Positions 1 through 64,000 of a stretch of DNA of 64,000 nucleotides are shown here, piece by piece. The stretch comes from Caproiciproducens faecalis. Its GTDB lineage: Bacteria; Bacillota; Clostridia; Oscillospirales; Acutalibacteraceae. Position 1 is the first letter of the stretch. Each line of letters starts with the position of its first letter. The notes under the pieces are model-generated. The model searched no databases, was not told the DNA's origin, and was given only the letters and a program-made list of their open reading frames with translations. The translations under genes were made by a program, and so were the position numbers. The DNA lies in NCBI RefSeq assembly GCF_019448085.1, contig NZ_JAGFNZ010000001.1, forward strand, positions 62,001 through 126,000, written 5' to 3'.

Positions 1-1
1 C

Positions 2-856
2 AGGCCAAAACAGAAAGATCGCTTTGCTCTGAAGTGGCTAGGCTATTATGTAAACCATCGTGTTTACCATGATCAGTTGCTGCCCTTTGTCACCGGCATT
101 AAGGTTTCTTCTATATCAAAAGGGGCTATAGCTGATACGGTTATTGCCATACCAAAAAAAGATGAGCAAAAACACATTGTTGAGGTACTCTCTGATATGG
201 ACAATCTCATTATTAGCCTTGAAGAACTTATTGTAAAAAAGAAGGCTATTATGGAAGGCGCAATGCAAGAGCTGTTGACAGGCCAGTGCCGACTTCCGGG
301 ATTTGAGGGAGAGTGGAAGAACTTTGCTCTCAGTGACGTTGCCACAATCGTGATGGGACAGTCGCCAGATTCAAAATATTATAACGAAGTGCAAGGAACT
401 CCCCTTGTTCAGGGAAATGCAGATATAGAGAACAGGAAAACCATTATTCGTTTTTACACTACTTGTGTTACAAAGCAAGCATACAAAGGCGATATTATTT
501 TTACAGTTCGCGCACCCGTTGGGAATGTTGCACATGCGACATTTGACTGTTGTCTTGGCAGAGGTGTGTGTGCCTTTAGAAATGCATCGCAGTTTCTATA
601 CCACCTTTTAGTATACAAACAAGAATCTTGGTCGGAACTGTCAACAGGATCAACGTTTGATTCTATTAACTCAGATAATTTAAGTAAAGTAGAGTTCAAT
701 ATGCCAATAGATGAGGGTGAACGCGATGCTATCGCTGAGGTGCTAACCTCTATGGATTCCGAAATAGAATCCCTTCAGTTAAAACTTGAAAAATACAAAA
801 AAATGAAATCTGGCATGATGGATGAGCTTCTCACCGGAAAGGTCAGGTTAGTGTAA
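2..856 (+). CDS. hsdS: Type I restriction-modification specificity subunit HsdS, 5' truncated by window edge
   Basis: The frame is open to the first base of the window, so the N-terminal part (first target recognition domain) is missing. What is left reads as the end of TRD1 and the central conserved helix (PKKDEQKHIVEVLSDMD then a Lys/Glu-rich coiled segment ending ELLTGQCRLP), then TRD2 starting near EWKNFALSDVATIVMGQSP, then the second conserved repeat (EVLTSMDSEIESLQLKLEKYKKMKSGMMDELLTGKVRL). The duplicated L-(T/S)-x-MD...LLTG(K/Q)-x-RL segments are the hallmark of HsdS, which chooses the DNA target for both methylation and cleavage. hsdR follows 15 bases downstream. The hsdM gene is not in the window and presumably lies upstream. 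Family assignment is secure; the target sequence cannot be read from this. Confidence 0.93.
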   Translation, partial: RPKQKDRFALKWLGYYVNHRVYHDQLLPFVTGIKVSSISKGAIADTVIAIPKKDEQKHIVEVLSDMDNLIISLEELIVKKKAIMEGAMQELLTGQCRLPGFEGEWKNFALSDVATIVMGQSPDSKYYNEVQGTPLVQGNADIENRKTIIRFYTTCVTKQAYKGDIIFTVRAPVGNVAHATFDCCLGRGVCAFRNASQFLYHLLVYKQESWSELSTGSTFDSINSDNLSKVEFNMPIDEGERDAIAEVLTSMDSEIESLQLKLEKYKKMKSGMMDELLTGKVRLV

Positions 857-871
857 AAGGAGGAATAGTAG

Positions 872-3800
872 ATGAGTATTGGCGAGCCTGAAAAAATTAC
901 ACAAGCAAAGGTCACGGGTTTCTTCAAAGACAGAGAAATTTTGGATTACACTTACTTAGGCAATTTGGAAGATAAGGCAAACGCGAATATCAAAGAAGAC
1001 CTTTTACGCGCTTATCTCCATTCCTGTGGTTACGATCAAGTACTGATTGATGGCGCTGTGAATCAACTTGTCAAAGCGGCAGGAGATATGACTCGCGGTA
1101 TTTATGATGCAAATAAGACCGTCTATTCACTACTGAAGTACGGCGCAAAAGTGAGGCCATCACCGGAGATGGCACCTAAGACGGTTTATTTCCTGGATGC
1201 CGACCACCCGACAAACAACCATTTCGCAATTGCTGAAGAGGTAACGATTGTTATGACGCAAGAAAAGCGTCCGGACATTGTTATTTATCTGAACGGCATC
1301 GCTGTTGCGGTTATTGAGCTTAAAAAGAGCAGCGTCTCTGTTTCCACCGGTATCCGACAAAATCTTACCAATCAGAAGGACAGCTTCATCCAGCCATTTT
1401 TTTCTACGGTGCAGTTCTGCATGGCAGGCAACGAGACCGAAGGACTGCGTTATGGCACTTTGCTGACAAAAGAAAAGTTTTATCTGGAATGGAAGCCAGA
1501 TGGTTTCCATGACCATAAGGATGAGCGCACTGAAACCGACATCCGTATTGATGACGAGTGTGCAAAAATTAGTAATAAACTTCTGCGCCAGCTCTATGCC
1601 ATGTTTGATAAGGAACGGTTCATAGACCTGATTGAGAACTTTATCGTCTTTGATAAGGGAATTAAAAAAGTATGTCGCTATAACCAGTATTATGGAATCA
1701 AGCGGGCACAGATGCGCCTTGCCAAAGATAAGGGTGGTATCATTTGGCATACCCAGGGAAGTGGTAAGACTCTGACAATGGTCTGGCTCTCTAAGTGGTT
1801 GTTAGCACACGGTTACGGCAAAAATCCGCGTGTGCTGATTGTTACCGATAGAGATGAATTAGACGAGCAAATTGAAAAGACATTCAAAGGGGTCGACGAA
1901 AGCATCACCAGAACTACAAGCGGTCAAGATTTGATTGATAAACTAAATTCTTATGATGATTCACTTATTTGCTCCCTTGTCCATAAGTTCGGCAAGCGAG
2001 GCGGTGAAGCATCGGAAGCCGACTATGATAAATTTATCGAGGAAATTATGAAGAGCTTGCCGGAAAGCTTCGAAGCCAAGGGTAAGCTGTATGTATTTGT
2101 CGATGAATGTCACAGGACTCAGTCTGGCAAGTTGCACGGCGCTATGAAAGCGATTATGCCGAAAGCTATCTTTGTTGGTTTCACCGGTACCCCACTGTTG
2201 AAAAAGGATAAAAAGACCAGCATTGAAGTGTTCGGCCCGTATATCCATGCTTACAAATATGATGAAGCTGTACGAGATGGAGTTGTTCTGGATTTACGCT
2301 ATGAATACCGCGATATTCCTCAAGACCTTTCTTCACAAGATAAAGTCGATCTATGGTTTGATACAAAGACAAGAGGTCTTTCTCCACGCGCCAAGGCGAA
2401 GCTAAAGGAGAAATGGGCTACAATGCAGAAGGTTTACAGCTCCCGCTCTCGCCTTGAGAAAATCGCATGGGACATCATTGAGGACTTTGACCTGAAGCCA
2501 CGTCTCATGGATGGTAACGGCAATGCCATTCTCGTTGCTGATTCCATATATTCTGCGTGTAAATATTATGAGATATTCCAGAGTAGAGGTTTTAAGAAGT
2601 GCGCGATCATTTCTTCCTACACACCGAATGTGGGTGATTTACGTACAGATACCGTCAGCGATGAAGATGATACAGAGACCTTTGAAAAATACGAGATCTA
2701 TCTGAAGATGTTGGGTCTTGACCCTGAAAATCTTCCGGAGAAGTTTTCCATACAGAAGCGTGTTGAGGATTTCGAGGAAGAAGCAAAGCGCAAGTTTGTA
2801 GAAGAGCCCGCAAATATGAAGTTGCTAATCGTTGTGGACAAGCTTTTGACCGGTTTTGATGCTCCACCTTGCACATATCTTTATGTGGATAAGAGCATGC
2901 AGGATCATGGCCTTTTCCAAGCCATCTGCCGTGTAAATCGTCTGGATAACGACAGTGACAGCAAGGATTTCGGCTATATCGTTGACTACAAGCAACTCTT
3001 TGGCGACTTGAAGTCTGCAATGGATACATATACTTCTGGTGCCCTCTCCGGTTATGATGAAGTAGATGTCGCCGGTCTGATTAAGGACCGCGGCAAGGAA
3101 GCTATCGCGTATTTCAAAGAGACTTATGACGAACTGGAAGAACTGTGCGAAGGAGTCGAGGAGCCGCGCGAAGATATCCAGTATCTCCATTATTTCTGCG
3201 GCGCATCTGGCACCGACGAAGAGACACAGGAAATTTATGCCCGCATGAGAGAAAAACTTTACCGTCTAGTCAGCCGCCTCGTACGTGCTTATGCAGAAGC
3301 GAAGCCGTATCTCACGGAGGTGTACACATCAACCGAAATTAATGCTTATGAGGATAGGGTCCGTTTCTATATTGAGCTTAAGCAGGCTATCGGTAACGAC
3401 AGCGGCGACTTCCTCGATTTTAAAGCATATGAGCCGGATATGCGTAAGCTTATAGACAACTATATCATTGCCTCTGAGAGCGTAAAAATCGGTGACTTTG
3501 ATGATCTTACCTTGCTGGACTTTATTAAGAACAAGGGTAAAGATCTCGACGATGATGATAAGCCAAAGAGCACTAAAGATGGTGCCGCAGAGGCTATTGA
3601 AAACAATATTCGTCGTAAGATCGTGGAGAAAGTCACGGTTAATCCGAAATACTACGATAAGATGTCTGCAATTCTTGACAAGCTGATCGAACAGAGACAT
3701 CAAGGCGTTATAGCATATTCTGAGCAGCTTGCCCTCTACATTAAGTTGGCAAAAAATGTTGAACACCCGGAAGAAAATGAGGATTATCCTGAAAGTATCC

Positions 3801-4018
3801 GTAATAGTCGGGCATTGCAGGCAATTTATGATAATGTTGGTGAAAACGAGGAACTTGCAATTAGAATCCATAAAGCTGTGCTCAAAAGCAAGTTGCCTGG
3901 ATTTAGAGGAGACTCTGTTAAAGAACATAAAATTCAACGTGAACTGTTTCGGGTCCTAAATGATGATGATGAAGTAGCGCGCATCTTTAAGATTATCAAA
4001 AAGCAGGAGGAATATTGA
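872..4018 (+). CDS. hsdR: Type I restriction enzyme R subunit HsdR
   Basis: This 1048-residue protein has the usual HsdR length and layout. An N-terminal PD-(D/E)xK nuclease core has D135 and E149-x-K151 (RPDIVIYLNG... VIELKKS). The SF2 translocase follows, with Walker A HTQGSGKT at 293-300, a DECH box at 411-414 and the FTGTPL motif III near 438. A helical C-terminal domain that would contact HsdM/HsdS completes it. It uses ATP to pull in DNA and cuts unmethylated targets away from the recognition site. The start is an ATG after AAAAGGAGGAATAGTAG. Its TGA overlaps the ATG of the next gene by one base (TGATG), which suggests coupled translation. Key residues look intact. Confidence 0.96.
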   Translation: MSIGEPEKITQAKVTGFFKDREILDYTYLGNLEDKANANIKEDLLRAYLHSCGYDQVLIDGAVNQLVKAAGDMTRGIYDANKTVYSLLKYGAKVRPSPEMAPKTVYFLDADHPTNNHFAIAEEVTIVMTQEKRPDIVIYLNGIAVAVIELKKSSVSVSTGIRQNLTNQKDSFIQPFFSTVQFCMAGNETEGLRYGTLLTKEKFYLEWKPDGFHDHKDERTETDIRIDDECAKISNKLLRQLYAMFDKERFIDLIENFIVFDKGIKKVCRYNQYYGIKRAQMRLAKDKGGIIWHTQGSGKTLTMVWLSKWLLAHGYGKNPRVLIVTDRDELDEQIEKTFKGVDESITRTTSGQDLIDKLNSYDDSLICSLVHKFGKRGGEASEADYDKFIEEIMKSLPESFEAKGKLYVFVDECHRTQSGKLHGAMKAIMPKAIFVGFTGTPLLKKDKKTSIEVFGPYIHAYKYDEAVRDGVVLDLRYEYRDIPQDLSSQDKVDLWFDTKTRGLSPRAKAKLKEKWATMQKVYSSRSRLEKIAWDIIEDFDLKPRLMDGNGNAILVADSIYSACKYYEIFQSRGFKKCAIISSYTPNVGDLRTDTVSDEDDTETFEKYEIYLKMLGLDPENLPEKFSIQKRVEDFEEEAKRKFVEEPANMKLLIVVDKLLTGFDAPPCTYLYVDKSMQDHGLFQAICRVNRLDNDSDSKDFGYIVDYKQLFGDLKSAMDTYTSGALSGYDEVDVAGLIKDRGKEAIAYFKETYDELEELCEGVEEPREDIQYLHYFCGASGTDEETQEIYARMREKLYRLVSRLVRAYAEAKPYLTEVYTSTEINAYEDRVRFYIELKQAIGNDSGDFLDFKAYEPDMRKLIDNYIIASESVKIGDFDDLTLLDFIKNKGKDLDDDDKPKSTKDGAAEAIENNIRRKIVEKVTVNPKYYDKMSAILDKLIEQRHQGVIAYSEQLALYIKLAKNVEHPEENEDYPESIRNSRALQAIYDNVGENEELAIRIHKAVLKSKLPGFRGDSVKEHKIQRELFRVLNDDDEVARIFKIIKKQEEY

Positions 4019-6591
4019 TGCAGATTGTCATTTCGGGAATCCCGATTAATGTGCAAAAAAAGAATATAAAGAACATGCATCTGTATGTCAAACCTCCAGA
4101 TGGGCATGTCATTATTTCTGCACCTCTTACTATGGATGATAAAGCGATAGAAGTCTATGCCCGCACAAATGTAAGCTGGATAAAAAAGCAGATTCGGAAG
4201 TTTCAGGAACAGCCTCGAAGCGGTAAACGCCAGTATGTTTCTGGCGAAACCATCTATATCTGGGGAAAACAGTATTTCATAAAGTTCGTGCCAGACAGTA
4301 AAAAGAATAGTTTTGCCCTTCAAGGAGATCATGTTATTCTCTCAATGAGTAATGAAAGTACTGTCAAGCAGCGTGAGAATTATATTCACGAGCAATATCG
4401 CATTCTTTTAAAGCAGGAGATTGAGCGTCTGTTGCCAAAGTGGGAGCAGATTACGGATCTTCATTGTGAAAGCTGGCAGACAAAGTATATGGTCACCCGC
4501 TGGGGCACCTGTAACACAGAAAAGAAAAAGCTGTGGTTTAATCTACAGTTGGCCCAGAAGCCAATTGAGTGCCTAGAATTCGTTATCCTGCATGAGCTGA
4601 TACATCTTCGGTCCCGAAAGCATGATGCTACGTTTATTGAATACATGGATTTGTATATGCCGAACTGGAGAGATATTCGCAACGAACTGAATGAGCGTAA
4701 GCTGGATTATTATGATGCACACGATGAAAGTCCACTCAAAAAGTTGATCAACACCGAGCGGTATGATGAAATCAAGGACGCCGCTCTCGCTTATTTGGAA
4801 ACAGATCCAGAACTTGATAAAAAAAAGTACAATGTGGCGCTCTCAGATATCGAGATAGAAAACGTCGTACATATCGAGCAGCCATACGAAGGCACTATTG
4901 CTTTTGATGTTATTGTTTCATGTGATGTTGAGTCAATTGATCGTAATGGAAAGGGACAACCATATTTTTCCGAGAAATGGTTGAGCATTCATTGTGAGGT
5001 TTCCATTGGTATCGAGCTCTCTAATTTCTCGATTGTAAATGTCGGCAAATGCGAGGTTCAGGAAGAAAACGGAAATGACCGTTTTTCCGGGGAGCTTGTT
5101 CCAATTATTACTCGTGATGATTTTGATCAGGAAGCAACGCTTTTCCTTGAAAAATTCTATCCCGACGCCTTAGAAAAACCGGTGCCAGTTCCTATCAGGC
5201 AAATTGCAGAGAATATGAATCTCACTATAATCGAGGATACACGGCTTTCAGAAGAACTCTCTATCTTTGGTATGGTCGTGTTTGAGGACGGCAATATCGG
5301 TGGGGCCAACAAAGATGTACTAGTGCGTAAAGCAAAACGCGGGACCATGTATATAGACCCGCGCGTATATTATGAAAAAACTTATGGCACCGCCAACAGT
5401 ACCATAGCTCATGAGTGTTATCACTGGTACAGGCATCGACCATACCACGCCCTCATGAAGATGATTGGTGCCAAGGATGATGTTGGGAAAGTAATACAGT
5501 GTGCTATCCAAGCAAATAACAAAGACACCGAAAAGTGGAAAGCTATAGACTGGATGGAATGGCAAGCTAATAGTGTAGTTCTTAACATCTTGATGCCTTA
5601 TCAGACATGCAGAATCGTAATTGATAAGCTTCTAAAAGAGTATGTTGAATCAGTGGAAGAAGCATATAAACAGCAAGGCTTGGAAACCGTTATCGATAGA
5701 GTTGGCGAGTACTACGGCGTATCGCGACAAGCTGTAAAAACTCGTATGCGTCAGTTGGGATACTCCATCATTGATGGTGTTTACACATATGTAAACGGTC
5801 ATTACATTCCGCATTTTTCTTTCAATGCGGAAGCTGTCGGCAGAAATCAGACCTTTACAATTTCTGCTACAGACTTATTCAAAGCGTACTGCTGTAGCAA
5901 GGAATTCAGAAAAATTATTGATTCTGGAAATGTTGTCTATGTCGATGGTCACCTCTGCGTAAACAAACCAGAATATGTGGAGATAGGTGACGACGGCACT
6001 TGTCATATGACAAAATATGGGCTGGCCCATGTAGACGAGTGCTGCTATTTATTTGATCTTGGCTATACATACGAGTCTAAATACCAGGGACTAAAAACTT
6101 ACGCTCAATTCCTGACAAAAACAAATCCGCAACTGTCAGCCCGTGAGTGTTCTTATGACCCGACAAACGTGCATAACCAGGCGTTGAACGCCTTGATGGA
6201 CAATGCGCCTCAGCGGTCTAATGCGCTTCGAAGGTATCCAGGGTCGTTTGCTGAAACCTTGGTACAGTTGATGAATGAACGTCATTTGTCAAATAAAAAG
6301 CTTGCTGACTTATCTCTTGTTGGAGAGAAGACAATCCAGCGCATACGCAATGATGAGGAATATCCGACATCAAAACAGACAGTGCTTGGGCTTTGTGTCG
6401 GCTTGAAATTATCGCCAGCTGAGGCTGAAGATTTTTTCGCTAAATCTGATTTTAAGTTAAATACTACAAAAACGGAAGACTACATATATAAGTGTATTCT
6501 TGGCTCGTGTGCTGTAAACTCAATTTATGCAATAAATGAAATGTTAGAAGCACATGGGGTTCCGCAATTGGGTAGTAGCTCGCAGGAGTAA
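4018..6591 (+). CDS. Two-metalloprotease fusion: YgjP/M48-like domain + ImmA/IrrE-like domain + HTH
   Basis: Residues 1 to about 235 match the YgjP (DUF45, M48-like) family: WGTC followed by LWFNLQLAQKP and HELIH at 192-196 with a downstream H-D-A-T-F. After a poorly recognised linker, a second zinc-protease core appears: HECYH at 465-469 and a WMEWQANSVVLNILMP helix typical of ImmA/IrrE peptidases, followed by a winged-helix-like segment (YYGVSRQAVKTRMRQLGY). The C-terminal 120 residues hold an XRE-like helix-turn-helix (NKKLADLSLVGEKTIQRIRN). YgjP-like proteins often sit beside hsdR, and ImmA-type proteases cleave repressors in mobile elements; a repressor-cleaving or damage-sensing role here is inference. 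I chose ATG 4018 over the in-frame TTG at 4015 because AGGAGG at 4005 is well spaced and the ATG overlaps the hsdR stop. The domain calls are firm; the function is unknown. Confidence 0.85.
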   Translation: MQIVISGIPINVQKKNIKNMHLYVKPPDGHVIISAPLTMDDKAIEVYARTNVSWIKKQIRKFQEQPRSGKRQYVSGETIYIWGKQYFIKFVPDSKKNSFALQGDHVILSMSNESTVKQRENYIHEQYRILLKQEIERLLPKWEQITDLHCESWQTKYMVTRWGTCNTEKKKLWFNLQLAQKPIECLEFVILHELIHLRSRKHDATFIEYMDLYMPNWRDIRNELNERKLDYYDAHDESPLKKLINTERYDEIKDAALAYLETDPELDKKKYNVALSDIEIENVVHIEQPYEGTIAFDVIVSCDVESIDRNGKGQPYFSEKWLSIHCEVSIGIELSNFSIVNVGKCEVQEENGNDRFSGELVPIITRDDFDQEATLFLEKFYPDALEKPVPVPIRQIAENMNLTIIEDTRLSEELSIFGMVVFEDGNIGGANKDVLVRKAKRGTMYIDPRVYYEKTYGTANSTIAHECYHWYRHRPYHALMKMIGAKDDVGKVIQCAIQANNKDTEKWKAIDWMEWQANSVVLNILMPYQTCRIVIDKLLKEYVESVEEAYKQQGLETVIDRVGEYYGVSRQAVKTRMRQLGYSIIDGVYTYVNGHYIPHFSFNAEAVGRNQTFTISATDLFKAYCCSKEFRKIIDSGNVVYVDGHLCVNKPEYVEIGDDGTCHMTKYGLAHVDECCYLFDLGYTYESKYQGLKTYAQFLTKTNPQLSARECSYDPTNVHNQALNALMDNAPQRSNALRRYPGSFAETLVQLMNERHLSNKKLADLSLVGEKTIQRIRNDEEYPTSKQTVLGLCVGLKLSPAEAEDFFAKSDFKLNTTKTEDYIYKCILGSCAVNSIYAINEMLEAHGVPQLGSSSQE

Positions 6592-6716
6592 GGAAAGGCA
6601 TAACCAAATCTAATGATAAAAGTGAGTAGATAGAGTGCGATGTGCAAATGGAATAATAAAATTCCATCTAAACCCGACATTTCGAACTGAGTGGAGTGGG
6701 ATAAGGAGGACTTATT

Positions 6717-7712
6717 ATGAATAGCAACGAAGAAAAGCGAGTGTGGGGTATCCATACTATGAATGATGCCCTTTTCTTAAATGATAATGTTATTGCTATT
6801 GGTTGGAGAGAGATGGGTGATTTAAAGCAAATCGAAGGAAACAGAGAAGCGTTTAAAGAGCGTTATAACAAGGTATATCCTGATTCAAAAAAAGGTGCTG
6901 TAGCAAATGGCGTGGGAATGCTATACCGTTTTGTTTATGATGTGCAAATTGGAGATTACGTTGTCTTCCCGTCCAAAATAGATCGCCAAATAAATATTGG
7001 TACCGTTGAGAGCGATTATATATACAATCCGAATGCAGAAGAATATGTTCAGCAGCGTAAAGTAAAATGGCTGAAACATCTTCCTAGAACGTCATTTTCA
7101 CAAGGAGCTTTGTATGAAGTCGGTTCTGCAATGTCTTTTTTTGCAGTAAAGAACTATGCCGATGAGTATTTAGGTGCGTTAGATAAAAGTTTCAAAAAGG
7201 CTGTAATTTCGTCAGAAGACGATGAAAGTGTCGGGGCTACAGCAGATGACATAGTTGAAACTACAAAAGACTATATACTCAAAGTATTAAGTAAGAATCT
7301 TAAGGGATATGAACTTGAAGAATTTGTTGCTGATTTATTGACCGCGATGGGATACCGGACGTCAATTTCGGCTCATGGCGGTGATAGCGGAATTGATATA
7401 ACAGCATACAAAGATGAGTTGCCTCCTCGCATTTTAGTGCAGGTCAAAAGCCAGGATGGAGATATAAAAGAAACAACCATTCAATCGCTAAAGGGCGCAA
7501 TGCGAGAGGGAGACTATGGGTTGTTCGTTACATTGTCTAATTACACGAAAAACGCGCAGAAGTATCTTGATAGCGTACCGATTATTCGCGGTATTAATGG
7601 AACCGAACTTGTGGATCTAATTCTGAAGTATTATGGGAACCTAAGTGAGAAATATAGACGAATGATCCCACTGAAGATGGTATATATACCAATGCCTAAC
7701 GATAAAGAGTAA
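6717..7712 (+). CDS. Mrr-type restriction endonuclease with N-terminal reader-like domain
   Basis: The C-terminal half is an Mrr_cat PD-(D/E)xK nuclease. It has the ELEEFVADLLTAMGY helix, D227 in GDSGIDI, and Q242-x-K244 in ILVQVKSQ, where Gln replaces the usual Glu as in many Mrr proteins. The first 150 residues (WGIHTMNDALFLNDNVIAIG, later QIGDYVVFPSK) match the N-terminal domain found on many Mrr-like enzymes, which is thought to recognise modified DNA. A role in cutting foreign modified DNA is therefore likely but not shown. The start ATG follows GGATAAGGAGGACTTATT. It lies in the same direction as hsdR, 125 bases after the protease fusion; the gap holds only a weak 7-bp AT-rich hairpin (6648-6667). 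Confidence 0.85.
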   Translation: MNSNEEKRVWGIHTMNDALFLNDNVIAIGWREMGDLKQIEGNREAFKERYNKVYPDSKKGAVANGVGMLYRFVYDVQIGDYVVFPSKIDRQINIGTVESDYIYNPNAEEYVQQRKVKWLKHLPRTSFSQGALYEVGSAMSFFAVKNYADEYLGALDKSFKKAVISSEDDESVGATADDIVETTKDYILKVLSKNLKGYELEEFVADLLTAMGYRTSISAHGGDSGIDITAYKDELPPRILVQVKSQDGDIKETTIQSLKGAMREGDYGLFVTLSNYTKNAQKYLDSVPIIRGINGTELVDLILKYYGNLSEKYRRMIPLKMVYIPMPNDKE

Positions 7713-7782
7713 AGTTTATATGATTCTTGTCTGTCTAATATACAGAGTAAGGAATTCGCATATGAGATGAGAGGTGTAAAAC

Positions 7783-8694
7783 GTGAAAATATACGTTGGA
7801 ATAACCGATAAAGATTGGTATGAGCAACTTAAAGCTCAGAAACCAGAAGAGGTGAATTTCTGGAAGCCAGGATCGAGTAATTTTAAAGCCCTAGAGCCCA
7901 ACGATATGTTTCTATTCAAATTACACCATCCTGCAAATTTTATCGTTGGAGGCGGTTTTTTTGTACGCTTTTCGCTATTACCTTCTTTCCTCGCATGGCA
8001 AGCTTTCGGAATGAAAAATGGTACAACCTCATATGAAGAGCTTCAGAAGAGAATAAAAAAATACCGTAGTCGTAATGGAATCAACAGTGATAACGCCCCA
8101 ATTGGGTGTATCATACTTACTGAGCCGTTCTTTTTTGACGAGCATGACTGGATTCCAGTGCCTATAGATTGGAATCCAAACATTGTACAAGGAAAGACAT
8201 ATGAAACAACCACGGAACTTGGCAATCACTTATATTGCCAGATTCACGAAAGGCTTCAGTTGTGCAATAATGCGAACTTCAATGATCAGAAATCAAGGTA
8301 TGCTGAATCATTGACTATGCACAGACTTGGTCAAGGCACTTTCAGGATAGTGGTGACAGAGGCCTATCAGCGTAGGTGTGCCATTACTGGAGAAAAAACG
8401 CTTCCTGTGCTAGAGGCTGCCCACATCAAACCCTTTTCTGAAAACGGGCCTCACGATATAAAGAACGGATTGCTTTTACGCTCCGATTTTCACACACTGT
8501 TTGATGATGGATACATAACGATAAACTCCGATTTTGTCATTGAGGTAAGCAAAAGGCTTAATGAGGATTATGGCAATGGAAAGGATTATTATAGATATCA
8601 TGGTAGTAAACTGCAGTCAATGCCGTCTTCATCAGTCGAGCTTCCCTCACAGGAATACATAATGTGGCATAACGAACATTGTTACAAAGGGTAA
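7783..8694 (+). CDS. HNH endonuclease with N-terminal PUA/EVE-like domain
   Basis: The C-terminal third carries an HNH_2-type site: RRCAITGE, then H214 in EAAHIKPF, N228 in KNGLLLRSDFH and H237 in FHTLFD. The N-terminal 150 residues (YVGITDKDWYEQL, KPGSSNFKALEPNDMFLFKL, IVGGGFF) resemble the PUA-like fold domains that read modified bases in modification-dependent restriction enzymes. The protein would thus bind modified DNA and nick or cut it with the HNH site. The GTG start is preceded by ATGAGAGGTG; no better ATG lies nearby. It sits 70 bases after the Mrr-type gene, so two reader-plus-nuclease proteins are side by side. The nuclease call is firm; the reader function is inference. Confidence 0.85.
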   Translation: MKIYVGITDKDWYEQLKAQKPEEVNFWKPGSSNFKALEPNDMFLFKLHHPANFIVGGGFFVRFSLLPSFLAWQAFGMKNGTTSYEELQKRIKKYRSRNGINSDNAPIGCIILTEPFFFDEHDWIPVPIDWNPNIVQGKTYETTTELGNHLYCQIHERLQLCNNANFNDQKSRYAESLTMHRLGQGTFRIVVTEAYQRRCAITGEKTLPVLEAAHIKPFSENGPHDIKNGLLLRSDFHTLFDDGYITINSDFVIEVSKRLNEDYGNGKDYYRYHGSKLQSMPSSSVELPSQEYIMWHNEHCYKG

Positions 8695-8842
8695 ATAGAT
8701 AATGAATGACAACAATTAAGTGTAAGAGCATTACCGAAAGAAGACGGTCCTGCAAAGGTTTGTAGATTCGGTGAAAAGTGCAGGAGTAGGCTGTAAGAAA
8801 TTCAAAAATGCAATGGCTAAATGAGGTTAGGAGAATGTTTAA

Positions 8843-11800
8843 ATGAACGATAAAGTAACACACGCAATAGATACTATGAAAAAGGGCTATGCTCTTGACC
8901 CTAACCGCATATTAGCTGATTATAGAAAAGAAACGGCAGAAATTAGAGGGTATCATGGCCGTGAACTGTTAGAACTGCTCCAAAATGCAGTCGACGAACT
9001 CGGTGGAACAGATGACCGCTCTGTTGCTATAATATTAAAAGATAATGTGCTGACAATTAGTAATAACGGAAGCGTATTCACTTTTGAAGGCTTTATTTCG
9101 TTAATGTATTCGAACCTCAGTCCGAAGCACAATAAGAATGATTATATCGGCAATAAAGGTACAGGATTTCGCTCTATACTTAACTGGGCAGATCGTGTCC
9201 GCATTTATAGTGGTGATTTGTCTGTGGAATTTTCAGAAATCCATGCACGGGAAACGCTGACTGAGTTGCTTGAAAACGCTAATGTTGCTGAGTTTTGCAA
9301 AACACATGATGATGTACAGCTTGCGACACTCGTTGCACCTCGGTTGATTAAGCCTTTAAAAGACAAAGAATACGATACAGTAATTGAGGTCGCATTAAAA
9401 GATGACGTTGTTGATAAAGTGATAAGTCAGCTACAACAAATCAACTCAAAAACGCTTTTGTTTTTAGAAAAACTTGAGAAACTGACAATAGAATATAACG
9501 GAGAAATTTATATTTATAAAAAGATCATTTCTGAACGTGAAAACGGTATTAGAGACATACATATTACCACAACCAGAAATGGCGAGACCGTCGAAACAGA
9601 CGATTGGTCTATCCTATCTCGAGAGGGCATCTTTGAGAAGCAAAAATATGGCGTGATGGTCGCATTTAAAGAAGATATGTCTGTTGTTCCAGACGTTTTA
9701 TACAGTTACTTTAAGACAAAGGTACAATTCCCCGTTCATGCGCTTGTTCACGCAACGTTTGACCTAAACGCAGACAGAAATCACCTTAATGAAACAGAGG
9801 CGAATAAGTACATACTCAAAACTATTTGTGATACGCTAATTGAACTTGCACTACTGACAACTTCAGAGAGCGTGAATTATGCTCCTCTTGCCCTGCTTTC
9901 AACAATAAGAGATTTTCCTAATGAGTTAAGTTGGGACGATTTTTCTATTAGAGATTATTATCTTGAAGTGGTTGCTGCAAGCAAAGTATTTCCCACCATA
10001 GATAGCAAATATATATCGTTTGCTGAAAAGCCAAGATTTTATGATAGTAATATTGCCGATTTATTGAGCGGTGATGTATTTGCTACGTTAATGCCTCCAA
10101 CGGATAATATTTCTATAAGAGCTATGTTAAAATCCATTGCAAAGTATAAAAAAACAAGTTTGCGGTATCCATATGGCGAAATCACAACTGGCATCAATGT
10201 TGTTTTACCGTCGTTTCAAATCAAAGAGAGGGCAGCATTATGGCTTGCATTTATAAACGAATATAAGAATGATATTTCACCGGAAAATAAGCCGCATTTT
10301 GTGTTGGACAGTCGAGGTAATTCTGTAACTGACGATCAACAAGTATTTTTACCAGCAGAAAATGTTGAATTTTCCTCACCGCCTGATTTTACGAAAATTG
10401 TTTTTATGAATAAAGACCTCGTAAGTGCTTTGCGTGACCTACAAGGCAAAGAAAGCACATTAAGAGGTCTTGCCATTGAACTCTCGAAATTCAATGTTCG
10501 AGAATATAATCTTGCAAACATTATTAACGCGGTAATTTCTCGTTTAAAAAGCCGTACACATCAAACAAGCAAGAAAACACGCGGGTGTTACGAAGAAACT
10601 ATCGAGTGGCTATGGAAATTATGGAAAGCTAATGTTTTGAAAAACGAAATGGTTGCTTTAACAACAATTCCATTGATAAATCGTAAGGGTGAAGTTAAAA
10701 ACGCAAACGAATTATATTTTGGACAAGAGTTTGGCAACGCAATAACTGAAAATTTGTTTGATAAAAATGATGCCCTTTTTGTTTCAATACCAAAGCGAAT
10801 ATCTTTAACTGATTTGACAAAACAACAGTACATGGAATTTTTGACGGCGTTAGGTGTCTCCCAGTTTCCTCGAAAGACTAAAGTACAAATCCGTCCAGTT
10901 CCAGAAGCGTACAAAGAAATTATATACAGAAGTATAAAAAAATACCCGTTGCTCGCAGAGGACAATCGCTATAACAACGAACAAGAATTTCGCAACGCAA
11001 CTCTTAGATATGTTGAAATTGTTACTGTTGAACATCTTAATGAAATACTTGAAAAGGCAAATACCAAAAGCATAATCGATTGGATTCGACACGACGAGAA
11101 CCTTCGCCTCTTGCTATCCGAATATGAGCCAAGCACAAGCCGTGCTTATGTTGATAATTTGTATCAGCAAAAATTCAGAGCCATTAGCGGTGAGCAGTTA
11201 GCTTCATACCTTCATTTTACCTTTGCAACGAGCAAGTGGATAGAGGTTGATGGTATCAGGTATTCTCCGAAGCAGTGTTTATTGGTGAGTAAAGTCGGCA
11301 CATTATTTGCGCCAATAGTTGTCGCACCTAATTTGGACTTATTCATAGATAATCATAACCGCAAAATTTCGGAAACAAATGCTGTTCAGGATATTTTGGA
11401 ACAGATTGGTGTCGCGTCTGATTATTCAGTACTTGACACAGGAACACTTTATTCATTGTTGCTGGCAATACCCCAAGCCGACGAAAACGGTGATATAAGT
11501 AAGGCACTTTATACATCCATTTTAAAGTCTGGCGGTCTAAGAAATTTCGACCCTAACAACGGAAAATATCGTGAATTTTTACAAAACGGGAAGGTTTATT
11601 GCAAAACTTCAAAAACATATATGGCGATAAAGGATGTGCGCTATCTTAATGAAAAGACGGTAAGTCGTGAAATACTAAAGGATTTTAATTTGATTGCTAT
11701 ACCCAGCAGACAAAATCAAGAAAATATTAAGCGTTATTTTGGAGTGTCGTCATTAAAAATCAAAGGGTCTGTAGTCGGCGATCCGACAATTCACCCAGAG

Positions 11801-13432
11801 AGCGCTGCCTTTGAACAAGATTTTAATGATTTTATATGTTATGCTTTTTGCTCTCGCGTGGATAGCGCAAAGCAGAGTGAGATTTCCACCGTGAAGTCCT
11901 TGAAGGTTCGTTTGTGTACCAATATAAAAGCAGACTATGGCAAAGGAGAAGTTGAATTAGGTGAAAGCTCTTATATCAGGGGAAAAAACTGTGTTTATGT
12001 TCAAGCACCTAGAAATGGTGGTAATTTAAAGCAGCTAAAGAGTAATGTTGATTTCTGTTCCGCAATTGCCGAACTTTTTATGACAGCCATTGATATTCAG
12101 GATGACACTCTTTTCGGGTATGTACGCTCTTTATATGAGAAGGAGCCGCACAATCGCAATGCTTTAATCCTACACGATTATGATGATTTAAGCATTCTCG
12201 AAAGGTCTCGCGATGTCTTAAATCGCACACAATCAGAAAAGGAAATGTTTCTTTCAGCTTGCATCCTTATCGCCGGCGAAGATATCATTGCATCAATTGA
12301 AGCAGACATAGACTCAATAAACTTTGCTGATTTTAACTCAACGGCAAATGCGGGGGCGCTTATTAATATTTTAAGCAGACTAAATGTTGATATTGAATAT
12401 TTTAATGAAAAATCTGAAGTAAGCATAGACTTAACACCTTTTTATTTAGAGTGTTTACAAAAGAGGTCCAATGATGAATTCAATTCATATAAAAACGGAT
12501 TGTTTGCAATGCTAAAAAAAGAGTCCATTAGTGTACAACGTACATTCTTGAAACAATTGGATGCATACAAAATGTTTGTTTTCAACCCGCCTAACAGCAT
12601 CAATTACGATTGGAACGCTGAGTTTTTAAAGCACTTTGGAAATATAATTTCATCAGTGTCTAATGAGGACGCAAACTCGGCTTGGAAAACGAATAAGGAA
12701 ATTTTTGTGAAAGATAAAGATATGCTCATAGTTAACGATATGTTCGTTGATTCAGAATTGGAGAGCCTGTTGTACTTCGGCAATTTTGATGAGTTAAACC
12801 AGGCATACAACTCCAGAAAAACGGAGATTGATAATGCTAAGGCACATGAATCAAGAATATTAAGCGCTACGTCCGCGCCCCCCATCCCGATTATTTCGGT
12901 TGATGTTTCTGCTCCACCGAACAATATAAACAATAATACAGGGCATACAACCCGTTCTGGTAATCGCTTGGCGGGAATGAAGCGTGAACGCAATATATCA
13001 GATTGGGGAGCGTTTGCCGAGAAACTCGTATATGAACAAATGAAATCTGTTTTTCGGAATGTGGTATGGGTATCGGAGAACGCAAAAAAAGAAGGGGTCA
13101 ACCCTGATGGCATAGGTGGCTTGGGCTATGACCTCAAGTATTCTAATGAAAAAGGTGAAACCATTTATGTAGAAATAAAGTCTACTACCGGGACTGAAAT
13201 TGCATTTGTAATTACGGAAAATGAACTGAACTTTGCAGAAGCACATCCGCACCAATTTGAGGTCGTATTGGTTACTGCGTTAATGAATGCCAACGAAAGA
13301 AAGATTTATAGACTTGTAGGTTTATTTAATTATGCAGATGGCGAAGACCGTTTTTGTAACTCGAAGTTTAGCATCACGGGAGATAACTATACGGTACATT
13401 GTCAGATTGATTCGGGAAACAAAAATGCATAA
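8843..13432 (+). CDS. Giant GHKL-ATPase (sacsin-like) protein with C-terminal DUF3883/NOV_C domain
   Basis: This 1529-residue protein begins with a GHKL ATPase fold: the N box LLQNAVDE with N48 and E52, ISNNGSVF as the DxGxG-like segment, and a lid motif GNKGTGFRSI at 103-112. The long middle (about 350-1350) has no domain I recognise. The C-terminal 150 residues are a DUF3883 (NOV_C) domain, with EKLVYEQM, then D1430 in GYDLKYS and E1444-x-K1446 in VEIKST, a layout that resembles a PD-(D/E)xK nuclease core. Such sacsin-like ATPases occur in bacterial defence islands. The idea that it is an ATP-gated nuclease effector is inference. ATG 8843 follows TTAGGAGAATGTTTAA. The codon usage is AT-rich, like the rest of the island and unlike the genes after 16 kb. 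Confidence 0.82.
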   Translation: MNDKVTHAIDTMKKGYALDPNRILADYRKETAEIRGYHGRELLELLQNAVDELGGTDDRSVAIILKDNVLTISNNGSVFTFEGFISLMYSNLSPKHNKNDYIGNKGTGFRSILNWADRVRIYSGDLSVEFSEIHARETLTELLENANVAEFCKTHDDVQLATLVAPRLIKPLKDKEYDTVIEVALKDDVVDKVISQLQQINSKTLLFLEKLEKLTIEYNGEIYIYKKIISERENGIRDIHITTTRNGETVETDDWSILSREGIFEKQKYGVMVAFKEDMSVVPDVLYSYFKTKVQFPVHALVHATFDLNADRNHLNETEANKYILKTICDTLIELALLTTSESVNYAPLALLSTIRDFPNELSWDDFSIRDYYLEVVAASKVFPTIDSKYISFAEKPRFYDSNIADLLSGDVFATLMPPTDNISIRAMLKSIAKYKKTSLRYPYGEITTGINVVLPSFQIKERAALWLAFINEYKNDISPENKPHFVLDSRGNSVTDDQQVFLPAENVEFSSPPDFTKIVFMNKDLVSALRDLQGKESTLRGLAIELSKFNVREYNLANIINAVISRLKSRTHQTSKKTRGCYEETIEWLWKLWKANVLKNEMVALTTIPLINRKGEVKNANELYFGQEFGNAITENLFDKNDALFVSIPKRISLTDLTKQQYMEFLTALGVSQFPRKTKVQIRPVPEAYKEIIYRSIKKYPLLAEDNRYNNEQEFRNATLRYVEIVTVEHLNEILEKANTKSIIDWIRHDENLRLLLSEYEPSTSRAYVDNLYQQKFRAISGEQLASYLHFTFATSKWIEVDGIRYSPKQCLLVSKVGTLFAPIVVAPNLDLFIDNHNRKISETNAVQDILEQIGVASDYSVLDTGTLYSLLLAIPQADENGDISKALYTSILKSGGLRNFDPNNGKYREFLQNGKVYCKTSKTYMAIKDVRYLNEKTVSREILKDFNLIAIPSRQNQENIKRYFGVSSLKIKGSVVGDPTIHPESAAFEQDFNDFICYAFCSRVDSAKQSEISTVKSLKVRLCTNIKADYGKGEVELGESSYIRGKNCVYVQAPRNGGNLKQLKSNVDFCSAIAELFMTAIDIQDDTLFGYVRSLYEKEPHNRNALILHDYDDLSILERSRDVLNRTQSEKEMFLSACILIAGEDIIASIEADIDSINFADFNSTANAGALINILSRLNVDIEYFNEKSEVSIDLTPFYLECLQKRSNDEFNSYKNGLFAMLKKESISVQRTFLKQLDAYKMFVFNPPNSINYDWNAEFLKHFGNIISSVSNEDANSAWKTNKEIFVKDKDMLIVNDMFVDSELESLLYFGNFDELNQAYNSRKTEIDNAKAHESRILSATSAPPIPIISVDVSAPPNNINNNTGHTTRSGNRLAGMKRERNISDWGAFAEKLVYEQMKSVFRNVVWVSENAKKEGVNPDGIGGLGYDLKYSNEKGETIYVEIKSTTGTEIAFVITENELNFAEAHPHQFEVVLVTALMNANERKIYRLVGLFNYADGEDRFCNSKFSITGDNYTVHCQIDSGNKNA

Positions 13433-13574
13433 CCTGCCAAGAATCAATTACTTCTGCTGGGCATTTTCCAACGTATACGTGGATTATCTATTAACTAAAT
13501 AGCGGAGGTTATACTGCGTAGGGTAACATATAGTTCCGGCAAACTATGCGTCAACTGGAAATGTGTCTGAACAA

Positions 13575-13673
13575 ACTTATTCCCGCGAACGGGCAAAAAC
13601 TATTGACCTGTTCCCGCGAACCGATAATACCCATAAAAACCATGCTCGACCTATTCCCGCGAACAGGCAAAAT
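13575..13673 (+). repeat. Three direct copies of TTCCCGCGAAC (candidate att scars)
   Basis: The 11-mer TTCCCGCGAAC occurs at 13580-13590, 13611-13621 and 13654-13664. Copies 1 and 3 agree over most of 26 bases (flanked by AC(T/C)TA on the left and (G/A)GGCAAAA on the right); copies 2 and 3 share GACCT on the left. Read in the right frame, each codes (D)LFPRT, the peptide that precedes H-V-E near the C-terminus of 23S rRNA methyltransferase RlmD/RumA. Unequal spacing (31 and 43 bases) and only three units argue against CRISPR. Confidence 0.75.
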
Positions 13674-13700
13674 GAAAAATACAGACCAGACATCAATCTG

Positions 13701-13757
13701 ATGCTATCGAGGCATGTGGAGTGCTGCTGTTTGCTGGAACGTTCGATTAAGGAGTAG
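13701..13757 (+). pseudogene. Remnant resembling the 3' end of rlmD/rumA
   Basis: This segment codes LSRHVECCCLLERSIKE followed by TAG. The H-V-E-C-x-x-L-L pattern matches the C-terminal end of RlmD/RumA proteins, where DMFP(R/Q)T-x-HVE is conserved. The usual contiguous DLFPRT-x-HVE has been split: the DLFPRT part is repeated three times just upstream. The 3' end of rumA is a known insertion site for integrative elements in streptococci, so this is probably the chromosomal side of such a site. No intact rlmD is in the window. Confidence 0.5.
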
Positions 13758-13762
13758 ATATC

Positions 13763-14056
13763 ATGTCCCCATTCTTTAAACAAGTATATGGCATTGTAGA
13801 ACAAATACCTTGTGGGAGGGTGGTCTCATACGGTCAGATTGCGTGTATGTTGGGGCGACCCCGTGCGGCACGAGAGGTCGGATGGGCCATGCGATGCTGT
13901 CCTGACGGGTTGCCTTGGCAGAGGGTGGTCATGAAGGACGGTACGATTACGGGTGGTATTTATGAGGATATGCGCAGAGAAATTCTTAAAACCGAAGGAG
14001 TGACATTCCTGCCTGACGGCCGCGTTGATATGAAGTTATGCAGTTGGTTTGGCTGA
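13763..14056 (+). CDS. Alkyltransferase-like protein (ATL), MGMT family without the reactive cysteine
   Basis: These 97 residues match the DNA-binding domain of O6-alkylguanine-DNA alkyltransferase: PCGRVVSYGQIA, then the helix-turn-helix and the active-site loop. The loop reads PWQRV with W52 in place of the acceptor Cys of PCHRV. That is the mark of ATL proteins, which bind O6-alkylguanine and hand it to nucleotide excision repair rather than repairing it directly. The start ATG follows GATTAAGGAGTAGATATC. It is the first intact gene after the candidate integration scars. Confidence 0.88.
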   Translation: MSPFFKQVYGIVEQIPCGRVVSYGQIACMLGRPRAAREVGWAMRCCPDGLPWQRVVMKDGTITGGIYEDMRREILKTEGVTFLPDGRVDMKLCSWFG

Positions 14057-14178
14057 CCGCGGCGCTGTTAAAGCGATAAAATTTTACATCTTCGACAAGG
14101 ATATACCAGCTTCGAGCGACATCATTATTGTCTACTCAAGTCATACGGGAGTCTGCTGTTTGATTGAGAAGGCATAAA
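14050..14178 (+). pseudogene. Possible decayed gene fragment between ATL and VanZ genes
   Basis: An open frame running from inside the ATL stop region to TAA at 14178 codes a protein-like stretch (IKFYIFDKDIPASS, then IIIVYSSHTGVCCLIEKA). It has no credible start site. Its last 30 bases share CTGCTGTTTG and a similar context with the RlmD-like scar at 13713-13741. It may be a second decayed attachment site or a gene remnant; chance is not excluded. Confidence 0.25.
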
Positions 14179-14196
14179 GCCTTACAATTAAGGAGT

Positions 14197-14727
14197 GTGA
14201 TTGATATAAAACCGGGAAAACGAAACACGCTTACACTCGTGTTATTTGCAATTTATTTACTGGCGTTAACTTGGCTGATTCTCTTCAAACTGCAATTTTC
14301 TATCCCGGTAACGAAAGAAGGACGAGTTGTCAATCTGATTCCGCTTTTGGGGTCTTTCGGGAACAATGGCGTGATTCGCTTTGCCGAAATCAGAGTGAAT
14401 ATTCTCGCTTTTATCCCTTTGGGAATCTATACTTGTATGCTGAAAGCGAAATGGCCTTTCGTGAAAAAGGTCCTTGCAATCGTTGGATTAACTTCTGCTT
14501 TTGAAATAATACAATTTATTTTTGCAATCGGCAGAGCCGACATCACGGACGTTCTTAGCAATACGCTCGGAGGGATCATCGGGATTGGCATTTACGCCTT
14601 GCTGTCCAAGGCTTTGAAAGGCAGGACAAACAAAGTTATTACTGTACTTGCCGCGGTATTCACCGTTTTGGCAGTATTACTTGTCGCTTTGCTATTAATA
14701 AGTCACCGATGGGTGATTATCAAATAG
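14197..14727 (+). CDS. VanZ-like membrane protein
   Basis: The protein has four or five hydrophobic segments and the VanZ family pattern: LTWLILFKLQF in helix 1, NLIPL after the first loop, the E-(I/V)-R-x-N-x-L-x-F-I-P-L-G segment (AEIRVNILAFIPLGIY), and FEIIQFIFAIGRADITDVLSNTLGG. VanZ-like proteins lower sensitivity to teicoplanin-type glycopeptides in some hosts, but most members have no known role. The start is uncertain: AAGGAG at 14190-14195 lies too close to the in-frame GTG at 14197, and a TTG at 14164 gives an 11-residue extension without a good site, so a rare ATT/ATA start cannot be excluded. The family call is firm. Confidence 0.8.
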   Translation: MIDIKPGKRNTLTLVLFAIYLLALTWLILFKLQFSIPVTKEGRVVNLIPLLGSFGNNGVIRFAEIRVNILAFIPLGIYTCMLKAKWPFVKKVLAIVGLTSAFEIIQFIFAIGRADITDVLSNTLGGIIGIGIYALLSKALKGRTNKVITVLAAVFTVLAVLLVALLLISHRWVIIK

Positions 14728-14762
14728 AGATCAGTAACACAATATTAAGGAGCGTGAATGAA

Positions 14763-15167
14763 ATGTGGAAGTGCCCGAAGTGCGGACGTGAGTTCAAAAA
14801 CACGGAGCAAGATCACTTTTGCGTGAAACCGAACAGCATTGACCAATACATCGCCGTACAGCCGGAAGATGTGCGGCCTCTGCTGCAAAGTATCCGAGAA
14901 ACCATCCGCGCAGCCGCGCCGGAAGCCGCTGAGAAAATCTCGTGGCAGATGCCGACTTTCTGGCAAGGTGAGAACCTCATCCATTTTGCGGCGTTCAAAA
15001 AACACATCGGGCTGTACCCCGGCGGCGAAGCCACAGCCGAATTTGCGGAGCGGCTCATAGGCTATAAGACCAGTAAAGGAGCAATCCAGCTTCCGATCGG
15101 CAAGCCGATTGATTACGAACTCATCACCGACATTGTGCGGTGGAGGGTAAAGCAAGCGGAGGGATAA
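14763..15167 (+). CDS. DUF1801 domain protein with N-terminal zinc ribbon
   Basis: The first 22 residues form a C2HC-like zinc ribbon (CPKCGREFKNTEQDHFC). The rest is a DUF1801 (YdhG/YdeI-like) domain: IDQYIAVQPEDVRPLLQSIR, then EKISWQMPTFW, HFAAFKKHIGLYPG and GAIQLPIGKPIDYELI. The biochemical role of DUF1801 proteins is not established. ATG 14763 is 10 bases after AAGGAG; an in-frame GTG at 14754 is a less likely start. Its TAA is followed almost at once by the next gene, so 14763-15717 is likely one transcript. Confidence 0.85.
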   Translation: MWKCPKCGREFKNTEQDHFCVKPNSIDQYIAVQPEDVRPLLQSIRETIRAAAPEAAEKISWQMPTFWQGENLIHFAAFKKHIGLYPGGEATAEFAERLIGYKTSKGAIQLPIGKPIDYELITDIVRWRVKQAEG

Positions 15168-15169
15168 GA

Positions 15170-15373
15170 ATGGCGGAATTTACAGCCGAAGAATTAAGCG
15201 AAGCGCATCGTGCCTTGCTGTCCACGCTCCATAAGTGCGAGAAGATAGACGCCGCGAAACTGGGTAAGTCACAGCAGACTCTTCTTGAACGGCGAATCGC
15301 CGCCCTGAAGGTTGCACTGACATTGATCGAAAAGGAACAAGCCCAAAAAGAACCGGGAGAGAAAATGCTATGA
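15170..15373 (+). CDS. Small helical protein of unknown function
   Basis: This 67-residue protein is predicted to be mostly helical ([20 protein letters not shown], then [17 protein letters not shown]). I do not recognise the family. The start ATG follows GGAGGGATAAGA, which overlaps the end of the DUF1801 gene. Its stop overlaps the next start in ATGA, so it is probably translated together with the DUF2200 gene. Confidence 0.7.
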
Positions 15374-15717
15374 AACCAAGAATATTTACGACTGCTTTTT
15401 CTAAAGTCTACCCGCTGCTCGTTCAAAAAGCGGAGAAAAAGGGCCGCGCAAAAGCGGAAGTCGATTTGGTCACTTGCTGGCTGACGGGCTATGACGAGCA
15501 TGGCTTGCGGGCGCAAATCGAGAAAGAGGTTGATTACGAAACGTTTTTTGCTGAGGCCCCGCAAATCAACCCAAACGCCCATAAAATCACGGGAGCAGTC
15601 TGCGGCATTCGCGTTGAGGAAATCGAAGACCCGCTTATGCAGAAAATTCGCTGGCTTGACAAACTGGTTGACGAATTGGCAAAAGGCAAGCCAATGGAGA
15701 AGATTTTGAGGAGTTGA
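15370..15717 (+). CDS. DUF2200 family protein
   Basis: The 115 residues match DUF2200 along their length: [83 protein letters not shown]. No function is known for the family. It ends a three-gene run with DUF1801 and the small helical protein and is followed 100 bases later by a strong terminator. Confidence 0.88.
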
Positions 15718-15816
15718 GGCTGTGCTCTTGGGGATGATGAAGTCAAAGAGCCGCCACCTCTGTTCGTCTTGTCAAAACGCATGATGGTTACCATAAAATA
15801 CAGTCTTATAGGAAAG

Positions 15817-15862
15817 AACAGGAAGGCCGTCCGCAATATTTGCGGACGGCCTTCCTGTTTTT
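15817..15862 (+). terminator. Strong Rho-independent terminator
   Basis: A perfect 20-bp stem (15817-15836 with 15840-15859), loop TAT, followed by a short T-run. It closes the accessory-gene transcript before the ROK regulator promoter. Rest of the 15718-16060 gap: nothing else except the promoter at 15966. Confidence 0.92.
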
Positions 15863-15965
15863 ACCCTTATTCATATACACACGCTGTCCATTGGATGCTG
15901 AAAGGAGCACGGCTTAGCTCTGGAAAGCAATTAGTACAAAAATAATTAACTTTTAAAAAAAATAC

Positions 15966-15994
15966 TTGACATGTTGATGTTCATGAATTAATAT
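15966..15994 (+). promoter_or_regulatory. Sigma-A type promoter of the ROK regulator
   Basis: TTGACA at 15966-15971, a 17-base spacer and TAATAT at 15989-15994, close to consensus. Transcription would begin near 16001, which supports ATG 16061 rather than GTG 16004 as the start of the downstream gene. A hyphenated TTGATGTTCATGAA sequence lies within the spacer and could be an operator, but this is only a guess. Confidence 0.85.
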
Positions 15995-16060
15995 ATTAAC
16001 AGAGTGAATGAATTAACTGCGTGTATACAGTCTAAAGCGAGTAAAGGACGGAAAGCGAAA

Positions 16061-17278
16061 ATGACAGGTGTTATAGGGAAAAATAATAGTGATTTAACGG
16101 AAATGAATCGCTCTGCCGTTGTAAGAATCTTACAGCAGCAAGAGGTGTGTTCCCGGGCGGACATTGCCAGACAAACGGGTCTTACCCAGGCGGCTATTAC
16201 AAAAATAGTAGCGTCGATGATGGAGATGGGCATTGTATCTGAAGTGGGAATTATAACGGGCAGCGACAACCGCCGCTCAATCGGGCTCAAACTGAACGCC
16301 GACAAGCATCAAATCATTGGGGTGAAGTTTGCAAGACAGATGTTCGCGGTGGGCGTGTTCGATATTTCAGGGAAAATATACTTCCAAACCGAAACAAAGT
16401 ATCCGTTTGAGGAAGATCCCCAAAAGGTTCTTTCTGCTATGAAAAAGCAGATTCACGAAATGCTGAACAAATATGAAAATGTGGTTTCCATTGGGCTTGC
16501 TGTTCCGGGGCCTTACCTGAGGGATGAAGGCCGTATTGCGGTAGTGACCCAAATGTCTGCCTGGCACACGGTCAATTTTATAGAGGAATTCAAGGAAGAG
16601 TTCAATAAGCCCGTTTTTATAGAGCATGACGCAAACGCGGGCGCGTTGGCTGAGTGGCTGTTTGGAGGGCACACCCAGCCGCTGCATACGCTGGCATATT
16701 TTCTGGTAGGCGACGGCGTGGGTGCCGGTATTATTGAGCGCGGACGCCTTTTTCTGGGTGTGCAGGGCACTGCTTGTGAAACCGGGCACATTAGTGTGGA
16801 CGTCCACGGCCCGCGCTGTGAATGCGGGAACTATGGCTGCTTAGAAATGTATTGTTCGGCTCCGGCCATATTGAAGAAAGTGAAGGAACGTGTGCCGGAA
16901 TGCCTTCCCAGCGAAAATCCGCAAAGCAGCGACGCCTGCACCGCCGTTTTTGAAGCGGCCCGTGCCGGCAATCAAAAAGCGATGGATATAGTGCGAGAGA
17001 CAGCGGAGTATATCGGTTACGGCTGCGTTACTCTGATAAACGGCTATAACCCCGACATTATTATTATTGGCGACGTCGTATCTCAGGGAGGGGATTTGCT
17101 GCTGCCGATTATTCAGGAAGTGGTAAGGCAGCGCGTGATTCCCGAGCTGCACACCAAGGTGCGGATTAAAATATCCGACCTCAAGGTGGATCCCACCCTT
17201 TACGGCGCAGCCGCAACAGCGACGGACAAGGTGCTGCAGCTGCCCAGTAAGTTTTCGGCAGCCGGAAAAAGGGGGTAA
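16061..17278 (+). CDS. ROK family transcriptional regulator / sugar kinase-like protein
   Basis: The N-terminal winged helix (NRSAVVRILQQQEVCSRADI, then TGLTQAAITKIVASMMEMG) is followed by a ROK actin-like ATPase fold: GLAVPGP, FIEHDANAGALAEW, GDGVGAGII, and the zinc site C253-x-C255-G-x-x-G-C260-x-E. NagC/XylR-type ROK proteins repress sugar genes and release DNA on binding a sugar or sugar phosphate. It lies first in a block with a HAD phosphatase and a monosaccharide ABC importer, so it probably controls them. ATG 16061 follows AAAGGACGGAAAGCG; an upstream GTG (16004) would leave almost no leader. Length of 405 residues is normal. Confidence 0.92.
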   Translation: MTGVIGKNNSDLTEMNRSAVVRILQQQEVCSRADIARQTGLTQAAITKIVASMMEMGIVSEVGIITGSDNRRSIGLKLNADKHQIIGVKFARQMFAVGVFDISGKIYFQTETKYPFEEDPQKVLSAMKKQIHEMLNKYENVVSIGLAVPGPYLRDEGRIAVVTQMSAWHTVNFIEEFKEEFNKPVFIEHDANAGALAEWLFGGHTQPLHTLAYFLVGDGVGAGIIERGRLFLGVQGTACETGHISVDVHGPRCECGNYGCLEMYCSAPAILKKVKERVPECLPSENPQSSDACTAVFEAARAGNQKAMDIVRETAEYIGYGCVTLINGYNPDIIIIGDVVSQGGDLLLPIIQEVVRQRVIPELHTKVRIKISDLKVDPTLYGAAATATDKVLQLPSKFSAAGKRG

Positions 17279-17283
17279 GATCA

Positions 17284-18114
17284 ATGATTGCTCCCGAAAC
17301 AATGCAATATAAAATGGTCTTTTGCGATATTGACGGGACTCTCATAGACTCGGAACACCGTGTTTCTTCGGGCACCATACAAAAAATACAGGAGCTCTAT
17401 CATATCGGCATCCCTTTTATACTTGTTTCGGCGCGTATGCCCTCGGGAATTTTCCCTTTGCAGCGCGAATTGGGAATAAAAGCACCGATTGTTTGTTACA
17501 GCGGCGCACTGATTCTCAATGAATGCGGGGACCCGGTCAGAACAGCTGGGATCGACCGTGAAAAAGCGATTCTTATGGATAGCTTTGTGAAAAGAAAATG
17601 GAAGCAAGTTTGCTGCAGCGCGTATTGCCACGATGACTGGATTGCAGACAATGTTCATGACAAATGGATTTTGCAGGAACAAAGCATTACGGCGTCGGTG
17701 CCGAAAGAAGGCAGGATTTCCGACTTGGTTCCGCAAAAAGGGCATATACATAAGCTTTTGTGCATGGGAGAAGCCGGGGCGATAGCGGACCTCGGCAATG
17801 CACTGAAAGAAAATTTTTCGGGCCTTTCCATTTACCGCTCCAAAGACACCTATCTTGAAATTATGGACGGATCTGCCTCAAAATCGGGCGCGGTCAAGTA
17901 TCTTTGCAAGGCCTATGATATTCCCATTGAGGCTACCGTATCCTTCGGCGACAATTTTAATGACATGGATATGCTGCTTGCCACCGGTACCTGCTTTGCA
18001 ATGGGAAACGCGCCGGCGGAGGTAAAAAGGCAGGCGCGGAATGTGACGGCAGACAACGACCACGAAGGTGTGCTCGCAGGACTTGAACAGTTAATATTCG
18101 CAAAAAACGTTTAA
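17284..18114 (+). CDS. Cof-type HAD-superfamily sugar phosphatase
   Basis: HAD motif I is FCDIDGTL with D15 and D17, motif II is in VSARMPSG, the conserved Lys lies in SKSGAVKYL, and motif IV is SFGDNFNDMDML. The cap is of the large Cof (IIB) type, as in YbiV/YidA. Such enzymes hydrolyse sugar phosphates and similar metabolites; the substrate cannot be told from sequence. It starts 6 bases after the ROK gene and precedes the ABC importer genes, so it may recycle phosphorylated sugars formed in this pathway. Confidence 0.9.
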   Translation: MIAPETMQYKMVFCDIDGTLIDSEHRVSSGTIQKIQELYHIGIPFILVSARMPSGIFPLQRELGIKAPIVCYSGALILNECGDPVRTAGIDREKAILMDSFVKRKWKQVCCSAYCHDDWIADNVHDKWILQEQSITASVPKEGRISDLVPQKGHIHKLLCMGEAGAIADLGNALKENFSGLSIYRSKDTYLEIMDGSASKSGAVKYLCKAYDIPIEATVSFGDNFNDMDMLLATGTCFAMGNAPAEVKRQARNVTADNDHEGVLAGLEQLIFAKNV

Positions 18115-18157
18115 TAAATTTTGCTCGCAGAAATGCAAGCGTATGGGGAGTGAAGTT

Positions 18158-19735
18158 ATGGAACGTCCCTTAATCCTGCAGATGCAAGGTATTACCAAGC
18201 TCTTTCCGGGCGTGCGTGCACTCGACGATGTCACGCTGGAGGTACGTCAAGGCGATATTCACGCAATTTGCGGAGAAAACGGCGCGGGAAAATCAACTTT
18301 GATGAATGTCCTTTCCGGTGTTTATCCTCACGGCTCCTATGAAGGCAAGATTATCTATATGGGGAATGAAATTGCTTTCAGGGACATTAAAGAATCGGAG
18401 AGAGCGGGAATCGCAATTATTCATCAGGAGCTGACAATGATTCCGGAGCTGTCCATTACCGAAAACATTTTTTTGGGAAACGAGACAGTCAATCACGGGC
18501 TGATTGACTGGGACACCGAACGGCGCCGTACAGCCGAGCTGCTTGAGAGGGTAGGGCTGACGATTGACCCCGGCACCCTGATTAAGCACTTGGGCGTGGG
18601 TCAGCAGCAGCTGGTGGAAATTGCAAAGGCGCTTTCCAAAAATGTCAGGCTGCTGATTCTGGATGAGCCGACCTCCGCGCTCAACGAGACCGACTCTGCG
18701 AACCTGTTCGAGCTCATGCGGGGCTTAAAAAGCAGGGATATCACCTGCATTATGATTTCGCACAAGCTCAATGAAATCGCGGAAATAGCCGACGCCGTCA
18801 CAGTCATTCGCGACGGACGCACTGTCGAAAATTTCCACGTTAAAGAAGGACAGATTGATGAGGACTGTATTATCCGCGCTATGGTGGGGCGTTCCATCGA
18901 AAACCGATACCCCTCCCACGAATCCAACCCCGGAGAGGTGATCTTCGAAGTGTCCGACTGGCGCGTGGAAGACCCCGATATTCCGGGACGGCTGATTTGC
19001 AAGGACTCCAACTTCTTTGTCAGAGCGGGAGAAATCGTAGGGTTTGCCGGACTTATGGGCGCGGGAAGAACGGAACTGATGCGATCTATCTTTGGGAGAA
19101 ACTACGGCATCTACCTTGGCGGTTCTATCAAAATCAAGGGCAAGGAAATTCGTGTTGCTTCGGTTTCCTCCGCTATCCGTCAGGGCATTGCCTATGTGCC
19201 GGAAGACCGTAAAAATCTGGGACTCAATCTGATAGATACCATCCGCATTACTACTGTTTCGGCAAATCTAAAGGCAATACTGCGCGGCAGGCTCCTTGAT
19301 TTGGATAAGGAATTTCAGGTTGCCGAACAGCAGCGCTCTTCCTTAAATGTCAAAACGAACAGCGTTAACAGCGGCGTGTCCACCTTGTCCGGCGGGAACC
19401 AGCAAAAGGTTGTTCTGGGCAAGTGGATGTTTACTGAGCCGGAGGTTCTGATTCTTGACGAACCCACCCGCGGGATTGATGTTGGCGCCAAATATGAAAT
19501 CTATCGCCTGATTCAGAAGCTTGCGGATCAGGGGAAAGCAGTTATCATCGTTTCCTCCGAGCTGCCCGAGCTGCTTGGGATATCGGACAGAATCTACACC
19601 GTTTTTGAAGGAAGCATCACCGGCGTGTTAAACCGCCAAGAGGCCAATCAGGAAAAACTCATGAGAATGATGACAAATACCTCTAAATTGGATTCGAACT
19701 CGGAAAGGACGGAAATGCTTTATGAGATATCTTAA
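18158..19735 (+). CDS. mmsA: Monosaccharide ABC importer, duplicated ATP-binding subunit (MmsA/GguA-like)
   Basis: The 525-residue protein contains two ABC domains, as in RbsA/MglA/XylG/GguA. The first has GENGAGKS, the Q-loop IIHQELTM and LGVGQQQLVEIAKAL. The second has the degenerate GLMGAGRT Walker A, YVPEDRKNLG, LSGGNQQKV and LILDEPTRGIDVG. The start ATG lies after GGGGAGTGAAGTT; an in-frame ATG 15 bases upstream has no site. It overlaps the permease gene by 14 bases. With the ChvE-like binding protein two genes on, it forms a CUT2 importer for several monosaccharides; the exact sugars are unknown. Confidence 0.93.
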   Translation: MERPLILQMQGITKLFPGVRALDDVTLEVRQGDIHAICGENGAGKSTLMNVLSGVYPHGSYEGKIIYMGNEIAFRDIKESERAGIAIIHQELTMIPELSITENIFLGNETVNHGLIDWDTERRRTAELLERVGLTIDPGTLIKHLGVGQQQLVEIAKALSKNVRLLILDEPTSALNETDSANLFELMRGLKSRDITCIMISHKLNEIAEIADAVTVIRDGRTVENFHVKEGQIDEDCIIRAMVGRSIENRYPSHESNPGEVIFEVSDWRVEDPDIPGRLICKDSNFFVRAGEIVGFAGLMGAGRTELMRSIFGRNYGIYLGGSIKIKGKEIRVASVSSAIRQGIAYVPEDRKNLGLNLIDTIRITTVSANLKAILRGRLLDLDKEFQVAEQQRSSLNVKTNSVNSGVSTLSGGNQQKVVLGKWMFTEPEVLILDEPTRGIDVGAKYEIYRLIQKLADQGKAVIIVSSELPELLGISDRIYTVFEGSITGVLNRQEANQEKLMRMMTNTSKLDSNSERTEMLYEIS

Positions 19736-20969
19736 GAAAGTACTTGGCGGCGGACTGCGGCAGTACAGCATGGTGATTGCTTTAGTGGCACTTACCCTGA
19801 TCTTTAATATTACTTCGGGAGGAAGGATGATTACCTCCTCCAACTTTCAGAACCTGATATCCGGTAATGCGTATGTGTTGGTACTGGCGATAGGAATGCT
19901 GATGGTGATTGTAATCGGACAGATCGACCTATCTGTCGGCTCGGTGGCCGGATTCTCCGGAATGGTGATGGCTCTTGCGGCGCGGGACCTTGGATGGCCG
20001 TGGTGGCTCGCGGTGCTTCTCAGCCTTGCAATCGGCGCTGCTGCCGGAGCGTGGCAAGGGTTCTGGCTCTCCAGATTCGGGATTCCCGGCTTTATTACGA
20101 CCTTGGGCGGCATGATGATTTTCCGCGGCGGCGTCATCTGGATTTCCAAGTCCATCTCGGTGCCGGCACCGACGGAACTCAAAGTGTTTGGCTCTGGGTA
20201 TTTGCCCGAATGGGGCCCTGCTTTTACAGGAATGAACAACTCGACACTGCTGCTGGGCATCCTTGCGATCGCCGCTTTCGCTTTTACACAATTACGCCGG
20301 CGTAAACGTTCGGCAGCTCTGACCGGAAAAACAGAGGAGCTTTGGCCGGTGGTGGTTCGGATTATTTTGGTTGCTGTTGTCATTGGTTACATAACATGGA
20401 TTTTCGGTACCGGGCGTACCGGCACATCGTTCCCCATACCGGGTCTGATCCTTGTGGTTTTGGTCATCATTTATAATACCATTACTCAGCGCACCAGATT
20501 TGGCCGCCATGTCTACGCGGTTGGGGGCAACAAAACATCGGCTGCGCTGTCCGGTGTGAATGTTCAGAAAACTTATTTCCTCACGATGCTGAATATGTCC
20601 CTGCTTGCGGCTTTGGCTGGAATTATGTTTGTGGGCCGGTCAACCGCGGCTGGTCCGTCGGATGGAACCGGATGGGAAATGGACGCCATTGCGTCGGTCT
20701 TTATCGGCGGCGCGGCTGTTTCGGGTGGTGTTGGAACCATTACTGCCACAATGGTCGGCGGACTGGTGATGGCCGTTCTCAACTCCGGGCTGATGCTCAT
20801 GGGTGTCGGTGCTGACCGTACTCAGGTTATTAAGGGCTTTGTACTGCTTGCTGCGGTTGCTTTCGATGTTTTCAACAAGCAACAGGGCCGCGCATCCATC
20901 ATAGGAAGACTGTTTCCCGCAAAGGAAGGCAAACCTCAAGAAGCTAACCCTGCCAGCAGCGATTCGTGA
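19722..20969 (+). CDS. mmsB: Monosaccharide ABC importer, permease subunit (MmsB/GguB-like)
   Basis: A 415-residue polytopic protein of the BPD_transp_2 (RbsC/XylH/GguB) type with about ten hydrophobic segments. Recognisable patterns are LVLAIGMLMVIVIGQIDLSVG, GIPGFITTLGGMMIFRG, and GRHVYAVGGNKTSAALSG in the cytoplasmic loop. The loop segment near residues 185-215 (LRRRKRSAALTGKTEEL) is the insert typical of the XylH/GguB branch. It starts inside the 3' end of mmsA and is followed by the binding-protein gene. Confidence 0.93.
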   Translation: MRYLKKVLGGGLRQYSMVIALVALTLIFNITSGGRMITSSNFQNLISGNAYVLVLAIGMLMVIVIGQIDLSVGSVAGFSGMVMALAARDLGWPWWLAVLLSLAIGAAAGAWQGFWLSRFGIPGFITTLGGMMIFRGGVIWISKSISVPAPTELKVFGSGYLPEWGPAFTGMNNSTLLLGILAIAAFAFTQLRRRKRSAALTGKTEELWPVVVRIILVAVVIGYITWIFGTGRTGTSFPIPGLILVVLVIIYNTITQRTRFGRHVYAVGGNKTSAALSGVNVQKTYFLTMLNMSLLAALAGIMFVGRSTAAGPSDGTGWEMDAIASVFIGGAAVSGGVGTITATMVGGLVMAVLNSGLMLMGVGADRTQVIKGFVLLAAVAFDVFNKQQGRASIIGRLFPAKEGKPQEANPASSDS

Positions 20970-21025
20970 AAAACTGATGGCCGGGCCTTGCATATTAGTC
21001 GAAGGACTTAAAACAGGAGGTTAAT

Positions 21026-22165
21026 ATGAAAAAGAAAAAGTGTCTATCTCAGATTCTTGTAGCATCGCTCATCATGTCAATGGCACTGACCGGCTGCGGC
21101 GGAGCACGGCAGGCCGAAAGCTCTGCCGCCCCTGCGGCTGAATCGGCCGCATCGGTTGCTTCAGCCCCCGCTGCTTCAGGCGCTGCCGGATTTGCCGCGG
21201 ACTCAACCATTGGTGTTGCGCTGCCCTGGCTTGGCACCCAGAACTGGAAAGAAGCCGATGAAATGTTCAGAACCCAGTTGGCAGCGGCTGGTTTTAAGGC
21301 AATCGTTCAGCACGCGGACAACAAGGTTCCTCAGCAGCAGCAGCAGATTGAGTCTATGATTCAGAACGGCGCCAAAGTCATCGTCGTCGGCCCTGTCGAC
21401 GGTTCACAGCTCGGTTCGGTTCTGGAAGAAGCAAAGGCGGCCAACATCACTGTGATTGGTTATGACCGTCTCATTGAAAACACCACCGGTATTGACGGTG
21501 TGGTACAGTTTGGCAGTGTAAAGACCGGCGAACTGCAGGGTCAGGCTCTGCTCGACGGACTGGCAGCTAAGAAGGGCAAGGGCCCGTACAACATCGAGCT
21601 GTTCGGCGGCGGACCTGCCGACCCCAACGCTCCCAACTTCTTTAAGGGCGCCATGACAGTGCTCCAGCCCAAGATTGACGACGGTACGCTGGTTGTCGTA
21701 TCCGGTCAGAAAGATTTTACCCAGTGCGCAACTTTGGACTGGGATAACTCCAAAGCTCAGGCCCGTATGGACTCCCTCCTCTCCGGTTTCTATTCGAAAA
21801 AGGAAATTGACGGCGTTCTTTCTCCCAATGACGGCATCGCCCGCGCGATCATTACCGCGTCTGAGCAGGCCGGTCAGAAGATTCCCGTTGTTTCAGGCCT
21901 TGACGCCGAGAACGAGTCTGTTGAGTGGATTTGGTCGGGCAAACAGTATTCTACCGTAGCCAAGCCAACCGACCTTCTGGTAGGCAAAACGATTGAAATC
22001 ATCAAGTCTCTGCAGGCAGGCAGTGGGATGCCCGCACCCACCACAAAAGTGAACAATGGCAAGACGGACGTCGGTGTCTATGAGCTTGCTCCGCTTGTTG
22101 TTACAAAGGAAAATGCAAAAGAGGTATTTGCGAAAGACGCCGGCCGCCTGGCACTCTTGAAATAG
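21026..22165 (+). CDS. chvE: ChvE-like multiple-sugar binding lipoprotein
   Basis: A lipoprotein signal peptide ends in LTGC with C24 as the lipidated residue, followed by an Ala/Ser-rich linker to about residue 55. The mature part is a Peripla_BP_4 sugar-binding fold of the ChvE/XylF branch: IGVALPWLGTQNW, QQQQQIESMIQNGAKVIVVGPVDG, IGYDRLI, VVSGLDAENESVEWI and QYSTVAKP. It would capture monosaccharides outside the membrane and pass them to MmsB. The ribosome binding site AACAGGAGGTTAAT is strong, in line with the high expression usual for binding proteins. Confidence 0.93.
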   Translation: MKKKKCLSQILVASLIMSMALTGCGGARQAESSAAPAAESAASVASAPAASGAAGFAADSTIGVALPWLGTQNWKEADEMFRTQLAAAGFKAIVQHADNKVPQQQQQIESMIQNGAKVIVVGPVDGSQLGSVLEEAKAANITVIGYDRLIENTTGIDGVVQFGSVKTGELQGQALLDGLAAKKGKGPYNIELFGGGPADPNAPNFFKGAMTVLQPKIDDGTLVVVSGQKDFTQCATLDWDNSKAQARMDSLLSGFYSKKEIDGVLSPNDGIARAIITASEQAGQKIPVVSGLDAENESVEWIWSGKQYSTVAKPTDLLVGKTIEIIKSLQAGSGMPAPTTKVNNGKTDVGVYELAPLVVTKENAKEVFAKDAGRLALLK

Positions 22166-22548
22166 GAAATTCTAAGACTGTATGCGTAAGTGAGAAATGC
22201 CGCCCAGACGGCCCATCTATGAATACAGGTTCTGGGCTCTTGTTGGAGGACGGCAAAGGATTATCCTTTGCCGTCCGATTTGTAGGCGCGGAAATTATTG
22301 ATGAATTGAGCATTCATATGAAATTGCAGTGGTGTCAGATGATATTGCTTTGGGCGCAGGGATGAACCCGCTTGAGAAAATTCCCGACAATCGGAAACAT
22401 AATTGAAATCGGCACTTCTTTTGTGCTAAAATAAAACGCAGAGCATGCATTTGACTGTGCAGTCGGAGCAATGGCCGCAGCTTGCGGGCTTCTGCCGCGA
22501 AACCGACGCAGACTTCAAACTGTATAAATTTTTTTCGGGAGTGATTGA
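22166..22548. other. Intergenic stretch with hairpin and possible gene remnant
   Basis: No intact gene is visible. It holds a 13-bp stem hairpin (22248-22276). It also holds a frame at 22304-22402 coding the protein-like stretch IAVVSDDIALGAGMNPLEKI and ending PDNRKHN then TGA, which lacks a start and which I cannot assign. An AT-rich leader precedes the kinase gene. Confidence 0.5.
22248..22276 (+). terminator. Hairpin after the ChvE-like gene, possible terminator
   Basis: A perfect 13-bp stem GGACGGCAAAGGA / TCCTTTGCCGTCC with loop TTA. The following bases (GATTTGTAGG) are not a clear T-run, so it may be a weak terminator or an mRNA-stabilising 3' hairpin. Confidence 0.55.
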
Positions 22549-23517
22549 ATGTTCGATTTAGTCGCGTTGGGTGAGCTACTGATTGATTTTACATACCACG
22601 GCAGAAGCGAAAACGGGATGCGCCTGTTTGAGCAAAACCCCGGCGGAGCGCCCGCAAACGTGCTCTGCGTCGCCTCGAACTTAGGCTTAAGCACTTCGTT
22701 TATCGGCAAGGTGGGCAAGGATATGCACGGAGATTATCTGCGCAGGGTTCTTGAAGAAAGGGGCGTAGACACCAGCGGGCTGATTAGCGCGGAGGATGTG
22801 TTTACGACACTTGCGTTTGTTGAGTTGTCTGAAACAGGCGAGCGCAAATTTTCCTTTTCCCGCAAGCCCGGTGCGGACACTTGCCTTTCAGTGGGCGAGG
22901 TTAAGCGCGAGTTGGCAGAAGGGTGCAGGATTTTCCACTTCGGTTCCCTCTCACTGACCGATGAGCCTTCGCGTTCTGCGACAATAGAAGCGGTGAAAAC
23001 CGCAAAAAAGGCCAGAGCCATTATCTCTTACGACCCGAATTACCGTGCTCCGCTCTGGAAAAGTGAGGACGAAGCCGCCAAGATCATGCAAAGCGTCCTT
23101 CCTTTTGCGGACATTGTAAAAATCAGCGACGAGGAAGTCGGGCTCATAACAGGCGAATCTTCTCCCGAGGCCGCCGCCGAGTCTCTTTTCCAAAAAGGGA
23201 TCTCCTGCGCGGTGGTTACGCTTGGCAGCAACGGCGCCTATGCCGCAGTGGAAGGCGCGTCCGCGCTTGTTTCCGTTCCCGATGTTCCGGTGGTTGACAC
23301 CACAGGCGCCGGAGACGCTTTTTGGGGCGGATTTCTCTATAAGCTGACCGTGAGCGGGCTTCGCCCCAATGAGCTTCGGGAAGCACAACTCCGGGATTTC
23401 ACCGAATTTGCCAACGCGGTCGCCTCGCTGTGCGTTCAAAAGCGCGGGGGGATACCGGCAATGCCTACAATAGACATGGTCAGGGATTTTCTTGGACGAA
23501 CAGGGAAACCCCTGTGA
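22549..23517 (+). CDS. PfkB-family carbohydrate kinase (fructokinase-like)
   Basis: The 322 residues carry both PfkB signatures: GGAPANVLCVASNLG near the N-terminus and DTTGAGDAFWGG at 250-261 with catalytic D256. ALGELLIDF and FEQNPGGAPANV are typical of the ScrK/fructokinase branch, so ATP-dependent phosphorylation of fructose or a similar ketose or keto-sugar acid is likely. The substrate is not certain. It follows the monosaccharide importer after 383 bases and is closed by its own terminator. Confidence 0.9.
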   Translation: MFDLVALGELLIDFTYHGRSENGMRLFEQNPGGAPANVLCVASNLGLSTSFIGKVGKDMHGDYLRRVLEERGVDTSGLISAEDVFTTLAFVELSETGERKFSFSRKPGADTCLSVGEVKRELAEGCRIFHFGSLSLTDEPSRSATIEAVKTAKKARAIISYDPNYRAPLWKSEDEAAKIMQSVLPFADIVKISDEEVGLITGESSPEAAAESLFQKGISCAVVTLGSNGAYAAVEGASALVSVPDVPVVDTTGAGDAFWGGFLYKLTVSGLRPNELREAQLRDFTEFANAVASLCVQKRGGIPAMPTIDMVRDFLGRTGKPL

Positions 23518-23636
23518 AACGCCGCAGTAAAGCCGGTGGCAATATTTGTATGCGGAAGGAAACAAGGAAAAATCGGAAAAGACTTCAATAAAGATTTCCC
23601 AATGGTTCAATGAAAACAAGGATGTAAAAAAATAAG

Positions 23637-23682
23637 GCAAGGCACCCTGCGTCGGATTTCGCAGAGTGCCTTGCTCGTTTTT
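23637..23682 (+). terminator. Rho-independent terminator after the PfkB kinase
   Basis: GCAAGGCAC-C-CTGCG pairs with CGCAG-A-GTGCCTTGC around an 8-base loop and is followed by TCGTTTTTG. The 23518-23798 gap otherwise holds only the candidate promoter for the next gene. Confidence 0.85.
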
Positions 23683-23734
23683 GTGCTCTTTCTAAAGCTA
23701 TACAAGAATATACAATTAAGTACAACATCTGTTA

Positions 23735-23763
23735 TTTATTCAATTTTGGATCTGTTCTATAAT
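23735..23763 (+). promoter_or_regulatory. Candidate promoter of the GH94-mutase pair
   Basis: A perfect TATAAT (23758-23763) lies 17 bases after a weak -35 (TTTATT). The leader would be about 30 bases and contains AAAGGAGAATTGGGAGA before the ATG. Confidence 0.55.
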
Positions 23764-23798
23764 GGATTCAGAATAGAGACCAAAGGAGAATTGGGAGA

Positions 23799-26195
23799 AT
23801 GAGGTACGGTTATTTTGACAATAAAAATAGGGAGTATGTCATTGATCGCGTAAACACACCGGTTCCATGGACAAATTATATCGGTGTAAACGATATATGC
23901 GCTGTTCTCAGCCAAACCGCAGACGGTTATGTTTTTTATCAATCTCCGCAGTACCACCGCATTACGCGCTTTCGCCCGAACGCGCCGATCAGCCGCCCCG
24001 GACATTATGTGTATCTTCGTGATGACGACACCGGCGAGTATTGGAGCATTTCGTGGCAGCCTGTCGGAAAAGATTTGACCAAAGCGAAATATGAATGCAG
24101 GCATGGTCTTTCCTACTCGAAATATCGCTGTGATTATCAGGACATTTCCGCCTCGCAGACCGTGTTTATCCCTCTGAATGAGCCGGTCGAGCTCTGGGAT
24201 GTGGTGCTGAAAAACAACGGAACCCGGCCGCGTCGGCTCAGCGTTTATTCTTACCTTGAGTTTTCGTTCCATCAAATCGATATGGACAATCAGAATTTTC
24301 AGATGAGCCTGTATGCCTCGGGTTCCAGTTATGCAGACGGCATCATTGAATATGACCTTTATTATGAAGAATTGGGGTACCAGTGGTTTACCTCCAGCTT
24401 TGAACCCGACGGATTCGACTGTCTGCGCGACAGTTTTTTGGGCGCTTACCGCGACGAAAGCAATCCGGTTGCGGTCGAAAAAGGGGAATGCTCCGGCAGC
24501 TTTGAAAAAACGGGCAACCACTGTGCCGTCCTGCAAAAGAAACTTGTTCTGCAGCCGGGGGAGGATGTTCGGCTTACCTTTTTGCTGGGTGAGGGAAAAC
24601 GGGAAGCGGCCGTTTCCGTAAGAAAAAAATATTCTGATCCGGCCAACGTGGACAAAGCGTTTTCCGATCTTGCGGCTTTCTGGGAGGAAAAGCTCGGCAA
24701 GCTGCAGGTCGGCACTCCAAATCAGGGAATGAACACTTCGTTAAACATTTGGAATTTATATCAGTCCGAAGTAAATATTCTATTTTCGCGTTTTGCCTCG
24801 TTTGTTGAAGTGGGCGGCAGAACCGGCCTGGGCTTCCGTGATACCTCCCAGGATGCGATGACCATCGCGTCGTCCAACCCGGAAAAGTGCAGGAAGCGCA
24901 TTGTTGAGCTTTGCCGCGGTCTCACACAACAGGGCTACGGGCTGCACCTGTTCCAGCCGGAGTGGTTTGACCCTAAGCTTCGGGGAAAACAGCAGAGCTT
25001 CAAATCCCCGACTGTGGTTCCCACTCCCAGCAGGGAGGAAATGATTCACTCCATCAAGGACGCCTGCTCGGACGACGCACTTTGGCTGATCGCCGCAATC
25101 AGCGAATACATTAAGGAAACAGGGGAAGTTTCCCTTCTGGATGAAACGGTTACCTACGCCGACGGCGGAGAGGATACGGTCTATCAGCACATGATGCGGA
25201 TTCTTGATTTTTCCGACAAACAGGTTGGCGCCACCGGCATTTGCAAGGGACTCCGCGCCGACTGGAATGACTGCCTGAATTTAGGCGGTGGGGAAAGCGC
25301 CATGGTTTCTTTCCTGCACTACTGGGCAATCCGGCATTTTCTTGATTTGTCCCGATTTATCGGAAAAACGGAAGAAACGGAAAAATATGAAAAGATGGCC
25401 GCAAAGGTGAAAAAGGCATGTAACGATAACCTGTGGGACGGGGAGTGGTATATCCGCGGGATTACCGCCAATGGCAGGAAAATCGGTACCCATAACGATC
25501 AGGAGGGCAAGGTACATATTGAGTCCAACACCTGGGCGGTTTTTTCCGGTGTGGCTGACCCTGACCGCGCGGTCAAGGCGATGGATTCCGTTGATAAATA
25601 CCTCTACACAAAATATGGTTTGATGCTCAATGCGCCGTCCTATACAAAGAGTGATGACGAAATTGGGTTTGTCACGCGGGTCTATCCCGGCGTGAAGGAA
25701 AACGGTTCGATTTTCAGTCATCCGAATCCGTGGGCGTGGTGTGCGGAGGCGACCCTTGGACGGGGTGACCGGGCAATGAAATTTTACAATGCCCTGCTGC
25801 CCTATAACCAGAATGATGAAATAGAAGTCCGGCAGTCGGAGCCCTATTCTTACTGCCAGTTTGTAATGGGAAAAGACCATACCGCCTTTGGGCGGGCAAG
25901 GCATCCGTTTATGACGGGCTCGGGCGGCTGGGCTTATTTTGCCGCAACCAGGTATCTTCTGGGCGTCAGGCCGGACTTTGACTGCCTGATTGTTGACCCG
26001 TGCATTCCAAAGGATTGGAGCGGCTTTGACGTTACCCGCGTCTGGCGCGGCGCGGCCTATCAGATTCATGTTGAGAATCCGAGCGGTGTCAGTAAAGGGG
26101 TAAAAACAATAGAGCTGGACGGGAAAGCCGTTTCCGGCGGAATTCCGGTGCAGAAAGCGGGAACACAGCACCGGGTGAAGGTCGTTATGGGATAA
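23799..26195 (+). CDS. GH94 glycoside phosphorylase, N,N'-diacetylchitobiose phosphorylase type
   Basis: This is a full-length (798 residues) GH94 enzyme: the N-terminal beta-sandwich opens with MRYGYFDNKNREYVI, then the helical barrel. The segment ADWNDC at 487-492 holds the catalytic Asp (D488-W-N-D491). GH94 enzymes split a beta-glycoside with phosphate to give an alpha-sugar-1-phosphate. Stretches such as RPGHYVYLRDDDTGEYWSIS, SPTVVPTPSREE and KENGSIFSHPNPWAW match, as far as I recall, diacetylchitobiose phosphorylase better than cellobiose phosphorylase. A phosphomutase gene follows directly, as expected for using the sugar-1-phosphate. Cellobiose or another disaccharide stays possible. 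There is no signal peptide, so the enzyme works in the cytoplasm. Confidence 0.85.
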   Translation: MRYGYFDNKNREYVIDRVNTPVPWTNYIGVNDICAVLSQTADGYVFYQSPQYHRITRFRPNAPISRPGHYVYLRDDDTGEYWSISWQPVGKDLTKAKYECRHGLSYSKYRCDYQDISASQTVFIPLNEPVELWDVVLKNNGTRPRRLSVYSYLEFSFHQIDMDNQNFQMSLYASGSSYADGIIEYDLYYEELGYQWFTSSFEPDGFDCLRDSFLGAYRDESNPVAVEKGECSGSFEKTGNHCAVLQKKLVLQPGEDVRLTFLLGEGKREAAVSVRKKYSDPANVDKAFSDLAAFWEEKLGKLQVGTPNQGMNTSLNIWNLYQSEVNILFSRFASFVEVGGRTGLGFRDTSQDAMTIASSNPEKCRKRIVELCRGLTQQGYGLHLFQPEWFDPKLRGKQQSFKSPTVVPTPSREEMIHSIKDACSDDALWLIAAISEYIKETGEVSLLDETVTYADGGEDTVYQHMMRILDFSDKQVGATGICKGLRADWNDCLNLGGGESAMVSFLHYWAIRHFLDLSRFIGKTEETEKYEKMAAKVKKACNDNLWDGEWYIRGITANGRKIGTHNDQEGKVHIESNTWAVFSGVADPDRAVKAMDSVDKYLYTKYGLMLNAPSYTKSDDEIGFVTRVYPGVKENGSIFSHPNPWAWCAEATLGRGDRAMKFYNALLPYNQNDEIEVRQSEPYSYCQFVMGKDHTAFGRARHPFMTGSGGWAYFAATRYLLGVRPDFDCLIVDPCIPKDWSGFDVTRVWRGAAYQIHVENPSGVSKGVKTIELDGKAVSGGIPVQKAGTQHRVKVVMG

Positions 26196-26247
26196 ACAGC
26201 TCGCCGTGCAGAGCAGTTTGGTGTACGGAGAAAAGTGCGGTGAAGAT

Positions 26248-27663
26248 ATGATTAAATTCGGAACAGGCGGATGGCGCGCAGTCATCGGCGAGGAATTTAC
26301 CAAAGCAAATGTTCAGCTGCTAACGGCTGCGATTGCCAAAAAGCTGAAAGATCAGGAAAAAGCTGCGGGCGGATTTGTTATTGGATATGACCGGAGGTTC
26401 CTGTCGCAAGAGGCGGCCAAATGGGCGGCGGAGGTCATGGCGGGGGAGGGAGTCCCCTGCCGCTTGATCGACAGGGAATCGCCTACTCCGTTAATTATGT
26501 TTACGGTGCAATATTATGGACTGCCTTACGGCATGGCGGTAACCGCCAGCCATAATCCCGCCATCTACAATGGGATCAAGGTTTTTATGAAGGGCGGACG
26601 GGATGCCGATGAAGTTCTGACAGGGCAATTGGAACAGTACATAAAAGACATAGACCCAACTGAAATTAAGCGGATACCGTTTGAGGACGGGGTAAGAAAC
26701 GGCATGATTGAGCTGATCGATCCGATGAATCAGTACATTGACAGCATTATCCGTTCCATTAACATGGACGCGATTCGAAGCCGCAGCCTCAAAATTGCAC
26801 TGGACCCGATGTACGGGGTCAGTAAAACGGCACTGCAGACCATCCTGCTCACGGCACGGTGCAATGTAGATGTTATTCATGAGCGGCGCGACGCGCTGTT
26901 TGGGGGCAGGCTGCCCGCGCCGAACAGCAAAACACTCGCCGGGCTGATGAATTATGTGGAGGAAAACCACTGCGACATTGGAATCGCAACCGACGGCGAC
27001 GCGGACAGACTCGGTGTCATTAACGACAGGGCGGAGTTTTTGCATCCGAACAAGATACTGGTGATGCTCTATTATTACCTCATGAAGTTTAAAGGGTGGC
27101 ACGGTGCGGCGGTGCGAAACATTGCCACAACCCATCTGCTTGACCGCATTGCAGAGGATTTTGGAGAAACCTGCTATGAAGTTCCGGTGGGATTTAAATA
27201 TGTTTCTTCAAAAATGGCGGAAACAAACGCGATTATCGGGGGGGAATCCTCCGGCGGGCTTACCGTGCGCGGACATATTCAGGGCAAGGACGGAATTTAT
27301 GCGGCTTCACTGCTGGTGGAAATGATCGCAACCACGGGCCGTGGCCTGTCGGAGATATATAAGGAAATTACCGACCAATACGGGAGCTGCGAAATGGATG
27401 AACGTGACTTTCGCTTTTCACAGGAAGTAAAAGAGAAAATAACGGGAATTCTGCTTCACGATAAACTGCTGCCGGAATTTCCGTACGAAATCGAAAAGGT
27501 ATCCTATATGGACGGCTGCAAGGTTTACTTTAAAAATAAGGGCTGGATTATTGCGCGTTTTTCCGGCACAGAGCCGCTGCTGCGGATTTTTTGTGAAATG
27601 CCTACCCTCAAGGCCGCGCAGGAAACCGGCGATGTTTTCAAACAATTCCTTTCTCTTTCATAA
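26248..27663 (+). CDS. Phosphoglucomutase / phosphohexosamine mutase family protein
   Basis: The alpha-D-phosphohexomutase layout is complete in 471 residues: FGTGGWRAVIG at the start, the phosphoserine loop TASHNP with S101, the metal loop DGDADR from D249, the sugar loop GGESSGGL, and the phosphate-binding ARFSGTEPLLR near the end. It interconverts sugar-1-phosphate and sugar-6-phosphate. Next to a GH94 phosphorylase it would move glucose-1-P or GlcNAc-1-P into central metabolism. ATG 26248 follows GTGCGGTGAAG; the in-frame upstream start would overlap poor sequence. A terminator follows 12 bases after the stop. Confidence 0.92.
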   Translation: MIKFGTGGWRAVIGEEFTKANVQLLTAAIAKKLKDQEKAAGGFVIGYDRRFLSQEAAKWAAEVMAGEGVPCRLIDRESPTPLIMFTVQYYGLPYGMAVTASHNPAIYNGIKVFMKGGRDADEVLTGQLEQYIKDIDPTEIKRIPFEDGVRNGMIELIDPMNQYIDSIIRSINMDAIRSRSLKIALDPMYGVSKTALQTILLTARCNVDVIHERRDALFGGRLPAPNSKTLAGLMNYVEENHCDIGIATDGDADRLGVINDRAEFLHPNKILVMLYYYLMKFKGWHGAAVRNIATTHLLDRIAEDFGETCYEVPVGFKYVSSKMAETNAIIGGESSGGLTVRGHIQGKDGIYAASLLVEMIATTGRGLSEIYKEITDQYGSCEMDERDFRFSQEVKEKITGILLHDKLLPEFPYEIEKVSYMDGCKVYFKNKGWIIARFSGTEPLLRIFCEMPTLKAAQETGDVFKQFLSLS

Positions 27664-27675
27664 CCACTCCTCCCC

Positions 27676-27706
27676 AAAGGCAGCCGCAAATTACGGCTGC
27701 CTTTTT
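27676..27706 (+). terminator. Rho-independent terminator after the mutase
   Basis: AAAGGCAGCCG / CGGCTGCCTTT stem (11 bp) with loop CAAATTA, followed by TT; it is bidirectional in form because of its A and T flanks. Confidence 0.85.
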
Positions 27707-27710
27707 CAGA

Positions 27711-27852
27711 CTGACGACAAAGTCGCGCAACCGCAAAATTGCAAAGCAATGTGCTTTCTGCGCTGGCTGCGCTAGCAAATTCCGGTCACATACAGAGAGT
27801 ATGCTTCCTCATTTGCTACGCTTGCCGCCTTGACTTGCACGATTTGTCGCAG
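27711..27852. repeat. About 140-base imperfect palindrome (long hairpin element)
   Basis: The two halves fold back on each other. The apex is CATAC-AGAGA-GTATG (27789-27803). Further out, GCTAGCAAAT pairs with ATTTGCTACGC. The outer arms GACGACAAAGTCGCGCAA and TTGCACGATTTGTCGCAG pair with few mismatches. No coding frame of note runs through it, and I see no second copy in the window. It could be a small non-autonomous repeat or a structured RNA. Confidence 0.6.
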
Positions 27853-27881
27853 TTTGCTTTTTTGAAAGGTACTATTTATAA

Positions 27882-27910
27882 TTGACGAAAATATGAAACC
27901 AATATAGAAT
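27882..27910 (+). promoter_or_regulatory. Promoter of the YesM-like kinase gene
   Basis: TTGACG (27882-27887), 17-base spacer, TAGAAT (27905-27910). It sits just after the long hairpin element and 45 bases before the kinase start. Confidence 0.65.
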
Positions 27911-27954
27911 TATACTATCAATCTGTTTTGAATCTATGGAAGCGGAGAACAGTT

Positions 27955-29709
27955 ATGAAAATGAGGACGGAAAAGAATTCCCGGAAATTCTCTCTTAAGT
28001 GGGGGCTGGTCGGTATCATTATCGCATGCTGGATTTTGCCGATTGGCTTAATCAGCGCCGCGACCGGATATTACATTACGCACAATATAAACGATCAGAT
28101 TACGGGAACAATCACTACCTCCGCAAATAATTCGTTAAAAATCGCGGTCAATCAGCTTGATTCCGCAATCTCCTCCTCCAGGTATGCTTCCTATAATCCG
28201 ACCATCAGAGATGCCTACGGCAGTTTTAACCGAACAGGGGATGCCAATGAACTCTACGACCGGGTTACGGCGTTTTTATCGCAGCAATACAAATACGACG
28301 ATAAGTTTTTAATAACGGCACTGTATTTCTGTAAGAAACCGGACAATGTTTATTACACCTTTAACGCAACCTACAACGCCACCTCCGCCGTACAGGAATA
28401 CCGCAATCATGCGCATGAAAAAGTGCGGGAACTGTCGGAAACGCTGGGAAGCAATATCGGTTTTATCAATGCCGACGGAAGGATTTATATGGTCAGAAAT
28501 ATTCTTGACGGGGATTATAAGCCCTACGCGGTGCTGACCATGCAGCTGGATACCGCGAGCATGTTTGCCGGCATTAAAAATATTGTTTGGGGAAAGGACA
28601 CGACCCTTTGGCTCAATGACACGCCGGTGGTACTGAACGGAGAACAGCTGACACCCGACCGTTTGGGAATTGTGCTGAAGTCAAACAGCCAGACGTTCCG
28701 GAATATCGGGGGCCGTACCTATCTTTATGGAATGAACCAGACGGGAGTATACCGGATTTCCTATGTAATTGCGGTGGACATTTCTCCGCTTGCGGCGGAG
28801 CTGAACAGATTTAAGATCATCCTGATCTGGATGGGAATTCTGATCGTTCCCCTGCTCGCCCTTGTCATCTGGTTTTTTACCCGGAACGTGTCACGCCCGA
28901 TTGACCGGCTGATCGTGGAGGCGGGAAATATAGAGGAAGGGAATTTCGGCGTTCGGGTGGTAGGCGAGTCGCAAAGCATTGAATTTCAGTACCTTACGGA
29001 CGCGTTTAACAGCATGTCGTCCAAACTGAAATATCAGTTCGACCGGATTTACCGGGAGGAACTGGCTCTGCGTGATGCCCGCATCATGGCGCTTCAATCG
29101 CAGATCAATCCGCATTTTCTGAACAATACACTGGAAATTATCAACTGGGAGGCAAGACTCTCCGACAATGTGAAGGTTTCCCGTATGATTGAAGCGCTCT
29201 CCACGATGCTGGACGCCGCTATCGACCGAAAGGGCAGGCCGGTTGTCCATGTTTCCGAAGAAATGATGTATGTGGACGCGTATCTTTACATTATTTCCGA
29301 ACGGCTCGGGAAACGGCTGACCGTAAAAAAAGAAATCGACCCTTCTCTTTTGGACTTGTACGCGCCGCGCTTAATTATGCAGCCGATTATCGAAAACGCT
29401 GTCGAACATGGGATTCAACCGCAGCAGAAGGGAGTCATTGTCATCCGTATTTTCCGCGAGGGGGACAATCTGATTCTTGAAGTGGAGAACGACGGAGCGA
29501 TGACGCCGGAGGATGAAAGCCGCATAAAGGCTTTGCTGTCGGATGAATACGATGCCGCAAATGAGAGCTCAAACAATCTGGGCATCCGCAATGTAAATCA
29601 GCGTTTGAAGATTCTTTATGGGGAAAACAGCGGACTTTCAATAAAAATGAACAGTTATGGCCATACAGTTTCCAGAATCGTTATTGCTATTAACCAATCC
29701 AAACAATAA
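27955..29709 (+). CDS. YesM-like sensor histidine kinase
   Basis: The 584-residue protein has a transmembrane helix near residues 15-40, an extracellular sensor part (40-280), a second helix (about 285-310), a HAMP domain (NVSRPIDRLIVEAGNIEEG), and a His_kinase domain with the family motif INPHFLNN, where H387 would be phosphorylated. The ATPase part shows IIENAVEHGI and NNLGIRNVNQRL. YesM-type kinases sense sugars or binding proteins and pass phosphate to AraC-type regulators. The partner is probably the YesN-like regulator at 33147, with the sugar ABC genes between. ATG 27955 follows GCGGAGAACAGTT. Confidence 0.92.
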   Translation: MKMRTEKNSRKFSLKWGLVGIIIACWILPIGLISAATGYYITHNINDQITGTITTSANNSLKIAVNQLDSAISSSRYASYNPTIRDAYGSFNRTGDANELYDRVTAFLSQQYKYDDKFLITALYFCKKPDNVYYTFNATYNATSAVQEYRNHAHEKVRELSETLGSNIGFINADGRIYMVRNILDGDYKPYAVLTMQLDTASMFAGIKNIVWGKDTTLWLNDTPVVLNGEQLTPDRLGIVLKSNSQTFRNIGGRTYLYGMNQTGVYRISYVIAVDISPLAAELNRFKIILIWMGILIVPLLALVIWFFTRNVSRPIDRLIVEAGNIEEGNFGVRVVGESQSIEFQYLTDAFNSMSSKLKYQFDRIYREELALRDARIMALQSQINPHFLNNTLEIINWEARLSDNVKVSRMIEALSTMLDAAIDRKGRPVVHVSEEMMYVDAYLYIISERLGKRLTVKKEIDPSLLDLYAPRLIMQPIIENAVEHGIQPQQKGVIVIRIFREGDNLILEVENDGAMTPEDESRIKALLSDEYDAANESSNNLGIRNVNQRLKILYGENSGLSIKMNSYGHTVSRIVIAINQSKQ

Positions 29710-29816
29710 TATGCAACAAATGGCAAGATTGTCTATTATGTTTTTAGTGGCGGAAGCGTAATATAGTATTCACTGGAAAGCATACAGCATATTTCAAATA
29801 ATATGGAGGTTGTTTT

Positions 29817-31133
29817 ATGAAAAGGGTAATTGCGTTAGTCCTTACAATGGCGCTCAGCGGCGCAATGCTGGTCGGATGTCAGAGCACACCCGCGCCCGCG
29901 GCGTCCCAGGCCGCTTCTCAGGCAGCGTCTTCCGAGGCGGCGAAACCGGTGGAAATTACAGTTGTAACATCATACGGAGGCGATGACGGTAACCGGGCAA
30001 ATTATGAATCTGCGTACAAGGCCTATGAGACGGCTACCGGCAACACGGTAAAGGATGCCTCCGGTACTTCCAATGAAGAGTGGAAATCCAAAATCATGGC
30101 TGACTTTGAGACAGGCGCCGAACCGGACGTACTCTTTTATTTTAACGGCGTGGATGCGAACAAGCTTGTTCAGGGCGGCAAAGTAGTCAGCATTGATGAA
30201 ATCCGCAAGACGTATCCCGACTACGCGAGCAATATGAGGGATGATCTTCTTGGCGCGTCCCCCGCGGACGGCAAAAACTATTCCGTCCCGGTAAACGGTT
30301 ACTGGGAAGGATTGTTTATCAACAAGAAGGTTCTCAAAGACTGCGGCGTGGAAGTTCCCGGTGCGGATTACACTTGGGACCAGTTTTTGAAAGACTGCGA
30401 GACAATTAAATCAAAGGGCATCACCCCGATCGCCTGTTCTTTACAGGAAGTTCCTCATTACTGGTTTGAGTACTGCGTGTTTAACCACGGCACATTGGCA
30501 ACTCATACGAAGCTTCCCGCTTCTTCCACAGATGAGATCGGAAAAGTCTGGACAGACGGTCTCAATGACATCAAAACGCTTTATACAAAAGGCTACTTCC
30601 CAAAAAACACCACGACGGCAACAGACGCGGAAACCTTCCAGCTGATGGCTGACGACAAAGCTGCTTTCGCAATCGACGGTTCCTGGAAGATCGGCTGGTT
30701 CCAGGAAAATGCAAAGAGTATTGATGACTTTACCGTTACATATGTACCGGGCGAAAACGGAAGAAAATCCACGGACATCATCGGTGGTCTGTCCATGGGA
30801 TATTATATTACCCAAAAAGCGTGGAGCGACCCCGCCAAGCAGAAGGCATGCGTTGATTTTGTAAAAGCAATGACAACGGATGAAGTGGTCTCCACATTCG
30901 GCGCGACGGCAGTTACCGCATTAAAGAACGGTACGGCCGCGAAAAGTGATACCGATTCTCTGGAAAAAGCGGCTATGGCCATGACAAAGGGGGCAACCGG
31001 AATCGCTCCCGCCACACAGGACGGTTTGATTCAGACAGCGCGCACCGCGTTGTTTGCGGACATTAAGAATATCGCAACCGGAAAAACAACGGCTGAAAAG
31101 GCAATTGATGCCTGCCTGGCAATTAAGAGCTAA
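29817..31133 (+). CDS. Family 1 sugar-binding lipoprotein of an ABC importer
   Basis: A 438-residue lipoprotein: the signal peptide ends at LVGC with C21, followed by an Ala/Ser-rich linker. The mature part is an SBP_bac_1 (MalE/UgpB-like) fold with EWKSKIMADFETGAEPDVLFY, VNGYWEGLFINKKVLKDCGV, and AFAIDGSWKIGWFQ. It binds a sugar or oligosaccharide for the two permeases that follow. ATATGGAGGTTGTTTT is the ribosome binding site. A terminator hairpin lies between it and the permeases, a usual way to make more binding protein than permease. No ATPase gene is nearby; a shared MsmK-like ATPase is likely. Confidence 0.93.
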   Translation: MKRVIALVLTMALSGAMLVGCQSTPAPAASQAASQAASSEAAKPVEITVVTSYGGDDGNRANYESAYKAYETATGNTVKDASGTSNEEWKSKIMADFETGAEPDVLFYFNGVDANKLVQGGKVVSIDEIRKTYPDYASNMRDDLLGASPADGKNYSVPVNGYWEGLFINKKVLKDCGVEVPGADYTWDQFLKDCETIKSKGITPIACSLQEVPHYWFEYCVFNHGTLATHTKLPASSTDEIGKVWTDGLNDIKTLYTKGYFPKNTTTATDAETFQLMADDKAAFAIDGSWKIGWFQENAKSIDDFTVTYVPGENGRKSTDIIGGLSMGYYITQKAWSDPAKQKACVDFVKAMTTDEVVSTFGATAVTALKNGTAAKSDTDSLEKAAMAMTKGATGIAPATQDGLIQTARTALFADIKNIATGKTTAEKAIDACLAIKS

Positions 31134-31171
31134 TTATTTATCTCACATATTTTCCTGTTCAATGTTAAAGA

Positions 31172-31205
31172 CCGGAGAGTGGTGTATCAGCTCTCCGGCC
31201 TTTTT
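31172..31205 (+). terminator. Intra-operon terminator-like hairpin
   Basis: CCGGAGAG pairs with CTCTCCGG across an 11-base loop and is followed by CCTTTTT. Placed between the binding-protein and permease genes, it probably attenuates read-through. Confidence 0.75.
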
Positions 31206-31222
31206 AAAGAGGGCGATGATCA

Positions 31223-32110
31223 ATGAATTCTACGATTTACAAAAAAAAATCACCGTTGGCGGTATTCCTGATTCCCGCGTTCCTGTTTATGGCGCTGTTT
31301 CTCTACTACCCTTTTGCCATGAATATCTACAACAGCTTTTGCAATATCACGGGACTCGGTACGGCGGCGGTGGGGTTTAATTCCCCCTGGTATCTTAATT
31401 ATACAAAACTGTTTCGGGACCCGATTATGAATACAGCACTGGTCAACACCATGCTGCTCATGCTTTTGACAATCATTTTTCAGGTTGGGATTGCGCTGCT
31501 GCTTGCGTTGCTGATTGACAACATTAGAAAGGGCACTCAGTTTTTCAGGACCGTGTACTTTTTTCCGATTGTCATTTCCGCTACGGCACTGGGTCTTTTA
31601 TTCAACCTGATCTTTTTATATGACGGCGGCATGGTAAACCAGCTGCTGACGAAGTTTGGCGCAACCGATATGATCGACTGGAAGGACGAAATACATTACC
31701 TGTTTACAATGATGACGCCGGTGATGTGGCAGTATGTCGGATTTTATTTCGTTATTATCGTAACCGGACTGAATAATATTTCACCGGACATTTACGAAGC
31801 CGCAGAGATTGACGGTGCAAGCGGATTCAAACGGGTTCGCTATATTTCGCTGCCGCTCCTGCACAATGTTCTTATCACCTGTCTGATTTTGGCGGTGACA
31901 GGCGCGCTGAAGGTGTTTGACCTGCCGTGGATTATGATGGGCGCGGGAATGCCGATGGATAAATCGTGGCTGACCGGAACGTACATGTATAACCAGACAT
32001 TTACCATGGGCGACGTGGACTACGGCTCCACTATTGCCATTGTGATTGTCGTCATCGGTGTTGTAATTTCGCAGATTGCAAACCGAATTTTCAAGGAGAA
32101 AGATTATTAG
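31223..32110 (+). CDS. Sugar ABC importer permease, MalF-type
   Basis: This 295-residue protein has six predicted membrane helices and the EAA loop of binding-protein-dependent permeases (EAAEIDGASGFKRVRYISLPLL), which contacts the ATPase. The N-terminus (LAVFLIPAFLFMALFLYYPF) and the FFRTVYFFP segment are typical of UgpA/LacF-type subunits. It forms the pore with the next gene product. The start ATG at 31223 follows AGAGGGCGATGATCA. Confidence 0.93.
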   Translation: MNSTIYKKKSPLAVFLIPAFLFMALFLYYPFAMNIYNSFCNITGLGTAAVGFNSPWYLNYTKLFRDPIMNTALVNTMLLMLLTIIFQVGIALLLALLIDNIRKGTQFFRTVYFFPIVISATALGLLFNLIFLYDGGMVNQLLTKFGATDMIDWKDEIHYLFTMMTPVMWQYVGFYFVIIVTGLNNISPDIYEAAEIDGASGFKRVRYISLPLLHNVLITCLILAVTGALKVFDLPWIMMGAGMPMDKSWLTGTYMYNQTFTMGDVDYGSTIAIVIVVIGVVISQIANRIFKEKDY

Positions 32111-32123
32111 GGGAGGGGAAAAG

Positions 32124-33020
32124 ATGCACACAGCAAATACACAGGAACCCGCACGGCCACACGGTGTCCGTCGCAGGGGAAAGCCGGGGGAAATTCTTAT
32201 TTACATCGTTCTTTCCCTTTGGGCGGTTACAACCATTTACCCGTTTCTTTGGGTAATTATGAACTCGTTTAAGCTGAAAGGACTGATTCGGTCCGATTCT
32301 TTTTCTGTTCCGGTGGGGGACAGCTTTACATTAGATAATTATAAGACGGCTTTTGACCGTGTGGATATTTTCGGAGCCTATAAAAACAGCCTTGTCATTT
32401 CAATCACTGTTACCGTCGTGGTCGTTCTGCTGGCCGGGTTTGCGGCATACGGCATGGCACGCTATCAATTCAGGGGCAGAAATATCCTGCATTCCCTGAT
32501 TATTGCGAGTATGATGTTCCCGGTTTTCTCCACGATTATTCCGGTTTTCCGCATGATGTTCGGCTGGCACATCGTCAACACCAACAGCGTGGCACTTTCT
32601 CAGCTCAGCGTCATTTTACCGCAAATTGCGGGAAATCTTTCCTTTGCGATTGTCGTTCTCATGGGATTTATGAGAGGGCTGCCGATTGATTTGGAGGAAG
32701 CAGCCTATTTAGAAGGATACAACGTTTATCAGATCTTTTTTAAAGTAATCGTTCCGATTGCAAAGCCGTCCTTTGCCACAGTAGCTATTTTCACTTTCCT
32801 ATGGTCCTATAATGATTTGTTTACACAGATGTTCTTTTTACGGTACAAGGATGCCTTTACGATTACACGGCTGCTCAATGAAATCACGTCCATTGCCGGC
32901 GTAAATTACGGCTTAATGGCGGCCGCGGTCGTTCTGGTCGTAGTACCCGTACTGGTAGTTTACATATTCCTGCAGAAAAATATTATCAAAGGAATGACGG
33001 CGGGGGCGATCAAAGGTTAA
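32124..33020 (+). CDS. Sugar ABC importer permease, MalG-type
   Basis: The 298-residue protein has six membrane helices and the EAA loop EEAAYLEGYNVYQIFFKVIVP near residue 190. It also has IYPFLWVIMNSFK in the first periplasmic region and RFxGRN at the MalG-type cytoplasmic loop (YQFRGRNIL). ATG 32124 follows GGGGAGGGGAAAAG and is 13 bases after the MalF-type gene; the longer frame back to 32076 lies inside that gene. The operon is closed by a terminator at 33055. Confidence 0.93.
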   Translation: MHTANTQEPARPHGVRRRGKPGEILIYIVLSLWAVTTIYPFLWVIMNSFKLKGLIRSDSFSVPVGDSFTLDNYKTAFDRVDIFGAYKNSLVISITVTVVVVLLAGFAAYGMARYQFRGRNILHSLIIASMMFPVFSTIIPVFRMMFGWHIVNTNSVALSQLSVILPQIAGNLSFAIVVLMGFMRGLPIDLEEAAYLEGYNVYQIFFKVIVPIAKPSFATVAIFTFLWSYNDLFTQMFFLRYKDAFTITRLLNEITSIAGVNYGLMAAAVVLVVVPVLVVYIFLQKNIIKGMTAGAIKG

Positions 33021-33054
33021 AGGGTATCCATATTTGAATGATAATTCAGCATAC

Positions 33055-33098
33055 AACGGATATGTTTTTTGTTGATACGAAAAATATATCCGTTTTTT
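33055..33098 (+). terminator. Terminator between the sugar permease genes and the response regulator
   Basis: AACGGATATGTTTTT pairs with AAAAATATATCCGTT (one G-T wobble) around a 10-base loop and is followed by TTTTT. A TATAAT at 33112-33117 downstream could be the -10 of the regulator gene, but its -35 is weak. Confidence 0.8.
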
Positions 33099-33146
33099 CT
33101 GTGTTCTGTGCTATAATTTCAGTATAATGATTCGGAGGCATTCAGT

Positions 33147-33911
33147 ATGTATAAAGTAATGATTATTGATGACGAAGATATTATTGTGGAAGGTCTTAAA
33201 AAAGTGGTCGATTGGGCGAAATATGACTGCGGGGTGGTCGCCACCGCGTCGGATGCAAAATCCGGCGCAAAAGCGATTCGGGAAAATAATCCGGATATCC
33301 TGTTTACAGATATCAAAATGCCCAATATGGACGGGCTCACCATGCTGGCCGGGCTCAAAGGGGAATTTCCCAACATGCAGATTACCGTGCTCACGGGATA
33401 CCGGGACTTTGAATATGCAACGCGGGCAATTCATATCGGCGTAACAAGATTTCTGCTCAAGCCTTCTAAAATGAATGAGCTGGAGGAAGCGCTTCAGGTC
33501 ATGACGGAAAATTTGAGAAAGCAGCAGAAAGGAATACCGGAATCAAAAGAGGAGCCCACGGAAGAATTGCAGGAAACAGACTCGGCAAACAACTTTATTG
33601 TTCGGAAAGCTTTAAAATACATAGAACTTCATTATGCAGAGAAGCTAACGCTTACGGAGCTCGCGGAAAAAGCATATGTGAGCCAGTGGTATCTCAGCAA
33701 GTTGCTAAACAAATATACGAATAAGAGCTTCTGCGACCTGCTGAATCAAACCCGAATTAAGAAAGCGGAAGAGCTGCTGCAGAACCCTTCCTTGAAAATT
33801 TACGAAATTTCAGACGTGCTGGGGTTCAATGACGTCAATCATTTTTCGCGGGTTTTTAAAAAGATTAAGCAGATGTCACCCAACGAATACCGCAACGCTA
33901 TCTATAAGTAA
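33147..33911 (+). CDS. YesN-like response regulator, AraC family
   Basis: The N-terminal receiver domain has IIDDED and the phosphoacceptor D55 in DILFTDIKMPNMDG. A short linker leads to an AraC helix-turn-helix pair (residues about 155-254): LTLTELAEKAYVSQWYLSKL and KIYEISDVLGFNDVNHFSRVFKK. At 254 residues it is the compact YesN form without the long middle domain. It is the probable partner of the YesM-like kinase at 27955 and would activate the ABC genes between them when phosphorylated. Confidence 0.92.
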   Translation: MYKVMIIDDEDIIVEGLKKVVDWAKYDCGVVATASDAKSGAKAIRENNPDILFTDIKMPNMDGLTMLAGLKGEFPNMQITVLTGYRDFEYATRAIHIGVTRFLLKPSKMNELEEALQVMTENLRKQQKGIPESKEEPTEELQETDSANNFIVRKALKYIELHYAEKLTLTELAEKAYVSQWYLSKLLNKYTNKSFCDLLNQTRIKKAEELLQNPSLKIYEISDVLGFNDVNHFSRVFKKIKQMSPNEYRNAIYK

Positions 33912-34078
33912 TCATCTGCCGCCAACGCCTGCGGGTTCTTATGTTAAGACTACCTCTTGAGGCAGAAATTTATAAAAATTCTTATTTTAACCGTGGACAA
34001 ACGCCCAGCAGACAGGGACTTTGCAGGATTGCAAAATGGTGCGGTGAAACGTGAATCACTCTTGATTGGAGGAGACGT

Positions 34079-34600
34079 ATGAAAAGAAAGATGCTAAGCG
34101 ACTGGGAGGCACCGTATAGCCAATCGCTTATGAAAATCATTGAAACTCAGAGCAAGGTAACGCTTGCGCATTGGGCGGTTGATTATGCCGAGCGGGTGAT
34201 ACTGCCGCTTTGGAGCAAGTTCAATTCGGATGATCTGCGTCCGCAAAACGCTTTAAACGCCGCCAGAGAGTGGCTGTCGGGTGCAATCAAACTGCCGCAG
34301 GCAAAGGCCGCAATTCTTGAGTGCCATTCGGCTGCCCGCGAAGCGGAAGGAAATCCTGTTGCGCAGGCTTCGGCGAGGACAATCGGCCAATGTGCGTCGA
34401 CCATCCACTCGGCAAGGCACTGTATCGGGCTTGCATTTTATGGAGCGTTAGCGGTCGCTTATGACCGACTTGGAACCGACGCGCCGTGGGAACAAATCGA
34501 GCAGTGCGCCGCCGAAGAGTGCGGACGTATGGAAGCCGCACTGCGTGCCGTTGCCGTGGAGAACGAGCCAAACCCGGCGAAAATCGCTTGGAAATGCTGA
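34079..34600 (+). CDS. Imm-5-like putative immunity protein
   Basis: The 173-residue protein matches the Imm-5-like family: an all-alpha fold with AAREWLSGAIKLPQAKAAILECHSAAREA, then ARTIGQCASTIHSARHCIGLAFYGALAVAYDR. Members are annotated as immunity proteins for polymorphic toxins, but there is no toxin gene next to it here. It may be an orphan protecting against neighbours' toxins; the role is inference. The start ATG follows TTGGAGGAGACGT. Confidence 0.75.
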   Translation: MKRKMLSDWEAPYSQSLMKIIETQSKVTLAHWAVDYAERVILPLWSKFNSDDLRPQNALNAAREWLSGAIKLPQAKAAILECHSAAREAEGNPVAQASARTIGQCASTIHSARHCIGLAFYGALAVAYDRLGTDAPWEQIEQCAAEECGRMEAALRAVAVENEPNPAKIAWKC

Positions 34601-34633
34601 CGAGAACCCGCCGGGCGCAAATTAAAATAATGC

Positions 34634-34662
34634 TGGTAAAATGATGAAAATTATATTATAAT
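34634..34662 (+). promoter_or_regulatory. Candidate promoter of the B12 operon
   Basis: TATAAT at 34657-34662 with a weak -35 (TGGTAA) 17 bases upstream, placed about 20 bases before the first conserved riboswitch stem. No better candidate lies between the immunity gene and the riboswitch. Confidence 0.5.
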
Positions 34663-34683
34663 CAGTGTAATAAAATTGAATGC

Positions 34684-34848
34684 AGTTAAGGTGTCAGACA
34701 AGCGAAAGCTTTGTTCTGATGAAAAGGGAAACAGGTGCAAGTCCTGTACGAACTCGTCACTGTGATAAGGGAGTTGCGGCAAAAAACCACTGATGAAAAT
34801 CGGGAAGGCGGCCGTAAACGATGATCTTTCAGCCAGGAGACCTGCCTT
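34684..34848 (+). ncRNA. Cobalamin riboswitch
   Basis: The conserved blocks of the cobalamin aptamer occur in order: AAGGGAA at 34722, AGGTGCAAGTCCT, then CGTCACTGTGATAAGGGAG, CCACTG, GGGAAGGC, ATGATCTTTCAGCC and the B12 box CCAGGAGACCTGCC ending near 34846. It precedes the B12 biosynthesis and uptake operon, which it would switch off when cobalamin is plentiful. The remaining stretch to 34918 is the expression platform. Confidence 0.95.
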
Positions 34849-34918
34849 AAACGGAGCAACTACAGCCACGAGTAACTGGTCTGGAACAGATAAGGTAAGT
34901 TTGATGATGCCTTTTGAT

Positions 34919-34953
34919 ACCTCCATGCCTTTGTGGCAATGGAGGTGTTTTTA
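34919..34953 (+). terminator. Riboswitch-controlled terminator that also contains the cobQ Shine-Dalgarno
   Basis: ACCTCCATGCC pairs with GGCAATGGAGGT (one bulged A) around TTTGT, followed by GTTTTTATT. The right arm contains GGAGGTG, the only ribosome binding site for the ATG at 34956. So folding of this hairpin would both stop transcription and hide the start site. The competing antiterminator partner was not worked out. Confidence 0.85.
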
Positions 34954-34955
34954 TT

Positions 34956-36491
34956 ATGGCGAAAGTAATCATGATTCAGGGGACGATGTCGAACGCGGGG
35001 AAAAGTTTGCTTACGGCCGGCCTGTGCAGGATTCTGAAACAGGACGGGTACCGTGTCGCCCCCTTTAAATCCCAGAATATGGCGCTGAACTCCTATATCA
35101 CGGAGGAAGGGCTGGAAATGGGCAGGGCGCAGGTAATGCAGGCGGAAGCGGCAGGAATTGAGCCGTCCGTCCTGATGAACCCTATCCTGTTAAAGCCTAC
35201 CAACGACGTGGGTTCCCAGGTGATTGTCAACGGGGAGGTAATCGGCAATATGAGCGCGAAAGATTACTTTGCTTATAAAAGACAGCTGATACCGGATATT
35301 CGCAAGGCTTTTCACGAGCTGGAAAAGCAGGCTGACGTGATTGTGGTGGAGGGCGCGGGCAGCCCGGCGGAAATCAATCTGAAGGAAAATGATATTGTCA
35401 ACATGGGGCTGGCGGATATGCTGGATTCCCCGGTGCTGCTGGTAGGGGACATTGACCGCGGCGGCGTTTTTGCCCAGCTGCTCGGCACCCTGATGCTGCT
35501 GGAGGAACACGAAAAGGCAAGGGTAAAGGGGCTGATTATCAATAAGTTCCGGGGGGATCCATTTATTCTTGAACCGGGAATCGCTATGCTGGAAGAAAAA
35601 AGCGGCGTGCCGGTGATTGGGGTGGTTCCCTATATGGATATTTCCGTGGAGGATGAAGACAGCCTGACAACCCGCTTTGACACAAGGAAAGAGGCGCAGA
35701 TCGATATTGCGGTCATCCGTTTTCCGCGAATTTCCAACTTTACTGATTTCTCCGTGTTTGAACAGATCAACGGGGTTTCCGTTCGCTATGTGGATTCCGT
35801 TTCTCAGCTGCACCGTCCGGATATGATTATTCTGCCGGGCAGCAAAAATACAATGGGCGACTTAAAGTGGATGCGACAGAACGGGCTGGAAGCGGCAATT
35901 AAAAAAAGAAACGGAGAAAGTGTCATTTTCGGTATCTGCGGCGGGTATCAGATGCTTGGGTGCACGGTTTCCGACCCTAACGCAGTGGAAGAGGGCGGTA
36001 CGATGCACGGGATGGAGCTGCTCCCCGTGGAAACCGAGCTGGAAACCCAAAAAATTCGCACCCGGGTGGAAGGAACCTTTGAAAAGGTTTCCGGAGTTTT
36101 CTCCGGATTGTCCGGAAGGAAAATCAGGGGATATGAAATCCATATGGGTGTCAGCAAAGCGGCGGAGGGATGCTCCCCACTGTGTACGCTTACAAATGTG
36201 CTGGACGGCCGTAACAAAGAGGACGGAGTCGCTGGGGAAACGGTTTACGGAACCTATGTGCACGGAATTTTTGACGAAGGGGAAATCGCCTCCGTCATGG
36301 TAAGTGCGCTTGCACAGCGAAAGGGACTTTCCGTGGAAAACGGCCTGACGATGGATTACGGAGCCTTTAAGGAAACTCAATATGACAAGCTTGCAGATAC
36401 GCTGAGAAAGCATCTGGATATGGACGGAATTTACCGGATTTTAAACGGAGGAACCTATGACAAAAGAAGCATTGACAAAGTTGAAAATTGA
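34956..36491 (+). CDS. cobQ: Cobyric acid synthase CobQ/CbiP
   Basis: This glutamine-dependent enzyme amidates side chains b, d, e and g of adenosylcobyrinate a,c-diamide to give cobyric acid. The N-terminal synthetase domain starts [19 protein letters not shown] (P-loop) with [15 protein letters not shown], and [13 protein letters not shown] follows. The C-terminal glutaminase shows [13 protein letters not shown] and the nucleophile C328 in [21 protein letters not shown] holds the His of the triad. The length of 511 is typical. It is the first gene after the riboswitch. I chose ATG 34956 because it follows GGAGGTGTTTTTATT; the upstream ATG at 34914 lies in the terminator region. Confidence 0.97.
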
Positions 36492-37518
36492 CAAGCCTAA
36501 CGAAGCGGCCCGACAAAGGGTAAAAAAAATCTGGGACGGGATTGCAAAGCCCCTGGACGGACTGGGGCAGTTTGAAACAATCGTCGCTCAGATTGGGGCA
36601 ATCACCGGAACGGCACAGATTGACCTTAGCAAAAAGGCCGTGATTGTGATGTGCGCGGACAACGGCATCGTAGAGGAGCAGGTGAGTCAGTGCGGACAGG
36701 AGGTAACGGCGGTCGTTGCTTCCAGCATGGTTCGGGGGAACACCTCTGTCTGCAAAATGGCCAAAAGAGCCGGGGCGGACGTCATTGCGGTGGATATCGG
36801 AATCAACCGCAAAGAGGAAATTCCGGGGCTGATTCAGAAAAAGATTGCCCGCGGAACAAAAAATTTCCTGAAGGAGCCGGCCATGTCGGAAGCAGAGGCT
36901 TTGCAGGCAATTGCGGCCGGGATGGAAATTGCGGAAAAATGCGGCCGTCAGGGCTACCGGATTCTTGCGACCGGAGAAATGGGAATCGGCAATACTACCA
37001 CCAGCAGCGCAATGGCGGCGGCACTGCTGCAATGCGATGCGGAAGAGATCACGGGAAAGGGCGCCGGACTGAGCAGAGAAAAGCTCGCGCATAAACGGGA
37101 AGTGGTCAGCCGGGCGCTGGACAGGTACTGTTTTAAGAAAGACGAGGCTCTGCGGATTCTGGCGAGCGTCGGCGGGTACGACATCGCCGGGCTTACGGGT
37201 GTCTTTATCGGCGGGGCCATCTGCCATATTCCCGTCGTAATCGACGGAGTTATCAGCGCGGTGGCGGCTCTCACGGCGGAACGCCTTGTTCCAGGGGTAA
37301 AAGATTACATAATACCATCCCATATCAGCAGGGAGCCCGCGGCAAAGAAAATTTTTGAAGAGCTTGGGGTTCACCCGGTCATTGACGCCGGACTGGCTTT
37401 GGGGGAAGGAACCGGCGCGGTCATGATGTTCACCCTTTTGGACACGGCGCTTGCAGTGTACGAAAATCAGACTACTTTTGACGACATCAGCACGGAGCAG
37501 TATGTCCGGTTTGAATAA
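36457..37518 (+). CDS. cobT: Nicotinate-nucleotide--dimethylbenzimidazole phosphoribosyltransferase CobT
   Basis: CobT activates the lower-ligand base by moving phosphoribose from nicotinate mononucleotide to it, giving an alpha-ribazole phosphate. The 353-residue protein has [45 protein letters not shown] and [10 protein letters not shown]. The catalytic Glu is E317 in LGEGTGAVM, the same number as in the Salmonella enzyme. The gene starts 35 bases inside the cobQ end, after AACGGAGGAACCT, so translation is coupled. Confidence 0.97.
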
Positions 37519-37581
37519 GGCGGGAAATCCGTTTTACAGGAATCAATCAACAGCGCCGCAGTGCGGCGGCAGGGAGAAAAA

Positions 37582-38124
37582 ATGACGGTGTTGATTACGG
37601 GCGGCAGCGGCAGCGGGAAGTCCGCGTACGCGGAAAAAACGGCGGTTTCGCTGGCCGGACAAAGCCCTTTGTATTATCTGGCGACCATGAAGATTTACGA
37701 TGACGAGGGCAGAAAAAAGGTGCACAGACATCGTGATCTGCGGGCGGGAAAAGGCTTTACGACCATTGAGCAGCCGACCGATCTCCCAAAAGCCGTAACC
37801 GGGCTGAGCCGGGGAAAAGGAACGGTACTTTTGGAGTGCCTTTCCAATCTGGTCGCCAATGAAATGTTTCCCGGCGAAGAAATCTGTTCCGGCGTAGAGG
37901 TGGAACAGCGGGTGTGCAGGGGGATTTGCCTCCTTGCACAGAAGGCGGAGCATCTGGTGATCGTTACCAACAACGTCTTTGAAGACGGCATCCGGTATGA
38001 GGATACAACATGCGCCTATATGGAAGCGCTCGGCAGGGTCAACACATTTGCCGCGGGTATAGCAGACTCGGTGGTGGAAGTGGTGGTTGGAATTTCGGTT
38101 CCGGTGAAAGGAAAATTGCTTTAG
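37582..38124 (+). CDS. cobU: Adenosylcobinamide kinase / adenosylcobinamide-phosphate guanylyltransferase CobU
   Basis: CobU phosphorylates adenosylcobinamide and then loads GMP on it, giving GDP-cobinamide. It has the P-loop GGSGSGKS at 7-14, the segment KVHRHRDLR that holds the GMP-carrying His, LLECLSNLVANEMF, and VTNNVFEDGIRYEDTTCAYMEALGRVN near the end. At 180 residues it is of normal length. ATG 37582 follows CAGGGAGAAAAA. A second, shorter CobU-like gene lies two genes downstream. Confidence 0.94.
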   Translation: MTVLITGGSGSGKSAYAEKTAVSLAGQSPLYYLATMKIYDDEGRKKVHRHRDLRAGKGFTTIEQPTDLPKAVTGLSRGKGTVLLECLSNLVANEMFPGEEICSGVEVEQRVCRGICLLAQKAEHLVIVTNNVFEDGIRYEDTTCAYMEALGRVNTFAAGIADSVVEVVVGISVPVKGKLL

Positions 38125-38138
38125 ATGGGAGTAGAAAG

Positions 38139-38909
38139 ATGTCTGTTTTAAGATCAATGATTATTTCCTTTTCCATTTATTCCAAAATACCCGTTCCTCA
38201 GCTGGAGTGGGACGACCGGGATATGAAATACGTCCTTTGCTTTTTTCCTTGGGTCGGCGCGGTCATTGGCGTTCTCACCGTGCTGTGGGGCACGCTCTGC
38301 CGTTCTTTGGAGCTGGGAACGGTGCTGTACGCGGCGGTGGGGACGGCGATTCCGATTCTGATATCCGGGGGATTCCATGTGGACGGCTTTATGGATACGA
38401 TGGACGCGTTCCATTCCTACCAGCCGCGCGAAAAAAAGCTGGAAATTTTGAAGGACTCCCACATCGGGGCGTTTTCTGTTATACAGATTGTAATTTATTA
38501 CCTGATTTATTTCGGAGCGTATTCGGAAATTGACCAGCCAAGGGCGCTGGCGGTGGTCGGTACCGGGTTCTTCCTTTCCCGCACTTTGAGCGGAATCGGC
38601 GTGGTGACTTTTCCAAACGCGAAAAACGAAGGACTTTTGTTCCTTTTTTCCAGTAAGGCTCATGAAAAAACCGTGAAAATTTCTCTCTATATTCAGCTTG
38701 TACTCTGTGTGGCCGCAATGCTCTGGCTGTCTTTGTGGACGGGAATCGCTGTGACGGCGGGAGCGCTGCTCACCTTTTTCTACTACCGTCACCGCTGTTT
38801 TCGGGAGCTTGGGGGAATTACGGGGGACACCTGCGGTTATTTTGTAACGGTCTGTGAAGGGGTCACCGTAGTGGCCACGGCAATCTGCTGTATTGCCGGG
38901 CTGGTGTAA
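38139..38909 (+). CDS. cobS: Adenosylcobinamide-GDP ribazoletransferase (cobalamin synthase) CobS
   Basis: A membrane enzyme that joins GDP-cobinamide to alpha-ribazole (phosphate), the last assembly step. The 256 residues hold several helices and the conserved Asp-rich motif GGFHVDGFMDTMDAF plus LKDSHIGAFSV and the RHRCFRELGGITGDTCGYFVT segment. The true start is ATG 38139, after GATGGGAGTAGAAAG, not the start of the longer frame inside cobU. Confidence 0.95.
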   Translation: MSVLRSMIISFSIYSKIPVPQLEWDDRDMKYVLCFFPWVGAVIGVLTVLWGTLCRSLELGTVLYAAVGTAIPILISGGFHVDGFMDTMDAFHSYQPREKKLEILKDSHIGAFSVIQIVIYYLIYFGAYSEIDQPRALAVVGTGFFLSRTLSGIGVVTFPNAKNEGLLFLFSSKAHEKTVKISLYIQLVLCVAAMLWLSLWTGIAVTAGALLTFFYYRHRCFRELGGITGDTCGYFVTVCEGVTVVATAICCIAGLV

Positions 38910-38938
38910 CACAGGGACTTGATGGAAAGGGGCAGAAT

Positions 38939-39322
38939 ATGGAATTATATATCGGAGGATACGCACAGGGAAAATTAAATTATGTTCTGAACAAGACGGG
39001 GATTCCGATCAGCAAAGTGTACGACGCCGCCGAAACTGTGCCGGGCTGCTCCTTAACGGAGGCCGCGGTCATTAACCATTTTCATATTCTTGTAAAGAAT
39101 TTTTTGCTGGAAGGGAAAAATCCCGAGGAATTTATTCGGAAAATTCTGATTGAAAATCCCGGGTTGATTATCATCAGCGACGAAGTCGGAAACGGGATTG
39201 TCCCTGCGGACGCACAGAAACGGGAATACCGGGAACGGCTGGGAAGGCTCCTTTGCAATTTGGCGGAAAAAGCGGAGAGGGTGGAGCGGATTCTATGTGG
39301 AATCGGGCAGAAAATCAAATAA
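38939..39322 (+). CDS. Half-length CobU-like protein
   Basis: The C-terminal 60 residues match the end of CobU (IIISDEVGNGIVPADAQKREYRERLGRLLCNLAEKAERV), the part that closes the nucleotide site. The N-terminus, YIGGYAQGKLNYVL, looks like a degenerate CobU P-loop (GGxxxGK) without the final Ser/Thr. The middle of CobU, including the His that carries GMP, is missing, so the protein (127 residues against 180) cannot do both CobU reactions in the usual way. It could be a second subunit or a regulator of the nearby CobU. Intact start, ribosome binding site and operon spacing argue against a dead gene. Confidence 0.8.
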   Translation: MELYIGGYAQGKLNYVLNKTGIPISKVYDAAETVPGCSLTEAAVINHFHILVKNFLLEGKNPEEFIRKILIENPGLIIISDEVGNGIVPADAQKREYRERLGRLLCNLAEKAERVERILCGIGQKIK

Positions 39323-39906
39323 TGCTAATCCTGATCCGGCACGGGGAAACTCCTTCCAACGCGCTGGGCAGATATCTTGGCCGTACCGAAGAGGATTTGT
39401 CCGCCGCGGGAAGGGAAAAGCTGCTGCAAAACAGGCAGTCCGGAAAATATCCGCCCGCCGAAATCGTGTTTTCAAGCCCTATGAAACGCTGCATACAGAC
39501 CGCCGGGCTTGTTTATGACTGTGCGAACCCTTTTGTAATTGAAGAATGGCAGGAAATAGACTTCGGGCGCTTTGAAGGGAAAAATTACCGGGAACTGAGC
39601 GGAAACGCGGAGTATCAAGCGTGGCTGGACAGCAACGGAGAGCTTCCCTTTCCCGGCGGGGAGAGCAGGGAAAACTTCATTGCCAGAAACCGGCGCGGGC
39701 TGGAAAAGGCGGCGAAGGAACTCGCAAAAAGGGCGGCCGCCCCCAACGCGGTTGCCGCTGTTGTTCACGGTGGGAGCATGATGGCGCTGTTAAGCACTTT
39801 CTGCGGAGGAAATTACTTTGATTATCAGTGTAAAAACGGAGAAGGTGTCCTTTGCCGGTTGACCCTGACGGACGTTCCCGCATTGGAGCTTTTGAGAAAA
39901 TTATAG
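39322..39906 (+). CDS. cobC: Alpha-ribazole phosphatase-like histidine phosphatase CobC
   Basis: A phosphoglycerate-mutase-like phosphatase with the active-site motif LIRHGETPSN near the N-terminus, EIDFGRFEGKNYREL, and the second catalytic His in VVHGGSMMALL. In B12 operons this family removes the phosphate from alpha-ribazole-5'-phosphate or from adenosylcobalamin-5'-phosphate. Its ATG overlaps the stop of the CobU-like gene (TAATG). An in-frame ATG 27 bases upstream is possible but lies inside that gene. Confidence 0.9.
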   Translation: MLILIRHGETPSNALGRYLGRTEEDLSAAGREKLLQNRQSGKYPPAEIVFSSPMKRCIQTAGLVYDCANPFVIEEWQEIDFGRFEGKNYRELSGNAEYQAWLDSNGELPFPGGESRENFIARNRRGLEKAAKELAKRAAAPNAVAAVVHGGSMMALLSTFCGGNYFDYQCKNGEGVLCRLTLTDVPALELLRKL

Positions 39907-39917
39907 AGGATGGAACA

Positions 39918-40907
39918 ATGGTTTATCATATTACAGCGTTTTTTGTGGGGTTCGTTCTGGATCTGATCTTCGGCGACCCGCACTGGCTGCCCCACCCGGT
40001 TCGGCTGATCGGTAAGCTGATTGCCGGACTGGACCGTGCTCTTTTGGGCGATGTTGACGGAAGAGAACGGGACAGCAAAAAAGAATTTCGACTGGGAATC
40101 TTACTGACCGCTTTGGTTTTGCTGTTTACCGTGACGGCAGCGGCGGTGATTCTGTATTTTGCTTACCGGTTTTCCACCATTTTGGGGACGGCTGTGGAAA
40201 GTATCATGACCTATCAGGCGCTTGCAACAAAATGCCTCAGGCAGGAAAGCATGAAGGTTTACGAAAAGCTGAGGGAAAACGATCTTCCGGGCGCCAGACG
40301 CGCGGTTTCCATGATTGTGGGGCGCGACACCGCGGTGCTGGACGAAACCGGAGTAGCCAAAGCTGCGATTGAAACGGTGGCGGAAAACACCTCCGACGGG
40401 GTGATCGCGCCGATGCTTTATCTTGCCCTTGGCGGGCCGGTACTGGGCTTTTTCTATAAGGCGGTCAACACCATGGATTCCATGGTCGGGTATCAAAACG
40501 ACCGGTATTTGTACTTTGGCAGAGCCGCCGCCAAGCTGGACGACGCGGTGAATTTTCTGCCCGCAAGAATCAGCGCGGTGCTGATGACCGCCGCTTGTAC
40601 CCTTGCCGGTAAGGATTGCGACTCAAAGAATGCGTGGAGAATTTACAGGCGGGACAGACGAAAGCACAAAAGCCCCAACTCCGCCCACACGGAAGCCACC
40701 TGTGCCGGGGCGCTGGGCATCCGACTTGCGGGGGACGCCTGCTATTTCGGCAAGCTGGTCAAAAAGCCCTTTCTGGGAGATGCGCTCAGGCCGGTGGAGT
40801 ATGAGGATATTGTGCGGGTCAACCGCCTGCTGTATCTGACAGCGGGTCTGTGCGAAGGCGTCTGCCTGCTGCTTTTATGTCTCATTCAACTTTTCTTTTT
40901 ACAATAG
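39918..40907 (+). CDS. cbiB: Adenosylcobinamide-phosphate synthase CbiB
   Basis: A 329-residue membrane protein with FVLDLIFGDPHWLPHPVRLIGK at its start, VGRDTAVLDETGVAKAAIETVAENTSDGVIAP and HTEATCAGALGIRLAG. CbiB attaches aminopropanol phosphate (made by CobD from L-threonine phosphate) to cobyric acid. The ATG follows TAGAGGATGGAACA. The frame begins earlier inside cobC but has no start signal there. The order cbiB-cobD groups the two arm-forming enzymes. Confidence 0.96.
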   Translation: MVYHITAFFVGFVLDLIFGDPHWLPHPVRLIGKLIAGLDRALLGDVDGRERDSKKEFRLGILLTALVLLFTVTAAAVILYFAYRFSTILGTAVESIMTYQALATKCLRQESMKVYEKLRENDLPGARRAVSMIVGRDTAVLDETGVAKAAIETVAENTSDGVIAPMLYLALGGPVLGFFYKAVNTMDSMVGYQNDRYLYFGRAAAKLDDAVNFLPARISAVLMTAACTLAGKDCDSKNAWRIYRRDRRKHKSPNSAHTEATCAGALGIRLAGDACYFGKLVKKPFLGDALRPVEYEDIVRVNRLLYLTAGLCEGVCLLLLCLIQLFFLQ

Positions 40908-40916
40908 GAGGAATTT

Positions 40917-41957
40917 ATGGTTCACGGCGGCGACATTTATCGGAATCAAGTCCGTATCGATTTTTCTGTCAATAGTAACCCCCTCGGAATTCCTGATTCC
41001 GTAAAGTCCGCGCTGCACGAAGCGGTCGGGCACTGTGAGCAGTATCCGGATATCCGCGCACAGGAACTGACGGACAGCGTTTCCAAAATGACGGGGGTTG
41101 AAAAAGAACACATCCTTTTTGGGAACGGCGCTTCGGAATTGTTTCTTGCCGTTATTCATGCCGTGCAGCCAAAACGGATTGTCATCCCGGTTCCTTCTTT
41201 TTTCGGGTATGAAAAAGCGGCATCCGCGTCGAACGCGCAAATATACTATTACGAAATGCAGGAATGCGCGGGTTTCGCTCTGAATGAGGGAATTCTGAAG
41301 GAACTGACCGAAGAAACGGATCTGCTGTTTCTGGCCAACCCCAACAATCCGGTCGGAAATCTGGTCGACAGCGCATTGCTGGAAAAAGTCGCGCGGGTCT
41401 GCCTTGAAAAAAAGATTACGGTGGTGCTGGACGAATGCTTTCTGGAATTTACCGGGGAGGAAGAGCGTCTTTCCTATAAAAACAGAATCACAGACTACCC
41501 AAATATTCTGGTGGTTCGCGCGTTTACTAAAATCTTTGCCATTCCCGGGGTCAGGCTGGGCTATCTCTTCTGCGGCGACCGGGAGCTGAAGGAGAAAATA
41601 GAAAATCAGCTGCCGGAGTGGAATCTTTCTGTTTTCGCTCAGGCTGCCGGGACTGCGGCGTGTTTGGAAAAAGAATATGTGGAAAAAACCGCCGGGTATG
41701 TAAAAACGGAGCGGGAATGTCTTACCGCTGAGCTAAAGCGGCTGGGGATCCGGGTGCATCCGTCGGCGGCGGATTATCTGCTGCTCAATACGGATCTGGA
41801 TTTTTATCATTTCCTGTTAAGAAAAGAAATTCTTGTCCGTGACTGCGGCAGCTACAGAGGGCTGCAAAAAGGATACTACCGCGTTGCGGTAAAAAACCAC
41901 GGGGAGAACGAAGCACTGATCCGCGCGGTGGAGGAACTGATGAGGGAAAAACATTGA
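40917..41957 (+). CDS. cobD: L-threonine-O-3-phosphate decarboxylase CobD
   Basis: A PLP enzyme of the class I/II aminotransferase fold that makes (R)-1-amino-2-propanol phosphate. Evidence: HGGDIYRNQVRIDFSVNSNP at the start, FGNGASELF, ANPNNPVGN, LDECFLEF, and the PLP lysine in VVRAFTKIFAIPGVRLGY. HisC-type aminotransferases are related, but the HGG start and B12 context decide for CobD. It follows GGAGGAATTT and its stop overlaps the next start. Confidence 0.93.
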   Translation: MVHGGDIYRNQVRIDFSVNSNPLGIPDSVKSALHEAVGHCEQYPDIRAQELTDSVSKMTGVEKEHILFGNGASELFLAVIHAVQPKRIVIPVPSFFGYEKAASASNAQIYYYEMQECAGFALNEGILKELTEETDLLFLANPNNPVGNLVDSALLEKVARVCLEKKITVVLDECFLEFTGEEERLSYKNRITDYPNILVVRAFTKIFAIPGVRLGYLFCGDRELKEKIENQLPEWNLSVFAQAAGTAACLEKEYVEKTAGYVKTERECLTAELKRLGIRVHPSAADYLLLNTDLDFYHFLLRKEILVRDCGSYRGLQKGYYRVAVKNHGENEALIRAVEELMREKH

Positions 41958-42589
41958 ACAACATAGAATTTATATTGCCGGAAGAAATTGAGAAGCGCAG
42001 CTTTGAAATCATTTCAAAAGAGCTGGGGGAGCGCGGCATTTCCTTAAAACCGGAGCAGGAAATGGTGATAAAACGCGTCATCCACACCAGCGCTGACTTT
42101 GAGTACGCACAGACGCTTACATTTTCAGAGGGAGCGGTGGAAAAAGCAAAAGAACTGCTTCGAAACGGCGCGGATATTGTAACGGATACCAATATGGGGC
42201 TTGCCGGGATCAACAAAACCGTGCTGGCCCGTTACGGCGGCGCGGCCCATTGCTTTATGGCTGACAAAGAGGTTGCCGAACTGGCAAGACAGCACCGCAC
42301 GACCCGGGCGGCGGTCAGTATGGAAATGGCGGCCAAAATCGAAAAGCCGGTGATCTTTGCCGTAGGAAATGCGCCCACAGCGCTGATTCAGCTTTATGAA
42401 ATGATCACCGCCAAATCTTTCCGACCGGCGTTCATCATCGGGGTACCCGTGGGATTTGTCAACGTGGAAGCGGCTAAAGAATTGATTTTAACGACAGAGG
42501 TACCTTATATTGTGAACCGCGGCAGGAAAGGCGGCAGCAACGTGGCGGCGGCGGTCTGCAACGCGATTCTCTATGAGCTTGGGAGATAG
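41954..42589 (+). CDS. cbiC: Cobalt-precorrin-8 methylmutase CbiC
   Basis: CbiC moves the C11 methyl group to C12 to give cobyrinate. The 211 residues include EEIEKRSFEII, KRVIHTSADFEYAQTL with the catalytic His, TDTNMGLAGINK, FAVGNAPTAL and IIGVPVGFVNVEAAKE. The start is probably TTG 41954, overlapping the cobD stop (TTGA); GAGGGAAAAACA lies just upstream and no ATG occurs before the conserved EEIE segment. Confidence 0.95.
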   Translation: MNNIEFILPEEIEKRSFEIISKELGERGISLKPEQEMVIKRVIHTSADFEYAQTLTFSEGAVEKAKELLRNGADIVTDTNMGLAGINKTVLARYGGAAHCFMADKEVAELARQHRTTRAAVSMEMAAKIEKPVIFAVGNAPTALIQLYEMITAKSFRPAFIIGVPVGFVNVEAAKELILTTEVPYIVNRGRKGGSNVAAAVCNAILYELGR

Positions 42590-42591
42590 TT

Positions 42592-43713
42592 ATGCGGTAC
42601 GGATTTACGACCGGGAGCTGCGCGGCGGCAGCGGCCAAAGCAGCGGCCTACATGCTTTTAACCGGGAAAGAGAAAAAGACCATCACGATTGATACCCCGA
42701 AAGGGATTCCCTACAAGGTGGAAGTAGAGGAGATCATCCGTCAGGAATCCACGGTTTCCTGCGCGGTCAGAAAAGACGGCGGCGACGACCCGGATATGAC
42801 CACCGGAGCGCTGATTTTTGCCTGTGTTTCTTTCAGTGATGAAACCCCGGAGGAAAACCGGATTACGATTGATGGGGGACAGGGAGTCGGCAGAGTGACC
42901 AAACGCGGACTTGACCAGCCGGTCGGCAGCGCCGCCATCAACCATGTGCCAAGGGAAATGATTGAAAAGGAAGTAACCGAAGTCTGCCGCCTGACCGATT
43001 ACCGGGGGAGCCTGCGGGTGGAAATTTCCGTCCCGGACGGAGAGCGGCTGGCGGAAAAGACGTTTAACCCCCGACTGGGCATCACCGGCGGAATTTCGAT
43101 TCTCGGCACCACGGGGATTGTAGAGCCGATGAGCAGTCAGGCGCTGCTCGACACTATCCGGGTGGAGCTGAATGTAAAGAAGGAAGAAGGGTACCGCGTA
43201 GCGGCGGTAACCCCGGGAAACTACGGTCAGGCGTTTATGAAGAATGTTTACGGATATGACCTTGACCGAAGCGTGAAGTGCAGTAATTTTATAGGGGATG
43301 CCATTGATATGGCGGCAGAGGCGGGATTTACCGCAATGCTTCTGACCGGGCATATCGGAAAGCTGGTGAAGCTTTCCGGCGGGATCATGAACACCCACTC
43401 CAAAGAAGGGGACTGCCGGATGGAGCTGATGGCGGCCGCTGGAATCCGGGCGGGAATTTCCGCAGCGACCGCAGGAAAAATCCTTGACTGTGTCACCACG
43501 GAGGAAGCGCTCAGAATACTGGAGGCCAATGGGAAACAGGAAAAAACGATGGATATCCTTCTGGAAAAAATCTGTTTTTACCTCAATAAACGAGCCGCCG
43601 GAAGACTTCGGATCGAATGCATTTTATACTCCAACGAATTCGGGGAACTGGCAAAAAGTGACGGAGCAGAGGAACTGCTGCAAATCATAAAGGAAACGGG
43701 TGAAAAGGAATGA
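42592..43713 (+). CDS. cbiD: Cobalt-precorrin-5B C1-methyltransferase CbiD
   Basis: CbiD is the methyltransferase specific to the anaerobic route. Recognisable parts: RYGFTTGSCAAAAAKAAAYML at the N-terminus, KDGGDDPDMTTGALI, GVGRVTKRGL, NPRLGITGGISILGTTGIVEPMS, and the FIGDAIDMAAEAGFTAMLLTGHIGKLVKL segment. Length 373 is normal. It starts 2 bases after cbiC. Confidence 0.96.
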   Translation: MRYGFTTGSCAAAAAKAAAYMLLTGKEKKTITIDTPKGIPYKVEVEEIIRQESTVSCAVRKDGGDDPDMTTGALIFACVSFSDETPEENRITIDGGQGVGRVTKRGLDQPVGSAAINHVPREMIEKEVTEVCRLTDYRGSLRVEISVPDGERLAEKTFNPRLGITGGISILGTTGIVEPMSSQALLDTIRVELNVKKEEGYRVAAVTPGNYGQAFMKNVYGYDLDRSVKCSNFIGDAIDMAAEAGFTAMLLTGHIGKLVKLSGGIMNTHSKEGDCRMELMAAAGIRAGISAATAGKILDCVTTEEALRILEANGKQEKTMDILLEKICFYLNKRAAGRLRIECILYSNEFGELAKSDGAEELLQIIKETGEKE

Positions 43714-44468
43714 TCTATTTTGTAGGAGCCGGAACCGGGGCGGTCGATTTAATCACCGTAAGGGGAAAACGGCTGCTGGAAACAGCGGATGTCGTGATCT
43801 ATGCGGGTTCGCTGGTCAATCCGGAGCTTTTAAAATATACAGGCGATCACTGCGTGGCTTATAACAGCGCGGAAATGACGCTGGAAGAGGTTGTAGAAGT
43901 CATGCGCCGGTCGGAAGAAGCCGGAAAGACCACAGTTCGCCTCCACACGGGCGACCCCAGTGTTTACGGGGCTGTGCGGGAACAGATGGACGTTCTGGAT
44001 TCGCTGGGGATTTCCTATGAAAGCTGTCCGGGAGTCAGCGCATGTTTCGGCGCGGCCGCGTCGCTCAATCTGGAATACACCCTGCCGGGCATCTCCCAAA
44101 GCCTGATTATTACCCGTATGGAGGGAAAGACCCCAGTACCCGAGCGGGAGAGTATTGAAAGCCTTGCTTCTCATGGGACGTCCATGGCAATATATCTCAG
44201 CGCCGGGATGCTGAAAGAATTAAGCAGGCGGCTGCAAAAAGGCGGTTACCTGCCCGAAACGCCCGCGGCCATTGTCTATAAAGCCACCTGGCCGGACGAA
44301 AAAGCCTTTGTCTGTACCGTAGAAACTCTGGAAGAAACGGCAAAAGCCCACCGGATTACGAAAACAGCGCTGATTTTGGTTGGGGACGCCGTTGCGCATC
44401 AGAATTACCAGCGTTCCAGATTATACGCGCCGGATTTTGAGACGGAATTTCGAGGGAAACGGGAATGA
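43710..44468 (+). CDS. cbiF: Cobalt-precorrin-4 C11-methyltransferase CbiF
   Basis: A tetrapyrrole methylase with FVGAGTGAVDLITVRG at the start and HTGDPSVYGAVREQMD, SCPGVSACFGAAASLNLEYTLPG, and SHGTSMAIYLSAGM. The YAGSLVNPELL segment is typical of CbiF/CobM and separates it from CbiH and CbiL. SAM is the methyl donor. It overlaps cbiD and cbiG by 4 bases at each end. Confidence 0.95.
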   Translation: MIYFVGAGTGAVDLITVRGKRLLETADVVIYAGSLVNPELLKYTGDHCVAYNSAEMTLEEVVEVMRRSEEAGKTTVRLHTGDPSVYGAVREQMDVLDSLGISYESCPGVSACFGAAASLNLEYTLPGISQSLIITRMEGKTPVPERESIESLASHGTSMAIYLSAGMLKELSRRLQKGGYLPETPAAIVYKATWPDEKAFVCTVETLEETAKAHRITKTALILVGDAVAHQNYQRSRLYAPDFETEFRGKRE

Positions 44469-45520
44469 AAATCAGTATCATCAGCTTTACCGCGAAAGGT
44501 GCCGCGCTGGCGCAATCCGTAGGGGAAAAGCTTCAACAGGAAATGGAAACTGCCGTTTATACCAAGCACAGGGGTCTGCCTGACAGCCTGAAAGCCGTGT
44601 ATGTGGAACAAAATCTTTCCCGGTGGGCGGGGGGACAGTTTCAGGCGCACAGCGCCCTGCTCTTTATCGGAGCCTGTGGCATTGCCGTGCGTGGGATCGC
44701 GCCCAGTGTCAAGGATAAGCTGGAGGACTCCCCCGTATTGGTCATGGATGAAGCGTGCCGGTTTGTGATTCCGCTGCTGTCCGGGCATTTCGGGGGCGCA
44801 AATGAGCTGGCTGAAAGGATTGCGCAAATGACCGGGGCGGTTCCGGTCATCACAACCGCCACCGACGTGAACGGCTTGTTCGCGGCGGACGCCTTTGCCC
44901 GCAAAAACAAGCTGTCTGTCTGTAACCGGAGCGGAATAGAAATCGTTTCTTCTTCGCTTCTTGCAGGAAAAACCGTCACCATGGCTGTCGCTGGGACTTG
45001 CTCGGGAAGCTGGCCGGAGGAACTGACGCAAGTTCCTTATCCGGTGGACGGCAAAGCATCAGTCATAGTTTCTCCTTTTACGGGTGATGCCGAAAAAGCG
45101 GATTTGCAGCTTTGTCCCAAAGCTTATGTGATTGGAATCGGCTGCAAACGAGGCAAACCTTTTTCAGAAATAGAAGAAGCAGCGGAAAAACAGCTTAGAA
45201 ATGCCGGAATTAGGTGGGAAGCTCTGGCGGCCGTTACGTCGGTTGACCGGAAAAAGGACGAGCCGGGTTTGCTGGAATTTGCAAAGAAGCACCGCCTTCC
45301 TTTCCTGACTTATTCCGCGGACAGCTTAAACCAAATCAGCGGCGATTTTTCCTCCTCCGCTTTTGTAGAGGAGCAGTTGGGCGTGGACAACGTCTGCGAG
45401 CGCGCGGCGGTGGCGGCCAGCGGGGAAAGCGGAAAGCTGATTATCCGAAAATATGCTGAAAATGGAATCACAGTCGCCATAGCGGAGAAAAAATGGAGTG
45501 TAAGTTTTAATGAAATATAA
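44465..45520 (+). CDS. cbiG: Cobalt-precorrin-5A hydrolase CbiG
   Basis: CbiG opens the delta-lactone and releases the two-carbon fragment as acetaldehyde, the ring-contraction step of the anaerobic path. The protein has the N-terminal region (HSALLFIGACGIAVRGIAP), the middle domain (LSGHFGGANELAERIA, ITTATDVNGLFAADAFA) and the C-terminal domain (VIGIGCKRGKPFSEIEEA, then LPFLTYSADSL). It is not fused to CbiH as in some species. Its end overlaps cbiH. Confidence 0.95.
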   Translation: MKISIISFTAKGAALAQSVGEKLQQEMETAVYTKHRGLPDSLKAVYVEQNLSRWAGGQFQAHSALLFIGACGIAVRGIAPSVKDKLEDSPVLVMDEACRFVIPLLSGHFGGANELAERIAQMTGAVPVITTATDVNGLFAADAFARKNKLSVCNRSGIEIVSSSLLAGKTVTMAVAGTCSGSWPEELTQVPYPVDGKASVIVSPFTGDAEKADLQLCPKAYVIGIGCKRGKPFSEIEEAAEKQLRNAGIRWEALAAVTSVDRKKDEPGLLEFAKKHRLPFLTYSADSLNQISGDFSSSAFVEEQLGVDNVCERAAVAASGESGKLIIRKYAENGITVAIAEKKWSVSFNEI

Positions 45521-46241
45521 AATTTATATTGTGGGAATGGGGCCGGGCAAGGAAGAAATGATGACCTTTCAGGCGGTACATGCGCTGGAAGCAAGCGACG
45601 TCATCGTCGGGTACCCGGTGTACCTGAACCTGCTGGAAAATCGTTTTCAGGGAAAAGAACGGCTGTCCACACCGATGACGCAGGAGGAAAAGCGCTGCCG
45701 TATGTGCTTTGAGGAAGCGCTGAAAGGAAAGACAGTGGCGCTGATTTGCAGCGGGGACGCCGGTGTCTACGGGCTGGCTTCGCTGATGTATGAAATCGGG
45801 AAGGACTACCCGGACTGTGAGCTTACCGTCATTCCCGGAATCACCGCCGCCAACAGCGGCGCCGCCTGCCTTGGAGCTCCGCTGAATCATGACTACTGCG
45901 TGATTAGCCTGAGCGATTTATTAACCCCGTGGGAACAGATTGAAAACAGGCTGCGCGCGGCGGCGCAGGGTGATTTCTGCATTGCACTCTATAATCCTTC
46001 CAGTAAAAAGAGAGCGGATTACCTGCAAAAAGCGTGTGACATCCTGCTGGAGCGGCTGGAAGAAAGCCGGGCCTGCGGGTATGTGGAAAATATCGGTCGG
46101 GAGGGAACCCGAGCGGTTACCTGCACTTTAAAGGAACTGCGCGACAGGCAGGTCAATATGTTTACAACGGTGTTTATCGGTAATTCCCAGACTCAGCTGG
46201 AGGATGGAAAACTGGTAACCAAAAGAGGGTATCGCCTATGA
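45510..46241 (+). CDS. cbiH: Cobalt-factor III / precorrin-3B C17-methyltransferase CbiH
   Basis: The 243-residue tetrapyrrole methylase starts with YIVGMGPGKEEMMTFQAVHAL. It contains ICSGDAGVYGLASLMYEI, VIPGITAANSGAACLGAPLNHDYCVISLSDLLTPW and FCIALYNPSSKKRADYLQ, which mark CbiH/CobJ. It methylates C17 and triggers ring contraction. There is no extra ferredoxin-like domain. The gene overlaps cbiG by 11 bases and the next gene by 4. Confidence 0.95.
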   Translation: MKYKIYIVGMGPGKEEMMTFQAVHALEASDVIVGYPVYLNLLENRFQGKERLSTPMTQEEKRCRMCFEEALKGKTVALICSGDAGVYGLASLMYEIGKDYPDCELTVIPGITAANSGAACLGAPLNHDYCVISLSDLLTPWEQIENRLRAAAQGDFCIALYNPSSKKRADYLQKACDILLERLEESRACGYVENIGREGTRAVTCTLKELRDRQVNMFTTVFIGNSQTQLEDGKLVTKRGYRL

Positions 46242-48256
46242 AACAGATACTGATTTTTTCGGGAACGACGGAGGGCCGTCGGCTCGCGGAGCTGCTGTGC
46301 GCAAACGGGTTAGAGTGTACGGTCTGTGTGGCCACGCAATACGGGGAACTGGTGATGGAAAAAAGGGCGGGGCTGACCGTTCATCAGGGCAGAATGACGC
46401 CGGAGGAGATGAGGAGCTTTCTCAGCTCGGGGGATTTTCTGGCGGTGGTGGACGCCACCCATCCCTTTGCGACCGCCGTTTCCGAAAATATCAGAAGCAG
46501 TATGGCGGAAAGCCCGATTCCCCTTCTGCGCTTACAGCGGGATACGGAATATCTTCCGTCAGGCGAAAAAAACATTTTCCGGTTCCCCACGCATGAAAAT
46601 TGTGCAGAGGCCTTAAAAGAGATACCGGGCAATATCCTGCTGACCACCGGCAGCAAGGATTTAGCTGCATATAGCGAAAAAAAAGAGCTTCTTCCCCGTC
46701 TATACGCAAGAGTTTTGCCCTCCCTAGAGAGCCTTTCCCTCTGCTATGAAAACGGGATTGAGGGAAAGCACATTCTTGCCATGCAGGGGCCTTTTTCGGT
46801 AGAAATGAATGAAGCCATGCTCCGGCAGTACGATATCCGTTGTATGGTGACAAAGGAAAGCGGGGGAAACGGCGGTTTTCCGGAAAAAATACAGGCCGCC
46901 CGCAGCACCGGAACAAAGGTGCTGGTAATCGGCAATCCAGAAAACGAGCAGGGAGATTCCTTTGAGGCAGTATGCGCAAAGCTGGAAGACCTGACTGGGA
47001 AAAAATTGCGGCAGGATAACCGGATGCAGATTGCCCTGATCGGTGTGGGAATGGGGAACCCCGCCATGCTGACAAAGGAAGCGGAACGAAAAATACAGGG
47101 GGCGGAGCTCCTCTTTGGCGCGCGAAGGCTTCTGGCGAAAATTCCGGGCCCGGCGGAAAAAGTACCCTGTTACCTCGCGGAGGAGATTTTACCGTATCTG
47201 AAAGAAAAAGCGGTGAAAAAGGCAGCTGTCCTTTTTTCCGGTGATACCGGTTTTTACAGCGGAGCGCAAAAACTCTACGCCACCCTGCAAAAAGAAATCG
47301 GGAAAGGTGCCATCAGCGCACAGGTGGAGCTTCTGCCCGGAATTTCCAGCGTATCCTGCCTTGCCGCAAAGCTGGGAATCAGCTGGCACGACGCAGAAAT
47401 TGTAAGCATTCACGGAAGAAGCGCCAATGTGGCCGATGCGGTGCGGACGAACCCCAAAACGTTTTTGCTTGTGTCCGGCCTTGTGGATATGAAAGCGCTT
47501 GGCGCTCTGTTTCATGGGATGGAAAATATCCGAATCACAGCGGGCTATCAGCTCTCCTATCCGGAGGAAGAAATTCTGCGCCTAAATCCGGCGGACTGCG
47601 CGGCGCTTGAAAAGGACGGGCTTTATGTTTGCCTGATTGAAAACCCGCAGGCAGGGAAACAGCGGCTGACTCACGGATTCCCGGACAGTGATTTCCTTAG
47701 AGATCGGGTACCGATGACAAAGGAGGAAGTGCGCGAGGTTTCCGTCTGTAAGCTCCGCCTTACCCGGGACGCTGTGCTTTATGACATCGGAAGCGGCACG
47801 GGTTCCGTCGCGGTCGAATGCGCGGCACTATCCGACCGGGTACAGGTATATGCCATTGAAAAGAAGAAGGAAGCAGTATTGCTCACGGAGCAAAATCGGG
47901 CGAAATTTGGCCTGACCAATTTGACGGTGGTTGAGGGCGAAGCACCATCGGCGTTTGAGGGGCTTCCCGCCCCGACTCACGCGTTTTTGGGCGGCACCGG
48001 TGGCAACATGAAGGAAATCCTTGCGGCGCTTTATCGGAAAAATCCGCAGCTCCGCGTGGTGGTAAACGCCGTTACGCTGGAAACCCTCGGCGAGATCACC
48101 GGATTGCTGAAAACCCTGCCTGTGGAACAGGAAGAAATTGTTCAGATTCAAGTCGGCAGGGCGGAGACGGCGGGCAGGTATCATCTGATGCGCGCGGAAA
48201 ATCCGGTTTTTATCATTTCATTTACTTTTGAGGGAAACGGGGAAAAAGACGAATGA
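46238..48256 (+). CDS. cbiJET: Triple fusion: precorrin-6A reductase CbiJ + methyltransferases CbiE and CbiT
   Basis: Three enzymes are joined in 672 residues. About 1-245 is CbiJ/CobK (FSGTTEGRRLAELL, VDATHPFATAVSENI, VTKESGGNGGFPEKI), which reduces cobalt-precorrin-6A. About 262-470 is CbiE (IALIGVGMGNPAMLTKEA, FSGDTGFYSGAQKL, LLPGISSVSCLAAKLGI), the C5-methyltransferase. About 488-672 is CbiT (VPMTKEEVREVSVCKLRL, SAM loop YDIGSGTGSVAVE), which methylates C15 and decarboxylates. CbiE-CbiT (CobL) fusions are common; adding CbiJ in front puts successive steps in one chain. All three catalytic regions look intact. It overlaps cbiH and cbiA by 4 bases each. Confidence 0.94.
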   Translation: MKQILIFSGTTEGRRLAELLCANGLECTVCVATQYGELVMEKRAGLTVHQGRMTPEEMRSFLSSGDFLAVVDATHPFATAVSENIRSSMAESPIPLLRLQRDTEYLPSGEKNIFRFPTHENCAEALKEIPGNILLTTGSKDLAAYSEKKELLPRLYARVLPSLESLSLCYENGIEGKHILAMQGPFSVEMNEAMLRQYDIRCMVTKESGGNGGFPEKIQAARSTGTKVLVIGNPENEQGDSFEAVCAKLEDLTGKKLRQDNRMQIALIGVGMGNPAMLTKEAERKIQGAELLFGARRLLAKIPGPAEKVPCYLAEEILPYLKEKAVKKAAVLFSGDTGFYSGAQKLYATLQKEIGKGAISAQVELLPGISSVSCLAAKLGISWHDAEIVSIHGRSANVADAVRTNPKTFLLVSGLVDMKALGALFHGMENIRITAGYQLSYPEEEILRLNPADCAALEKDGLYVCLIENPQAGKQRLTHGFPDSDFLRDRVPMTKEEVREVSVCKLRLTRDAVLYDIGSGTGSVAVECAALSDRVQVYAIEKKKEAVLLTEQNRAKFGLTNLTVVEGEAPSAFEGLPAPTHAFLGGTGGNMKEILAALYRKNPQLRVVVNAVTLETLGEITGLLKTLPVEQEEIVQIQVGRAETAGRYHLMRAENPVFIISFTFEGNGEKDE

Positions 48257-49611
48257 AAGCACCCAGAATCATGATTGCGGCGGTCAGCAGCGGCAGCGGA
48301 AAAACGCTGATTACCTGTTCGCTGTTACAGGCTCTGCAGGACAGCGGGAAAAAGACGGCCGCGTTTAAATGCGGTCCGGATTTTATCGACCCCATGTTTC
48401 ACCGGAAAGTACTCGGCGTTCCCTCCCGAAATCTGGATTGCTTTTTTACCGATGAGAACACGACAAAATTCCTGTTTCTTGAGGATGCCTCGGGCAAAGA
48501 CATTTCCGTAATCGAGGGTGTCATGGGACTTTACGATGGTCTGGGCGGCATCCGGGAAGAAGCTTCCTCTTACCATCTGGCAAAGGTCACGAAGACGCCG
48601 GTGATTCTGACGGTCGATGCCCACGGGATGGGCCGGTCGGTCATCCCCCTGATTGCCGGGTTCTTACAGTATGACACCGCCCACCTGATTCAGGGCGTCA
48701 TCTTGAACCGTACCGGAAAAATGTTTTACGATCTGATAAAACCGGAAATTGAAACGCAAACCGGGATTCCGGTACTGGGGTACTTCCCTGTTCAAACGGA
48801 AATAAAACTTGAAAGCCGCCACCTCGGCCTGCAAATGCCGGAAGAAATACAGGGGCTTCGCGGTCAGCTGAAAAAAACGGCGGAAGCCTTTCAGGCAGCC
48901 GTTGATCTGGAAAAGCTTCTGGCGATTGCGTCGCGGGCGGAGGAGCTCGAAGCCGTCGCGGTGCCTGTCCCGGTGGAAGTTCCCGGGGTACGGATTGGAA
49001 TTGCCATGGATGAAGCCTTCTGCTTCTATTATGAAGATAATCTGCGCCTGCTCAAAAAAGCCGGGGCGGAGCTGATTCCTTTTTCGCCGCTGCGGGATAA
49101 AAAACTCCCTGAGCAACTGCACGGGCTGATTCTGGGCGGAGGGTACCCCGAGCTGTACGCGGAGCAGCTGGAACAAAACGTGGGAATGCGGCAAAGCGTG
49201 AAAGAAGCCGTCAAACATATGCCCTCCATTGCGGAGTGCGGCGGTTTTTTGTACCTGCACGAGGCAATGGAAAATCAGGAGGGGAAGAGCTTTTCCATGG
49301 CGGGAGCAGTGAAAGGAAATTGCCGCTATACGGGAAAGCTGGTTCGTTTCGGGTATATCGGTATCCATACGGAAGCGGAAACGTTCCTGCCAAAGGGCAC
49401 GGAAATTCGGGGACATGAATTTCACTACTTTGACAGCACGGACAACGGGGACTCCTGTCTGGCAAGAAAACCTGTGTCGGGCAGGGAGTGGAGCTGTGTT
49501 CACGCCGGAAAAAACCACTGGTGGGGTTTCCCCCATCTGTATTATTATTCAAACCCGGACTATGTGACTCGCTTCTTAGGGAGGGCTAGAAAATATGCAC
49601 AGAAATCATGA
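48253..49611 (+). CDS. cbiA: Cobyrinate a,c-diamide synthase CbiA
   Basis: CbiA uses ATP and glutamine to amidate side chains a and c. The N-terminal domain has the P-loop AAVSSGSGKT at 9-18, FKCGPDFIDPMFH and VIEGVMGLYDGLGG; the C-terminal glutaminase has LILGGGYPELYAE and the nucleophile C329 in IAECGGFLYLHEAM. GHEFHYFD near the end and length 452 are typical. The end overlaps the start of cbiQ by 17 bases. Confidence 0.96.
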   Translation: MKAPRIMIAAVSSGSGKTLITCSLLQALQDSGKKTAAFKCGPDFIDPMFHRKVLGVPSRNLDCFFTDENTTKFLFLEDASGKDISVIEGVMGLYDGLGGIREEASSYHLAKVTKTPVILTVDAHGMGRSVIPLIAGFLQYDTAHLIQGVILNRTGKMFYDLIKPEIETQTGIPVLGYFPVQTEIKLESRHLGLQMPEEIQGLRGQLKKTAEAFQAAVDLEKLLAIASRAEELEAVAVPVPVEVPGVRIGIAMDEAFCFYYEDNLRLLKKAGAELIPFSPLRDKKLPEQLHGLILGGGYPELYAEQLEQNVGMRQSVKEAVKHMPSIAECGGFLYLHEAMENQEGKSFSMAGAVKGNCRYTGKLVRFGYIGIHTEAETFLPKGTEIRGHEFHYFDSTDNGDSCLARKPVSGREWSCVHAGKNHWWGFPHLYYYSNPDYVTRFLGRARKYAQKS

Positions 49612-50389
49612 ACAGATCACAACGGACTGCTATTCCTATCTTTCCGCCCTGGGAGAATGGAATACGGTTTATAAAGTCGTTTTTTCCGTGGGGGCGCTGG
49701 TGACGGTCATTGCCGCTGATTCCGTCGGCATTTCTGCTGTGACTCTGTTTTTTATGATGTTTCTCAGTGTGGGCGTAGGAAAAATCCCCGGAAGGGATTA
49801 TTTTCGATTGATGAAAGTTCCCGCAGCCTTTATTCTGCTGGGTGGCGCGGCGATTGTGGTTCAGTTTGGCAGCGGGGACGGCAGCCTGTTCCGCACTGGT
49901 TTTTTTTGGACGAATCTGTTTATTACCGAAAGCAGCCTGAGTTTGGGGCTTCATGTGACCCTGAAGGCATTTTCGGCGGTAAGCGCGCTGTTTCTGATGA
50001 CGCTGTCCACCCCGATGGGGGAAATCATTTCCGTTTTCAGAAAAATCCGTGTGCCGGTTCTGATTTTGGAGTTAATGCATCTGATTTACCGCTACATTTT
50101 CATCCTGTCTGAAACCAATCAGCGCCAAAAGGACGCCGCCGGGTCAAGGCTGGGGTACTGCGACCTGACAACGTCCCTGCGAACCTTCAGCGGAGAGCTG
50201 GCAAATCTTCTGATTATGTCCATGAAGAAGGCCGAAACATATTACGACGCAATGGAGGCGAGAGGCTACGAAGGAAACGCTCTGTTCTGGGAAGAAAAAA
50301 GGCCGCTCACAGCCAAACAGCTGCTGTACGGCGGACTGTATCTTGCAATTCTTGCAGGTGCTTTCTGTCTTGTGTGGAGGAGGGGTTGA
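49595..50389 (+). CDS. cbiQ: Cobalt ECF importer transmembrane component CbiQ
   Basis: A 264-residue membrane protein of the EcfT/CbiQ family with about five helices. The family's coupling segments are present near the C-terminal half (MSMKKAETYYDAMEARGYEG, the A-R-G box), with RYIFILSETNQRQKDAAGSRLG before it. It links the CbiM/CbiN substrate unit to the CbiO ATPase. The start lies within the end of cbiA after AGGGAGGGCTAGAAAAT. Confidence 0.93.
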   Translation: MHRNHEQITTDCYSYLSALGEWNTVYKVVFSVGALVTVIAADSVGISAVTLFFMMFLSVGVGKIPGRDYFRLMKVPAAFILLGGAAIVVQFGSGDGSLFRTGFFWTNLFITESSLSLGLHVTLKAFSAVSALFLMTLSTPMGEIISVFRKIRVPVLILELMHLIYRYIFILSETNQRQKDAAGSRLGYCDLTTSLRTFSGELANLLIMSMKKAETYYDAMEARGYEGNALFWEEKRPLTAKQLLYGGLYLAILAGAFCLVWRRG

Positions 50390-51211
50390 ATGAAAGAAAA
50401 AATTCTGGAGGTAGACCATCTTTCGTTTGCCTATGACAACAATCACAATGCGCTGAAGGATATTTGCCTTGCCATTTATAAACAGGAAAAAATTGCCGTT
50501 CTTGGGGCAAACGGGGCGGGAAAAACTACTTTTTTCCTGAACCTGAACGGGGTCAGGGAACCTTCGGGCGGGGAAATCCGTTACCGCGGCGAAACGGTCG
50601 GCAGGAAAAACATCAATCAGCTGCGCCGGAACGTGGGGATCGTCTTTCAGGACGCGGACAGCCAGATCATCGCCTCCACCGTAAAGGCGGAGGTTGCCTT
50701 CGGGCCGCTGAATATGAAGCTGCCCAGAACAGAGGTGGAGGAAAGAACACTCAGTGCCATCAGGGAAATGAAACTGGAAGACTGCGTCATGCGGCCGCCC
50801 CACTATCTGAGCGGCGGCGAAAAGAAAAGGGTCAGCATTGCCGATATTCTGGCAATGAATTGTGAAGTCATGGTGTTTGACGAGCCCACCGCTTCCTTGG
50901 ACCCGGTCAACGCGGAAATTTTGGAGGAAGTACTGGACAAGATGGAGCAGCAGGGAAAAACCGTTTTGCTTTCCACGCACGACGTGGACTTTGCCTACCG
51001 TTTTGCCCAGCGGGTTCTGGTGTTCTGCGGCGGAGAACTAATCGGCGACGGGTCGGTGGAGGATATTTTCCGCAACGAAGCGCTTCTGCGGAAAGCAAAC
51101 CTGAAAAAACCTGTTCTGATGCAGCTTTACGACCTGCTGTACGCAAAGGGGAAAATCAGCGAAGTAAAGGAGTGCCCCAAAAGAATCTCCGATTTTGCTT
51201 CGCTCTTATAA
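50390..51211 (+). CDS. cbiO: Cobalt ECF importer ATP-binding protein CbiO
   Basis: An ABC ATPase of 273 residues with Walker A LGANGAGKTTF, Q-loop VGIVFQDADSQ, signature LSGGEKKRVSIADIL, Walker B VMVFDEPTASLDP and the His switch LLSTHDVDF. Q-D-x-D-x-Q after the Q-loop is typical of ECF ATPases. It powers Co2+ uptake with CbiMNQ. It begins right at the end of cbiQ. Confidence 0.95.
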   Translation: MKEKILEVDHLSFAYDNNHNALKDICLAIYKQEKIAVLGANGAGKTTFFLNLNGVREPSGGEIRYRGETVGRKNINQLRRNVGIVFQDADSQIIASTVKAEVAFGPLNMKLPRTEVEERTLSAIREMKLEDCVMRPPHYLSGGEKKRVSIADILAMNCEVMVFDEPTASLDPVNAEILEEVLDKMEQQGKTVLLSTHDVDFAYRFAQRVLVFCGGELIGDGSVEDIFRNEALLRKANLKKPVLMQLYDLLYAKGKISEVKECPKRISDFASLL

Positions 51212-51234
51212 ATAAGGAAAAGAGAGGGTTGAAT

Positions 51235-51987
51235 ATGACAACAAAGCAGAAAAAGCTGATTGGATCAGTGGCGGCTCTGTCAGTGGTTTTGGGGGTTACT
51301 CCGAACGCCTATGCCATGCACATTATGGAGGGCTACCTTGCGCCGCAGTACTGCATTGCGTGGGGAGTGCTGTGCATTCCTTTTCTGGTAACGGGTTACC
51401 TTTCGATCAATAAGAAGCTGAAGGAAAACAGAAAGAACATTACGCTGCTGGCTATGGCGGGCGCGTTTATTTTCGTAATTTCCTCCCTGAAGATTCCGTC
51501 TGTAACGGGCAGCTGCTCCCATATGACGGGAACCGGGCTCGGCGCAATTTTGTTCGGGCCCTCCGCCGTCAGTATCCTTGGCATTATTGTCCTGCTGTTT
51601 CAGGCGATTCTGCTTGCTCACGGCGGACTCACCACGCTGGGAGCCAACACTTTTTCCATGGCGATTGCCGGGCCGCTCCTAAGCTACGGAATTTTCCGAC
51701 TCTGCAAAAAGCTGAACATAAATCAGTATTTTGGCATTTTTCTTGCTGCTTTTCTGGGGGATTTGTTCACTTACTGCGTTACCAGCGTTCAGCTGGCGAT
51801 CGCTTATCCTTCCGCACAGGGAGGAATTATGGCTTCAGCCGTCAAATTCCTCGGCGTATTTGCTCCGACGCAGCTGCCGCTTGCGGTTTTGGAGGGAATC
51901 CTGACGGTTCTCATTATGATCGCGCTCAAAACTTACGCGGACCCGGAATTGAAAATGCTGAAACTGGATTTGGGGGAGATAAAATGA
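51235..51987 (+). CDS. cbiM: Cobalt ECF importer substrate-specific component CbiM
   Basis: The 250-residue protein has a signal peptide ending near NAYA, after which the mature chain starts MHIMEGYLAP. This N-terminal Met-His places the metal-binding His at position 2, the CbiM hallmark. Later segments (IPSVTGSCSHMTGTGLGAILFGP, LLFQAILLAHGGLTTLGANTFSM) carry other metal ligands. Co2+ is the expected metal given the operon; Ni2+ is carried by close relatives. ATG 51235 follows AAAAGAGAGGGTTGAAT. Confidence 0.95.
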   Translation: MTTKQKKLIGSVAALSVVLGVTPNAYAMHIMEGYLAPQYCIAWGVLCIPFLVTGYLSINKKLKENRKNITLLAMAGAFIFVISSLKIPSVTGSCSHMTGTGLGAILFGPSAVSILGIIVLLFQAILLAHGGLTTLGANTFSMAIAGPLLSYGIFRLCKKLNINQYFGIFLAAFLGDLFTYCVTSVQLAIAYPSAQGGIMASAVKFLGVFAPTQLPLAVLEGILTVLIMIALKTYADPELKMLKLDLGEIK

Positions 51988-52301
51988 GCAGGACGAAAAA
52001 AACAGTGGTTGGGTTAATCATTGCGGCGGTATTGATGATGTTTGTTCCGTTGTTTGCTCTAAAAGGCGCTGAATTCGGCGGCTCCGACGACGCGGGCAGC
52101 GGCATGGTGGAGCAGATTGCCGGAAACTATCAGCCCTGGTTCACGCCGGTGCTGGAAACCGCGATTCACGGCGAGCTGCCCGGCGAGGTGGAAAGCCTTC
52201 TGTTCTGCTTGCAGACGGGCATCGGGGTCGGAGTGATTGCCTTTGTAATGGGACGGCTGGTAGAACGCAAAAAATGGACAAACGGAAAGGGAAACCAATG
52301 A
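51984..52301 (+). CDS. cbiN: Cobalt ECF importer accessory protein CbiN
   Basis: A 105-residue protein with two membrane helices (residues about 8-27 and 73-92) and the extracellular loop ALKGAEFGGSDDAGSGMVEQI followed by YQPWF, which together define CbiN. It is needed for CbiM to load metal. It overlaps cbiM by 4 bases, and its end overlaps cbiK by 4 bases. Confidence 0.93.
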   Translation: MSRTKKTVVGLIIAAVLMMFVPLFALKGAEFGGSDDAGSGMVEQIAGNYQPWFTPVLETAIHGELPGEVESLLFCLQTGIGVGVIAFVMGRLVERKKWTNGKGNQ

Positions 52302-53077
52302 AGCAGGGAATTCTGATTGTCAGCTTTGGAACCACTTACCGGGAAACCAGAGAGAAAAATATTGAAAAAATTGCTCAGTCGGTTCGGGAGGCATTCCCGG
52401 GCCGGGCGGTTTATCAGGCGTATTCCAGTAATATCGTCAGAAGCGTCCTGAAAAAAAGGGACGGCATCGTTATCAGCAATGTGGAAGAGGCTTTGCGGCA
52501 GATGGCCCGCGACGGAGTCACCAACGCCGCCGTTTTGCCAACCCATGTGATTGACGGTGTTGAAAACAGCAAAATGCAGTGTACAATAAAAGAATGCAGC
52601 GAGTTGTTTTCTGAAATCAGAACAGCCCGTGCGCTTTTAGGCAATGAAGAAGATTATCCCCTTGTCGCCGGAGCGCTGTGGCAGGAAATCGGGAAAACGG
52701 CTGGAAACGACCCGGTAGTACTGATGGGTCACGGTTCCGCTCACGAAGCGGACAAAAGCTACGAGGAGCTGGAAAAGCAGTTAAGAGCCCGTTCCGGGAA
52801 AGAAATCTACATAGCTACGGTGGAGGGTACCGTTACAATTGAGAACGTGATCGGACGGATGAACGCATCCGTGGAAAAAAGAAAACGCGTGCTGGTGCTG
52901 CCGTTTATGCTGGTGGCAGGCGACCATGCGGTCAACGATATGGCGGGAGAAAAGGATTCCTTTGCGTCGAAACTGAGAGCAGAGGGTTATAAACCGGAAT
53001 GCGTCCTGAAAGGAATCGGGGAATACGAGAGCATCCGTAATATCTACATCCATCATTTAAGAGAGGCTATCGGGTAA
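52298..53077 (+). CDS. cbiK: Sirohydrochlorin cobaltochelatase CbiK
   Basis: CbiK inserts Co2+ into sirohydrochlorin, the first committed step of the anaerobic route. The 259 residues show ILIVSFGTTYRETREKNI, VYQAYSSNIVRSVL, the metal-binding His in LPTHVIDGVEN (H83), and VLMGHGSAHEADKSY, with a further His in LVAGDHAVNDMAGEKDSF. It starts at ATG 52298 after GGAAAGGGAAACCA; the longer frame begins inside cbiN. Confidence 0.94.
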   Translation: MKQGILIVSFGTTYRETREKNIEKIAQSVREAFPGRAVYQAYSSNIVRSVLKKRDGIVISNVEEALRQMARDGVTNAAVLPTHVIDGVENSKMQCTIKECSELFSEIRTARALLGNEEDYPLVAGALWQEIGKTAGNDPVVLMGHGSAHEADKSYEELEKQLRARSGKEIYIATVEGTVTIENVIGRMNASVEKRKRVLVLPFMLVAGDHAVNDMAGEKDSFASKLRAEGYKPECVLKGIGEYESIRNIYIHHLREAIG

Positions 53078-53082
53078 AAAAT

Positions 53083-54030
53083 ATGCAGGCAACAGGAAAA
53101 ATAATAGCGTTCGCATTAGGTTTGTGTCTTCTTTGCGGATGCGGGAAAATAGAAACCAACTCAGTTAAATCCGCGCCTTCGCCGTCTTCGGCGGCAAGCG
53201 CCGTTACCTTCACCGACGACCTTGGATATCAGGTAACACTAGAGCACCCTCAAAAAACGGCGGTATTGTCCGCCAGCTACGCGGACGCCTGGCAGCTGGC
53301 CGGGGGAACCGTTTCGGCTTATACGGATGACGCAAAGGGTACGATAGAAATAAAAGACGGCATGCTCAACCTGGGAAAACTCAACACCCCGAACATGGAG
53401 AGCATGATTGCAAATAAAATTGATTTTGTGATTTTGTCCGGCACAATTTCAGAGCATGTCAAGCTGAGGGAGACTTTGGAAAGCGCCGGGATTAAAACCG
53501 CGTATTTCAAGGTGGAGACCTTTGAGGATTATGGAAGAATGATGAAGATTCTGACCGACATTACCGGAAGAGAAGATTTGTATCAAAAGAATGTGGCGGA
53601 GCTGCAGGCGGAGATTCGGAAACAAACCGCAAGGGCGGACGGCAGTAATCCGACGGTGCTGTTTCTGCGGGCGTATTCCACCGGGGTAAAGGCCAAGGGC
53701 AGCGACAGTATGACGGGCAAGATGCTGAAGGATCTGGGCTGCGTGAATATTGCCGACCAAAAGAGCAGTCTGCTGGACGACCTGAGTATGGAGGCGATTG
53801 TAGCCGCGGACCCGGATTTTATCTTTGTGACGACGATGGGGGAATCCCAGAAAGCCGCGCTCGGCATGGTCAATCAGCTTCTGATTTCCAATCCCGCGTG
53901 GAGCGGGCTGACGGCGGTTAAGGAAAACCGCTATTATGTGCTGCCGAAGGAACTGTTTCATTTAAAGCCAAATAATCGCTGGGGAGAAAGCTATCAGATA
54001 TTAGCGGACGATTTGTATGGAAAAAAGTAG
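53083..54030 (+). CDS. btuF: Corrinoid-binding lipoprotein of a BtuFCD-like importer
   Basis: The signal peptide ends in a lipobox with C20 (CLLCGCGK). The mature part is a class III (BtuF/FhuD) binding protein: VTFTDDLGYQVTLEHPQKTAVLSASYADAWQLAGG, MESMIANKIDFVILSG and a C-terminal NRYYVLPKELFHLKPNNRWGESY. Iron-siderophore binding proteins share the fold, but the place inside a B12 operon favours corrinoids. It is followed by permease and ATPase genes with overlapping ends. Confidence 0.85.
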   Translation: MQATGKIIAFALGLCLLCGCGKIETNSVKSAPSPSSAASAVTFTDDLGYQVTLEHPQKTAVLSASYADAWQLAGGTVSAYTDDAKGTIEIKDGMLNLGKLNTPNMESMIANKIDFVILSGTISEHVKLRETLESAGIKTAYFKVETFEDYGRMMKILTDITGREDLYQKNVAELQAEIRKQTARADGSNPTVLFLRAYSTGVKAKGSDSMTGKMLKDLGCVNIADQKSSLLDDLSMEAIVAADPDFIFVTTMGESQKAALGMVNQLLISNPAWSGLTAVKENRYYVLPKELFHLKPNNRWGESYQILADDLYGKK

Positions 54031-55024
54031 ACAATCGATCAGGGCAAAAAAAAGAATAGGGTTGATGCTGCTCCTGCTCCTGTTAATGATCGTGGTAGGA
54101 ATTCTGGGCGGTTCGTCGCGAATTACCCTCACGGATTTTCGGGAGCTGTTTTCCGGACAGGAACTGACGGCTGCCGGACGGATCATCCTGTATGTCCGCC
54201 TGCCCCGGGTTGCGGGTGCTGTCATTGCCGGAATGGCTCTGGCGGTGGCTGGGGCGGTAATCCAGACCGTTCTGAACAATCCGCTCGCCGGGCCGAACAT
54301 TATCGGGGTAAACTCCGGGGCCGGATTTGCGGCCGTTCTGTGCGGCGTTCTGTTGCCGAAATCGTACCTTGCTTTACCGGCTGCGGCGTTTGCCGGGGCT
54401 TTTCTGACTGTTTTATTTGTTTTTTACCTTGGCAAAAAGACAGGCTCCTCCAAAATAACGCTGATCCTTGCGGGCGTAGCCATCAACAGCTTTCTGGGCG
54501 GGGCAACGGATGCGGTCAATACGTTTAGTCAGGAATCGCTGATTGCGGCCAACGCGTTTAAGATCGGCGGGCTGAACGGAGTCAACGCCAATATCCTGAA
54601 ATTTGCGTCCATCCTTGTCATCGTCGCCGTTGTGGCGGTGCTTCTTTTCCATAACGAGCTGGAAATATTGTCGCTGGGGGAAGAGACGGCAAAAACGCTG
54701 GGACTGCCGGTTTCTTTTTACCGTTTCCTGTTTCTGATGCTGGCGGCTGTCCTGTCCGGTGCGGCGGTCAGTTTTGCTGGCCTTTTGGGGTTCGTGGGAC
54801 TCATCGTTCCCCATATCGCGCGGTTTCTGGTGGGAGAGGAATCGAAGGATTTTATTCTTTCCTCCGCGGTTCTGGGCGCTCTGTTTTTACTGATCTGCGA
54901 TACCATAGCCAGAACGTGCTTTGCACCGTTTGAACTGCCGGTAGGCATTATTTTATCTTTTGTGGGCGCGCCGTTTTTTATCTGGCTGCTGTTCCACCGC
55001 AAAAGGAGGAACCGCAATGCTTAG
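54017..55024 (+). CDS. btuC: FecCD/BtuC-type ABC permease
   Basis: The 335-residue protein has about ten hydrophobic helices with the FecCD patterns LYVRLPRVAGAVIAGMALAVAGAVIQTVLNNPLAGPNIIGVNSGAG and LSFAGLLGFVGLIVPHIARFLVG (reads VSFAGLLGFVGLIVPHIARF). It forms the channel for the binding protein upstream and the ATPase downstream. The start overlaps the binding-protein gene by 14 bases. Substrate assignment (cobalamin or cobinamide) comes from context. Confidence 0.88.
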   Translation: MEKSRQSIRAKKRIGLMLLLLLLMIVVGILGGSSRITLTDFRELFSGQELTAAGRIILYVRLPRVAGAVIAGMALAVAGAVIQTVLNNPLAGPNIIGVNSGAGFAAVLCGVLLPKSYLALPAAAFAGAFLTVLFVFYLGKKTGSSKITLILAGVAINSFLGGATDAVNTFSQESLIAANAFKIGGLNGVNANILKFASILVIVAVVAVLLFHNELEILSLGEETAKTLGLPVSFYRFLFLMLAAVLSGAAVSFAGLLGFVGLIVPHIARFLVGEESKDFILSSAVLGALFLLICDTIARTCFAPFELPVGIILSFVGAPFFIWLLFHRKRRNRNA

Positions 55025-55835
55025 GCTCGAGAACGTTTCCGCGGGCTATGGAAAAGTACCGGTCATCAGCAATATTAACGCGGAGTTTGAAAAAGGTCGG
55101 ATTACCACCATCATCGGGCCCAACGGGAGCGGAAAAAGCACTCTGCTGAAGGCCATTGTCAGTCTCTGTGAGGTACAGCAGGGCACGGTGTATCTGAAAG
55201 GGGAAAACAGAGAGAAAATCGGGGACAGAAAATTTGCGCAGCAGGTCTCCTATTTGCCGCAAAGTCACACCGCCGGCGCCATAACCGTCGGCAGAATGGT
55301 GCTGCACGGCCGGTTCCCCTATCTTTCCTATCCCAGACATTACGGGAAAGAGGATTACGAGTGCTGCCGCAGAGCAATGGAGAGAATCGGAATCCTTTCG
55401 CTGCGTGACAAAAAGGTGGATGAGCTTTCCGGCGGGCAAAGACAAAAGGTATATCTTGCAATGGCGCTTTCGGGGGAAACGGATGTGTTTTTGTTCGACG
55501 AACCGACCACCTATCTTGACATCCGCTATCAGCTGGAGCTGCTGCACCTGATGGAGCAGCTGAAAGAGCAGGGGAAAACGGTGGTAACGGTTTTGCACGA
55601 TCTGGACACGGCAATGCGCGTTTCGGATTCCATCCTTGTGATGCAGAACGGGAAAATCGTGGAGAAGGGAACTGCGCAGGAAATCCAGAGCAGCGGGATT
55701 ATCGAAAAGGTGTTTCAGATCACGGCGCAGAGTTTCGTCGATCACGAAGGGAAAAAGCACTTTTATTTTGAACAGAAAACTTCCCTGCCCCCTTCTTTCA
55801 ATATCATTCAGAAAGGCTCAGAAAACGATGGGTAA
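55017..55835 (+). CDS. btuD: FecE/BtuD-type ABC ATP-binding protein
   Basis: The 272-residue ATPase has Walker A IIGPNGSGKSTLL, signature LSGGQRQKVYLAMAL, Walker B VFLFDEPTTYLDI and the His in VVTVLHDLDTAM. This set and the V-x-G-R-x-P segment (MVLHGRFPYL) are typical of FecE/FhuC/BtuD ATPases. ATG 55017 follows AAAAGGAGGAACCGCA and lies inside the permease gene end. Confidence 0.9.
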   Translation: MLRLENVSAGYGKVPVISNINAEFEKGRITTIIGPNGSGKSTLLKAIVSLCEVQQGTVYLKGENREKIGDRKFAQQVSYLPQSHTAGAITVGRMVLHGRFPYLSYPRHYGKEDYECCRRAMERIGILSLRDKKVDELSGGQRQKVYLAMALSGETDVFLFDEPTTYLDIRYQLELLHLMEQLKEQGKTVVTVLHDLDTAMRVSDSILVMQNGKIVEKGTAQEIQSSGIIEKVFQITAQSFVDHEGKKHFYFEQKTSLPPSFNIIQKGSENDG

Positions 55836-56574
55836 AATATTATACGGAATCGGAGTGGGTCCGGGCGACCCCGAGCTTCTCACCGTCAAGGCGCTGCGGC
55901 GGATCGGGGAAAGCAATGTGATTATCCTGCCGGGGAAAACAAGGGAAGAATGTTACGCCTATCAGATCGTGAAACAGGCATATCCCGAAATAGAGAAAAA
56001 AGAAATCCTTTGCCTTCCTTTTCCAATGATTAAGGATCACGCGCTGTTAAAAAAGGCGCATGATGAAATATTTTATAAAATAAACGGGCTTTTGCAGGCG
56101 GACAAAACGGTGGCGTTTCTCACCATCGGCGACCCCTGCGTGTATTCCACTTACAGCTATGTTCACCGCCGGGTGTTGGAAAGCGGGGGAAGGGCCGTCA
56201 TTATCAGCGGAGTGCCGTCTTTCTGCGCGGCTGCGGCAGCGCTTGGAATTTCCTTGGGGGACAACCGGGAGGAAATTCACATTATTCCCGCTTCCTATGA
56301 CATAAGCCATACCCTCGAGCTAAAGGGAACGAAAGTCTATATGAAGTCCGGAAAAAAGCTGGATGAGCTGAAAGCTTTGCTGATGGAGTCCAAAGAAGCC
56401 GACAGGCTGGAAATTTACTCCGTATCAAACTGCGGGCTGGAAAACGAAACGGTCAGCACCGGACTGGAGAATCTGGATACGCAAAGCGGCTATCTGACGA
56501 TTGTTATCGTAAAGGAAAAGATGAAAAAGGAATGTCCGGAAAATTATGATCTCCTTGTAAAAATGATGAAATAG
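55828..56574 (+). CDS. cbiL: Cobalt-factor II / precorrin-2 C20-methyltransferase CbiL
   Basis: A tetrapyrrole methylase with YGIGVGPGDPELLTVKALR at the start, TIGDPCVYSTYSYVHRRV, IISGVPSFCAAAAALGISLGD, and MKSGKKLDELK near the end, the set that marks CbiL/CobI. It adds the C20 methyl group after cobalt insertion, so the second step of the path is coded by the last gene of the operon. The start overlaps the ATPase gene by 8 bases. A terminator follows. Confidence 0.95.
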   Translation: MGKILYGIGVGPGDPELLTVKALRRIGESNVIILPGKTREECYAYQIVKQAYPEIEKKEILCLPFPMIKDHALLKKAHDEIFYKINGLLQADKTVAFLTIGDPCVYSTYSYVHRRVLESGGRAVIISGVPSFCAAAAALGISLGDNREEIHIIPASYDISHTLELKGTKVYMKSGKKLDELKALLMESKEADRLEIYSVSNCGLENETVSTGLENLDTQSGYLTIVIVKEKMKKECPENYDLLVKMMK

Positions 56575-56610
56575 TCCTTCAAATTGGGAATACGAGCCGG
56601 GCTTCCGTAA

Positions 56611-56650
56611 AGAACTCCCGATATGACTATATCGGGAGTTCTTCTATCGC
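56611..56650 (+). terminator. Terminator of the B12 operon
   Basis: A perfect 14-bp stem AGAACTCCCGATAT / ATATCGGGAGTTCT with loop GACT, followed by a T-rich but interrupted tail (TCTATCGCTTTATTTG). Confidence 0.82.
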
Positions 56651-56694
56651 TTTATTTGTTTTGTAGAACCCGTGGCTTTTAAAGCTATAGGCAA

Positions 56695-56723
56695 TCGTCA
56701 AAGCGGCTATTCTGTGGTATACT
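56695..56723 (+). promoter_or_regulatory. Candidate promoter of the DUF4180 gene
   Basis: TCGTCA (56695-56700), 17-base spacer, TATACT (56718-56723); the leader is about 40 bases and ends in AAGGAGGAACAAT. Confidence 0.6.
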
Positions 56724-56770
56724 GACACAGAAATCAGGAATCGTGACAGACATTTTTAAGGAGGAACAAT

Positions 56771-57136
56771 ATGAATACTCAAATCAAAGAGAAGAACGGT
56801 GTGAAAATTGCGGCGGTAAACAGTGGGGAACCGTTTATCTCCGATGCACAGTCCGCTTTGGACTGGATGATGTCTGTACAGTATGAAACGGGATGCCGCC
56901 GCATGACAGTCAATAAAGAGGCGATTGATGAAAAATTCTTTATTTTAAGTACGGGTCTGGCGGGTGACATCCTCCAGAAATTCATCAATTATCATGTGAA
57001 GTTTGCGGTCTACGGTGATTTTTCAAAATACACCAGTAAGCCCCTAAAGGATTTCATTTACGAAAGCAACAGGGGAAAGGATATTTTCTTTGTAACAACC
57101 GAAGAAAAAGCATTGGAGAAATTAAGCAAAGTATGA
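56771..57136 (+). CDS. DUF4180 domain protein
   Basis: The 121-residue protein matches DUF4180: ISDAQSALDWMMSVQYETGCRRMTV, EKFFILSTGLAGDILQKFINY, KFAVYGDFSKYTSKPLKDFIYESNRG and IFFVTTEEKAL. No function has been shown for the family, which is often near transcription regulators. It converges on the flavoprotein gene, with a single base between the two stops and no terminator between them. Confidence 0.88.
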   Translation: MNTQIKEKNGVKIAAVNSGEPFISDAQSALDWMMSVQYETGCRRMTVNKEAIDEKFFILSTGLAGDILQKFINYHVKFAVYGDFSKYTSKPLKDFIYESNRGKDIFFVTTEEKALEKLSKV

Positions 57137-57137
57137 C

Positions 57138-57608
57138 TTATAAATGCTCCTTACAGGCCAGCTCGGACACTTTCAGCTGAAAGACGGCAACGGCTCTGAC
57201 GGCGGTATCCGGGAAGGCCCAGTCGCTTTTGTCGGAATAATGCGCCATAATCAGCTGCAGGGCGGCTTTCTTTTCCTCAGCGTCGGTTAAAAGGCTGACC
57301 GTTCCTTGACCGATCACACTCTGATAGCGAAAGGAATAGTCGCACGCCGTTTCACCGCCGGTCACTTCGTGCTTTGTGTCCAGCTCAAAGCCGGCGCGGC
57401 CGGTTTGGTTTATCAAATCGATTTTTCTGCCTTCTTTCGCTCCGTGAAAATAGAAGCTTCTTTTGCCGTCTGCGCTTGCGTATCCAAAATTGAGGGGAAC
57501 AATGTAAACTCCGTTTTCATCGGCGAACCCCAGCCGGCAGCAGTCGCAGGCCAAAATGATTTCGTCTATTTTCCGCGGGTCGGTAATTTCTCTGTCCTGT
57601 CTTCTCAT
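57138..57608 (-). CDS. NimA-like pyridoxamine 5'-phosphate oxidase family flavoprotein
   Basis: The 156-residue protein is a split beta-barrel flavin-binding protein of the NimA/MSMEG-type branch: REITDPRKIDEIILACDCCRLGFADENGVYIVPLNFGY, SFYFHGAKEGRKIDLI and YSFRYQSVIGQGTVSLLTDAEEKKAAL. Members bind FMN and may reduce nitro compounds or other substrates; the role here is unknown. On the minus strand the start is preceded by ACGGAGGTACTGATT. Confidence 0.88.
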   Translation of the reverse strand: MRRQDREITDPRKIDEIILACDCCRLGFADENGVYIVPLNFGYASADGKRSFYFHGAKEGRKIDLINQTGRAGFELDTKHEVTGGETACDYSFRYQSVIGQGTVSLLTDAEEKKAALQLIMAHYSDKSDWAFPDTAVRAVAVFQLKVSELACKEHL

Positions 57609-57773
57609 AATCAGTACCTCCGTTTAATTTAAAAATTTTAATGCGTATTTAGATATTTAAAAAATTCACCACATCCTGTTGTAAAAAGCCGTTCAATGGG
57701 CAAAATACTTTCGGAAGCCGCTGAAATTCGGACTTCCGATTAAAAAAGTTGAATTAAACAGGAGATGTTGAAA

Positions 57774-58007
57774 ATGTTTACCGAGGATAAAGAATTGAAT
57801 GATGCAAAGAAAGCAAATCAAAAAGCGAAACAGGGCAATATGTCAAGCTATTCCAATTCTACTGACCCGAGCCTGCAGGAAACCAGACAGCTGAATCAAC
57901 AGTCCGCAACTTCCGGTTCGAGTTCCAGCTCCAGCAGTTACGGAACCAGCAGCGAGGAAGAGGCAAAACAGTTGAATCAGAAATCAAGGCAGAACAAAAG
58001 CAAATAA
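57774..58007 (+). CDS. Small low-complexity protein resembling gamma-type SASP
   Basis: The 77-residue protein is very hydrophilic, rich in Ser, Gln, Lys and Asn and without Trp or Cys. It contains repeated units (DAKKANQKAKQ, ETRQLNQQSA, EAKQLNQKSRQ) separated by a Ser run. This pattern, E/D-x-(R/K)-x-x-N-Q-x-(S/A), recalls gamma-type small acid-soluble spore proteins, an amino-acid store of spores. The likeness is weak, so this is a guess. I chose ATG 57774 because AGGAG at 57760 sits 9 bases before it; ATG 57765 directly abuts that site. A terminator follows. Confidence 0.65.
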   Translation: MFTEDKELNDAKKANQKAKQGNMSSYSNSTDPSLQETRQLNQQSATSGSSSSSSSYGTSSEEEAKQLNQKSRQNKSK

Positions 58008-58026
58008 TCCCTAGCCGTTTTTTCAC

Positions 58027-58072
58027 AAGTCACGCAGGTCGATTTCAGAATCCTCTGCGTGACTTTATTTTA
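58027..58072 (+). terminator. Terminator after the SASP-like gene
   Basis: AAGTCACGCAG (58027-58037) pairs with CTGCGTGACTT (58055-58065) and is followed by TATTTTAT. The rest of the 58008-58342 gap holds the pyrB promoter and leader hairpin. Confidence 0.85.
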
Positions 58073-58204
58073 TGCAATCATGTGGTGTTTGTCCAGCGGA
58101 AATACGCAACAGGCTTGCGGACAGAGCCGCTTAATCTTCTGACGATTAGATAAATATGATAATTAATATTTTATAAAATTGGCTGTGTTTATCCATTATT
58201 ACCA

Positions 58205-58233
58205 TAGACATGGGCTCAACGGTAGTGTATACT
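58205..58233 (+). promoter_or_regulatory. Promoter of pyrBI
   Basis: TAGACA (58205-58210), 17-base spacer, TATACT (58228-58233). The likely start region reads AAAATTTATCC (58241 on), which could allow UTP-sensitive slippage, but this is speculative. Confidence 0.7.
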
Positions 58234-58270
58234 AACAAATAAAATTTATCCGTTTGTATTGAGCTTCAGG

Positions 58271-58306
58271 GCACACTTTGAATCCGCTTCAAGGTGTGCT
58301 TCTTTT
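58271..58306 (+). terminator. Leader hairpin upstream of pyrB, candidate attenuator
   Basis: GCACACTTTGAA pairs with TTCAAGGTGTGC (one G-T wobble) around TCCGC, followed by TTCTTTT. It lies between the promoter and the pyrB ribosome binding site, so it must be read through for pyrBI expression. I see no clear PyrR binding motif. Confidence 0.75.
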
Positions 58307-58342
58307 AGGGAATCCGGGTAAATTGGAAGCGTGGAGGTATTT

Positions 58343-59263
58343 ATGAGACATTTGATTGACCCTCTGGATCTATCGGTTGTTGAAATTGACCGGCTTTTGG
58401 ATTTGGCCGACAAGATCGCCGAAAACCCCAAAGATTATTCTCAGGTCTGTTCCGGAAAAAAATTAGCCACTTTATTTTATGAGCCTAGTACACGCACCCG
58501 TTTAAGCTTTGAAGCTGCAATGCTTAATATGGGAGGCAGTGTATTAGGCTTTTCTTCTGCAGACAGCAGCTCCGCCGCGAAGGGCGAGAGCGTAGCCGAC
58601 ACCATCCGTGCGGTCTCCTGTTATGCCGATATCTGTGCCATTCGCCACCCAAAGGAAGGCGCTCCGCTCAGAGCTTCCAATTATTCCAAAATACCGGTCA
58701 TCAATGCGGGGGACGGCGGACATCAGCATCCGACGCAGACGCTGACGGATTTAATGACTATTCGGGCGAAAAAACACAGATTGAATCATTTAACAATTGG
58801 ACTGTGCGGCGATTTAAAATTTGGCCGTACGGTTCATTCTTTAATTAAGGCTCTTTCCAGATATGAAAACATCCGCTTCGTTCTCATTTCGCCAGAAGAA
58901 CTCAGGGTGCCGGACTATATCATCGACAATGTTCTGAAGGCGCAGAACATCCCCTACGAGGAAGTGGAGAACATAGAGGACGTGATTTCACAGCTCGATA
59001 TTCTCTATATGACCCGGGTGCAGAAGGAGCGCTTCTTCAATGAAGAGGACTACATCCGGCTGAAGGACAGCTATATCCTGACAACGGCAAAAATGAAGAA
59101 CGCGAAGCCGGACATGGCCGTCCTGCACCCGCTGCCCCGTGTAAACGAGATTGCGCTGGAAGTGGACGACGACCCCCGGACCGCGTATTTCGATCAGGTT
59201 CAAAACGGGGTCTATGTGAGGATGGCACTGATGATGACGCTTCTGGAGGTGGAACATGCTTAA
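58343..59263 (+). CDS. pyrB: Aspartate carbamoyltransferase catalytic chain PyrB
   Basis: PyrB joins carbamoyl phosphate and aspartate in pyrimidine synthesis. The 306 residues have the carbamoyl phosphate loop [13 protein letters not shown], the mobile [15 protein letters not shown] loop, [26 protein letters not shown] and HPLPRVNEI. It belongs to the class that forms dodecamers with PyrI, whose gene overlaps by 8 bases. ATG 58343 follows GTGGAGGTATTT; the in-frame GTG at 58331 is part of that site. Confidence 0.97.
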
Positions 59264-59681
59264 TATTGACAGCCTTGAAAAAGGAATTGTACTCGATCAC
59301 ATCCGCGCGGGCAGCAGTATGAAAATATACGATTTGCTGCACCTTGCCAATCTGGACTGCTGCGTTGCGGTCATTAAAAACGCAAAGAGCAGTAAGTTCG
59401 GTAAAAAAGATATTATTAAAATTGAGGGCGCGGTCGATATTGATCTGGATATTTTGGGCTTCATCGACCATGACATTACCGTCAATATCATTGACAATGG
59501 GAAAATCATAGAAAAAAAGCAGCTGGTGCTTCCCAAAGTCATCAAAAATGTGATAAGATGCAAAAATCCAAGATGCATTACCAGTGTGGAAGAGGAAATT
59601 GACCATGTATTCCATCTTACCGACGATCATACCCAAAAGTACCGCTGTATTTACTGCGAACAGGAATATCAGGATAAGTAA
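59256..59681 (+). CDS. pyrI: Aspartate carbamoyltransferase regulatory chain PyrI
   Basis: The 141-residue chain has an N-terminal nucleotide-binding domain ([10 protein letters not shown]-like segment reading [13 protein letters not shown], then [12 protein letters not shown]) and a C-terminal zinc domain with C-K-N-P-R-C and C-I-Y-C. It lets CTP and ATP adjust PyrB activity. The zinc ligands are all present. Confidence 0.96.
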
Positions 59682-59692
59682 CCGGACGGAAA

Positions 59693-59733
59693 AAAACCTC
59701 TGCTGCAGCGTTACTGGCTGCGGCAGAGGTTTT
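59693..59733. terminator. Bidirectional terminator shared by pyrI and the LuxR gene
   Basis: AAAACCTCTGCTGCAGC / GCTGCGGCAGAGGTTTT (17 bp, one wobble) around GTTACTG, with A-run on the left and T-run on the right. It separates the two convergent genes and works in either direction. Confidence 0.88.
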
Positions 59734-59734
59734 G

Positions 59735-60508
59735 TTATTTTCCGCAAACGACCCGTACCAGCTGGGACCGGTTTGAGACGTTCAGTTTTTCAAAAATATG
59801 AGCGACGTGTTTTTTTGTCGTATTGTCGGAAATAAACAGCTTTTCACTGATCTCGCTGTTGTGCATGCCAATGTTCAGCAGCTGCAGAATTTCGTACTCC
59901 CGCTGTGTCAGCCGGTATTTCGTCATCATATCGCTCTGAGGAGAGGTAGAAGCCTTATAGCTGATTCCGTTTGGAAAGATCTGCCGAAAGCGTCTGCAGA
60001 GGTGATCGTTCAGAATATTGCACACCTCCAGGTCATGGTCGGTAAAATCACCGGTTTTTTTGTTTCTCATCAGCGTTACGGAGCCGAACAGCGTGCCGCT
60101 TTCTACAATACTGGAACCGCCGCAGTAAAAAACATCCATGGGCTTGAGCCATTCATTGCAGAACAGCGATTTTTCCCGCAGTTCGTCCGGCAGCAGGTCC
60201 GTGTCCCGATACACGATGGGGGCGTCCTGGGAAAGCGCCCACACGGCGTAATCCAGGGACTCAAAGTGGTGGTAGTAGCTGTCCAGATTTGCGTCCGACA
60301 TATCCACCGCAATCGGATCAAAGAATATATGATTGTCTCCTTTGCTGTCGCCAAGGTCAAAAAACGCTTTCTGATAAGGAACAAGCTTTCTGATTCTTTC
60401 CAGGAAATCCCCCCGCAGCGCGACAAGGTTGTTACAGCTGTAGATATTGGCGATCATGTGGTTGATTTGACACCACTCATCATGTGATAATTCGGCCATA
60501 ATTTCCAA
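59735..60508 (-). CDS. LuxR-family regulator, probable control of the agmatine genes
   Basis: The C-terminal 65 residues are a LuxR/GerE helix-turn-helix (LTQREYEILQLLNIGMHNSEISEKLFISDNTTKKHVAHIFEKL). The N-terminal 180 residues resemble a GAF/PAS-like sensor (RIRKLVPYQKAFFDLGD, GGSSIVESGTLFGSVTLMRNKK). It has no membrane segments, unlike AguR of enterococci, which is a membrane LuxR protein. It is divergent from ptcA with a large palindrome in between, so control of the agmatine operon is likely. The start is TTG 60508 after AAGGGAATGAG; ATG 60499 is an alternative. Confidence 0.85.
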   Translation of the reverse strand: MEIMAELSHDEWCQINHMIANIYSCNNLVALRGDFLERIRKLVPYQKAFFDLGDSKGDNHIFFDPIAVDMSDANLDSYYHHFESLDYAVWALSQDAPIVYRDTDLLPDELREKSLFCNEWLKPMDVFYCGGSSIVESGTLFGSVTLMRNKKTGDFTDHDLEVCNILNDHLCRRFRQIFPNGISYKASTSPQSDMMTKYRLTQREYEILQLLNIGMHNSEISEKLFISDNTTKKHVAHIFEKLNVSNRSQLVRVVCGK

Positions 60509-60684
60509 CTCATTCCCTTCATATAGTTTTTAAGCATAATAACCCTTTATATAATATTCTAAAATAAAAGTCATGTCAAGACCCATAAAGACTGCTTGGA
60601 TTTTTGTGAAAGCTGCATATTATCGTTATAATTCATGATAATGATGTACAATTTGAATTCCTGATCTTTTGGGGATTCCAACAA

Positions 60685-60708
60685 AATATCACCCGAACGG
60701 GTGATATT
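60685..60708. promoter_or_regulatory. Perfect 11-bp inverted repeat, candidate operator
   Basis: AATATCACCCG-AA-CGGGTGATATT. It sits 44 bases upstream of the ptcA -35, a suitable place for an activator of the LuxR type. Confidence 0.7.
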
Positions 60709-60751
60709 CAGTGTAAACAGGTGATTTTTAGGGTGTTATACCGCAGAGTAA

Positions 60752-60781
60752 TTGTTTGTTTGGCGGGTAAACCCTTATAAT
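60752..60781 (+). promoter_or_regulatory. Promoter of the ptcA operon
   Basis: TTGTTT (60752-60757), 18-base spacer, TATAAT (60776-60781). The poor -35 fits a need for an activator bound upstream. A hairpin-like AGAGAGGGTTCTCT lies in the leader. Confidence 0.7.
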
Positions 60782-60847
60782 AAAGTCGCAGCCGAAAGAG
60801 AGGGTTCTCTTTTGGCACAGTAAAACATGATTTGGAGGAATGAGACC

Positions 60848-61864
60848 ATGGCGAGAATGAAGAATTTTGTCGACACCACGGACTTTACAAAAGAAGAATT
60901 GATGGATATCATCCATTTGGGGCTGAAGCTTAAAAAATGTGTGAAAGCCGGATATTATCCGCCGCTTTTAAAGAACAAAACACTGGGTATGATTTTTGAA
61001 CAGTCATCCACCAGAACCAGAGTTTCGTTTGAGACCGCAATGGAGCAGCTCGGCGGCCACGCACAGTACCTGGCTCCCGGGCAGATTCAGCTGGGCGGGC
61101 ATGAGACAATCGAAGACACCGCACGCGTGCTTTCCAGACTGGTTGATATTTTAATGGCCAGAGTCGTAAGGCACAAGACGATTGTTGACCTTGCCAAGAA
61201 CGCCACCATTCCGGTGATTAACGGCATGTCCGACTACAATCATCCCACACAGGAAATGGGCGACGCCATCACGATGCTGGAGCATCTGCCACAGGGTAAA
61301 AAGCTGGAGGACTGCAAGGTGGTCTTCGTGGGCGACGCCACTCAGGTCTGCGCATCCCTCTGCTTCCTTTGCACCAAGCTGGGTATGAAATTCGTGCAGT
61401 TCGGGCCGAAAGGCTTTCAGCTCAGAGAAAACCATATTGCCATTGCAAAAGAAAACTGCAGGGTTTCCGGCGGCAGTTTCCTGATTACAGAAGATGCGAA
61501 GGAAGCTTTAAAGGACGCGGACTTTGTTTACACGGATGTTTGGTACGGTCTGTATGAAGCGGAGCTTTCCGAAGAAGAAAGATTAAAGATCTTTATGCCG
61601 AAATATCAGGTGAACAAAGAACTGCTTGCGCTGGCGAGCCCGCATGTTAAGTTTATGCACTGCCTGCCCGCGACAAGGGGCGAGGAAGTAACCGACGAGG
61701 TCATTGACTCCGACTGCTCCGTTGTATTTGACGAGGCGGAAAACAGACTGACCGCCATGCGCGCACTGCTTGTTTACTTCCTGAATCCTCAGCCGGTTAA
61801 CGAATATAAGGCGGCGGCCGCGAAAAACGAGCTGGAAGAGTTTTTGGCGAACAGAATTTTTTAA
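60848..61864 (+). CDS. ptcA: Putrescine carbamoyltransferase PtcA
   Basis: PtcA converts N-carbamoylputrescine and phosphate to putrescine and carbamoyl phosphate in the agmatine deiminase pathway. The 338 residues show the carbamoyl phosphate loop [45 protein letters not shown] and [16 protein letters not shown]. In ornithine carbamoyltransferases the last motif reads HCLPAFHD-like, so the ATRGEEV form and the neighbours decide for putrescine. The C-terminal helix ([13 protein letters not shown]) that stabilises the PTCase trimer is present. ATG 60848 follows TTTGGAGGAATGAGACC. Confidence 0.94.
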
Positions 61865-61936
61865 AAAACGGCGGAGGAGCCGTAAAGATAAAGGTACCTG
61901 TTTTGGTAGAACATAACAAACATAGGGGTGATTTTT

Positions 61937-63319
61937 GTGGAAAAGAAAAAGTTTAAACTGTTTGACGCCATTTTGTCGGTAATCTGCGTTGTGTTCGTTG
62001 CGGAAGCGGCGGCGCCCGCGGCGGCAATCGGAAATTCCCAATTTTTCTGGTGGATTTTCCTCATCGTCGCGTTCCTTTTACCCTACGGCATGATTGCTTC
62101 GGAGCTTGGAACCACCTACGACGATGAAGGCGGCCTTTACGACTGGGTGCGCAGGGCTTACGGTGACAAATGGGGCTCCAGGGTCGCGTGGTACTATTGG
62201 GTGAATTTCCCGCTCTGGATGGCTTCGCTTGCCGTCATGTTCCCGTCAACCATCAACTTTATCACCGGTTCGGAAATGGGCGTTCTGCCCAGTATCCTGA
62301 TTGAACTGGTGTTTATCTGGATTGTCGTATTGCTGAGCTTTTCGCGTGTCAGCGACAGCAAATGGGTGCTGAACCTTTCCGCATTTATTAAAGTGCTGAT
62401 TGCCGTCGCGCTGGGCGGGCTGGGAATCTATGTTGCGGCTACCCGCGGCGCGGCCAACGAATACACGGTTCAGTCCATGCTGCCTTCACTTGATCTGAAC
62501 AGTCTTTCCTATATTTCCGTAATCCTTTTCAACTTTATGGGATTTGAAGTCATTACGTCCTTTGCCTCTGATATGGAGAACCCGAAAAAGCAGATTCCGC
62601 AGGCAATTATTGCGGGCGGTATCGCTATTGCGGTCATTTACATTTTCTCCTCCTTCGGTATCGGCGTCGCCCTGCCGGCGGATCAGATCAGCACCTCCAG
62701 CGGCCTGATGGACAGCTTCCAGCTTCTCCTCGGTGAAGGCGGCGGAGCGTTCCTTATCATAGTAGCCATCCTGTTTCTGGTCACTCTGTTCGGCAATATG
62801 GTGTCCTGGTCCTACGGGGTAAACTATGTGGCGGATTACGCGGCAAAGAACGGCAGTCTGCCGAAAGTCTTTGCCCGTGAAAGCGCGAAAACCGGGATGC
62901 CTACCGGAGCCGCCGTCATGAACGGCATTGTGGCAAGCGTTTTGGTCGTTGTCGCACCGTTCCTGCCGAGTCAGGATCTGTTCTGGAGCTTCTTCGCCCT
63001 GAACGTGATTACTCTTTTAATGTCTTACATTCCTATGTTCCCGGCCTTCCTGAAGCTGAGAAAAATCGACCCGGACAGAGAAAGACCGTTTAAGGTTTCC
63101 GGCGGAGCGTTAAAGCTAAGACTGATGGTCATTGCTCCACTGGTGCTGCTGATTATCTCCATCGTACTGTCCTGCGTACCGCTGAACACTTCCGCGGATG
63201 AGCTTTCCGCAAAGGGCCCGCTCCTGGTCGGTACGCTGATTGCCATAGCAATCGGTGAAATCATCTGCCGCAGGTCTTCAAAAGTGAGTGAGCAGGAATC
63301 GGTTCAGAATATCAAGTAA
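61937..63319 (+). CDS. aguD: Agmatine/putrescine antiporter, APC family (AguD-like)
   Basis: A 460-residue APC transporter with about twelve helices. Features are FDAILSVICVVFVAEAAAPAAAIG, GMIASELGTTYDDEGGLYDWVRRAYG, FNFMGFEVITSFASDMENPKKQIP and SYIPMFPAFLKLRK. Placed between ptcA and aguA it should exchange external agmatine for putrescine. The start is GTG 61937, six bases after AGGGGTG; the in-frame GTG at 61928 is part of that site. Confidence 0.9.
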   Translation: MEKKKFKLFDAILSVICVVFVAEAAAPAAAIGNSQFFWWIFLIVAFLLPYGMIASELGTTYDDEGGLYDWVRRAYGDKWGSRVAWYYWVNFPLWMASLAVMFPSTINFITGSEMGVLPSILIELVFIWIVVLLSFSRVSDSKWVLNLSAFIKVLIAVALGGLGIYVAATRGAANEYTVQSMLPSLDLNSLSYISVILFNFMGFEVITSFASDMENPKKQIPQAIIAGGIAIAVIYIFSSFGIGVALPADQISTSSGLMDSFQLLLGEGGGAFLIIVAILFLVTLFGNMVSWSYGVNYVADYAAKNGSLPKVFARESAKTGMPTGAAVMNGIVASVLVVVAPFLPSQDLFWSFFALNVITLLMSYIPMFPAFLKLRKIDPDRERPFKVSGGALKLRLMVIAPLVLLIISIVLSCVPLNTSADELSAKGPLLVGTLIAIAIGEIICRRSSKVSEQESVQNIK

Positions 63320-63344
63320 ATATAATTCGAAAGGAATTTAACAT

Positions 63345-64000
63345 ATGAAAACAATTCATCAGAATGACTCCACACCGAAAAAAGATGGATACAGAATGCC
63401 CGGAGAATTTGAAAACCATACGGGTACCTGGATGCTGTGGCCGGAACGCACGGACAACTGGCGCAACGGCGCCAAGCCCGCCCAGCAGGTTTTCAGCAAT
63501 GTGGCAAAGGCAATCGCACAGTTTGAGCCGGTGACCATGTGTGTCAATCCGGACCAGTATGAAAACGCCAAAGCGATGCTCGCGGACTGCGACACCATCC
63601 GCGTGGTCGAAATGACCAGCAACGATTCCTGGATTCGTGACTGCGGCCCGACCTTTGTGGTCAATGGTAAAGGCGGCGTCCGCGCGGTTGATTGGGACTT
63701 TAACGCCTGGGGCGGTTTGTACGACGGTCTGTACTTCCCATGGGATCAGGATGCGCTGGTTGCTTCCAAAGTTTGTGAAATAGAGAAAGTCGTCCGCTAT
63801 AAACCGGAAAACTTTGTACTGGAAGGCGGTTCCATTCATGTTGACGGGGAAGGCACCGTGCTGGTAACGGAGTCCTGCCTGCTCAGTCCCGGGAGGAATC
63901 CCGACCTTAAAAAGGAGCAGATTGAGGAAAATCTGCGCGAATACCTGAACGTGGAAAAGATCGTCTGGGTAAAAGAAGGCATTGATCCGGATGAAACCAA
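63345..64000 (+). CDS. aguA: Agmatine deiminase AguA, 3' truncated by window edge
   Basis: The first 218 residues of agmatine deiminase are present. Evidence: [23 protein letters not shown] at the start, [18 protein letters not shown] (guanidino-group binding and catalytic Asp region), [14 protein letters not shown] and [25 protein letters not shown] with the catalytic His. The Cys near the C-terminus is outside the window. The enzyme makes N-carbamoylputrescine and ammonia from agmatine, feeding PtcA. The start ATG follows CGAAAGGAATTTAACAT. A carbamate kinase gene (aguC) is expected downstream but not seen. Confidence 0.95.

Follow-up and report, generated by a model that had tools for sequence, protein, structure and literature searches.

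A protein with two zinc-protease domains and a helix-turn-helix encoded behind hsdR in a probable prophage: a candidate restriction-linked switch of prophage replication

Introduction

The question raised by this locus is what a protein in which two different zinc-protease domains and a helix-turn-helix (HTH) are joined in one chain does at the end of a type I restriction-modification (R-M) operon, and on which DNA its HTH acts. The protein is encoded in a stretch of 64,000 nucleotides from Caproiciproducens faecalis, referred to here as the window. A preliminary description of this DNA did not recognize the double fusion as a described system and suggested that it could couple restriction either to the cleavage of a repressor or to a suicide response. 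C proteins are HTH regulators tied to R-M operons. Zinc proteases acting with a repressor are described, in the cited parts of two papers, as controlling mobile-element or DNA-damage genes (viz. ImmR/ImmA and PprI(IrrE)-DdrO; PMC10233336, PMC10904395), and PprI and CapP are, according to the passages cited, switched on by single-stranded DNA (PMC10904395, PMC13373217).

Results

The fusion gene is the last gene of an R-M operon with the order small 65-aa HTH gene, hsdM, hsdS, hsdR and fusion. In the numbering of this locus (L003, in which base 10001 is window base 1), hsdM lies upstream of the window (L003:6961-9633), and hsdS (L003:9627-10856 in full) also starts upstream and extends into it with its 3' part (1..856, + strand); the relatives of these two genes are type I specificity and methylase proteins. 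The next gene, hsdR (872..4018, + strand), encodes a type I restriction subunit of 1048 aa (TIGR00348, 8.2e-153; PADLOC REase_I), and the fusion gene (4018..6591, + strand; 857 aa in one open frame) starts, as described earlier, with an ATG inside the hsdR stop codon (AGGAGG...TGATG). Pfam shows no HTH in hsdR or in the next gene (Mrr), and no separate CapH gene adjoins. The first 13.4 kb of the window resemble the right end of a prophage, with terminase, portal, major head protein and integrase genes upstream, and hsdMSR diverges from a prophage replication operon consisting of a DUF2800 RNA leader, a sigma-like gene, a DUF2800 nuclease, DUF2815 and a DNA polymerase. In 5 of the 16 HTH-bearing fused loci (L067, L074, L076, L077 and L084), the sigma-gene queries found no such neighbour. 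Defence neighbours present in the window include an Mrr-like PDC-S02, an HNH and a TmtA gene.

The YgjP-like metallopeptidase domain (4078..4695, + strand; residues 21-226) is matched over its whole length by PF01863 (5.2e-54; 183.8 bits against a cut-off of 26). Its zinc site is of the YgjP type, HELIH-x5-H, with HELIH at residues 192-196 (4591-4605) and H202 as the presumed third ligand, and H192, E193, H196 and H202 are unchanged in all 36 aligned YgjP rows. Of the label YgjP/M48-like given previously to this domain, the YgjP part holds, Pfam assigning YgjP only. It is followed by a linker region, whose residues 244-362 (4747..5103, + strand) form the most variable stretch of the protein; they have no Pfam match and show 47-74% identity to L064-L068, compared with 70-85% for the YgjP part (best segments), and this stretch could be a sensor or target-recognition part. 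The second protease domain (5101..5817, + strand; residues 362-600) is of the ImmA/IrrE/CapP type, with HECYH at residues 465-469 (5410-5424) and E514 (5557-5559) as a probable ligand; H465, E466, H469 and E514 are unchanged in 59 of 59 aligned ImmA rows. Although the window protein scores below the cut-off of 22 with Peptidase_M78 (16.7 bits, E 0.0064), this Pfam family is matched at E <=0.01 by 38 of the 52 members of the ImmA alignment (best 7.4e-10), and the PADLOC profile capP matches residues 386-577 (2.8e-8). Judged from the sequence, both catalytic zinc sites are conserved in the fusion protein, in agreement with the ImmA/IrrE-like assignment made at the outset.

A middle domain (5815..6237, + strand) with conserved H645, Y653, H671, E674, C675 and C676 leads to the XRE/Cro-type HTH (6262..6435, + strand; residues 749-806; recognition helix around GEKTIQRIRN), which had likewise been recognized, and to its C-terminal tail (6436..6588, + strand; residues 807-857). 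With HTH_26 the C-terminal part alone reaches 22.0 bits, equal to the cut-off of 22, and the whole protein scores 19.6 bits. In a search of solved structures, the HTH profile A3 matched HipB and C.BclI chains (2e-6 to 4e-6); similar searches gave nothing credible by sequence when the query was the full protein or its YgjP part, and nothing below 0.2 with the ImmA profile.

The fusion family is small. Apart from the window protein, genome contigs contain 15 intact copies, each encoded by one ORF and 849-857 aa long, which rule out a frameshift or an assembly artefact as the origin of the fusion. The fusion lies directly 3' of hsdR wherever a flank exists, and no description of it was found in the open-access literature, in accord with the preliminary description, which did not recognize it as a described system. 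Among the 35 loci holding both YgjP and ImmA, the HsdR match ends <=23 nt from YgjP in 34, and in the remaining one (L069) only 131 bases of upstream sequence are present. Residues 241-850 are covered by phrog_4031, a phage family of PHROGs (positions 8-625 of 626, 9.2e-136), which also occurs standalone, in many cases next to other R-M genes and to genes of phage replication (the latter adjoin ImmA-HTH in 43 of 59 standalone loci); a relative of the ImmA domain is encoded by 218 of 266 candidate viral stretches. YgjP is mostly a separate gene of about 220-290 aa in the loci examined. The trees do not support the view that the tandem-gene form (L024, L027, L049, L052 and L145) gave rise directly to the fusion. 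As the YgjP of the tandem form belongs to a different clade from the fused YgjP, and its ImmA part is separated by a long, fully supported branch (SH-aLRT, by a quick method), the pairing of YgjP and ImmA probably arose twice. L085 and L086, which have YgjP alone, fall within the fused clade and are read as cases of secondary loss.

The candidate operator is a palindrome of 17-18 bp, centred near -43 and ending at about -35 with respect to the promoter predicted for the replication operon. The window locus has one copy rather than two, at L003:6551-6569 (G000:C1:58551-58569), in the divergent region 410 bp upstream of hsdM and about 3.4 kb upstream of the window. In most relatives a second palindrome is found 90-140 bp away at a constant helical phase, and of the 70 standalone 3' flanks, 53 have two copies, 8 have one and 9 have none. 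For 40 dissimilar pairs the best period of the spacings is 10.4 bp (R 0.67; Rayleigh about 2e-8 at this period, which was picked as best; jitter test 0/5000), these operator tests having been devised while looking at the data and the pairs and flanks thinned by sequence likeness, not phylogeny. In 30 of 40 dissimilar loci (circular-shift 0/2000), a -10-like hexamer begins exactly 22 bp past the sigma-proximal copy. The window locus is one of them; its hexamer reads GATAAT, and +22 is its only best offset. The far copy shows no peak in the distance to a -10. In the window locus the predicted start lies 16 nt ahead of the Rfam DUF2800 RNA (123 bits), which was found in 1 of 7 further loci, the L105 leader giving nothing credible against Rfam.

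The palindrome sequence is class-specific in several recognition-helix classes (e.g. CCAACTC and CGGAAGT), and in helix classes unlike that of the window, 22 of 56 flanks have a palindrome in this position, compared with 9% in shuffles. However, a tree-based test of helix class against palindrome, with 4 supported independent pairs, was not significant (median p 0.5). The composite of palindrome and -10 is present upstream of the sigma-like gene in 22 of 40 modules with ImmA-HTH and absent, at the thresholds used, in the other 18, whereas it occurs in 4 of 30 modules lacking ImmA-HTH (Fisher 0.0004), and these 4 are cassettes that break off where the fetched stretch or the contig ends. No palindrome was found upstream of hsdM in L079-L081, which retain YgjP and ImmA without the HTH, or in L086, which lacks the ImmA-HTH half. 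The streptococcal helix classes gave no convincing site, other inverted repeats there being terminator-like hairpins; the pattern, when simply counted in the host genome, was no more frequent (5) than its control (6); 39 of 46 palindrome-bearing viral stretches held none of the queried genes; and a comparison of canonical promoters between modules with and without ImmA-HTH showed no difference. The support for binding of the palindrome by the HTH comes from comparison, and its probable target on the DNA is the prophage replication promoter, apparently not the restriction promoter.

Discussion

The operon, its prophage neighbourhood, the palindrome and the promoter geometry can be read directly from the DNA sequence, and the explanation that we moderately favour for them is a restriction-linked ImmA/CapP-like switch governing prophage replication, with YgjP probably acting on HsdR complexes. 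The C-terminal phrog_4031 part would unite an XRE transcription factor and its ImmA/CapP-like zinc protease in one chain, and the HTH would occupy the palindrome at the predicted replication promoter; because in most relatives a second copy lies 90-140 bp away with the helical phase kept constant, both sites are probably bridged by the bound protein. In a quiet lysogen the fusion protein would keep this promoter in one state, repressed or activated. Single-stranded DNA exposed by DNA damage, restriction cuts or replication would then render the ImmA domain active, this domain would cleave the HTH module, either in cis or across subunits, and the promoter would be released or switched. The YgjP domain would most likely remove or trim HsdR complexes, as the mobile R-M system's own restriction alleviation. 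A point against this scheme is that in L079-L081, where the HTH is missing, the protease must have a different target. The earlier idea of a coupling between restriction and repressor cleavage pointed in the direction favoured by the evidence, except that the DNA target is probably that of prophage replication. A broader proposal, which we put forward tentatively, is that the restriction system is wired into the replication switch of its carrier virus. In this proposal phrog_4031 proteins would be activators (or repressors) that contain a protease and cleave themselves; their HTH would sit with its centre at -43 of a promoter without a -35 box and bridge two phased operators, comparable to lambda CI at its own promoter; R-M cores would be swapped between the recurring 65-aa HTH front gene and this back gene; and the fused YgjP would add control of HsdR, so that DNA breaks made by restriction would feed straight into the prophage's replication decision.

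It is unlikely, in our view, that the HTH instead sets the expression of its own hsdMSR genes, like an R-M controller or RptR, with the proteases relieving this control upon infection. The location of the window-locus palindrome upstream of hsdM, the match of the HTH profile to the R-M controller C.BclI, and the repression of a type I R-M operon by RptR (cited part of PMC12255303) agree with such autoregulation. However, although the palindrome lies between two divergent operons, the -10 at +22 points towards the sigma-like gene; in standalone cassettes co-directional with the phage operon, the palindromes follow the ImmA-HTH gene and are kilobases away from the R-M promoter; and L086 has a similar hsdM promoter element without either ImmA-HTH or palindrome. 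A similarly low probability is assigned to both proteases restraining HsdR when a mobile R-M system enters an unmethylated cell, with DNA binding being secondary. For this speak the loci where YgjP is directly 3' of HsdR with no ImmA seen in the fetched flank (L013, L014, L017, L020, L021, L040 and L086), the proteolysis of HsdR by ClpXP known from type I systems (cited part of PMC12707154), L079-L081, with YgjP and ImmA retained but no HTH, and L090 and L417, where the HTH module is joined to HsdR itself. Nevertheless, LlaJI-type cassettes, where HsdR was not seen, also end in ImmA-HTH, and the antirestriction by ArdC is, in the portion of PMC7213743 cited, independent of the catalytic site.

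That the palindromes are terminators, their statistics due to common descent, and the fusion a defence-island accessory of unrelated function, is improbable. In most standalone loci no more than about 30 nt separate the first copy from the stop codon, a T run follows 53 of 114 copies, so that some palindromes may also end transcripts, and the outcome of the independent-pairs test is compatible with common descent. Against this, the fused loci with a sigma-like neighbour have their palindromes between two divergent operons, and the helical phasing, the fixed -10 distance at the sigma-proximal copy only and the class-specific palindromes also speak against this reading; further, a separate terminator-like hairpin is seen by eye between the copies in several standalone loci. 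Abortive infection, in which one protease domain would be a toxic effector unleashed on restriction failure, we consider highly improbable. While the defence neighbours and the presence of two catalytic sites in one protein could be so understood, domain and defence-system profile searches gave no toxin family match, and the ImmA-HTH part is a phage family often beside replication genes; the suicide response suggested in the preliminary description thus found no specific support.

If the favoured switch is correct, prophages would combine a defence system with the control of their own replication in a single polypeptide. A self-carried answer is also proposed to the old problem of how a mobile type I R-M system spares a new, unmethylated host. 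Further, a testable function is offered for phrog_4031, a phage family of unknown function, and a candidate DNA site, new here, is named for its HTH in several specificity classes.

Of the known systems, CapH and CapP, the controllers of CBASS and other immune operons, share with this locus an ImmA/IrrE-like protease and an HTH partner beside a defence operon. However, here both are in one chain, with the HTH C-terminal and a YgjP protease in front, the fusion gene is last and not first in its operon, and the candidate operator is at a phage replication promoter. A zinc protease acting with a repressor is likewise shared with ImmR/ImmA of ICEBs1 and TnSmu1 and with PprI(IrrE)-DdrO of Deinococcus, but these are separate genes, and the cited parts of the sources (PMC10233336, PMC10904395) mention no R-M link or YgjP. 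RptR, as described in the cited part of PMC12255303, and the C proteins share an HTH regulator tied to an R-M operon, although they lack a protease and act on the R-M promoter. In ArdC, according to the cited part of PMC7213743, a mobile-element metalloprotease fold is also in conflict with type I restriction, but its antirestriction does not depend on the protease site and a single-strand DNA binding domain takes the place of the HTH. The YgjP-like (PF01863) genes after hsdR have the same domain at the same operon position, mostly as a separate gene, and with respect to phrog_4031, the window protein is a member of this family that carries an extra YgjP domain.

The fusion protein and its two zinc sites

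The open frame at 4018-6591 of the window encodes a protein of 857 aa, and, as stated in the preliminary description, its start overlaps the hsdR stop, the ATG using the last base of the stop codon (start region AGGAGG...TGATG). A domain search of the full protein recovers the parts proposed there at different strengths, viz. a YgjP-like domain at residues 21-226 (Pfam, 5.2e-54), a match of residues 386-577 to the PADLOC capP model (2.8e-8), a weak Pfam M78 match when this protein is taken alone (M78 is matched by 38 of the 52 members of the ImmA alignment), and an HTH_26 match under the Pfam cut-off. The two zinc-protease sites that had been noticed in this one protein are both invariant: H192, E193, H196 and H202 in 36/36 rows of the YgjP alignment (17 fused or short-fused and 19 single-domain genes, including that of locus L024, which has its ImmA gene as a neighbour), and H465, E466, H469 and E514 in 59/59 rows of the ImmA alignment. 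With the catalytic residues invariant in both alignments, both zinc sites are under selection. No description of the double fusion was found in the open-access literature searched, in agreement with the earlier suggestion of an undescribed system. The double fusion is real and conserved, and what lies around it is of greater interest than the protein by itself.

In the genome_contigs scan, where the best 80 of 137 relatives were retained, coverage from residue 1 to at least 853 is seen in 17 rows; the copy is one intact ORF of 849-857 aa in 15 of these and broken in the other two (L068 and the frameshifted L083). The proteins of L079-L081 (581-628 aa) reach no further than the ImmA domain, L084 is truncated by a contig end, L085 and L086 hold YgjP only, and two more fusions, of one ORF each, come from viral contigs (L218, L219). 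The hosts include Clostridium rhizosphaerae, Lachnospiraceae, Ruminococcaceae, Erysipelotrichales and Olegusella (Actinomycetota). Among the matches listed, the full fusion is present in 2 of 398 family genomes, viz. the window's genome and G600, which is probably the genome of locus L078, and in the window's genome alone among 398 genomes of the phylum.

Pairing with hsdR in two lineages

The association with type I systems is not confined to the window: of 35 loci that combine YgjP with ImmA, some of them fetched twice, 34 have the HsdR match ending at most 23 nt from YgjP (the exception, L069, has only 131 bases of upstream sequence). Without ImmA, YgjP comes after an HsdR of the same kind often, not always. 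YgjP is paired with ImmA-HTH in two lineages, a fused clade (18 rows, with L085 and L086 nested within; tree support 100/99) and a tandem-gene clade (5 rows; 100/100), and the ImmA parts of these clades are far apart. In the phage record L145, hsdM, hsdS, hsdR, YgjP and ImmA-HTH are all separate genes, the last two overlapping. Since the pairing behind hsdR recurs, its distribution argues for a joint function of YgjP and ImmA-HTH. In L088:9998-11434, the YgjP frame continues past residue 189, by eye, as an unrelated helicase-like frame.

Probable prophage setting and standalone relatives

Upstream of the window region lie integrase, portal, major head and terminase genes, and by eye also tail-like genes, followed by minus-strand replication genes, and past 13432 the frames resemble, again by eye, ordinary chromosome; on this basis the first 13.4 kb of the window are taken for a prophage right end. 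The replication operon, whose sigma-like gene is divergent from hsdM, is headed by a DUF2800 cis-regulatory RNA (RF02960; L003:6344-6501, minus strand, 123 bits; base 1 of the window is L003:10001). An element AATATCAACAAATAACA..AAAC stands just ahead of the hsdM-operon -35 in L003; it is conserved in diverged fused loci, and a similar one occurs in L086, which lacks ImmA-HTH. Behind the fusion come an Mrr-like gene (6717-7712) belonging to the candidate defence family PDC-S02 (7.5e-137), an HNH nuclease (7783-8694) weakly similar, under cut-off, to a restriction enzyme for phosphorothioate DNA, and a TmtA/sacsin-like ATPase (8843-13432). A copy of the Mrr-like gene, 77-78% identical, is likewise present behind the fusion in L067 and L069. 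The HNH nuclease and the ATPase, together with the R-M operon, look like defence cargo at the prophage right end.

Residues 241-850 of the window protein correspond to phrog_4031 (function unknown), and a standalone protein of this type, of ~620 aa, is present in phage, plasmid and chromosomal records. Of 59 standalone loci fetched, 33 match one of the R-M queries, 43 one of the phage replication queries and 28 both kinds. Their R-M cores vary, being either type I or a C5 methylase with an AAA protein and a LlaJI endonuclease, and irrespective of the core the first gene in many such operons encodes a 65-aa excisionase-like HTH. An HTH module of the same kind is also found as a small gene directly ahead of ImmA-HTH (e.g. 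L147) and at the C-terminus of two HsdR-like proteins (L090:6737-10708 and L417:4300-8421; 211 and 79 bits). In a Streptococcus suis prophage (L144, MK359990), a standalone relative adjoins a segment carrying IS1216 transposases along with resistance genes.

A candidate operator and its likely binder

The regions upstream of hsdM in fused loci have a palindrome in common, which in the window's locus lies ~50 bp from the DUF2800 RNA, at L003:6551-6569. A relaxed search (at least 10/12 core matches) shows two copies ~90 bp apart (99 in L065) in 14 of 16 fused loci with the HTH (13 of 15 distinct, as L148 is from the genome of L078; L083 carries a frameshift and L084 is incomplete), and a single copy in the window's locus and in L066. 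Standalone proteins whose helix resembles the window's (K or R at position 3 and R at position 7) contribute 70 distinct 3' flanks, of which 53 carry the palindrome twice, 8 once and 9 not at all, and of these nine L098, L106, L136, L147 and L259 carry copies elsewhere in the locus. In L105, L097, L141 and L147 an intergenic terminator-like hairpin is seen by eye between the two palindromes. For 40 mutually dissimilar pairs, drawn from 87, the centre spacings are ~90 (6), 100 (9), 110 (5), 121 (9) and 131 (8), with 141, 197 and 214 once each, and the best period is 10.4 bp (scan 8 to 14). Helical phasing of this kind is expected where two bound proteins touch each other and is not expected of terminators.

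The strict palindrome accompanies 37 of 50 distinct helices of type [KR][TQ][ILV]xR as against 6 of 46 other helices (Fisher 1e-9); a tree test of helix class versus palindrome, with only 4 supported independent pairs, was not significant. With other helix classes, palindromes of the same geometry, which was set from that seen in the first class, occur in 22 of 56 flanks versus 9% in shuffles. The tandem YgjP clade has CCAACTC (4/4, at +21), and the other clear class palindromes are CGGAAGT (5 loci), CGGAACT (3), CGACAG (2) and CCGACTC (1). Of 40 modules with ImmA-HTH, 22 have the composite of palindrome and -10 upstream of the sigma-like gene, as do 4 of the 30 modules that lack ImmA-HTH, the four (L003, which is the window's own stretch, L177, L212 and L216) being type I or LlaJI cassettes cut before their end; the cut cassettes L178 and L202 fall among the 26 modules without the composite. 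In the fused clade, 11 of 16 loci with the HTH have a sigma-gene match, and the four loci that have lost the HTH (L079, L080, L081 and L086) show neither this match nor, in the relaxed search, the palindrome.

Of 40 dissimilar loci, 30 have the best TATAAT-like hexamer after the sigma-proximal copy at +22 and 3 have it at +21, and the same comparison gives no -10-like peak behind the far copy. In the window's locus GATAAT stands at +22 of the single palindrome, and the start predicted from it lies 16 nt ahead of the DUF2800 RNA. A -10-like hexamer at +22 places the palindrome at about -51 to -35 (centre ~-43), and a -35 match is absent (with a 17-bp spacer, 27 sequences score 2.07 of 6 on average). 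This place would suit either a repressor sitting over the -35 or an activator replacing it, and lambda CI is a precedent for an activator standing in for a -35.

Comparison with known systems

YgjP may be kin to DNA-dependent proteases such as Spartan; the domain search gives a SprT match below its cut-off. From known systems we infer two steps. PprI and CapP cleave their repressors upon single-stranded DNA binding (PMC10904395, PMC13373217) and the cutting of ImmR by ImmA releases mobile elements (PMC10233336). By analogy, the ImmA domain would be predicted to act on the HTH module. HsdR in assembled type I complexes is degraded by ClpXP, including on entry of the system into a new cell (PMC12707154), and YgjP would be the natural candidate for an in-operon control of this kind.
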